Shown here one piece after another: positions 1 through 32,494 of a stretch of DNA of 32,494 bases. How positions within the stretch are numbered: the stretch's first letter is position 1; every line of letters begins with the position of its first letter. The stretch covers positions 1 to 32,494 of the forward strand of contig NZ_JADEVV010000047.1 of assembly GCF_015207985.1 (NCBI RefSeq), given 5' to 3'. Below the pieces are notes generated by a model, which was given only the letters and a program-made list of their open reading frames with translations, was not told the DNA's origin and did no database searches. This DNA is from Synechocystis salina LEGE 00031 (GTDB lineage: Bacteria; Cyanobacteriota; Cyanobacteriia; Cyanobacteriales; Microcystaceae). The translations under genes were made by a program, and so were the position numbers.

Positions 1-526
1 CAAATAGGCCGGGGGGTCGGGGAATTTGCCTAGGGGAAGGTAACTGGGGTAGGGACGGAATGGGGGGATTGGTAATGGGCAAACGACTCAAATTGCCATA
101 GCTGGTTAAAGGCGGCAAATTGGGGTAAGCCGGTAAATTGGGCATGGCCGGCGGCGGCGGCATAATGCCCGGGCCCGGAGGCAGAGAATAGTTATAGTCA
201 CCACTGGGGGGAGTGGGCAAATTGGGGTCGGCGGGAATGGTGCCGGGGTCACTGCCACCGGGAGCAGTGGGAAACAGGGCACTGCCGGAAAAAATATCTG
301 TTTCTGGTAAACGACTTTGTTCCGCCGGAGTTAATTCGATCACCCCCACAGGATTGCGGTCTGCCAGGTCGTCCCCGGTGGGTTCTTGCCATTGCCAATG
401 GGGTAAAGCCAAGCCCAAAATAAAGCCATGGATGCCGAGGGAACTCAAAATAGCCACATTGACCGGAGTGAATACCTGGCCCAATGAGGGAGCATTGCTT
501 AACCTGAGGGGTAAATCCATTGCCAT
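1..526 (-). CDS. TonB-like proline-rich membrane-anchored protein, N-terminal part, cut by the window edge
   Basis: This minus-strand frame is open from the ATG at 526 to base 1 (about 175 codons), so the C-terminus lies outside the window. Residues about 17-40 (FTPVNVAILSSLGIHGFILG) are a hydrophobic stretch suited to a single membrane anchor. They are followed by the motif VGVIELTPAEQSRLPE and then a long segment rich in Pro, Asn and Leu (repeated PxLP units). A short cytoplasmic N-terminus, one membrane helix, a VELTPAEQxRLP motif and a Pro-rich linker are what I recall of cyanobacterial TonB-like proteins, whose linker spans the periplasm. The decisive C-terminal TonB domain is not visible. 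The frame stays open upstream to a TAA near 610 but has no better ATG, so I use 526. No strong ribosome binding site precedes it. Confidence 0.6.
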   Translation of the reverse strand, partial: MAMDLPLRLSNAPSLGQVFTPVNVAILSSLGIHGFILGLALPHWQWQEPTGDDLADRNPVGVIELTPAEQSRLPETDIFSGSALFPTAPGGSDPGTIPADPNLPTPPSGDYNYSLPPGPGIMPPPPAMPNLPAYPNLPPLTSYGNLSRLPITNPPIPSLPQLPSPRQIPRPPGLF

Positions 527-767
527 AGGTCGATCGCCATTCAGAAAAACTTTGACGGTCCCAGTCTCCAGCAGGGCAAAGTGAAGAAAAATGCCAGTGC
601 GAGAGGCTGTTTACACAGTTCCCCCAAAATAACACAAACCCTTTGGCGATCGGTGTTAGCCCTTGGCCACTGTCCCCCTGACCCCCAGATAACGGAGCAA
701 AAATGATAGGTTAGGATGCTAGATTGCCTTTGATCCCCTAGCCAATATCGATCGCCGTTGATTGTTT

Positions 768-2375
768 ATGTTTATTTCCCCCCCCCGTAACTTACTGAAG
801 GTTGCTGTCCAACGTGTGGGTGGCTTCGTCATCGCCCTAGGCTTAGTGGCTGGAGGAGCTTTACCGAGCCTCGCCAAGGATGTTCTGCTCCAGGTTGGGG
901 TGGTGCAACGCTTTGGGGACGAAGACCGAGACCAACTCACCATCAGCGGGGTGGGCAACGACGATCTGACCTTTACCGCCGTCAATAACCAGGGGGAAAG
1001 GGTCACTCTCCAGAGCAAGCAAGGTACCATTGCCATTGGCCGCCGGGCCGTGCCGAGGAAATTGGCGGAAGTATTGGTGTTGGGGGACCATGCCACCTTT
1101 GAAACGGCGGAGGACGATGCCCTCCGTTGGCAAGCTCAAGGTATTGCAGTGGAAGTTACCCAACCAGGGCGTTGGCAAGTGTGGGCTAAACGGGACGTAT
1201 ATGATAGTCCCCTGGTGCGCCGTTGGTTGCTGGCAGATTTAAAAAAGCAGGGTTACCAATTGCCCTACCTGGAAAGTGTACTATTGGACAGTAAGCCCCA
1301 GGCCATGGTGGTTATCAATGGTCAAAGTTACCCCGCCGACCAACTGACCATCACCGCCGCCAAAAATCAAATTCAAGTTACGGAAGGGGAGAAAAAATTT
1401 GTCTATGGCGGTTGGTTGCAACTCCAGCCCAACTCCTACGGCAATTACACATTGGTTAACCATGTGCCCCTGGAAACCTATCTCCGGGGTGTGGTGCCCC
1501 ATGAAATTGGCCCCGGTGCCCCCCCCACTGCGGCCAAAGCCCAAACCATCATTGCCCGCACCTATGCCCTCCAAAACCGGCGTCGTTTTGCCGCCGATGG
1601 TTACGAGTTGTGTGCCACCACCCACTGCCAGGTTTACTACGGTTTAAGTGGCACTAGCCCCAGGGCCGATGAGGCGATTAGGGAAACGGCGGGGCAGGTT
1701 TTAACCTATAACAATCAATTGGTGGATGCCCTTTATTCCTCTACGGCGGGGGGGGTGACGGCCAAGTTTAGCGATGTCTGGAATGGGGAAGAGCGGCCCT
1801 ATCTCCAGGCGGTCATCGACTCGGCCCAGCCCATTTGGAATTTGTCCAACCAAAGCCTGGCCGATGAAGCGACTTTCCGTAAATTTATCAACCTCAAGGA
1901 AGGATTTAACGAAACGGGGCGGAAGTTTCTGCGCTGGCGCTACCCATCTACGTTGGCGGAATTGAATCAAGATCTGAAAAAGTATCTGACCAACCGGCGC
2001 CATCCCCTGGCGGACTTCACCACCATTTACGATATGAAGGTCACTAGGCGATCGCCATCGGGGAGAATTTTAATGCTGGAGGTGCTGACCGATAAAGGCG
2101 TGGTGGAATTGGCTAAAAACGAAGCCCGCAGTGCCTTTGGTCCTCCCCGCAGTACCCTGTTCTACCTGGAACCCACCTACGATGCTAACCAGCGACTCCA
2201 AAGCGTCTTTTTCGTTGGGGGAGGCTTTGGCCATGGGGTCGGCATGAGTCAATTTGGCTCCTATAAGCTATCCCAGTTGGGATGGTCGGCGGAACAAATC
2301 TTAGCTTTTTATTATCCTGGCACTCAAATCAGACAGCTCAATGAGCAAATTCTAGGGCAAACTCCCCGCCCTTGA
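768..2375 (+). CDS. SpoIID/LytB-domain protein, probably exported and acting on peptidoglycan
   Basis: The protein has 535 residues from the ATG at 768; a TTG two codons upstream would extend it slightly. Residues about 5-35 (LLKVAVQRVGG... LPSLAKD) form a signal peptide, so it should act in the periplasm. The SpoIID domain lies at about residues 210-340 and 440-530. It contains VPLETYLRGVVPHEIG, the AQTIIARTYA helix, CATTHCQVYYG, STAGGVT, and near the C-terminus FGHGVGMSQFGSYKLSQLGWS. In Bacillus SpoIID, a lytic transglycosylase, the Glu of the V(P)xE motif is catalytic, and the equivalent Glu is present here in PHEIG. In a non-sporulating cyanobacterium the likely role is cell wall remodelling or amidase enhancement. 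The gene is followed 39 bases later by a rhodanese gene on the same strand. Confidence 0.88.
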   Translation: MFISPPRNLLKVAVQRVGGFVIALGLVAGGALPSLAKDVLLQVGVVQRFGDEDRDQLTISGVGNDDLTFTAVNNQGERVTLQSKQGTIAIGRRAVPRKLAEVLVLGDHATFETAEDDALRWQAQGIAVEVTQPGRWQVWAKRDVYDSPLVRRWLLADLKKQGYQLPYLESVLLDSKPQAMVVINGQSYPADQLTITAAKNQIQVTEGEKKFVYGGWLQLQPNSYGNYTLVNHVPLETYLRGVVPHEIGPGAPPTAAKAQTIIARTYALQNRRRFAADGYELCATTHCQVYYGLSGTSPRADEAIRETAGQVLTYNNQLVDALYSSTAGGVTAKFSDVWNGEERPYLQAVIDSAQPIWNLSNQSLADEATFRKFINLKEGFNETGRKFLRWRYPSTLAELNQDLKKYLTNRRHPLADFTTIYDMKVTRRSPSGRILMLEVLTDKGVVELAKNEARSAFGPPRSTLFYLEPTYDANQRLQSVFFVGGGFGHGVGMSQFGSYKLSQLGWSAEQILAFYYPGTQIRQLNEQILGQTPRP

Positions 2376-2414
2376 TGCCAACTTTTTTTCACCTACATTC
2401 TCACCCCACTGCGT

Positions 2415-2759
2415 ATGACTTCCATGCCCATCGAAATTTCTGTTCAGGACTTAGCCCTGATGTTGGCTCACCCCAACGGCGATCGCCAGTTGATTGATGT
2501 GCGGGAACCCCATGAGGTGGAAATTGCGGCCCTGCCAGGCTTTGAAACCCTGCCCTTGAGCGAGTTTGCCCACTGGTCTGATACCATTCAAGAACGATAC
2601 AAATCTGACCAAGAAACTGTGGTGCTTTGCCACCATGGCATCCGTTCAGACCAAATGGCCCACTGGTTAGTGGATCAAGGTTTTAGTAAAGTTAAAAACG
2701 TAGTGGGGGGAATTGATGCCTATTCCCGTGTGATTGATGCCACCATTCCCCGTTATTAA
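2415..2759 (+). CDS. Single-domain rhodanese-like sulfurtransferase
   Basis: The protein has 114 residues and is a single rhodanese domain. Visible motifs are LIDVREPHEVEIA at about residues 26-38 (the conserved DVRxxxE segment) and the active-site loop CHHGIRS starting at Cys72, which has the six-residue C-x4-R loop of sulfur-handling rhodaneses. The family transfers sulfane sulfur through a cysteine persulfide. The physiological donor and acceptor cannot be read from sequence. There is no signal peptide, so it should be cytoplasmic. It starts 39 bases after the SpoIID-type gene and may be co-transcribed with it, but the two products have no obvious functional link. Confidence 0.9.
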   Translation: MTSMPIEISVQDLALMLAHPNGDRQLIDVREPHEVEIAALPGFETLPLSEFAHWSDTIQERYKSDQETVVLCHHGIRSDQMAHWLVDQGFSKVKNVVGGIDAYSRVIDATIPRY

Positions 2760-2995
2760 CTCCCATTGGCATAACTGCAGAGGACCGAACTGTTTGGTTT
2801 TGAGGACAATAGCCGATATTATTAAGAAAAGTAACCGGGACGGACGGGACTGTCCCCATGGCCTGGTGTCTAGTATTATCGTCAACTTGGTTAACTGTTA
2901 GCCCGCCAGTCAATAGTCAACTTTTTTAATATCCAACAGGGCCCTTTGCCCAAGCAATTTCTCCTACAGAAAATATCCCCGGAGGTATTTACATC
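2760..2995 (+). promoter_or_regulatory. 236-base leader and promoter region of the RRM protein gene
   Basis: No gene fits here. A GGAGG ribosome binding site at 2981-2985 lies 10 bases before the ATG at 2996, unusually strong for this window. CTCC at 2961-2964 could pair with its GGAG and partly hide it. A GGGAC...GTCCC inverted repeat sits at 2837-2856. Cyanobacterial rbp genes often carry long 5' leaders linked to cold and stress regulation, so a regulated leader is plausible but not shown. Confidence 0.35.
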
Positions 2996-3451
2996 ATGTC
3001 CATTCGTCTTTACGTCGGTAACCTACCCAAAGAATCCATTGAGCGGGAAGCACTACAGGAAGTATTTGCAGAAGCCAATGCTGTTGTTTCCACCAAAGTT
3101 ATCAAAGACCGTAAAACGGGTAAATGCCGGGGATTTGCTTTTGTAACGGTTTCCACTGACGAAGCGGCGGATGAATTCATCGAGAAATATAATGGCCAAT
3201 CCTTTATGGACAGCCCTTTAAAAATCGAAAAGGCTAACCCCCGCTCCAAGGATGACGAAGAAGGAGGCAGTGAAACTCCGGCGGCCAGTGGGGAAAAAAC
3301 CAAGCAACCCCGCACCGATAAAAAACGGAGTAATAAAAAAGCGGCAGGGGCCAGTGCCAATACTAGCACCGCTTCTGAAGGTTTCCAGCCCGACCCCCGC
3401 TGGGCAGACCAGTTGGCCCAACTGAAGGAAAAATTGACGGCGGCCCAGTAG
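2996..3451 (+). CDS. rbp3: RRM-type RNA-binding protein (Rbp3-like)
   Basis: The protein has 151 residues. An N-terminal RNA recognition motif covers about residues 1-80, with RNP2 as LYVGNLP and RNP1 as CRGFAFVTV, the aromatic residues needed for RNA stacking. A low-complexity charged linker (about 85-125, rich in Lys, Glu, Ser, Ala) leads to a conserved-looking C-terminus, DPRWADQLAQLKEKL. Most cyanobacterial Rbp proteins end in a short Gly-rich tail. The longer non-glycine tail with this WADQL motif marks the Rbp3 type, which I recall as Slr0193 in Synechocystis, reported to help bring photosystem mRNAs to the thylakoid surface. The gene stands alone, with a strong GGAGG site and a long leader. 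Confidence 0.85.
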   Translation: MSIRLYVGNLPKESIEREALQEVFAEANAVVSTKVIKDRKTGKCRGFAFVTVSTDEAADEFIEKYNGQSFMDSPLKIEKANPRSKDDEEGGSETPAASGEKTKQPRTDKKRSNKKAAGASANTSTASEGFQPDPRWADQLAQLKEKLTAAQ

Positions 3452-3673
3452 GCCCACGTTTCTTTCCTGGCCAGAACCATTTTGAGGATTTTGGCACCGT
3501 ACAAATTTCGGCGATCGCCGGACAGTTTTCCTTTGGCTAGGGCTGATCAAAAAAACCATAGAGTTTCAATAAAGCCTGGGTAATTGGGGGAGTAGGATTT
3601 TGCCACACGTTTAGGTTAATGACCCAATTTAATTAAAAAATTTAAAAGACAAAATAATGGAGGTTAAATTTTT

Positions 3674-4381
3674 ATGGCTGAGCTAGATGCGGCCAACTTG
3701 ATGAAACAAGCAGTGGGGAAAGCCGCCGCTGACCGGGTTAAGTCCAACACCATTGTCGGTTTGGGCACCGGTTCCACCACTGCCTACGCCCTAGAATTCA
3801 TTGGCGATCGCCTCAAAAAAGGAGAATTGGAAAATGTAGTGGGCATTCCCACCTCCTTTCAGGCGGAAGTGTTGGCCCGTAAATACGGCATTCCCCTGAC
3901 GACGTTGGATGTGGTTGACCGCATTGACATTGCCATCGACGGAGCGGATGAAGTTGACCCCCAGAAAAATTTGATTAAAGGGGGAGGGGCCGCCCACACG
4001 AGGGAAAAAATTGTTGATGCTTTGGCGGAAACTTTTCTAGTGGTGGTGGACAGTGGCAAATTGGTGGACAAATTAGGTTCCACTTTTTTACTGCCGGTGG
4101 AAGTGATTCCCATGGCCCTGACCCCCGTAATGCGGGCTTTAGCCAAACTAGGTGGTAAGCCCGAACTACGTATGGGGATTAAAAAAGCTGGCCCCATTGT
4201 CACCGACCAAGGCAACCTCGTCATTGACGTTAAATTTGATGCCATTGCCGACCCAGCGGAATTGGAAAAAACCATTAACAATCTCCCTGGTGTGTTGGAA
4301 AACGGGCTGTTTGTGGGGGTAGCGGACGTAATTTTGGTAGGGGAAATTATTGACGGTCAACCTACGGTGCGGGAATTTTAG
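3674..4381 (+). CDS. rpiA: Ribose-5-phosphate isomerase A
   Basis: The 235-residue protein has the normal family length. It interconverts ribose 5-phosphate and ribulose 5-phosphate in the Calvin-Benson cycle and the pentose phosphate pathway. Diagnostic motifs are [11 protein letters not shown] (about residues 29-39, phosphate-binding loop), DGADEVD (about 89-95, catalytic Asp) and [12 protein letters not shown] (about 102-113, containing the catalytic Glu and Lys). GGAGG at 3659-3663 precedes the ATG. The gene has its own 222-base upstream gap, which ends in a very AT-rich stretch and contains a HIP1 site at 3511-3518. It is probably monocistronic. Confidence 0.97.
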
Positions 4382-4436
4382 TTCCCTCTCAACTGCATCT
4401 TATTAACTAGGGTCAAGGTGGGAAAATAAAAGGGAT

Positions 4437-4988
4437 ATGGATACCCCGCCTCCCCGACTTTACTGCCAAACACTCGCTAACTTGCTCAAGCGGTCTTTGA
4501 CTTGGGCAGGTTTACTATTTTTATTGGCCGGCTGTGGCTATCCCCGTTACCTGAGTCTTTCCTTTGACCGCAGTGGCCGGGGTGTTAACAGTGCCTCCGA
4601 GGAAATTTTTCCCCAGGTGACCTATCCTTTTCTGGTGTTTGCCTCTGACCGCAATGGCTCCCAGGGCATTTATCTGTACAATCTCCAAACCAATCGTCTG
4701 GAAACCCTACCCCGCCTCAACGCCCTCGACCAGGTGGCCAGTCATCCCAGCATTACCGAAGACGGACGCTACATTGTCTTTGCCCTCAGTCGCCAGGGAA
4801 AAACTGATATTGTGCTCTACGATCACCAAACGGAGCAGAAGCGTAATTTAACTGCGGATTTGGCCGCCGACACGAGGAACCCGGTCATCAATGCCAACGG
4901 CGATCGCATTGCGTTTGAAGTGGCCCAGGACGGTCAGTGGGACATTATGGTAATGGATATCCAGGGCAAAATCATTGCTACTCCTTAA
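4437..4988 (+). CDS. Short TolB-like beta-propeller lipoprotein, function unknown
   Basis: The protein has 183 residues. The N-terminus carries a hydrophobic segment ending in LLAGCGY, a good lipobox, so a lipid-anchored protein is likely. Three imperfect PD40-type repeats follow, each with a serine, alanine or proline-rich turn and a final D/Y motif: FASDRNGSQGIYLYN (about residues 70-84), SITEDGRYIVFAL through DIVLYD (about 104-127), and VINANGDRIAFEV through DIMVMD (about 150-178). These resemble the propeller blades of TolB, but a full propeller needs six or seven blades, and the amino-terminal TolB domain is absent. The protein is therefore either a small fragment-like member or assembles with partners. 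It lies 55 bases after rpiA on the same strand. Confidence 0.75.
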   Translation: MDTPPPRLYCQTLANLLKRSLTWAGLLFLLAGCGYPRYLSLSFDRSGRGVNSASEEIFPQVTYPFLVFASDRNGSQGIYLYNLQTNRLETLPRLNALDQVASHPSITEDGRYIVFALSRQGKTDIVLYDHQTEQKRNLTADLAADTRNPVINANGDRIAFEVAQDGQWDIMVMDIQGKIIATP

Positions 4989-5045
4989 AACAGTTGCAGG
5001 GTTTCTAGACCAGGGGGATTAAAATATAGGAAAAACAGTAAAACA

Positions 5046-5408
5046 ATGAAACCTATTTCCTTTCCCTTCTGGCTGACTCTCCTCCTCGGTGCCGTTGCAT
5101 GCACTGCAGTAAAAGAACCGTCCCCGGTGCAGGCCGAACAAATGGAAGCGAATTTGCCCGCAGTCGCCACGATTACGGAGTTGGTCAATGGAGACTTAGC
5201 CTGTTATGTAGATTTGATAGACAATCAGGGGAATCAGTATCAGGGATTGTACGCCACCTTTGAAATTTGTGAAGAAACTGCCCTAATCGGCCAAACGGTC
5301 AAATTAACCTATCAGCCAGCATCCTTTAACGATTGTGACAGTAACGAACCCTGTGGCAAAAGTAAGACCGAGTTGGCGATCGTCCAAATTGAACCATGGG
5401 AAAACTAA
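5046..5408 (+). CDS. Small putative exported protein or lipoprotein, unknown function
   Basis: The protein has 120 residues and I do not recognise it. Residues about 5-20 (SFPFWLTLLLGAVACTA) are a signal sequence ending at a cysteine with a weak lipobox (AVAC). The mature part is about 100 residues, acidic, and carries four further cysteines (LACYVD, FEICEE, FNDCDSNEPCGKS) that could form disulfides in the periplasm. Its last 13 bases overlap the start of the next gene, which strongly suggests translational coupling with the phospholipase D-like protein and perhaps a shared envelope role. Confidence 0.7.
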   Translation: MKPISFPFWLTLLLGAVACTAVKEPSPVQAEQMEANLPAVATITELVNGDLACYVDLIDNQGNQYQGLYATFEICEETALIGQTVKLTYQPASFNDCDSNEPCGKSKTELAIVQIEPWEN

Positions 5409-7057
5409 ACCGAGGCTGGAAAAAAAACCCCATTGTCATTTTGGTTGCCCTGGCCCTACTAGTGGCGATCGCCATTATTGGCATTGGCAAGGTTGATCCA
5501 TCGGGGTTGGGACAATCCCTGGCCCGGCCAGACCCCTTACCCCAAGAACAGGACATCAAGGTTTATTTCAATCTCAACAATGCCAAGGGAGCTGATTTCC
5601 TTGACCCAGACCGCAACTTTAAACGTCAGGGGGACAATTTTGAGCAAATAATCCTAGATCAAATTAATGGAGCCCAGTCCACCATTGACCTAGCGATACA
5701 GGAATTACGCTTACCCCGCATTGCCCAGGCATTGGTCAGGAAACAAGCCGCCGGGGTTAGGGTGAGATTGGTGCTAGAAAATATCTATAACCAAACCATC
5801 CAAGAAGCAGTAGAAGCGGAAAAAGATCCCTTCCGTTACCGTGGCCCCCTAGCCTATTTAGATCAAAATCAAGACGGCCGCATTAGTCCTGAAGAAAGTG
5901 CAGAACGAGATGCCATTGAGATTCTCCGCACCCAAAAAATTCCCCTCATTGACGACACAGAGGATGGCAGTAAAGGATCGGGGTTAATGCACCATAAATT
6001 TGTAGTGCTGGATAATAAAACCGTCATTGTTACCTCTGCCAACTTTACCCCCAGCGATCAGTATGGCGACTATGATGACCACTTCACCAGGGGCAATGCT
6101 AACAACTTATTGGTGATTCAATCCCCCGCGGTGGCCCATCTTTTCACAGAAGAGTTTAACCTGCTTTGGGGAGACGGTCCTGGAGAAAAAAAAGATAGTC
6201 TATTTGGTATCAATAAGCCAAGCAGACCAGCTAAAGCGTTAAAAGTGGGGGAGACCACGGTAACGGTAAAATTTTCTCCCGATCGCCGAACGGTACCTTT
6301 TGCCGAAACAAGCAATGGTTTAATTGCCCAATACCTAAATCAGGCCCAGCAAAAAATCCAGTTAGCCTTGTTTGTTTTTAGTGAACAAGCATTATCCGAT
6401 GTAATCAACCAAAGATTTCAAGCGGGCACTGAAATTAAAGCCCTAATTGACCGGGGATTTGCCTTTCGTTACTACAGTGAAGGCCTGGATTTATTGGGGG
6501 TAAAACTATTAGAAGACTGCCTAGAACAACCCGGTAATCGTCCCTGGGCCTTACCAACAGAATTTGTCGGTACACCAGCCCTGCCAAGGGGAGATAAATT
6601 ACACCATAAGTTTGCTTTAGTCGATGATGACACAGTGATCACCGGTTCTCACAATTGGTCCCCCGCCGCTAACCACAGCAACGATGAAACGGTATTGGTT
6701 TTGCAGAATGCCCAAATAGGGGCTCATTACCAAAGGGAATTAGAACGACTCTATGCCATCACAGAGTATGGTTTACCCCCCACAATACAAGCCCGCATTG
6801 ATCGCCAAGAACAGGAGTGCGCCAATCCCCAACCTAGCCCTCAGCCCCTGGCCAAAGCAACTCCCAATCGTTTGGTAAATTTGAACCGAGGCAGTCAAGC
6901 AGAATTGGAAAGTTTACCTGGCATTGGTCCCAGCACCGCTGCAAAAATTATCACCACCAGGAAGCAAAAGCCATTCACCTCCCTGGAAGATTTAGGACGA
7001 GTCAAGGGCATTGGTCCCAGCAAGATTGAAGGTTTGCAGGGAAAAGTCACCTGGTAA
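5396..7057 (+). CDS. Membrane-anchored phospholipase D-family protein with EF-hand loop and C-terminal ComEA-like helix-hairpin-helix
   Basis: The protein has 553 residues. An N-terminal transmembrane helix (about 13-32, IVILVALALLVAIAIIG) anchors it. Two HKD motifs, the pair that forms one PLD active site, are HHKFVVLD from His199, followed by TSANFTPS, and HHKFALVD from His403, followed by GSHNWSPA. An insertion at Asp156-Glu167 reads DQNQDGRISPEE, a canonical EF-hand calcium loop. Residues about 492-553 form a double helix-hairpin-helix (LVNLNRGSQAELESLPGIGPSTAAKI, then GRVKGIGPSKIEGL), as in the DNA receptor ComEA. I recall the similar Synechocystis protein, Slr0197, being discussed as the ComEA homologue in natural transformation. 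The gene overlaps the previous one by 13 bases. PLD-family members include lipases and nucleases, and the DNA-binding tail favours a DNA substrate. Confidence 0.9.
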   Translation: MGKLNRGWKKNPIVILVALALLVAIAIIGIGKVDPSGLGQSLARPDPLPQEQDIKVYFNLNNAKGADFLDPDRNFKRQGDNFEQIILDQINGAQSTIDLAIQELRLPRIAQALVRKQAAGVRVRLVLENIYNQTIQEAVEAEKDPFRYRGPLAYLDQNQDGRISPEESAERDAIEILRTQKIPLIDDTEDGSKGSGLMHHKFVVLDNKTVIVTSANFTPSDQYGDYDDHFTRGNANNLLVIQSPAVAHLFTEEFNLLWGDGPGEKKDSLFGINKPSRPAKALKVGETTVTVKFSPDRRTVPFAETSNGLIAQYLNQAQQKIQLALFVFSEQALSDVINQRFQAGTEIKALIDRGFAFRYYSEGLDLLGVKLLEDCLEQPGNRPWALPTEFVGTPALPRGDKLHHKFALVDDDTVITGSHNWSPAANHSNDETVLVLQNAQIGAHYQRELERLYAITEYGLPPTIQARIDRQEQECANPQPSPQPLAKATPNRLVNLNRGSQAELESLPGIGPSTAAKIITTRKQKPFTSLEDLGRVKGIGPSKIEGLQGKVTW

Positions 7058-7058
7058 A

Positions 7059-7111
7059 AAATTCCCGACCAAGGAAACGGCAATGACTCAGATCCTTTGG
7101 CCGGGGAATTT
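7059..7111. terminator. Imperfect hairpin between convergent genes, probable bidirectional terminator
   Basis: AAATTCCC (7059-7066) pairs with GGGAATTT (7104-7111). Inside it CCAAGG (7069-7074) can pair with CCTTTGG (7094-7100) with one bulge. It starts right after the stop codon of the PLD-like gene and lies before the stop of the opposing gene at 7152. The flanks are AT-rich but there is no long T run, so the call is moderate. Confidence 0.4.
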
Positions 7112-7151
7112 ATAATTCAAACAACGAAAAACTAATGGGAATTAAGGGAGT

Positions 7152-8411
7152 CTAGCTAAACCATTCCGGCACAGCTTCTTCTTTGGTGTTGGTGTTACGG
7201 GAAGGAGTCTCCCGAGTGAACTTCATATGCACATTGCGGGTTTGTTCCCCATCCACCGCCACTGCCATGATGGGATAGTCAATCAAGCCATCTTGGAAGG
7301 ACATTTGGAAACGGAAGGTGCCGTCTTCATTGAGTTTAATCGGACGGCCACCAATGGTAACCGTCGCATCGGGTTCCGTGGCACCGTAAACAATCAGCTC
7401 AGCATCGGCCACTAACCAGAATTGCCGGGGACGGATTGGGGCTTCCGAGGCCATAAATTCGCTACTGGAAAGACCATAACCCATGCCAATGCCGGACATA
7501 TTTAAACCAGAAACATTGGGGGCTGCCCACAGGCCCGCTCCGGAGGGAAACACATAGGAGCTTAATGTTTGCTCGTGGGTAACGGAACCGGGGACGTGCT
7601 GCATAGAGCCGTAGAGGGAACCCGCCATCCGCAGGGCTTCAGCACCCTGGGCCATGTCAAACACTTGGTCATAGACTGCAGTGGAAACTCCCACAGAACG
7701 CTTGCTGGGGGGCACCAATTGGTAAATGGTTTTGCCTTGGAGGTCTTCGTCCCAGTTGACGGTGACAAACACATCTTCTACCCAGTCGGAGGGATAAACG
7801 GGGGGAATGCGAATGGGGGTGGAACGGGCCAGGGTGAGCCAGCGACCATCAAAGGTGCGATAGCCAATGTCTAGGGCATAATCGCGATCACTGACAGGGA
7901 TGGGCAAATACCATTCCCGGGCCAATTCATCACAGAGATATTCCTGGACGCTGTGGGGGCTTGCGGTCTGCCAATCCAGGTCGGTCACATCGTAGAGCCG
8001 CAGGGCCAACTGTTGCCCCCCCTGACTACGGAGAGCATCCTTATGTTCTTTGGGGATATCCCAATAGGCGTAGGCCCACTGGGGATCCCTGGGCATGAGG
8101 GTAATGCGGCTTTCACCGTAACCACCGGGCAAATCTCCCAAAACTTCATCGACGGCGGTGAGGGGGGCACCAAATTTATCATCTTGACCAAGTTCAAATT
8201 TAGAAGCTTCCACAGCTTGTTCCTCCTGGGGACGGTTAACGGATTTGACAGAAAAGGGAGCAGGGGCAGGTTTGTTGAGAGCCTTTTCCACCTCTGCTAG
8301 TAGCTGGGATTTACGCATCCGACTGTACCGGGAAATATTGCATTCACTGGCAACTCGGCGTAATTGTCGCAGCGTCATGTCTTCGAGGGAGGGTCGGTCT
8401 TCTTTAGCCAT
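7152..8411 (-). CDS. DUF4912 protein with N-terminal Rho-N/SAP-like domain
   Basis: The protein has 419 residues. Residues about 9-45 (LEDMTLRQLRRVA through RKSQLLAEVEKAL) match the Rho termination factor N-terminal fold, a small helical domain often tied to nucleic-acid binding. A DUF4912 domain follows at about 95-230, with LMPRDPQWAYAYWDIP near its start and the typical LRLYDVTD segment. A Gly/Ser/Met-rich linker (about 285-330) leads to a C-terminal beta-rich module (FWLVADAELIVYGATEPDA to the end) that resembles a second carbohydrate- or Ig-like fold. The role of DUF4912 is not established to my knowledge. There is no signal peptide. The start is a plain ATG. The gene has a long 5' gap and faces away from the Yfr2-like RNA. 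Confidence 0.85.
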   Translation of the reverse strand: MAKEDRPSLEDMTLRQLRRVASECNISRYSRMRKSQLLAEVEKALNKPAPAPFSVKSVNRPQEEQAVEASKFELGQDDKFGAPLTAVDEVLGDLPGGYGESRITLMPRDPQWAYAYWDIPKEHKDALRSQGGQQLALRLYDVTDLDWQTASPHSVQEYLCDELAREWYLPIPVSDRDYALDIGYRTFDGRWLTLARSTPIRIPPVYPSDWVEDVFVTVNWDEDLQGKTIYQLVPPSKRSVGVSTAVYDQVFDMAQGAEALRMAGSLYGSMQHVPGSVTHEQTLSSYVFPSGAGLWAAPNVSGLNMSGIGMGYGLSSSEFMASEAPIRPRQFWLVADAELIVYGATEPDATVTIGGRPIKLNEDGTFRFQMSFQDGLIDYPIMAVAVDGEQTRNVHMKFTRETPSRNTNTKEEAVPEWFS

Positions 8412-8778
8412 AACAATTACTTTGGGTTTATGGGACAGTCCATACTATGGGTTTCCACAATCGGCCCGTGGAAAGAGGACAGGGTTAGTTACTTCCAATG
8501 GTGGACACAGGGGGAGCAAAGGTGAATGTTGTTGAAGTTGCTGGCTTTTGGCCAGGGCGATCGCCGGAGGAATGCCCACGGGGATCACAAGCTTCACCTT
8601 TTGTAACATAGGGCGGCGGCGGAACGTCAAGGGGATCAAGGCTTTAAAATGGACTGCTACTACGGATTTCCAGGCATTAAGCCAAATCTTGTGTCATCAC
8701 TTCCTGACTTATGTTGTGAAGTTTTGTCTGATTCGGGCCCACAGATCCTGGAGTGGAACCACAAAAGTCAAATTTTCC

Positions 8779-8819
8779 TGACAATCACCCAAGGCATTAT
8801 GACAATCCCTTAACTGTCA
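8779..8819. repeat. Two TGACAATC direct repeats 21 bases apart plus an inverted TGTCA, candidate operator
   Basis: TGACAATC occurs exactly at 8779-8786 and 8800-8807, start-to-start spacing 21 bases (two helical turns), and TGTCA, the inverse of its core, follows at 8815-8819. The block ends about 30 bases before the -10 box of the small RNA, where an activator could bind. No protein can be named from this alone. Confidence 0.35.
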
Positions 8820-8850
8820 CAGTATCCATGGGGGGAGAGGGTGAGGGGGT

Positions 8851-8856
8851 TATTAT
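8851..8856 (+). promoter_or_regulatory. -10 box for the Yfr2-like small RNA
   Basis: TATTAT at 8851-8856 is placed to start transcription around 8862-8864, just at the beginning of the conserved GTGTGTGAGGAGT element. The expected -35 position is G-rich and shows no good match, which fits dependence on an activator or an alternative sigma factor. Confidence 0.5.
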
Positions 8857-8861
8857 CTAGA

Positions 8862-8925
8862 GGTGTGTGAGGAGTAAGTTGAAGCCCCCGGAGTCGAAAC
8901 AAGGAAAGACGCCCAGGGGCTTTTT
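8862..8925 (+). ncRNA. yfr2: Yfr2-family small RNA with intrinsic terminator
   Basis: About 64 bases. The 5' arm holds GTGTGTGAGGAGT (8863-8875), whose GTGTGAGGAGT core is the exact complement of ACTCCTCACAC, which I recall as the ultra-conserved motif of the cyanobacterial small RNA Yfr1. Next comes a stem with an outer helix AAGCCCC (8882-8888) pairing with GGGGCTT (8916-8922) and an inner helix GTC (8893-8895) with GAC (8908-8910). This encloses the loop GAAACAAGGAAA, and a T run (8921-8925) follows. A purine-rich GGAAACA-like loop closed by a terminator-type stem is the Yfr2 family signature as I remember it. A kissing interaction between Yfr1 and Yfr2 has been proposed. Which of the Yfr2 copies of the genome this is cannot be told. 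Confidence 0.75.
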
Positions 8926-9066
8926 CTTGCCGTTTTTTGCCCTGAAAGATTTTTCAAGCTGGTCTATGCTCTCCGTAAAAGTTCGGGATGGGCAGCCACT
9001 CTCCTTTGGTTCCCCCCGTCGGTAGGGATGATTTCAGTGGGCCGCCAAGATTATTAAAAATTTTTT

Positions 9067-9900
9067 ATGTGTCGTCTTTTAGGGTATCTGGGACAACCAC
9101 TGCGACCAGAGCAACTGATTTATCGCCCAGAACATTCCCTGATTGTCCAGAGCTATCAACCCCAGGAAATGACAGCGGGGCTGTTGAATGCCGATGGTTT
9201 TGGCTTGGGGTGGTTTGACCAGGGGCATCAACCCAGTCCCTATCTCTACAAAAATGTCCTGCCCATTTGGAGTGACATTAATCTTCCCCACCTGAGTCGG
9301 TATATCCAGTCCAGTTGTTTTGTAAGTTATGTCCGCAGTGCAACGCCCCCTTTGGCAGTGGATTTGACCAATTGTCAGCCCTTCACGGAGGAGGGGCTGT
9401 TATTTGTCCATAATGGATTTATCAATAATTTTCGGACTACTCTCTACCGTCCCCTACGGAATTTATTGAGCGATGCCAGTTATCAGTTCATCCATGGCAC
9501 CACCGACTCGGAACATATTTTTGCCCTCATTCTGGACAATCTCCGGCGGTCAAGGCAGGCTTCCCAGGGTGATGGCGATGGGGCAAAAAAGACTAGCTTG
9601 GGGGAGGCGTTAGAAGCAAGTTTGTTAACGTTGGCAGAGTTGGCTCGACAACATAACACTTATTTTTCCGCCAATATTCTTCTGGCCGATGGTCAGCGCA
9701 TTGTGGCCTGTCGTTATGCCAGTCGTCAACCGGAACCGAGTTTATATTGGCTGGCTGATAGTGAGCGCTGTCCGGGGGGAGTGATTATTGCCTCGGAACC
9801 CCTATTTACTGACCCCCAATGGCAGGCCTGTCCACCCCAAAGTATTTTGGCGATTAACAGCCCAGAGGCGATCGCCGTTAAAGTTCTAGCAGATCAGTGA
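9067..9900 (+). CDS. egtC: Class II glutamine amidotransferase, EgtC-like
   Basis: The protein has 277 residues. It begins MCRLLGYLG, so Cys2 becomes the N-terminal nucleophile after Met removal. This fixes the start at 9067, since an Ntn amidohydrolase needs the cysteine at residue 2. Further class II motifs are [11 protein letters not shown] (about 40-50), SYVRSATPP (about 93-101) and [10 protein letters not shown] (about 118-127), matching the GFGxGW and HNGxI signatures. EgtC removes a gamma-glutamyl group in ergothioneine synthesis in actinobacteria. No other egt gene is in this window, so the true substrate is uncertain. It converges on sigC, the stop codons separated by one base. Confidence 0.85.
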
Positions 9901-9901
9901 C

Positions 9902-11116
9902 CTAACCCAAATTTTCGTAATAGTCCCGGATGCGGTCCCGGCGGCGGGGATGGCGTAACTTTTGCAGAGCCTTGGCTTCAATCTGTCGTACTCTTTCCCT
10001 TGATAAATTCAAAATGCGGCCAATTTCCGAGAGGGAGTGGGCCACACCGTCTTGAAAACCAAACCGCAGGGCAATCACTTCCTGTTCCCTGGGGGTCAAA
10101 TCTAGCAAAATTTCCTGCATATCACTCTGGAGAGCCTCCCGCATCAACTCATCCTCCGGTGACTGGGTGTCGGTTTCCAGTAAATCCATCAGCTCCGTGT
10201 CTTTATCCTGGCCAACTTTTAGCTCCAGGGAAACGGAACGGGGCACTTGGGTCAGCACTTCCCGTACCTGCTCCGGGGTCATACCCAGTTCTTCCGCCAC
10301 TTCATCGATTTTGGGGGTGTGGCCCTTTTCTTGGGAAATTTTTCTTTGGGCCCGTTTGATTTTGTTTAACTTCTCGGTGATATGCACCGGTAAACGAATC
10401 ATACGACTCTGGGTGGCGATCGCCCTGGTGATGCCTTGGCGAATCCACCAGTAGGAATAGGTGCTAAAACGGTAACCCTTGGTGGGATCAAATTTTTCCA
10501 CCGCCCGCTCCAACCCCAGGGTGCCTTCTTGGATCAGGTCTAAAAGTTCCAAGCCCCGATTTTGATATTTCTTCGCAACGGAAACCACTAGCCTTAAATT
10601 AGCTTTGATCATGTGGGCTTTGGCTGTAATACCCTGCTTTTCAACTTTGTCCAATTCTTCCACCGTCAACCCCGCTAACTCGGCCCATCGTTGTTTGCCT
10701 GTTTGGAGGGTTTGCTTGAGAACCGCTACGGTTTGCCCGAGGGTTTTGGCCCAACGTTCATAGGAAGGACGATGCCCCAATTGGGCTAAAAGTTGATCAT
10801 GGATGGCGATCGCCGTTTGGTATTGCTCCATGGCGGGCTCAGATTCTGCGGCCTGATTTTGGATTTCCACTAGGCGGAGATAGCTTTGCACCTGCTGGGC
10901 CACATGCACCTCTTCATCCCGCTTTAACAGGGGAATGCGACCAATATCCTGGAGGTAAAGGCGCACTAAATCAGTGCTAAATTGCTGACGGTGGGCGACA
11001 GCAGTGTATTCCAAGTCCGGCAAATCTACCATTAAATCCTCTTCCTCCGGCGGCGACATAGCTTCCAAATCTCGTACATTAGTCGGTGGCGGCTCATCGT
11101 TGCTCGGTTTAGTCAT
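9902..11116 (-). CDS. sigC: Group 2 RNA polymerase sigma factor SigC
   Basis: The protein has 404 residues and is a sigma-70 family member. In order: region 1.2 near TDLVRLYLQDIGRIPLL (about 48-64), region 2 with RLVVSVAKKYQNRGLELLDL and YRFSTYSYWWIRQGITRAI (about 175-235, -10 recognition and melting), region 3 with KLNKIKRAQRKISQE, and region 4.2 with LSEIGRILNLSRERVRQIEAKAL (-35 recognition helix). The acidic N-terminus (DEPPP, SPPEEEDLMVDLPDLEY), the length, and the neighbourhood fit Synechocystis SigC (Sll0184 from memory), a non-essential sigma factor tied to stationary phase, nitrogen and heat acclimation. A primary sigma factor would be longer at the N-terminus. Transcription runs away from the decayed FHA gene. 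Confidence 0.93.
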   Translation of the reverse strand: MTKPSNDEPPPTNVRDLEAMSPPEEEDLMVDLPDLEYTAVAHRQQFSTDLVRLYLQDIGRIPLLKRDEEVHVAQQVQSYLRLVEIQNQAAESEPAMEQYQTAIAIHDQLLAQLGHRPSYERWAKTLGQTVAVLKQTLQTGKQRWAELAGLTVEELDKVEKQGITAKAHMIKANLRLVVSVAKKYQNRGLELLDLIQEGTLGLERAVEKFDPTKGYRFSTYSYWWIRQGITRAIATQSRMIRLPVHITEKLNKIKRAQRKISQEKGHTPKIDEVAEELGMTPEQVREVLTQVPRSVSLELKVGQDKDTELMDLLETDTQSPEDELMREALQSDMQEILLDLTPREQEVIALRFGFQDGVAHSLSEIGRILNLSRERVRQIEAKALQKLRHPRRRDRIRDYYENLG

Positions 11117-11286
11117 GGAGGTCCGGGGGTGACTGGGACTCGATGTTAAGTCAAGGGTAACATTCTTTAATTGTTTAATTTTTTGTCCGCACCGGCCCAG
11201 TAAACTAGTCCGATGGCAATTCGGGTTTCCTTGGACAACATGTTTTTATATCCACGTTACTCCATTGTAAACCTTTCGAAAAAGCT

Positions 11287-11592
11287 ATGATCGACGGCCT
11301 GATACCCTATCTGAAAATTCAAATCCCCGACGGCAAGGAGTAACGGTTTAATCTCATCAAAACCCGCTATACCATTGGTCGTTTGTCTCGGTACAATGAT
11401 ATTGTTTTGCCGGAGGAGGATGGCATCATTACCTCAATTTGGGGGCCGGATGATTTTGGTTCCCTCGAACAAGACCTAGACCGCTTGGCCATAGAAATTC
11501 GTAAAATCTTTGGCCAAACTTCTACCGGCGAACAATGGTTAGAAACGGTGCTGGGGGCTGGTTATCTACTCCAAATTGATACAGAAAGCTAA
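11287..11592 (+). pseudogene. Decayed FHA/winged-helix regulator with premature stop and internal deletion
   Basis: One frame from the ATG at 11287 to the stop at 11590-11592 reads as the two ends of a longer protein. The first part, PYLKIQIPDGKE then a TAA stop at 11341-11343, then RFNLIKTRYTIGRLSRYNDIVLP, is the start of a forkhead-associated domain (YTIGR-x5-NDIVLP). It then joins directly to DGIITSIWGPDDFGSLEQDL and RLAIEIRKIFGQ...VLGAGYLL, the end of an OmpR-type winged helix (normally DDIITSIWG, RxxIRKKL, VRGxGYxL). The FHA histidine motif and the first half of the winged helix are missing. TAA could come from CAA (Gln) by one change. The 69 codons after the stop are open from an internal ATG at 11383, but would make only the broken half. 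Confidence 0.75.
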
Positions 11593-11725
11593 ATTGGCAT
11601 GGTGGACTGGGCTAGACATTGAGCAAATTAGGGGCATTGTTGGGGGTAATGGGCACCACCGGTTTTTGTTCCCAGGCCAAAAGCCCACGATATACTGCCT
11701 AGAGAGAACACTTCCTGTCGCCGCC

Positions 11726-12631
11726 ATGACTACCGCCCTTGAATATGCTTACTTTCCCGGTTGCGTTGCCCAGGGGGCCTGTGGGGAACTGCACCTGGCC
11801 ACCACCGCCCTGAGCAAAGCTTTGGGTATTAAATTAGTGGAACTAAAAAAAGCTTCCTGTTGTGGTTCCGGCACCTTTAAAGAAGATTCCCAACTGTTGG
11901 AAGATAGCGTTAATGCCCGCAATATCGCCTTGGCGGAACAGTTGAAGTTGCCTTTATTAACCCATTGCAGTACCTGTCAGGGGGTAATTGCCCATGTGGA
12001 CGAACGACTAAAAAAAGCCCAAAAAGATGATCCTGCCTATGTGGAGCAAATCAACGATTATTTAAAAAAAGAAAGCTGTGCTCCCTATCGAGGTTCCAGT
12101 CGGGTGACCCATTTACTCTGGGCTTTGGTGCAAGATTTTGGACTAGAAACCCTGGCTCAGCGGGTTAAGCAGAAGTTATCTGGCCTCAACTGTGCTTCTT
12201 TCTATGGCTGTTACCTGCTCCGGGCCCAGGAAAATTTACCGGAAGCCAATCCTTTTGATCCCCAATCCCTGGAAAAAGTCTTTACTACCCTAGGGGCTAA
12301 TCCCATTTACTACGAAGGTCGCACCCAATGCTGTGGTTGGCCCATTTCCAGTTATGCTACGCCCCAATCTTTTCAGTTGGCAGGTCGACATTTGCAAACG
12401 GCGATCGCCGCTGGGGCCGATTGTTTAGTTACCCCTTGTCCCCTATGCCATCTACAACTAGATTCCCGTCAACCGGAAATCAGCAAAGTGTTGGGGCAAG
12501 CATTAAATTTGCCGGTGTTACATCTGCCCCAATTGGTGGGTTTGGCCTTAGAAATTAATCCCAAGGATCTAGGACTTGACCGCCATGTGGTTTCCACTGG
12601 ACCAGTGTTGGCTAAGCTTGGTCTCGCCTAA
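11726..12631 (+). CDS. CCG-domain protein, heterodisulfide reductase subunit B / SdhE type
   Basis: The protein has 301 residues from the ATG at 11726. The frame also opens 50 codons earlier at a TTG, but that stretch overlaps the pseudogene tail and looks non-coding. Two CCG domains bind iron-sulfur clusters. The first has PGCVAQG near residue 11, SCCGSGTF at about 47-54 and CSTCQG at about 88-93. The second has FYGCYLL at about 162, CCGWPISS at about 204-211 and PCPLCH at about 243-248. In methanogens HdrB reduces CoM-S-S-CoB; in other organisms the same fold forms the SdhE membrane-binding subunit of unusual succinate dehydrogenases. I recall Slr0201 in Synechocystis being annotated as HdrB. 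The electron partner is not in this window. Confidence 0.88.
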
Positions 12632-12675
12632 TTGATCAAGAATTGAGCCAATTCCGAGTCAGTTTGAGACAGATA

Positions 12676-12718
12676 AAGGGGCTTTTCAAGTACGCCCTTC
12701 AGATAGCGTAACCGCTAT
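12676..12718. terminator. Two small hairpins between convergent genes
   Basis: AAGGGGC (12676-12682) can pair with GCCCTT (12694-12699) with one bulged G. ATAGCG (12703-12708) pairs perfectly with CGCTAT (12713-12718) across a TAAC loop. They lie between the stop codons of the CCG-domain gene and the YggT gene, where a bidirectional terminator is expected. There is no clear T run, so this is tentative. Confidence 0.35.
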
Positions 12719-12751
12719 AAGTAAATGGGAGGCAACCTAGCTCTTTTGTGT

Positions 12752-13045
12752 TTATTGCAACCGACTGGCCATGGTGATCAGCCCCTGCTGGCCAATGAGG
12801 ATTTCCCGCAAAAAAGTACAGATGAAAACCCAAAGGATAGGAGCTAGGTCAACGCCACCGATGGGGGGAACAAGTTTACGCAGGGGGATCAACAATGGTT
12901 CCGTGGGTAGGGCAATGAGTTTCCAGGGCAATCTGGTTAGCTCCACCTGGGGATACCAAGTGAGAATAATCCGAAAAATAAACAACACCGTCATCAGTGC
13001 CAGCAGAATTCCTAAGCCCTGGCCGGCGATCGCCGCATAATTCAT
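12752..13045 (-). CDS. YggT-family membrane protein
   Basis: The protein has 97 residues from the ATG at 13045 (MNYAAIAGQG); an ATG six codons upstream is also possible. It has two hydrophobic segments: GLGILLALMTVLFIFRIILTWYP (about 10-32) and VDLAPILWVFICTFLREILI (about 66-85). Between them lie the conserved family motifs RLPWKLIALPTEPLLIPLRKLVPPIGG. Short two-helix YggT/YlmG proteins of cyanobacteria and plastids have been linked to cell and nucleoid partitioning and to thylakoid biogenesis. The gene converges on the CCG-domain gene and is on the same strand as the genes to its right. Confidence 0.9.
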   Translation of the reverse strand: MNYAAIAGQGLGILLALMTVLFIFRIILTWYPQVELTRLPWKLIALPTEPLLIPLRKLVPPIGGVDLAPILWVFICTFLREILIGQQGLITMASRLQ

Positions 13046-13232
13046 ATTTGTTCTGTGCCACAACTAGGCCGAGATTTTGACGAAAAGGTCTGATTTGATT
13101 GTAGGCAAATTGGCGATCAATCTTCAAATGGGGTTTTAGAGCAGCAACAATCTTGCCGCGGTTATGATCTGCCCATTGGCCCCTATTTCTCTGGTTTTTT
13201 CCTGGGTCGGCGATCGTGGCTAATTGCAGTTT

Positions 13233-13248
13233 GGCCTCCCTAGAGGCC
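13233..13248. repeat. Perfect 6-base stem, 4-base loop hairpin at the stop codon of the pentapeptide/TPR gene
   Basis: GGCCTC (13233-13238) and GAGGCC (13243-13248) pair around a CCTA loop that contains part of the stop codon of the minus-strand gene ending at 13240. It could act as a weak terminator or mRNA end stabiliser, but no T run follows on the minus strand. Confidence 0.3.
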
Positions 13249-14019
13249 CACCAAGGGCAGTAAATACTTAAACGCCATGGAAGCTACCCCCCGCACGATG
13301 GCATCCAACTGGGGATTGCCCGCTCCTTGGCGCCGGGCTTCCTGCATACTGGCCAAATCTTCTAAAAATTGCTCTGAAGTTCTAACTCCCACCTCATCCT
13401 GGTTTTCCTCAAACAATAACTGGGCGTATTCCACATTTTGTTTGGCGGAAGCTTCATTGCCAATTTTCAGTAGGGTCAAACCCCGCCCTAAATATCCCGG
13501 AGCAAATTCCGGATCTAGAGCCAAGGCTCGATCATAGTGTTTGAGGGCGGATTGATAGTTGCCCTTACTGGTTTCCAACAGGCCCCAGCCATAAAAAAGT
13601 TGGGGAGTGCCGGCCGTATTGGGAACAGCTTGGGCCCCCTGCATATAGGCGGTTTCCAAGTTAGTGTTGATAAATGTCGCCCGGTCAAAATAAGCTTCAC
13701 GGAAATCTGTGCCGTCGGTAATCGCCCCGTTTAAATTTGCCCCTGACAGGTTCGCCCCGTTCAAAGAGGCAGAAGTTAAATTCGCACCGGAAAGATTAGC
13801 TCCCGTCAGATCGGCCCCCGATAGGTTTGCCCCCGACAGATCCGCCCCCGTCAAATCCGCCCGGGTAAGGTTAACCATCACCAGGCCGGCTCCCCGCAAA
13901 TCACAGAGAGGGCATTTTTTGGTGGACAGTAATTGGGTCAGATCTTCAAAATTGGCTCCGTGGGCGGCGCCAGCAAAGGTGGTTAGGCCCAGGGCCACAA
14001 GAAAGGGACGAATCTTCAT
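13240..14019 (-). CDS. Exported pentapeptide-repeat protein with TPR repeats
   Basis: The protein has 259 residues. Residues 1-22 (MKIRPFLVALGLTTFAGAAHG) are a cleavable signal peptide. After a CPLCDLRGAGL motif with two cysteines (about 36-46) come roughly a dozen pentapeptide repeats of the A(D/N)LSGA type (about 40-125), which fold as a right-handed beta helix. About residues 135-200 hold two TPR-like helices (LFYGWGLLETSKGNYQSALKHY; PGYLGRGLTLLKIGNEASAK). A periplasmic or thylakoid-lumen scaffold is likely; no enzymatic site is seen. The next gene upstream on this strand is ndhS, 138 bases away. I recall it as Sll0183. Confidence 0.85.
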   Translation of the reverse strand: MKIRPFLVALGLTTFAGAAHGANFEDLTQLLSTKKCPLCDLRGAGLVMVNLTRADLTGADLSGANLSGADLTGANLSGANLTSASLNGANLSGANLNGAITDGTDFREAYFDRATFINTNLETAYMQGAQAVPNTAGTPQLFYGWGLLETSKGNYQSALKHYDRALALDPEFAPGYLGRGLTLLKIGNEASAKQNVEYAQLLFEENQDEVGVRTSEQFLEDLASMQEARRQGAGNPQLDAIVRGVASMAFKYLLPLVGL

Positions 14020-14157
14020 GGGTTAACGCCGAGGGAACTTCACTGTAAAATTGCTCTCCATTCTAGCCAAATATATGGACAGCCCCCACCCCAATCCCCG
14101 CAACGAAGACATCGATGGGTTAGGCCAGGGCGGAGCGGGTAGCAAAATGCAAAATGC

Positions 14158-14334
14158 CTAGATCGGTTTGACCGTCTCCAGTTCCGAGAGCCGAAAAGTC
14201 ACTAATTTGTCCCAGTTACCATTTTCAAATAGGACTGCCGCTTTACCGTCACTGACCCGTTGGACTAAGCCTTCAAAGCGATAGTAAGTATCATCAACAT
14301 TGGTGACCCGCACCGTTGAACCGGGAAAAATCAT
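14158..14334 (-). CDS. ndhS: NDH-1 subunit S (NdhS)
   Basis: A 58-residue protein, too short for most gene callers. It starts [18 protein letters not shown], continues [20 protein letters not shown], and ends [20 protein letters not shown]: an SH3-like small beta-barrel with the conserved [24 protein letters not shown]-type core. This is what I recall for Ssl0352 of Synechocystis, the NdhS (CRR31) subunit that forms the ferredoxin-docking site of the photosynthetic NDH-1 complex, needed for full cyclic electron flow. The upstream AGG at about 14343-14345 is a weak ribosome binding site. It lies between the pentapeptide gene and an ABC transporter gene, all on the minus strand, with gaps of 138 and 96 bases, so it probably has its own promoter. 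Confidence 0.88.
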
Positions 14335-14430
14335 AATGGCTACCTGATTTTGGATTGGACAATTCTAGCAAAGGAGACGGTTTTCTTTCGTCCCCAGACC
14401 CATGGTTAAATTCGATTGCTAACCATTAAT

Positions 14431-16410
14431 TTATTTTTGGATGGAGCTTAACTGCCACCTTCCTTCCGCCTGCACTTCCAGGCATTGGCGGTGAAAATTT
14501 CGCAGGGTAGGCCGATGCCCCACGCTGATGAAAGTGGTGCCCAAATCTGTCAGAGCATGGTACAAATCTGCCTCGTTATCTACGTCCAGGGCGCTGGTGG
14601 CTTCATCGAGGATGGCATAGCGGGGTTGGTTGATGAAAACTCGGGCTAGGGCAATGCGTTGTTGTTCCCCCAGGGAAAGGACGCTAGACCAATTTTCTAG
14701 ACTGTCTAAACCGCCAAAACGCTCGGCTAAATCCGATAGGTTGACCCTTTTTAAAGTTCCCAACAGAAAATCGTCATCCGCGATGGATTGGGAACTAGGA
14801 TAAATTAGTTGTTCCCGCAGGGTGCCCAGAATCATATAGGGCCGTTGGGGTAAAAATAATAAATCTGCCAACTCAGGCCGTTCAATGATGCCTTGACCGC
14901 TGTCCCATAGGCCGGCGATCGCCCGGAGGAGGGAACTTTTGCCACTGCCGCTGGGGCCCATGATCAGTAAATGGTTGCCAGTGTCCACGGCTAGAGATAA
15001 ATCCCGCACTAAAACCCGGGAAGAATGGGGAGGAGAAAGGGTGACGTTATCCAGGCTGACGGTGGGGCCAAGGTGGGTGGTAATGTGGTCAACCATGGCA
15101 TTAGAGGAGCTTTCTCTGTCATTGCCAGGGCCATTGAGGGCATCGTAAAATTCCCCTAAACGGTTAATACTGGCGGCAAATTCAGTAATATTTTGAATCT
15201 GGTTAGTGACCAAAGATAGGGCAGAAAGCACCATGCCAAAGGCCAAACTAGCCTGGGCGATCGCCCCGAAATCTAAGTCTCCCGCTAGGTAAAGAGGAGC
15301 AATAATGATATAGGGAATTAACCGGGTGAAATAGTTATAGCCCAGTTGAAATAGGCTGATCAGGGCCTGCCAAATAATTAAGAGATTAAAATTTCTAATT
15401 GCCCCCAGCAAACGTTCAGTAACCTGTTTCCGTTCTAACCTTTCCCCCCGGTAGAAAGCAATGGATTCAGCGTTGTCCCGCACCCGCACCAAACCGTAAC
15501 GAAAATTGGCTTCCAACCGCAATTGTTCATAGTTAATACGAATTAACCTGGTGCCAATGGCGATCGCCGCCACCGTGCCGAAGGTCGCATAGCCAATGAG
15601 CCCCCACATCAAGGTTTGGGAAATGCTATAAAGTATGGCGGTGAAGGAAATTAGGGTGAGAATGGAATCAAGAATATCCAGTAAAAAATCCAGGGTAACC
15701 CCGGTAAAGGATTGAATATCTTGGGTTATCCTTTGGTCTGGATTGTCAATTAATGTATAGGCAGAATTGGAATCTAGGCGATAGTAGGAGCGCCCCTTAA
15801 AGTAACGACCCAGAAAATGTTCTGTGAGCCATTCCCGCCAGAGCACTCCCAACTTTTGCCGTAGGTAACGGTAGGCAACAATGATGGGAATAGCCACCAC
15901 AATGACAATGCCATAGATCCAGAGAAATTGCCAAAACACTTCCCCATCTTTGCCATTTAAAGCTGTATCAATGAAGCGAAAAACGAAACTTAAAATAACA
16001 TTTAAGCCGTTGACAATAAATAGCAACGATAGCAGTATGCCCAACAATAGCCACTGGAGCCACCGTTGTTGTAACTTTTGTCGCTGGCTGACAAACACTG
16101 CCCCCGCTATGGCTAAGGCTCCTAAACCAATCCAGGGCGCCGGAGAATTGATCAGACTTTGCACCCCATCCACCAAACCCTTACCGGATTTAGCAAAAAA
16201 ATCGGGAAAAATCGCCGTGGCCCAGAGGGTCAACCCCATGGATAAAAATAGGGTTAAGGCCACCACCACCACCATGAGGGCCAGGATCAGAATCAAAAAA
16301 ACCCGAGTTTGCTTTTGCCCGACGGGATAAAAATAAGGCTGGGCTGTTTCAACAAAGCGGTGCCATAGTTGGCGGTCAAACTGAAAACGCTTGGCTTGGG
16401 CTTGGGTCAT
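14431..16410 (-). CDS. Half-size ABC transporter, permease and ATPase fused, YddA/SbmA-like
   Basis: The protein has 659 residues from the ATG at 16410; a TTG ten codons upstream is also possible. The N-terminal half has about six hydrophobic segments (the first LILALMVVVVALTLFLSMGL) and motifs of the ABC_membrane_2/SbmA class: EWLTEHFLGRYFKGRSYYRL and IDNPDQRITQDIQSF. The ATPase domain (about residues 440-655) has Walker A MGPSGSGKSSLL, signature LSLGEQQRIALARV, Walker B YAILDEATSALD and switch His in SVGHRPTL. This is the ABCD/YddA type, known for acyl-CoA, peptide or cobalamin-like cargo, and it works as a homodimer. The cargo here is unknown. The neighbouring membrane fusion protein might belong to it, but type I exporters with such partners usually have a different permease. 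Confidence 0.87.
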   Translation of the reverse strand: MTQAQAKRFQFDRQLWHRFVETAQPYFYPVGQKQTRVFLILILALMVVVVALTLFLSMGLTLWATAIFPDFFAKSGKGLVDGVQSLINSPAPWIGLGALAIAGAVFVSQRQKLQQRWLQWLLLGILLSLLFIVNGLNVILSFVFRFIDTALNGKDGEVFWQFLWIYGIVIVVAIPIIVAYRYLRQKLGVLWREWLTEHFLGRYFKGRSYYRLDSNSAYTLIDNPDQRITQDIQSFTGVTLDFLLDILDSILTLISFTAILYSISQTLMWGLIGYATFGTVAAIAIGTRLIRINYEQLRLEANFRYGLVRVRDNAESIAFYRGERLERKQVTERLLGAIRNFNLLIIWQALISLFQLGYNYFTRLIPYIIIAPLYLAGDLDFGAIAQASLAFGMVLSALSLVTNQIQNITEFAASINRLGEFYDALNGPGNDRESSSNAMVDHITTHLGPTVSLDNVTLSPPHSSRVLVRDLSLAVDTGNHLLIMGPSGSGKSSLLRAIAGLWDSGQGIIERPELADLLFLPQRPYMILGTLREQLIYPSSQSIADDDFLLGTLKRVNLSDLAERFGGLDSLENWSSVLSLGEQQRIALARVFINQPRYAILDEATSALDVDNEADLYHALTDLGTTFISVGHRPTLRNFHRQCLEVQAEGRWQLSSIQK

Positions 16411-16623
16411 GGAAATTTTGTCAATAGCAAAAGGGTTCAACGGCAGCAGATGTTTCCCCGCCCCATGGATTCAACAATTAATGGCAACCATGGCAATCGA
16501 GGCCACTGACCATCTTACAATTCCCCACTGGGCACTTCCCAACAGTTTGTCGTCAATTACCAACGGCGTTATCACCGGAGAAGGATGGAATTTGGCTTTA
16601 GCTCCAATACCAACGGAGCACGA

Positions 16624-18150
16624 CTAGGAAGAGGATTGCTGTTTCTGTTTGTCGCCGGCCCCAGCACCACTGCCGCCGTTATTGGAAGGGGTAGCCGCAC
16701 TAGCGGGTTCAATGGCCATGCCATCCCGCAACTCCAAAATTCTTGATACCGCTACCCGTTCACCGGCCTTAACGCCAGAAATAACTTGGTAGGATTGCCC
16801 CTGGATGCCGCCTAAAACCACCGGGGTTTGTCTCGCTACCAATTCTGTACCGCTGGTGCCTTCTTTGCTGTCGCTCTGGGCATTTTTCGGTTGGGCAACA
16901 AAAATAAACTGCTGGGCACCGATGGAAGTAACCGCTGTGGTGGGGATCAAAAAGCCAGGCTGGCGGTCCCAAATAATTCTGACCCGGACATACTGGTTAT
17001 TGCGGAGGTTGCCGTCATTTTTGAAAATCACCTTGGCGAGGATGGACTGGTCACTGCGGTTAGCGGTGGGAGAAATAAAACTGATGCGCCCCACTTCCCC
17101 TGCTTGGCCATCGCTGCGGACAATTTCCACAGGCAAGCCGATGCGTAGATCGTTGTATCGCTCCACTGGTACGTTAATATCCAGTTCAAATTCTGTGTTG
17201 TTGGTGATGGTGGTGAAGCTCTGTCCCGTGCGGACAAAATCACCAATTTGCAAAGGTAAGTTACCCACCACACCACTAACAGGGGCCAAAACCCGGTTGT
17301 AGATCAGTTCCTGGGAAGTGGCACCAAGTTGGCCCTGGGCCTGTTCGATCGCCCCTTTTTGGGAGCTGACGGTGGCTCGGGAAGCGTTCACCCTTTGCAC
17401 AGCGGCTTGGTAATTGTCCTTAGCCTGTTGCACAGCGGATCTGGAGGCGGAGACACTGGACTGGTTAGCCTGAACGGTAGCTTTGGCGGCTTGGACTGTT
17501 TTTTGAGCGGCCTCGGTGTTGGCCTTGGCATCTTCCAACTGGGTGGTGCGATTGTCCAAATCCTGTTGCGGTTGTACACCTGTTTCCACGAGGAATTGAG
17601 ACCGTTTAAAGTTAATTTGGGCCAAATTCAGATTAGCTTGGGCTCGTTTTAAATCCGCTTCTCTGGTTTTTAACACCTCCTGGGAATTGGCTAAATCGGC
17701 GATCGCCCGGGCGAGGTTAGCTTCCTGGGTGGTGACAAAGGATTGGGCCGCATCCCTTTCCGATTCGGAGGTGCGGAGGTTGGCCTCACTGACTTGGAAA
17801 TTAGACCGCTGGATGTTGAGATTACCGACGGCGGCGTTGACGTTTTCCTGTTGCTGGGTGGGTTCCAACAGCAAAATCGGATCTCCCTCGTTTACCTGCT
17901 GACCCCATTGGGCATAGATCCTTAAAATGCGGCCGTCAATTTTGGGTGCTAGCTCAACAAACTTCGTCGCCACTAAGTTACCGACAAATTCATTGCTGTC
18001 AGTCACAGAACTGGTTTCTAGGGTCTGCAACTGCACCGGAATGGCTTTGGGCGCACCGGCCCCTGGCTTATCCCCCCCACAGGCGGTGTTGAGCAGGGCG
18101 AGGGCCACCATTGAGCCGAACACAGGGAACTGGGAGCGTTTTTTAACCAT
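16624..18150 (-). CDS. Periplasmic adaptor (membrane fusion protein), HlyD/AcrA family
   Basis: The protein has 508 residues. The N-terminus MVKKRSQFPVFGSMVALALLNTACGG is a signal sequence ending in a cysteine with a non-ideal lipobox. A split lipoyl domain (APKIDGRILRIYAQWGQQVNEGDP, about 68-91; LIYNRVLAPVSGVVGNLPLQIG, about 278-299) flanks a long helical hairpin rich in Gln, Ala and Asn (about 100-270). The beta-barrel domain follows, with INVPVERYNDLRIGLPVEI, and then a membrane-proximal domain. The tail is low complexity (GGSGAGAGDKQKQQSSS). Such adaptors bridge an inner-membrane pump and TolC. No RND pump gene follows within the window. I recall an adaptor of this locus (Sll0180) being linked with S-layer or protein secretion through TolC, but am not certain. 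Confidence 0.85.
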   Translation of the reverse strand: MVKKRSQFPVFGSMVALALLNTACGGDKPGAGAPKAIPVQLQTLETSSVTDSNEFVGNLVATKFVELAPKIDGRILRIYAQWGQQVNEGDPILLLEPTQQQENVNAAVGNLNIQRSNFQVSEANLRTSESERDAAQSFVTTQEANLARAIADLANSQEVLKTREADLKRAQANLNLAQINFKRSQFLVETGVQPQQDLDNRTTQLEDAKANTEAAQKTVQAAKATVQANQSSVSASRSAVQQAKDNYQAAVQRVNASRATVSSQKGAIEQAQGQLGATSQELIYNRVLAPVSGVVGNLPLQIGDFVRTGQSFTTITNNTEFELDINVPVERYNDLRIGLPVEIVRSDGQAGEVGRISFISPTANRSDQSILAKVIFKNDGNLRNNQYVRVRIIWDRQPGFLIPTTAVTSIGAQQFIFVAQPKNAQSDSKEGTSGTELVARQTPVVLGGIQGQSYQVISGVKAGERVAVSRILELRDGMAIEPASAATPSNNGGSGAGAGDKQKQQSSS

Positions 18151-18388
18151 GGAAATTTAAAAGCCGAAAAACGACGCAATGGGAACAGTAACTTAGTTAA
18201 ACGAACTAGCCGAGAAAAGCCGGCAAGAACGGTCAGTTAAGGTTATTCTATCCACTAATTCAGGGATTGATTAGCGCACAATTCTTAATATTTCTGGCAA
18301 TTGTTGCTAGCTTCCGAGTGGATTAGACTACGGACTCAGGAAGGCAGTTCCAAAATTTTCAGGTTAGTGCACCGTAATTGACTAAACT

Positions 18389-18805
18389 ATGGCGACATTC
18401 ACCTATGAACGACGGGTTTACCTAGGGGATACCGATGGGGCCGGGGTGGTTTATTTCAATCAATTTCTGCAGATGTGCCACGAAGCCTATGAAAGTTGGC
18501 TGATGGCGGAGAATTTACCTTTACAAAAAGTGATTAGTGCTGGGGATTTGGCCATGCCCTTGGTCCACGCAACCATTGATTTTTTCTCCCCTGCTTACTG
18601 TGGCGATCGCCTGGTGGTAACCCTGACCGTTACCCTGGCTAGTCCCCATCGTTTTTGCTGTGATTATCAGATCAGCCAGGCAGAATCGTTGCAATTGGTG
18701 GCCCGGGCCCAAACCCACCATGTCTGCATTGCCTTACCAGCAAGGAAAAAAGCGCCATTACCTCCCAGTTGGCAAAGGACGATCGGTGACTTAGATCACC
18801 ATTGA
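18389..18805 (+). CDS. Hotdog-fold thioesterase, 1,4-dihydroxy-2-naphthoyl-CoA hydrolase
   Basis: The protein has 138 residues and a single 4HBT-type hotdog domain. The catalytic signature lies near the N-terminus: YLGDTDGAGVVYFNQFLQMCHEAYESWL contains Asp16 in the D-x-D-x-x-G-V-V-Y motif. I recall the Synechocystis member at this position (Slr0204) being shown by genetics and biochemistry to hydrolyse DHNA-CoA in phylloquinone (vitamin K1) synthesis, which supplies the quinone of photosystem I. The start ATG at 18389 directly follows TTGACTAAACT, with no obvious ribosome binding site. It is divergent from the adaptor gene, with a 238-base shared upstream region (18151-18388) in which I see no further gene. 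Confidence 0.92.
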   Translation: MATFTYERRVYLGDTDGAGVVYFNQFLQMCHEAYESWLMAENLPLQKVISAGDLAMPLVHATIDFFSPAYCGDRLVVTLTVTLASPHRFCCDYQISQAESLQLVARAQTHHVCIALPARKKAPLPPSWQRTIGDLDHH

Positions 18806-18909
18806 GGGGTGACTGTGGTCATTGTCAAACCAGATGGAAATATTAGACTTGGATTTGGTGAGACTTTGCCTGGCGATCGCCTACATTGCCTACGCTTTGA
18901 GCAGTATCC

Positions 18910-19113
18910 GTGAAAATCTCTTCCCAACCGTTGCGACCTTCCCCTTACACGGCCTACCGGGACCCTGATACGGGACAATGGCGCGTTGCTACACAGAATC
19001 GGGAAGAACAAGGGGAATCAAAGGGACAAAAGGACGAATTCTTCGGTGGCGAAGTTGAGAACAGCAACAATGACCAACAACAGGGGCTGAAGGAATATTT
19101 GGTCAAATTTTAA
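18910..19113 (+). CDS. Small hypothetical protein
   Basis: The protein has 67 residues from a GTG start. I do not recognise a family with certainty. The first half (SSQPLRPSPYTAYRDPDTGQWRVA) contains a YRDPDTGxW motif that resembles small cyanobacterial proteins of unknown function. The second half is charged and rich in Gln, Asn and Glu, and looks disordered. There is no signal peptide or membrane segment. It lies 104 bases after the thioesterase gene on the same strand and might be its operon partner. Confidence 0.5.
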   Translation: MKISSQPLRPSPYTAYRDPDTGQWRVATQNREEQGESKGQKDEFFGGEVENSNNDQQQGLKEYLVKF

Positions 19114-19247
19114 TTTGCCTCCCCCAGCTTCCCAGTAAATTGGCACGAAATTAGTCGGTCTGCCCTCTGTCCCCTTGACCTCCCTGACTGAAGCTAAGAT
19201 TTAGGGAAAGTCTCCTCCGGTTTGTCCAAGTAGAGTCGGCATCGGGT

Positions 19248-20699
19248 TTACCCCTGGGCGATCGCCTGGGTGAGTCGAGGGGTGGCCCAGCCCTTTTGGT
19301 GTAGCAATAGCCACGATTGCAGTAAATCTGGCCCCTGTACAGTGCCCATGAGCCCAGCCCGCAAAGATTTCATTACCACGCCTTTTTTTAGACCTAGTTC
19401 CTTGGTCAAACGATTAATCTCCCCTTTTGCTTCATCCAAGGTTAACTCCGGGGTGCTTTGACTAAAGGCCAGGGCTGCTTCCAAAACGGCTTTAGCTCCT
19501 TCCACAGCCAACTGTTTCGCCCCATCTTCCTGGAGGTCTAGGCGATCGCCAAACAATAATTTACTTTCGGCCACCGCATCGGTGAGTCTGGTCAAGCTGG
19601 GGGCAATTAGGCCGGCCAAACTTGCCAACCAAGCACCATCTTTTTCCAGATCAATTGCATAGCCAGCTCCTTGCCACTGGGGAATGAGGAGAGGAACTAA
19701 TTCTGCTGTTGGTAGGCTATGAAGATATTGACTATTGATCCAATCTAATTTTTGCCAGTCAAACTTAGCTCCGGCTTTATTGACCCGTTCTAAACTGAAC
19801 TGCTCCGCCGCTTCTGCCAAAGTAAAAATCTCCTGGGTCGAATCCGGGGGAGTCCAGCCCAGTAAGCACATATAGTTGGCGATCGCCTGGGGCAGAAAAC
19901 CCATGGCCCGGAAATCATCGATGGAAGTTACCCCATCCCGTTTGGACAATTTTTTGCCTTCCTGGTTCAAAATTAACGGCGTATGGGCAAAGGTGGGTAC
20001 AGCACTGCCTAGGGCCTCGTAGAGCAAAATTTGCTTAGCAGTATTGGCAATGTGGTCTTCCCCCCGGATCACGTGGGTAATGGCCATGTCAATGTCGTCC
20101 ACCACCACCGCCAGGTTATACAGGGGTTGCCCAAAGCCATCCTCAGCTTTTTCCGGTGTCCGGGCAATGACCATATCTCCCCCCAGATCACTGCCCTGCC
20201 AAACCATCTGTCCCCGGATTTGATCCTGCCAAACAATCTGGCGATCATCGTCAATACGAAAACGAATCACCGCCTGGCGACCTTCTGCGAGAAAAGCCGC
20301 TTCCTGTTCTGGGCTTAAATTACGGTGGCGATTATCGTAACGGGGAGCTTGGTTATTGGCCTTTTGGGCTTCCCGCATTTGCTCCAATTCTTCACTGGTG
20401 CAATAGCAACGGTAGGCCAACCCCTGATCAAGTAATTGCTGGATTGCTTGGCGGTAATGATCTAACCGTTGGGTTTGGAAAAAAGGCCCCTCATCCCAAT
20501 TCAGACCCAACCATTGCAGTCCCGACTGAATATTTTCCGTGTATTCCGGCTTGGAGCGCTCCAAATCCGTATCCTCCACCCGCAGAATGAAAGTGCCTCC
20601 GGTGTGGCGGGCAAACAACCAATTAAAAACGGCGGTGCGGGCAGTCCCAATGTGGAGATTGCCGGTGGGACTGGGGGCAATGCGGACACGGACAGTCAC
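19248..20699 (-). CDS. gltX: Glutamyl-tRNA synthetase
   Basis: The protein has 483 residues from the GTG at 20699, giving M(GTG)[12 protein letters not shown]; a TTG six codons upstream is possible but would add an atypical extension. It is a class I aminoacyl-tRNA synthetase. The HIGH motif is in [11 protein letters not shown] (about residues 11-21), and the KMSKS motif is KKLSKRDG at about 245-252. The family motif RIAPSPTG and the C-terminal anticodon-binding helices ([21 protein letters not shown]) are present. It charges tRNA-Glu for translation, and in cyanobacteria also for 5-aminolevulinate, and hence chlorophyll, synthesis. Its length is typical of bacterial enzymes. I recall it as Sll0179. 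Confidence 0.97.
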
Positions 20700-20828
20700 A
20701 GGTTTTCCTCGTTGCAATAATTTTCTGGGCGGTTATTCATCGTACCCCAAAGCTTTGCATCCATTGATAGTGGTGATAGTTGCGGGAGTTCAGCCCCATG
20801 GTCAATATGCTTTGGTGATGGGACTAAT

Positions 20829-22484
20829 ATGGGGGAGGGAATTAACTTACCGTTACCCATGAATAGCATTTCTGAGCCACTGGATTTGTCCGCCCAAGAC
20901 CTCTTTCTTAGTTTGTTGCACACCCTGCAGCGGGCTAGTTTTTATCCCCACCCTGTCCAGGAACCGATTCAGTGTTTACAAACCCATTGTTCGGTAGTGT
21001 TTTTAACGGGGAAATATGCCTACAAGTTAAAAAAGCCGGTTGATTTAGGTTTTTTAGACTATTCCACTGCCGCAAAGCGCAAACATTTTTTAGAAGAAGA
21101 GTTACGTTTAAATTCCCCCGTGGCACCGGATATTTACCAGGAAGTTTTAGCAGTTGAGTTAAAAGATAACCAATGGCAATGGCAGGAGAAAAAAGAGTCT
21201 ACTGGCGGCAACTCTCAGTCGAAGGATTATCTGCTAAAAATGACCCAATTTCCGCAGGATTGTTTGCTTTTATCTTTGTTTGAACAGGGGAAGTTATCCA
21301 GCCAAGACATTATTGCCCTGGCCAAAAGAGTGGCGGAATTTCACCAGGACACGGTAACCAATGCTGAAATTACTAGTTTTGGCGATCCAGAGGTGATTTG
21401 GCAGTCTGTATCAGCTAATTTTTCGGCGACGGAAAAATATTTAGGCGTTGCCCAGGAACCCAATAAATACCAACAAATTCGCCAATTTAGTGAGGATTTT
21501 TACCAAACCCAGGACCAAATTTTTCGACAGAGGCAGGCCATGGGCAAAATCCGTGAATGCCATGGTGACTTACATCTAAGAAATTTATGCCAGTGGCGGG
21601 GCAAGATTCAATTATTTGATCGCATTGATTTTAACCAACCCTTTCGTTTTGTGGATGTAATGTATGACATTGCCTTTACAGTGATGGACCTCCAAGCCAA
21701 GGGCAGAATGGACTGGGCCTATTTATTTTTAAATATTTATTTGGAGCAAACGGGAGATTGGCACGGCTTACAGGTGTTACCTTTTTATCTCTGCCGCCAA
21801 GCTTATGTGCGGGCAAAGGTAACCTCTTTTTTATTAGATGATGCCAATTTAACTCAAGTAGAAAAGGAGCAAGCTTTAGGGACAGCTAAAGATTATTATC
21901 ACTTGGCATGGCAGTATAGTCAGCAGGGACAACAAATAAGGAGAGAAATAGTTTTAATGGCTGGGTTATCAGGGTCAGGGAAAAGCACCGTTGCCCAGCA
22001 ACTTGGTCAACTTTTACCCGCTGTTCATATCCGCTCCGATGCAGTGCGTAAACATATAGGAGGAGTAAACCTAGACAAGCCGGGGAAAGCTAATTTGTAC
22101 AGCAAGGCCATGACAGAAAAGGTTTACCAGCAATTGCTCGATTTAGCTGCTTTAGTGGTCAACTCCGGTTTTAATGTCATCCTCGATGCCAAATTTGACC
22201 GGGTATCATGGCGATCGCCTATTATCGAATTTGCGGTGCGGGAACAGCTTGCTTTTACTGTTATCAATTGCGATGCTCCCATAGAAGTTTTAACAAAACG
22301 TCTGCAGTCTCGTCGGGGAGATATTTCCGATGCCAATGAGACATTGTTACTGCTCCAGACCCTCGATTGGGAAGATTTCACCGAATCGGAAGAACCTTGG
22401 GTTTTTTGCCTCGATACCTCTGTTGTGGAAGAAAACCATTTACCAGAGGAACTTTTACGGATATTTCTCCCCCCGTCTGATTGA
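20829..22484 (+). CDS. Two-domain protein: phosphotransferase-like kinase fused to a P-loop kinase
   Basis: The protein has 551 residues; a second ATG at codon 11 (MNSISEP) is an alternative start. The N-terminal two thirds (about 20-350) resemble aminoglycoside/choline-type phosphotransferases. VVFLTGKYAYKLKKPVDLGF has the ATP-binding lysines, GKIRECHGDLHLRNLC the catalytic HGDLHxxN loop, and FDRIDFNQPFRFVDVMYDIAF the metal-binding Asp. The C-terminal part (about 375-545) is an AAA_33/zeta-toxin-like P-loop kinase with Walker A AGLSGSGKSTVAQQL and an IRSDAVRKHIGG motif. This APH plus P-loop fusion is common in bacteria, but its substrate is not known to me. The gene is divergent from gltX with a 129-base gap. 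Confidence 0.85.
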   Translation: MGEGINLPLPMNSISEPLDLSAQDLFLSLLHTLQRASFYPHPVQEPIQCLQTHCSVVFLTGKYAYKLKKPVDLGFLDYSTAAKRKHFLEEELRLNSPVAPDIYQEVLAVELKDNQWQWQEKKESTGGNSQSKDYLLKMTQFPQDCLLLSLFEQGKLSSQDIIALAKRVAEFHQDTVTNAEITSFGDPEVIWQSVSANFSATEKYLGVAQEPNKYQQIRQFSEDFYQTQDQIFRQRQAMGKIRECHGDLHLRNLCQWRGKIQLFDRIDFNQPFRFVDVMYDIAFTVMDLQAKGRMDWAYLFLNIYLEQTGDWHGLQVLPFYLCRQAYVRAKVTSFLLDDANLTQVEKEQALGTAKDYYHLAWQYSQQGQQIRREIVLMAGLSGSGKSTVAQQLGQLLPAVHIRSDAVRKHIGGVNLDKPGKANLYSKAMTEKVYQQLLDLAALVVNSGFNVILDAKFDRVSWRSPIIEFAVREQLAFTVINCDAPIEVLTKRLQSRRGDISDANETLLLLQTLDWEDFTESEEPWVFCLDTSVVEENHLPEELLRIFLPPSD

Positions 22485-22553
22485 TGTTTAGGTCAGCTTG
22501 GGCTAGGGTTATGGAGCAATGAAGCTATATTGTGCGTTAGGAGTTGGCTAGTT

Positions 22554-23333
22554 ATGTCGGTGGTGTTGACGGTCGGCGATCGCCAGGTGAGGGATGACGA
22601 AATGTATTCCCTACTGGTGGAGTATCAACTATTGCCCCATTTAGCCCGGGAAATTTTACTTGATCAGGCAGTGGCCCACATCCAACTGACCCCGGAAGAA
22701 CAACAGGAAAATTTAGGGCTTTTTTACCAACAGACCCAGATTACCAACGAAGAACAAAGACAGGCTTGGTTAAAGCAATCCGGTATGACCCTGGAGCAAC
22801 TGGAAGCTTCGATTTTACGCACCGCTCGTTTGGAAAAATTTAAACATCAAACCTGGGACGATCAACTGGAAGGGCATTTCCTCAACAGCAAAGATAAATT
22901 AGACCAGGTCATCTATTCCCTGATCCGCAGTCGAGATTCGGGGATTATTCAAGAACTCTATTTTCGCATTCAGGAAGGGGAGGGAGATTTTAGTGCCCTA
23001 GCTCGGCAGTATTCCGAGGGGCCAGAGGCCCAAAATGGCGGCTTGATCGGCCCCGTTGAGCTCAATGTGCCCCACCCCCAAATAGTGCAACTACTGAAAA
23101 GTACCCCCGCCGGCCAACTCTGTCTGCCAGTGGCCGTGGGAGAGTGGTGGATTCTGCTCAGGCTAGAAAAATACATTTCTAGTCAACTGGATGACAATAT
23201 CCGGCAACGGTTGCGCAATGATCTTTTCCAAACCTGGTTGAGCCAACAAATCCAAACCAAAATCGAGTTTGCCGTCCCTTCTCCCCCTGAAACGTCGCAG
23301 ATAGATACTGATTTGATCGTAACTCAGGAATAA
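22554..23333 (+). CDS. Parvulin-type peptidyl-prolyl isomerase-like protein, SurA-like without signal peptide
   Basis: The protein has 259 residues from the ATG at 22554, preceded by GGAG at 22540-22543; a TTG eight codons earlier is an alternative. The N-terminal helical part (about 1-125) resembles the SurA chaperone region. Residues about 138-215 hold a rotamase segment: LYFRIQEGEGDFSALARQYSEGPEAQNGGLIGPVEL. The S-E-G-x6-GG-x-IG pattern is the parvulin core, and VGEWWILLRLEKYI closes the domain. No signal peptide is visible, so it should be cytosolic. Such leaderless forms are often near secretion genes in cyanobacteria, which the adaptor gene 4 kb away may echo. The gene may form an operon with ftrV 170 bases downstream, but a terminator-like hairpin lies between them. 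Confidence 0.82.
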   Translation: MSVVLTVGDRQVRDDEMYSLLVEYQLLPHLAREILLDQAVAHIQLTPEEQQENLGLFYQQTQITNEEQRQAWLKQSGMTLEQLEASILRTARLEKFKHQTWDDQLEGHFLNSKDKLDQVIYSLIRSRDSGIIQELYFRIQEGEGDFSALARQYSEGPEAQNGGLIGPVELNVPHPQIVQLLKSTPAGQLCLPVAVGEWWILLRLEKYISSQLDDNIRQRLRNDLFQTWLSQQIQTKIEFAVPSPPETSQIDTDLIVTQE

Positions 23334-23410
23334 CCAGCCCTAGACCTTCGCCCTTACCCTCGGCAGTCCCTCCCCAAGGGAATGCTTGCTTAGCGGGGGC
23401 TAACCTATGC

Positions 23411-23445
23411 AAAAATGGAGACTCTATGCCCACAGCGCCATTTTT
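23411..23445 (+). terminator. AAAAATGG / CCATTTTT hairpin with T run
   Basis: AAAAATGG (23411-23418) pairs with CCATTTTT (23438-23445) across a 19-base loop, followed by TG after a six-T run. It lies downstream of the parvulin-like gene and upstream of ftrV. The A-rich left arm and T-rich right arm suit an intrinsic terminator on either strand, though the loop is long and the stem weak. Confidence 0.4.
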
Positions 23446-23503
23446 TGGCTTCTGTGCCCGTAGACCCTGTCCATAAACCAAGCCAACCCTAGAGAAAAAC
23501 CCT

Positions 23504-23731
23504 ATGAATGTCGGCGATCGTGTTCGAGTCACCTCCTCCGTTGTGGTTTACCACCATCCAGAACATAAAAAAATAGCCTTTGATTTGCAAGGTATGGAAG
23601 GGGAAGTGGCCGCCGTATTGACCGAATGGCAGGGCAGACCCATTAGTGCCAATTTGCCAGTTTTGGTGAAATTTGAAAAACGGTTCAAAGCCCATTTCCG
23701 CCCTGATGAAGTCAGCATTATTGAGGGTTGA
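23504..23731 (+). CDS. ftrV: Ferredoxin-thioredoxin reductase variable chain (FtrV)
   Basis: The 75-residue protein is an SH3-like beta barrel. Characteristic stretches are MNVGDRVRVTSSVVVYHHPEH at the start, FDLQGMEGEVAAVLTEWQGRPISANLPVLVKF in the middle and FKAHFRPDEVSII at the end. FtrV pairs with the catalytic chain FtrC, which carries the 4Fe-4S cluster, to reduce thioredoxin with electrons from photosystem I-reduced ferredoxin. This links light to enzyme activation. The catalytic chain is not in this window, as expected since the two genes are separate in Synechocystis. The start at 23504 matches the known N-terminus MNVGDRV. I recall it as Ssr0330. Confidence 0.93.
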   Translation: MNVGDRVRVTSSVVVYHHPEHKKIAFDLQGMEGEVAAVLTEWQGRPISANLPVLVKFEKRFKAHFRPDEVSIIEG

Positions 23732-23771
23732 TCTGCTTCTCTTCGATACAGCGCCGTGGCTTTTTCAATTA

Positions 23772-23810
23772 CTTACTCAATCAAGTTGATTAAAATGTTG
23801 ATTGAGTGAG
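23772..23810. repeat. Long inverted repeat between ftrV and the next gene
   Basis: ACTCAATCAA (23775-23784) is the exact reverse complement of TTGATTGAGT (23798-23807). CTT and GAG on the outside extend the stem to 13 pairs with one G-T wobble. The 13-base loop repeats GTTGATT, so GTTGATT also occurs twice as a direct repeat (23785 and 23797). No T run follows. It could be a terminator for ftrV or a binding site for a dimeric regulator of the downstream gene, whose ATG is at 23858. Confidence 0.55.
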
Positions 23811-23857
23811 ATTTGACTCTTTTCAGTAACATTGGGGATTCCCCAGAAGCTTTGCCC

Positions 23858-24904
23858 ATGGCTAGATCAAATAAAGAAGGTAATCAGTCCCCAGAATCAG
23901 GTAGGGAACAGCCCTGGTGGAATCGTCCTGTGTTGGGGAAAGGAAGCCTAATTGAAGGCATTATCCAGACTAAACCGGATGTACCAGAAGAAGCTTTAAT
24001 TGAGCACAGAAAACACGTCAGCGATCTCTATATTTTTGCTAAAACGGCTGAGGCGATCGACAGTCCCCAGTTTTTGGACCAAGAATTCATCACCTACATC
24101 AAAATTCAATATATGTTGGACAATGATCTGGGGGAATATGGGGGACTTAAACAAAGTTACCGATACTTAGAGCTAGCTATTGACGTCAAAGATTTGCTCC
24201 TGTTTATTAACCAAACTGAACTTAGATACCGGGGTTATAAGCAACAGGAATTTTATGACCAGGTGCCTCATATTCTCAAGGAATCGGAAGATGCCGACAC
24301 CTTCAAACAACAGCTAGAAGCCACTGTCGCTGAAGCCATTAACCAAACAAAAACGCCGGAGGGGAAAGATGCTCTTAGCCACTACGTTGATAACCTAAAG
24401 CAAATATCAGATAATCCCCTAGGACTCAACTTACTGAGAAGATTTCATTCTTTTGAACAGTCTGACTATTCTGTGTTGGTGAGTATTTCAGACCTAATTC
24501 GTAATATTGAAATTCGAAGCATTCACGACCTTGCTGTTTTAACCCATCTGGTTAACAAAAACATTGCCGTTTTTGATAAAATCAGCCAAATTATTCAGAT
24601 ACCAGCGGAAAAAAATAATAGCCGTTCCTTTGCTTTGATGATACAATTCATCGCCCTGAATCATCAACATGGCAATACGGCTCTAAAATTTGAACAATTA
24701 ATTCAAGTACTGCGACAGTGGTTAAAATATTATTGCTCAATTATTAGTATTCAACAAGCTTACCCTGAAGCTGACTACAAACAACCACCGGAATTTGCCG
24801 AGCCAATTGCGGGAGAAAAAATTTATCGAAAATACTTGAATATCCTAACGGATAAAACTCAACAAATTTATTACTATGATCTGGGGCAAAATGTGCCCAT
24901 ATAA
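23858..24904 (+). CDS. Unrecognised, mostly helical protein
   Basis: The protein has 348 residues from the ATG at 23858. The frame opens 15 codons earlier at a TTG, but that lies against the inverted repeat. I do not recognise a family. The N-terminus is polar and probably disordered (GNQSPESGREQPWW), then the chain is predominantly amphipathic helix-forming, rich in Leu, Ile, Gln and Lys. There are no membrane segments, no signal peptide and no cysteine or histidine cluster. Stretches such as SYRYLELAIDVKDLLLFINQTELRYRGYKQQEFYDQ suggest a helical bundle. The base composition is more AT-rich than the neighbours. The position just before a sensor kinase gene (273-base gap) gives no clear role. 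It could be a lineage-specific cyanobacterial protein. Confidence 0.75.
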   Translation: MARSNKEGNQSPESGREQPWWNRPVLGKGSLIEGIIQTKPDVPEEALIEHRKHVSDLYIFAKTAEAIDSPQFLDQEFITYIKIQYMLDNDLGEYGGLKQSYRYLELAIDVKDLLLFINQTELRYRGYKQQEFYDQVPHILKESEDADTFKQQLEATVAEAINQTKTPEGKDALSHYVDNLKQISDNPLGLNLLRRFHSFEQSDYSVLVSISDLIRNIEIRSIHDLAVLTHLVNKNIAVFDKISQIIQIPAEKNNSRSFALMIQFIALNHQHGNTALKFEQLIQVLRQWLKYYCSIISIQQAYPEADYKQPPEFAEPIAGEKIYRKYLNILTDKTQQIYYYDLGQNVPI

Positions 24905-25177
24905 AGCTCTATAAAGTTTGAAGAATTTTATTTCCTTTGTTTCTAATAGATAGACAAAGTTTAACAAGTCCTAGTTGACTGCCCCCAGCTCTCTATCTGG
25001 CAGGCTAAAATTTTTCTATAGTGAGTGATTAGAAAGCTGCTCAATCTTACCCTGGGCATGCAATCCCCAGTAAATTAGACAATGGGCTTGGGTTAATTAG
25101 CTAATATAGATACAATTCTATTTATTAGCCCGGCCATTGCCTATGGCATCAATATTTCATTGGCTTTGAGTGTCACT

Positions 25178-26422
25178 ATGGGTTCCAATTTCCCTAACAG
25201 GAAAATTTTGCCAACGGCCGGGGATGGGTTTGAGCAATCCATAGCTAGATTGATTGTGAGCATTATTCCGGTGCAAGCAATTTATTATTGGAACTTAGGA
25301 ACTACCCCTGCCGGAGTGGAAATTATCCCGACCCTTTCCATTGTTCTCCAGACTGAGCATGCCCCAAGGTTCATGGCGGAAAAATGCCTCAAATTTATTG
25401 GCGATCGCCAAGGAGAATTACAACGGGGAAAGAGCTTATTAACCGATTTAAAACAACACTGGCAAGAAATTAACCCAGCTAGTTTTGATTCTGGGGCAGT
25501 GCAGGGAAACATTCATGGCGATTTGCCTTATTTCCTCTTACCTATTTTTCAGCACAATCAATATGTTAGTGGCATTTGCTTAGTTTGGCCCCACAGCCAA
25601 TGGCGTCTTGAGCAATATCGTTTTCTGCAGGAAGTGGGTACGGTGTTTGCCTACCAATACCATGGTGAGTCTGAAGCATGGCCTTCCCAGGAAAGTTACA
25701 AGGTTGGCGATCGCCATGCCCCCATGACGATTAACTTGAGCCATATTCACCACGAATTTAGGACTCCGCTCACGGCCATTATTGGTTTTGCCAGAATGCT
25801 AAGGGATGAACTTTATGGCAAATTAAATCTTAAACAACACCAATACGTGCAAGGTACCTTGAATTCCGCTGAACATTTACTGTCCCTAGTGAATGATTTT
25901 CTCGATCTGTCAAAAATTGATGCCCGTTGCGAAGAATTATTCTATGAACAGGTGGCAGTGGAAGATCTATGTCTTTCGGTAATTTCCATGGTGCAAACTA
26001 AGGCTAAAGAAAAACAATTAGCCCTAAATCTGACCATTGATGATGGAGTAGATTTTTGCTATGTCGATCAAAGGCGTTGGAAACAAATCTTAATTAATCT
26101 CCTTTCCAACGGGGTCAAATTTACCCCCCAGGGGAGTGTGACCTTGGCGGTAAAAGCCACCGAGGAAGCCTTAATTTTTTCCGTGATTGACACTGGCATT
26201 GGCATCAGCCCGGAAGATCAGAGGGATTTGTTTCAACCTTTTAAGCAAATTTCCCCTCCCCTTAGTTTTGCTGAAAAAGGTACTGGCCTGGGGTTAGCCC
26301 TCTCCCGTCGCTTGGCCCAACTCCATGGTGGTGATATTCAATTAACTTCAACTCCTGGGGTTGGTAGCTGTTTTTCAGCGATTCTGCCCCTGAAAACACC
26401 GGCTAAAAATCACCAAACCTGA
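25178..26422 (+). CDS. hik9: Sensor histidine kinase (Hik9-like)
   Basis: The protein has 414 residues from the ATG at 25178; a TTG six codons upstream is also open. The first half (about 1-165) is a GAF-like sensory domain by its pattern (IARLIVSIIPVQAIYYWN, LPYFLLPIFQHNQYVSGICLVWP), with no transmembrane helices, so the kinase is cytosolic. The HisKA domain carries the phosphorylated His192 in HIHHEFRTPLTAI. The ATPase domain has the N box INLLSNGVKFTP, G1 DTGIGI and G2 GTGLGLALSRRLAQLHGG. There is no receiver domain and no response regulator gene nearby, so the partner is elsewhere. I recall the gene at this place (Slr0210) as Hik9. The upstream 273 bases contain an AT-rich TATAGATACAATTC region suitable for a promoter. 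Confidence 0.9.
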   Translation: MGSNFPNRKILPTAGDGFEQSIARLIVSIIPVQAIYYWNLGTTPAGVEIIPTLSIVLQTEHAPRFMAEKCLKFIGDRQGELQRGKSLLTDLKQHWQEINPASFDSGAVQGNIHGDLPYFLLPIFQHNQYVSGICLVWPHSQWRLEQYRFLQEVGTVFAYQYHGESEAWPSQESYKVGDRHAPMTINLSHIHHEFRTPLTAIIGFARMLRDELYGKLNLKQHQYVQGTLNSAEHLLSLVNDFLDLSKIDARCEELFYEQVAVEDLCLSVISMVQTKAKEKQLALNLTIDDGVDFCYVDQRRWKQILINLLSNGVKFTPQGSVTLAVKATEEALIFSVIDTGIGISPEDQRDLFQPFKQISPPLSFAEKGTGLGLALSRRLAQLHGGDIQLTSTPGVGSCFSAILPLKTPAKNHQT

Positions 26423-26511
26423 CAATGACGTGATTGAAAGTTGGCAGTTTTATGGATAAAATTCTGTTGTTAAAATTATCACAATTTACTGAACTTAGGA
26501 TAAAAACAAAC

Positions 26512-26724
26512 ATGGGAGAATCAAAGCGTCGTAAACAATCCCTTGGCGATCGCTATGGCCAGGATCAACGGATTGTGGAGTGGCTGCCTTTAACCAAAAA
26601 ACAAGCCGAGGATTTCTATAAATGGACTACCAAAGGAGCCTGGATTGGCATTGGTGTGATGGCGGGCTTGTGGGTCACAGTCAGATTTATTGGCCCCACT
26701 TTTGGCTGGTGGACCGTCCAGTAA
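26512..26724 (+). CDS. DUF2839 small membrane protein
   Basis: The protein has 70 residues from the ATG at 26512. The longer frame from 26434 would add an atypical N-terminus. MGESKRRKQSLGDRYGQDQRI is the conserved N-terminal signature of DUF2839, a family I know only from cyanobacteria. A single hydrophobic helix at about 43-60 (AWIGIGVMAGLWVTVRFIGP) precedes the FGWW end. The polar, basic N-terminus would face the cytoplasm. The function is unknown. It sits 89 bases after the sensor kinase. Confidence 0.88.
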   Translation: MGESKRRKQSLGDRYGQDQRIVEWLPLTKKQAEDFYKWTTKGAWIGIGVMAGLWVTVRFIGPTFGWWTVQ

Positions 26725-26795
26725 ACCGGCGATCGCCGAGTCCCAACGTCGGGAAAAGCAGTTAATATGGGGAGGACGCCGTTCTTTGCCGCCCT

Positions 26796-28007
26796 ATGGT
26801 TACCCTTAATGAAACTGACTTGTTGGTGGTTCGGGGAGTTCAGTTCCGGGACCTGGAAAATTTAGATAAACTGACCGACCAACAGGGGGCAATGTCGGGC
26901 AGTTCATTGGCGGGTAGATTGCCGCAGAATCTTTTCTGGTACGGCATGCTTAGGGCCTTGGGTTGTTTTCCCAATCCGTTGCAACATCTTTTCCATTGCT
27001 TTGTGGCGGAGCAAAAACCCCAGGGTACCATCGGTGGCTTTGTGCAGGTGACCCCGTTCAACACCAGTCGCTCCACTTGGAAAATAGAGCAACTGTCGGT
27101 GCAAGCCCAGGCCATCCAGCCGGAATTAGTAACAGACCCGAAAGGTATGGGGTCCCAGCTATTGCGCTACTGTTTTCAAAATGTCTGGGAAGCCCGCACC
27201 TGGGTGTTGGATGTGGACGTAAACGATAAAAATATCCTTGCTCTTTACCGGCAGAATGGTTTTCAGCCCCTAGCCCAAATTACCCATTGGTCCTTGTCGG
27301 CGGAACTGTTGACCAGTCTGGCCCAGAACGATCCTGACTTACCCAATTTACTGCCCGTAAGCAATGCTGATGCGGCCCTGCTCTGTCAGCTTGATTGTGT
27401 TTCCATGCCCCCTTTGATGCGTCAGGTGTTTGACCGCCATGTGGCGGATTTCAAGCGGCGCTTTTTGAGTTCCCTATTAAACCGTTGGCAAAATTGGTAC
27501 ACCCACCAGGAAGAGGTCAGCGGCTACGTCTTTGAACCTCAACGCAAAGCGGCGATCGCCTATTTCAAACTCACCCTGTCCACCGACGGCCAACAGGCCC
27601 ACCAAGCGGAATTAACTGTACATCCTGCCTATACTTGGCTTTACCCCAAACTGCTAGTGAAAATGGCGCAACTAGTCCAAGGACTTCCCCCCCAAGCCCT
27701 CATGTTAGAGTCGGCCGATTATCAACATGAACGGGAAGAATATTTGGAACAGTTGGGGGCCCAGCGTCAGCAACATCGTTTGTTGATGTCCCGTTCCGTC
27801 TGGCACAAACTCAAAGAAACTAAGCCGGAGCGATTGCAACTTTCGGAAGTATTACAGGGACTACAGCCATTGCCCCGCACCCCCATTCCCAGTCGTATGT
27901 CTCTGTTGAATTTACCGTTAAAATCCCAAAAAGACCGTCCAGATAACCAAGATAAACAGGTTAATTTGGGGCATGAGGATTTACCGGAAAACGGTCATCA
28001 CATTTAA
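26796..28007 (+). CDS. GNAT-family N-acetyltransferase with C-terminal extension
   Basis: The protein has 403 residues. An acetyltransferase fold covers about residues 8-175: GTIGGFVQVTPFN (central strand), VTDPKGMGSQLLRYCFQNVWE, in which PKGMGSQLL is the acetyl-CoA pyrophosphate loop (Q/R-x-x-G-x-G/A type), and VDVNDKNILALYRQNGFQPL (the conserved NxxALxLYxxxGF strand-helix). The C-terminal 220 residues have no family I can name, but contain repeats of helical and strand segments (TLSTDGQQAHQAELTVHPAYTWLYP) that could be a second, degenerate GNAT domain. The substrate is unknown. There is a 71-base gap after the DUF2839 gene and both are in the same direction. Confidence 0.85.
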   Translation: MVTLNETDLLVVRGVQFRDLENLDKLTDQQGAMSGSSLAGRLPQNLFWYGMLRALGCFPNPLQHLFHCFVAEQKPQGTIGGFVQVTPFNTSRSTWKIEQLSVQAQAIQPELVTDPKGMGSQLLRYCFQNVWEARTWVLDVDVNDKNILALYRQNGFQPLAQITHWSLSAELLTSLAQNDPDLPNLLPVSNADAALLCQLDCVSMPPLMRQVFDRHVADFKRRFLSSLLNRWQNWYTHQEEVSGYVFEPQRKAAIAYFKLTLSTDGQQAHQAELTVHPAYTWLYPKLLVKMAQLVQGLPPQALMLESADYQHEREEYLEQLGAQRQQHRLLMSRSVWHKLKETKPERLQLSEVLQGLQPLPRTPIPSRMSLLNLPLKSQKDRPDNQDKQVNLGHEDLPENGHHI

Positions 28008-28082
28008 ATTTTAGGGTCTGTTGGTAACATTCCGGTTTGCTCAATCAATTCCCTAATACCGGGAATTTTTTCACTAGTTTCT

Positions 28083-28107
28083 GCCCTATTGAAGGGAGCG
28101 GTAGGGC
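28083..28107. repeat. GCCCTA / TAGGGC inverted repeat between convergent genes
   Basis: GCCCTA (28083-28088) and TAGGGC (28102-28107) are perfect inverted copies across a 13-base loop, between the stop of the acetyltransferase gene and the stop of yidD at 28144. A bidirectional terminator is possible; there is no T run of note. Confidence 0.35.
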
Positions 28108-28143
28108 GAGAATTTCCAGTGATTTAACCGCTCAAACCGGAGC

Positions 28144-28383
28144 CTAAGAAGAAACTTTCCCTTGCTCGGGGTTGGGTACAGGGTCATAACCCCCCGGATG
28201 TAGGGGATGGCAGCGCAAAATCCTTTTCAAAGCCAGATAACTACCCCGCCAGACTCCGTGGATTTTCACCGCATCTAAGGCGTACTGGGAGCAAGTGGGC
28301 TGAAAACGACAACTGGGCGGAAACAACGGTGAAATCAAGACCCGATAGAGTTTGATCAGAGTTAAAAGTAATTTTTTCATCAT
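28144..28383 (-). CDS. yidD: Membrane protein insertion efficiency factor YidD
   Basis: The 79-residue protein is the size of the family. It starts [22 protein letters not shown], an amphipathic membrane-binding helix. The DUF37/YidD core follows: [20 protein letters not shown], with the two conserved cysteines, and then [20 protein letters not shown] with the conserved RCHP and GGxDPVP motifs. YidD helps YidC insert membrane proteins. The start may be the first or second Met. In many bacteria it is next to rnpA and yidC, which are not seen here. Confidence 0.96.
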
Positions 28384-28528
28384 TTACTAGTGACTATTGA
28401 TCATAGAATAACAACTTTTTAATTGGGGCTCTAATTAATCTTTAAATTTTCCTTATTCACAACTAATTTATTCATATTTATTGGTGGTGGATAATTGTCG
28501 GAAATAATGCCATGACCCCATTTCCACG

Positions 28529-28558
28529 TTGTTAGATTAGCGCCAAGCCCCATATAAT
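28529..28558 (+). promoter_or_regulatory. Probable metH promoter
   Basis: TATAAT at 28553-28558 is a perfect -10 box and TTGTTA at 28529-28534 a four-of-six -35 box, with an 18-base spacer. Transcription from about 28565 leaves a leader of only about 40 bases before the ATG at 28605. Confidence 0.6.
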
Positions 28559-28604
28559 ATGCCATAACCCTGATCCAATCTAGCTTCTGGTCTCCGACCT
28601 TCCT

Positions 28605-31600
28605 ATGAAAAGTGCTTTTTTAGACCGTCTCCACAGTCCCGATCGCCCGGTATTAGTCTTTGACGGGGCTATGGGTACAAACCTGCAGGTACAAAACCTA
28701 ACGGCGGCGGATTTTGGCGGGGCGGAATACGAAGGCTGTAATGAATATTTAGTCCATACTAAGCCAGAGGCGGTGGCCACGGTGCATCGTGCTTTTTATG
28801 AAGCGGGGGCCGATGTGGTAGAAACAGATACCTTTGGGGGCACCCCCTTGGTGTTGGCGGAGTACGATTTGGCAGATCAAAGCTATTACTTGAATAAGGC
28901 GGCGGCGGCGTTGGCCAAGTCAGTGGCGGCGGAATTTACCACCCCAGAAAAACCACGATTTGTGGCGGGTTCCATGGGGCCGGGGACTAAGTTACCCACC
29001 CTAGGTCATGTGGACTATGACAGCCTCAAGGATGCCTATGTGGTCCAGGTGCGCGGCCTGTACGACGGCGGGGTGGATTTATTGCTAGTTGAAACCTGTC
29101 AGGATGTGTTGCAAATTAAGGCGGCCCTGAACGCCATTGAACAGGTCTTTGCCGAAAAAGGCGATCGCCTACCATTGATGGTGTCAGTCACCATGGAAAC
29201 CATGGGTACCATGCTGGTGGGTACGGAGATGGCGGCGGCTTTGGCCATTTTGGAACCCTATCCCATTGATATTTTGGGGCTGAACTGTGCCACCGGGCCG
29301 GACTTGATGAAGGAGCACGTCAAATATCTTTCTGAACATTCTCCCTTTGTGGTGTCCTGTATTCCCAATGCTGGTTTGCCAGAAAACGTTGGCGGCCAAG
29401 CTTTTTATCGCCTCACCCCGGTGGAACTGCAAATGTCCCTGATGCACTTCATTGAAGACCTGGGGGTACAGGTAATCGGTGGCTGTTGCGGCACCAGACC
29501 AGATCACATCAAAGCTTTGGCAGACATTGCCAAGGATCTGCATCCGAAGGAGCGTCAACCCCGGTACGAGCCCAGCGCCGCCTCCATTTATTCCACCCAA
29601 ACCTATGCCCAGGAAAATTCTTTCTTAATCGTAGGGGAAAGGCTCAATGCCAGTGGTTCCAAAAAATGTCGGGATCTGCTCAATGTCGAAGATTGGGACA
29701 GCCTAGTTTCCCTGGCTAAATCCCAGGTAAAAGAAGGAGCCCAAATCCTTGATGTCAACGTCGATTACGTCGGTCGGGATGGGGTGCGGGATATGAAAGA
29801 ATTGGCTTCCCGTTTAGTCAATAATGTCACCCTGCCTTTAATGTTGGACTCCACCGAATGGCAAAAAATGGAAGCCGGTTTAAAGGTAGCCGGGGGAAAA
29901 TGTATTCTCAATTCCACCAACTACGAAGACGGGGAAGAAAGATTTTATAAACTATTGGAAATTGCTAAGGAATATGGGGCTGGCATTGTCATCGGCACCA
30001 TCGATGAAGATGGCATGGGGCGCACGGCCGATAAAAAATTTGAGATTGCCAAACGGGCCTACGAAGCGGCGATCGCCTTTGGTATTCCGGCCACGGAAAT
30101 TTTCTTTGATCCTTTAGCCTTGCCTATTTCCACCGGCATTGAAGAAGACCGAGAAAACGGGAAAGCCACCGTGGATGCCATCCGCAGAATTCGCCAGGAA
30201 TTACCTGATTGCCATATTTTATTGGGGGTTTCCAACGTTTCCTTTGGATTGAATCCCGCCGCCCGCCAGGTGCTCAATTCGATCTTTCTCCACGAATGTA
30301 TGCAGGTGGGTATGGATGCGGCCATTGTCAGTGCTAACAAAATTTTACCCCTGGCAAAAATCGATCCAGAACAGCAACAGGTGTGCCTAGATTTAATTTA
30401 TGATCGTCGGGAATTTGCAGGCGATCGCTGCACCTATGACCCGTTAACGAAGCTAACCACCTTATTTGAAGGAAAAACTACCAAACGGGACAAATCCGGT
30501 GACGCTAATTTGCCGGTGGAAGAAAGGCTGAAACGCCACATTATTGATGGAGAAAGACTGGGTTTAGAAGATGCGCTGAATGAAGCTCTAAAACTTTATC
30601 CTCCCCTAGATATTATTAATATCTATTTATTAGATGGTATGAAAGTGGTGGGGGAACTATTCGGCTCCGGACAGATGCAGTTACCCTTCGTGTTGCAATC
30701 GGCCCAAACCATGAAAGCGGCGGTGGCATTTTTAGAGCCCCACATGGATAAGGATGATTCCGTTGATAATGCCAAGGGTACTTTTTTAATCGCCACCGTT
30801 AAGGGGGATGTCCACGACATTGGCAAAAATTTAGTCGATATTATTCTTTCCAATAATGGCTATCGGGTGGTTAACCTGGGCATTAAACAGCCAGTGGAAA
30901 ATATTATTGAAGCCTACAAAGAACATCGGCCAGACTGCATTGCCATGAGCGGATTATTAGTGAAATCCACCGCCTTTATGAAGGAAAACTTGGATGTTTT
31001 TAATAATGAAGGTATCACTGTTCCCGTTATTCTGGGCGGAGCGGCGTTAACCCCTAAATTTGTCCATCAAGATTGCCAAAACACCTATAAAGGTCAAGTG
31101 GTCTATGGGAAAGATGCCTTTGCGGATCTGCACTTTATGGATAAGTTAATGCCCGCTAAGCAGTCTAGCAATTGGGACGATTTTCAAGGCTTTTTAGGGG
31201 AGTATGCCGAAGAAAATGGCCATGGGTTAATAACGGATGATGGGGCCAAGACCAACTTTGGCATCGAAGATGAAAAATTAATTGATGCGCGGAAACAACC
31301 CACAGAGCCAGAGGTCATTGATACCTTTCGTTCCGAAGCAGTGGACCCCAACTTAGAAAGACCTGTGCCGCCTTTTTGGGGTACGAGAATTTTGCACCCC
31401 AATGATATTTCCCTAGAAGAAGTGTTTCCCCTTTTGGACTTGCAAGCTCTCTTTGTCGGTCAGTGGCAATTTCGCAAACCCAGAGAGCAATCCCGGGAAG
31501 AGTATGACCAGTTTTTGGCAGAAAAAGTCCATCCGATTCTGGCCGAATGGAAAGCGAAAGTCATAGCGGAAGATTTACTCCATCCCACGGTGGTTTATGG

Positions 31601-32192
31601 TTATTTTCCCTGTCAATCTCAAGGCAATACCTTATTGATTTACGATCCTGAACTGATCAGCCAAAATAAGGGCCAAATTCCTCCGGATGCAACGGCGATC
31701 GCCAAGTTTGAGTTTCCTCGGCAAAAGTCGGGTCGGCGGCTTTGTATTGCGGACTTTTTTGCTCCAAAAGAATCAGGGATTACCGATGTTTTTCCTTTAC
31801 AGGCGGTGACGGTGGGGGAAATAGCGACGGAATATGCCAGGAAACTATTTGCCGGCGATAATTACACCGATTACCTCTACTTCCATGGCATGGCAGTGCA
31901 AATGGCGGAAGCTTTAGCCGAGTGGACCCACCAACGGATACGCCAGGAATTGGGCTTTGGGCATTTAGACCCCGATAACATTCGTGATCTTCTCCAACAA
32001 CGTTACCAAGGTTCCCGTTACAGTTTTGGCTACCCTGCTTGCCCCAACATGCAGGATCAATACACCCAATTGGAACTGTTACAAACAGAACGGATCGGCT
32101 TGTATATGGACGAAAGTGAACAGGTTTATCCGGAACAATCGACAACGGCGATCATTGCCTACCATCCCACTGCCAAATATTTCAGTGCTTAA
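28605..32192 (+). CDS. metH: Cobalamin-dependent methionine synthase
   Basis: The protein has 1195 residues, close to E. coli MetH at 1227. It moves a methyl group from methyltetrahydrofolate to homocysteine. Domains in order: homocysteine-binding (1 to about 330), beginning [10 protein letters not shown], with zinc ligands Cys228 (NCATGP) and Cys294-Cys295 (GGCCGTRP); pterin-binding (about 345-620, [32 protein letters not shown]); cobalamin cap and Rossmann domains (about 640-880) with DVHDIGK (axial His737) and MSGLLVKS (about 781-788); C-terminal AdoMet reactivation domain (about 910-1195) with [10 protein letters not shown]. All key residues are present. It has a probable promoter at 28529-28558, and the next element downstream is an insertion sequence. 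Confidence 0.98.
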
Positions 32193-32229
32193 CTCAGAGT
32201 GACGATTAAATTCATTAACAAATAACTAG

Positions 32230-32494
32230 GATTTTTCTGTTTAGAGTATCCCTCTTTCATCAAAATGGGTGAATTAGAATGGAGATAAAAGGCTGGAAAG
32301 CTTGGAGGGAGTATGACGAAGGTAAGAGAAGCGAAAAAGACAGTACAATGTGTAGACACGTATAGTAAACTGTATAAAGATATATTTCCAGATGTGAGAG
32401 CTTATGAAGCTTTTAAATACCTGATGGTGGGAATATTAAGTGATATAAAAAGAAAAAGCTTGCCAGCGATAGCATCATCATTAGGATTAGAAAA
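32230..32494 (+). mobile_element. Left end of an insertion sequence, cut by the window edge
   Basis: From about 32230 the sequence becomes markedly more AT-rich and carries a transposase gene. The bases just before are CTAG (32226-32229), a possible four-base target duplication of the kind made by IS701-type elements, with the element then starting GATTTTTCTGTTT. The inverted right end is outside the window, so the border is a guess. The element lies about 35 bases after the metH stop and is oriented in the same direction. Confidence 0.6.
32313..32494 (+). CDS. DDE transposase, N-terminal 60 residues, possibly IS701/IS4-type
   Basis: The gene starts at the ATG at 32313, with GGAGG at 32304-32308, and runs off the window after 60 codons. 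The visible protein reads MTKVREAKKTVQCVDTYSKL, KDIFPDVRAYEAFKYLMVGI, then SDIKRKSLPAIASSLGL. The helical N-terminus with KRKSLPAIA and a following GLE resembles cyanobacterial IS701/IS4-class transposases, in which this segment precedes the catalytic DDE domain. The codon choice (AGA, ATA, TTA) is unlike the surrounding genes, as expected for a mobile element. Whether the gene is intact cannot be judged. Confidence 0.7.
   Translation, partial: MTKVREAKKTVQCVDTYSKLYKDIFPDVRAYEAFKYLMVGILSDIKRKSLPAIASSLGLE

Follow-up and report, generated by a model that had tools for sequence, protein, structure and literature searches.

Between the genes for a DUF4912 protein and a class-II glutamine amidotransferase (PF13230), the genome of Synechocystis salina LEGE 00031 has a gap that a first-pass annotation, made from the letters alone, had read as the gene of a Yfr2-type small RNA. 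The question is whether this gap encodes such an RNA and, if so, what the RNA does. The analysis covered a 32,494-nt stretch of DNA around the gap (the window), in which the neighbours proved to be DUF4912 upstream and a class-II glutamine amidotransferase, EgtC-like according to the annotation, downstream; the upstream gene (7152-8411, reverse strand) encodes a DUF4912 protein with an N-terminal Rho_N domain. A covariance-model search with Rfam (cmscan), the check that the annotation had proposed, revealed a match to RF01701 (Cyano-1) at 8861-8928 of the forward strand, with 48.1 bits against a gathering cut-off of 41; the absence of a match, named beforehand together with the absence of a transcript as what would refute the reading, was thus not what was found. 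The match spans the model end to end and is the sole Rfam match at gathering threshold across the whole window. It departs from the model of this Yfr2-5 family by a 5-nt insertion after the arm and by stem gaps of 3, 1 and 2 positions. Cyano-1 is what we take to be the Rfam entry for Yfr2, and this is borne out since oligonucleotides for Yfr2b of Synechocystis PCC 6803 land on the match.

Passages of Voss et al. 2009 (PMC2662882) describe how Yfr2a, Yfr2b and Yfr2c were mapped in PCC 6803, including the 5' end of Yfr2b, and passages of Kopf et al. 2015 (PMC5386190) give the three RNAs as 80, 65 and 70 nt, the 65-nt form being the Yfr2b RNA that accumulates there. Six published oligonucleotides (four for Yfr2b, two for slr0199; sequences from the passages of PMC2662882) align to the window in their published order, each with no more than 2 mismatches (0-2). 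Those for slr0199 fall at 9040-9060 (2 mismatches) and 9076-9095 (1 mismatch), the same linkage as in PCC 6803. Three oligonucleotides for Yfr2a and Yfr2c were also tried; the Yfr2c one aligned with 1 mismatch, on the shared loop, and the Yfr2a ones with 3 and 4. Because the oligonucleotides match and a glutamine amidotransferase gene lies downstream, as in PCC 6803, the locus is, by its sequence, an orthologue of the experimentally mapped Yfr2b. A downstream gene of the same kind is likewise shared with PCC 6714, and the S. salina copy differs from that of PCC 6803 by a few substitutions, as judged from the oligonucleotides rather than from the full PCC 6803 sequence. The first reading was therefore correct and also ordinary: the RNA had already been described in close relatives, and its detection here adds little to what is in print.

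Table 1. Features of the Yfr2b locus in window coordinates, and candidate Yfr1 target sites in other genomes.
Feature	Position or locus	Strand	Basis or status
Candidate operator TGACA-N10-TGTCA, 20 bp	8800..8819	+	Recurs upstream of Yfr2 loci
TATTAT, probable -10 box	8851..8856	+	Sequence; invariant in three species
Yfr2b sRNA gene	8861..8928	+	RF01701 match; same sequence in three species
5' arm GTGTGAGGAGT, single-stranded, exactly complementary to Yfr1 motif ACTCCTCACAC	8865..8875	+	Sequence; fold; the genome's Yfr1
Stem-loop with a helix interruption at -4 from the loop	8881..8923	+	Folds; both-side changes in 7/9 pairs, 11 genus copies
Conserved 12-nt loop GAAACAAGGAAA	8896..8907	+	Sequence; unpaired probability 1.00
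T-rich tail CTTTTTCTT of probable terminator	8920..8928	+	Sequence; first bases paired in model
slr0199 orthologue, class-II glutamine amidotransferase	9067..9900	+	PF13230; linkage in 3/5 genus genomes
Exact 11-mer 5-9 nt before start codon, STAS gene	L006, L138, L151		Candidate Yfr1 target
Exact 11-mer 5-9 nt before start codon, M23 peptidase	L289, L291		Candidate Yfr1 target
Exact 11-mer 5-9 nt before start codon, OprB porin	L266, L277, L284, L292		Candidate Yfr1 target

The elements from which the RNA had been recognised, namely an arm exactly complementary to the Yfr1 motif, the loop, the T-rich tail and a TATTAT before the RNA, were all recovered in the sequence and folds (Table 1). The arm has a single match in the window even when 1 mismatch is allowed (0.22 expected), and its mean unpaired probability of 0.91 in the fold model gives the conserved unpaired 5' stretch by which Yfr2 is recognised. 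The loop is closed by 3 pairs, followed at -4 by an interruption that leaves a single base unpaired in the 5' strand and two opposite, beyond which lies an outer helix (8881-8891/8913-8923). A stem with such a break at -4 below a loop of 12 nt is a Yfr2 feature in passages of PMC2662882 and is present in the folds obtained here. The loop core GAAACA is common to the Yfr2 loci of the upstream-element survey reported below, loci that had been selected for GAAACA. The folding energy of bases 8855-8935 is -27.1 kcal/mol, with a z-score of -2.33; 2 of 200 shuffles do as well. On the fold model, the stem-loop probably doubles as an intrinsic terminator. A terminator scan restricted to loops of 3-8 nt called none; the hairpin and its T-rich tail are present, with a loop of 12 nt. 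The promoter scan did not flag the TATTAT.

Three species of the genus carry the locus between the same flanking genes, and the sequence from the -10 box through the terminator is identical in all three, with a diverged spacer to the next gene. When 11 Yfr2 copies from the genus were compared, changes on both sides that preserve pairing occurred, in one copy or more, at 7 of the 9 predicted pairs; between 0 and 4 copies break or gap any given pair. The S. salina genome contains three Yfr2 loci above the RF01701 cut-off (a fourth match, at 20.8 bits, is far below) and one Yfr1 (RF01116, 58.3 bits; G000:C10:46435-46498), which bears the exact ACUCCUCACAC and sits upstream of a gene that by eye resembles thioredoxin (WCGPC).

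The arm of Yfr2b is exactly complementary to this Yfr1, a different RNA, over 11 nt, and both the arm and the Yfr1 motif are single-stranded in the models. The cofold of Yfr1 with Yfr2b gains -21.5 kcal/mol, compared with -7.1 +/- 2.9 in 500 shuffles, none of which did as well. A plain intermolecular duplex score gave no separation of Yfr2b from shuffles, 307 of 500 being as good, and was therefore rejected as evidence of pairing. The cofold gain, which does separate them, charges for opening the monomers. Pairing of Yfr1 with Yfr2, a proposal in the first-pass annotation, is more than that in print: passages of Lambrecht et al. 2019 (PMC6778093) report that Yfr1 is enriched together with Yfr2 in Prochlorococcus, and those of Brenes-Alvarez et al. 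2020 (PMC6974561) a gel shift of the two RNAs in Nostoc.

Complementarity to Yfr1 might have arisen by chance in an ordinary terminator or leader. A terminator-like hairpin does exist, and simple arithmetic predicts an exact 11-mer about twice in a genome of this size. Such a coincidence is refuted by the RF01701 match, the identity in three species and a survey of 67 Yfr2 loci, best-scoring rather than random, and not independent since relatives and paralogues are included. In 60 loci the arm agrees with the Yfr1 complement at 9 or more of the 11 positions (23 exact, 24 at 10/11, 13 at 9/11) and in 7 it falls below 9/11, against 0/67 with 9 or more at each of four shifted control positions; the exact count comprises 22 by script and L179, a short-flank locus read separately. 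The 11-nt motif itself is exact in all 35 fetched Yfr1 loci (34 by script plus the short-flank L204). We accordingly give the chance reading next to no probability.

That the arm tracks the Yfr1 complement also argues against a view in which Yfr1 pairing is secondary and the purine-rich arm and loop, with their GGA motifs, bind a protein in the manner of CsrA/RsmA sponges. A resemblance to GGA/ANGGA sites and a conserved bulge are remarked on in PMC2662882, and the loop too is conserved; the same passages state that no RsmA/RsmE homologue was found in cyanobacteria, and we consider protein binding as the main function very improbable. Another view is that the element works mainly in cis, controlling the glutamine amidotransferase gene as its 5' leader or attenuator, with the small RNA as a by-product: the RNA lies in sense and ends 138 nt before the start codon, a separate start site of slr0199 could not be mapped in PCC 6803 according to a passage of PMC2662882, and passages of PMC3960264 list Yfr2b as the slr0199 leader. 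Against it, the RNA is identical in three species although the spacer to the gene has diverged, and other Yfr2 copies stand elsewhere, those fetched with 1.5-kb flanks from genomes G002 and G004 having no amidotransferase gene beside them. A mainly cis-acting role is improbable.

The best explanation, which we hold to be very probable, is that Yfr2b titrates Yfr1 through an arm mimicking ribosome-binding sites, and that read-through feeds the downstream gene. Yfr2b would be a trans-acting RNA of about 65 nt whose unpaired 5' arm imitates the ribosome-binding sites recognised by Yfr1. The arm would form an 11-nt duplex with the unpaired central part of Yfr1 and take Yfr1 off its mRNA targets, so that their repression is relieved; bound Yfr1 should in turn shield Yfr2 from RNase E. 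Titration is likely on the strength of work in other species. According to passages of PMC6778093 on the Prochlorococcus RNAs, an E. coli reporter shows Yfr2 relieving repression by Yfr1, and Yfr2 is a substrate of RNase E, whose cleavage of it Yfr1 blocks. Beside the family membership, orthology, conserved structure and perfect Yfr1 partner established here, we infer that the same events occur in S. salina as in its relatives, from the transcript and its start in PCC 6803 and the interaction in Prochlorococcus and Nostoc. Incomplete termination at the 3' hairpin would let transcription run on into the glutamine amidotransferase gene, and the slr0199 orthologue is probably driven in part by read-through from the Yfr2b promoter. 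Yfr2b and the amidotransferase gene are linked in 3 of 5 genus genomes, and passages of PMC5386190 describe Yfr2b-slr0199 as an actuaton (sRNA-mRNA fusion), an arrangement conserved in PCC 6803 and PCC 6714. The spacer (8929-9066) contains no promoter-like site by a scan that missed the Yfr2b -10 box too.

Among 146 genomes from the class, strict filters left 130 with a Yfr2 match, 98 of which exceed the cut-off, and 143 with a Yfr1 match, 141 of which exceed it. The 16 genomes lacking a Yfr2 match, 12 from one genus (g32) and 4 from one family (f20), all have a Yfr1 match, and the 3 lacking a Yfr1 match under these filters each have Yfr2. Loss of Yfr2 from g32, suggested by 12 of 12 genomes without an RF01701 match, was rejected, as a diverged copy is present in 5 of the 5 genomes examined. 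One identical 39-nt sequence is found in these copies (G053, G132, G146, G025 and G098); at loci L219 and L221 the 12-nt loop reads GAAACAGGGAAA, with 31.7 bits to RF01701 against the cut-off of 41. All four f20 genomes keep Yfr1 without a Yfr2 match, and a pattern search, the one method applied to them, did not recognise Yfr2. Given these four genomes and the reverse case in 3 of 146, the Yfr1-Yfr2 pair may not be obligatory. Two further sequences were observed during the survey. At L021 (genome G002, about 1501-1571, reverse strand) the Yfr2 arm reads GTGTGAGGGGT, one A being replaced by G, which could pair with Yfr1 as G-U. On a contig from a MAG named as a non-cyanobacterium (Brevinematales; L090, 5416-5445), one arm-plus-loop match with short spacing is probably due to chance.

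If the arm imitates ribosome-binding sites, the 11-mer is also of interest before start codons. It occurs four times in the S. salina genome: in Yfr1 (on the other strand), in two Yfr2 copies and in the leader of a STAS-domain gene. Passages of Voss et al. 2007 (PMC2190773) likewise count the motif four times in PCC 6803. The opposite strand of the STAS site reads as a Yfr1 motif, and the site may belong to a further Yfr1-like RNA. A limited literature search for a link between Yfr1 and a STAS protein or anti-sigma factor antagonist in Synechocystis returned no paper that mentions Yfr1. Five genus genomes contain 19 copies, 5 in Yfr1, 9 in Yfr2 and 5 shortly before an ATG; since the backward control gives 6 matches in all, it is the position of the five leader matches that stands out, not their number. 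These leaders precede a STAS gene in three species (Pfam on one of the three proteins) and an M23 peptidase gene in two (Table 1).

Sixty genomes of the order yielded 58 matches before an ATG. Among them, 21 share one 24-mer, and we interpret these as the opposite strand of Yfr1, several having been checked by coordinates. The remaining 37 compare with 6 for a backward control and 23 for a control that keeps the Shine-Dalgarno core, which weakens the case for treating an 11-mer ahead of an ATG as strong proof that the gene is a Yfr1 target; because the excess over the Shine-Dalgarno-matched control is modest, it supports the decoy model without proving it. Loci were fetched for 16 of the 37; 11 have an open frame of at least 117 aa and 5 one of only 8-15 aa. 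Four of these 16 are OprB porin genes. Porin and M23-peptidase leaders are the kinds of target reported for Yfr1: passages of PMC6778093 name two porins as earlier targets in Prochlorococcus, and passages of PMC6974561 cell-wall genes in Nostoc.

The candidate operator upstream of Yfr2b recurs at other Yfr2 loci. With small variations (TGNCA-N10-TGTCA), it lies 44-50 bp upstream of the GTGAGGA core at 22 of 57 loci against 0.6 expected from shuffles, and at 0 of 57 in downstream stretches. The 57 are the 67 Yfr2 loci less 10 without an arm by script (six from genus g13 plus a seventh member of family f9, two from f49, and the short-flank locus L179, whose arm is present). Loci with the element include L014, L018, L019, L020, L166, L175, L233 and L244; the 35 without it include the two other Yfr2 copies of the S. 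salina genome. The genus and class sequences had already been read when the pattern was drawn up; in the order set, unread beforehand, the element is found at 8 of 21 loci against 0.15 expected. Searching 5 genomes with a tight pattern produced 10 matches (control 2), of which 4 are at Yfr2. A regulon beyond Yfr2 was rejected, as five of the other six fall within long open frames; the sixth, L255, stands just ahead of a frame of 411 codons.

Yfr2 of Prochlorococcus is regulated by the GntR protein PMM1637 according to passages of PMC6778093, and those of PMC6243067 connect the related PlmA/Sll1961 with nitrogen signalling. Published passages on PlmA/Sll1961 gave no binding sequence, and that the element is the site of this PMM1637-kin regulator is only a guess. 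It is conceivable, if doubtful, that Yfr2 is a decoy copying the ribosome-binding sites of outer-membrane porin and cell-wall mRNAs, and that many yfr2 genes share an operator through which one nitrogen/light regulator sets free Yfr1. For this locus, reading a sequence by itself can pick out a 65-nt regulatory RNA together with its partner motif. The 11-mer at porin and M23-peptidase starts and the shared upstream element provide concrete sites for studying Yfr1/Yfr2 control. If the wider proposal is true, the level of free Yfr1, and hence the make-up of the cell envelope, would be set by one regulator across cyanobacteria.
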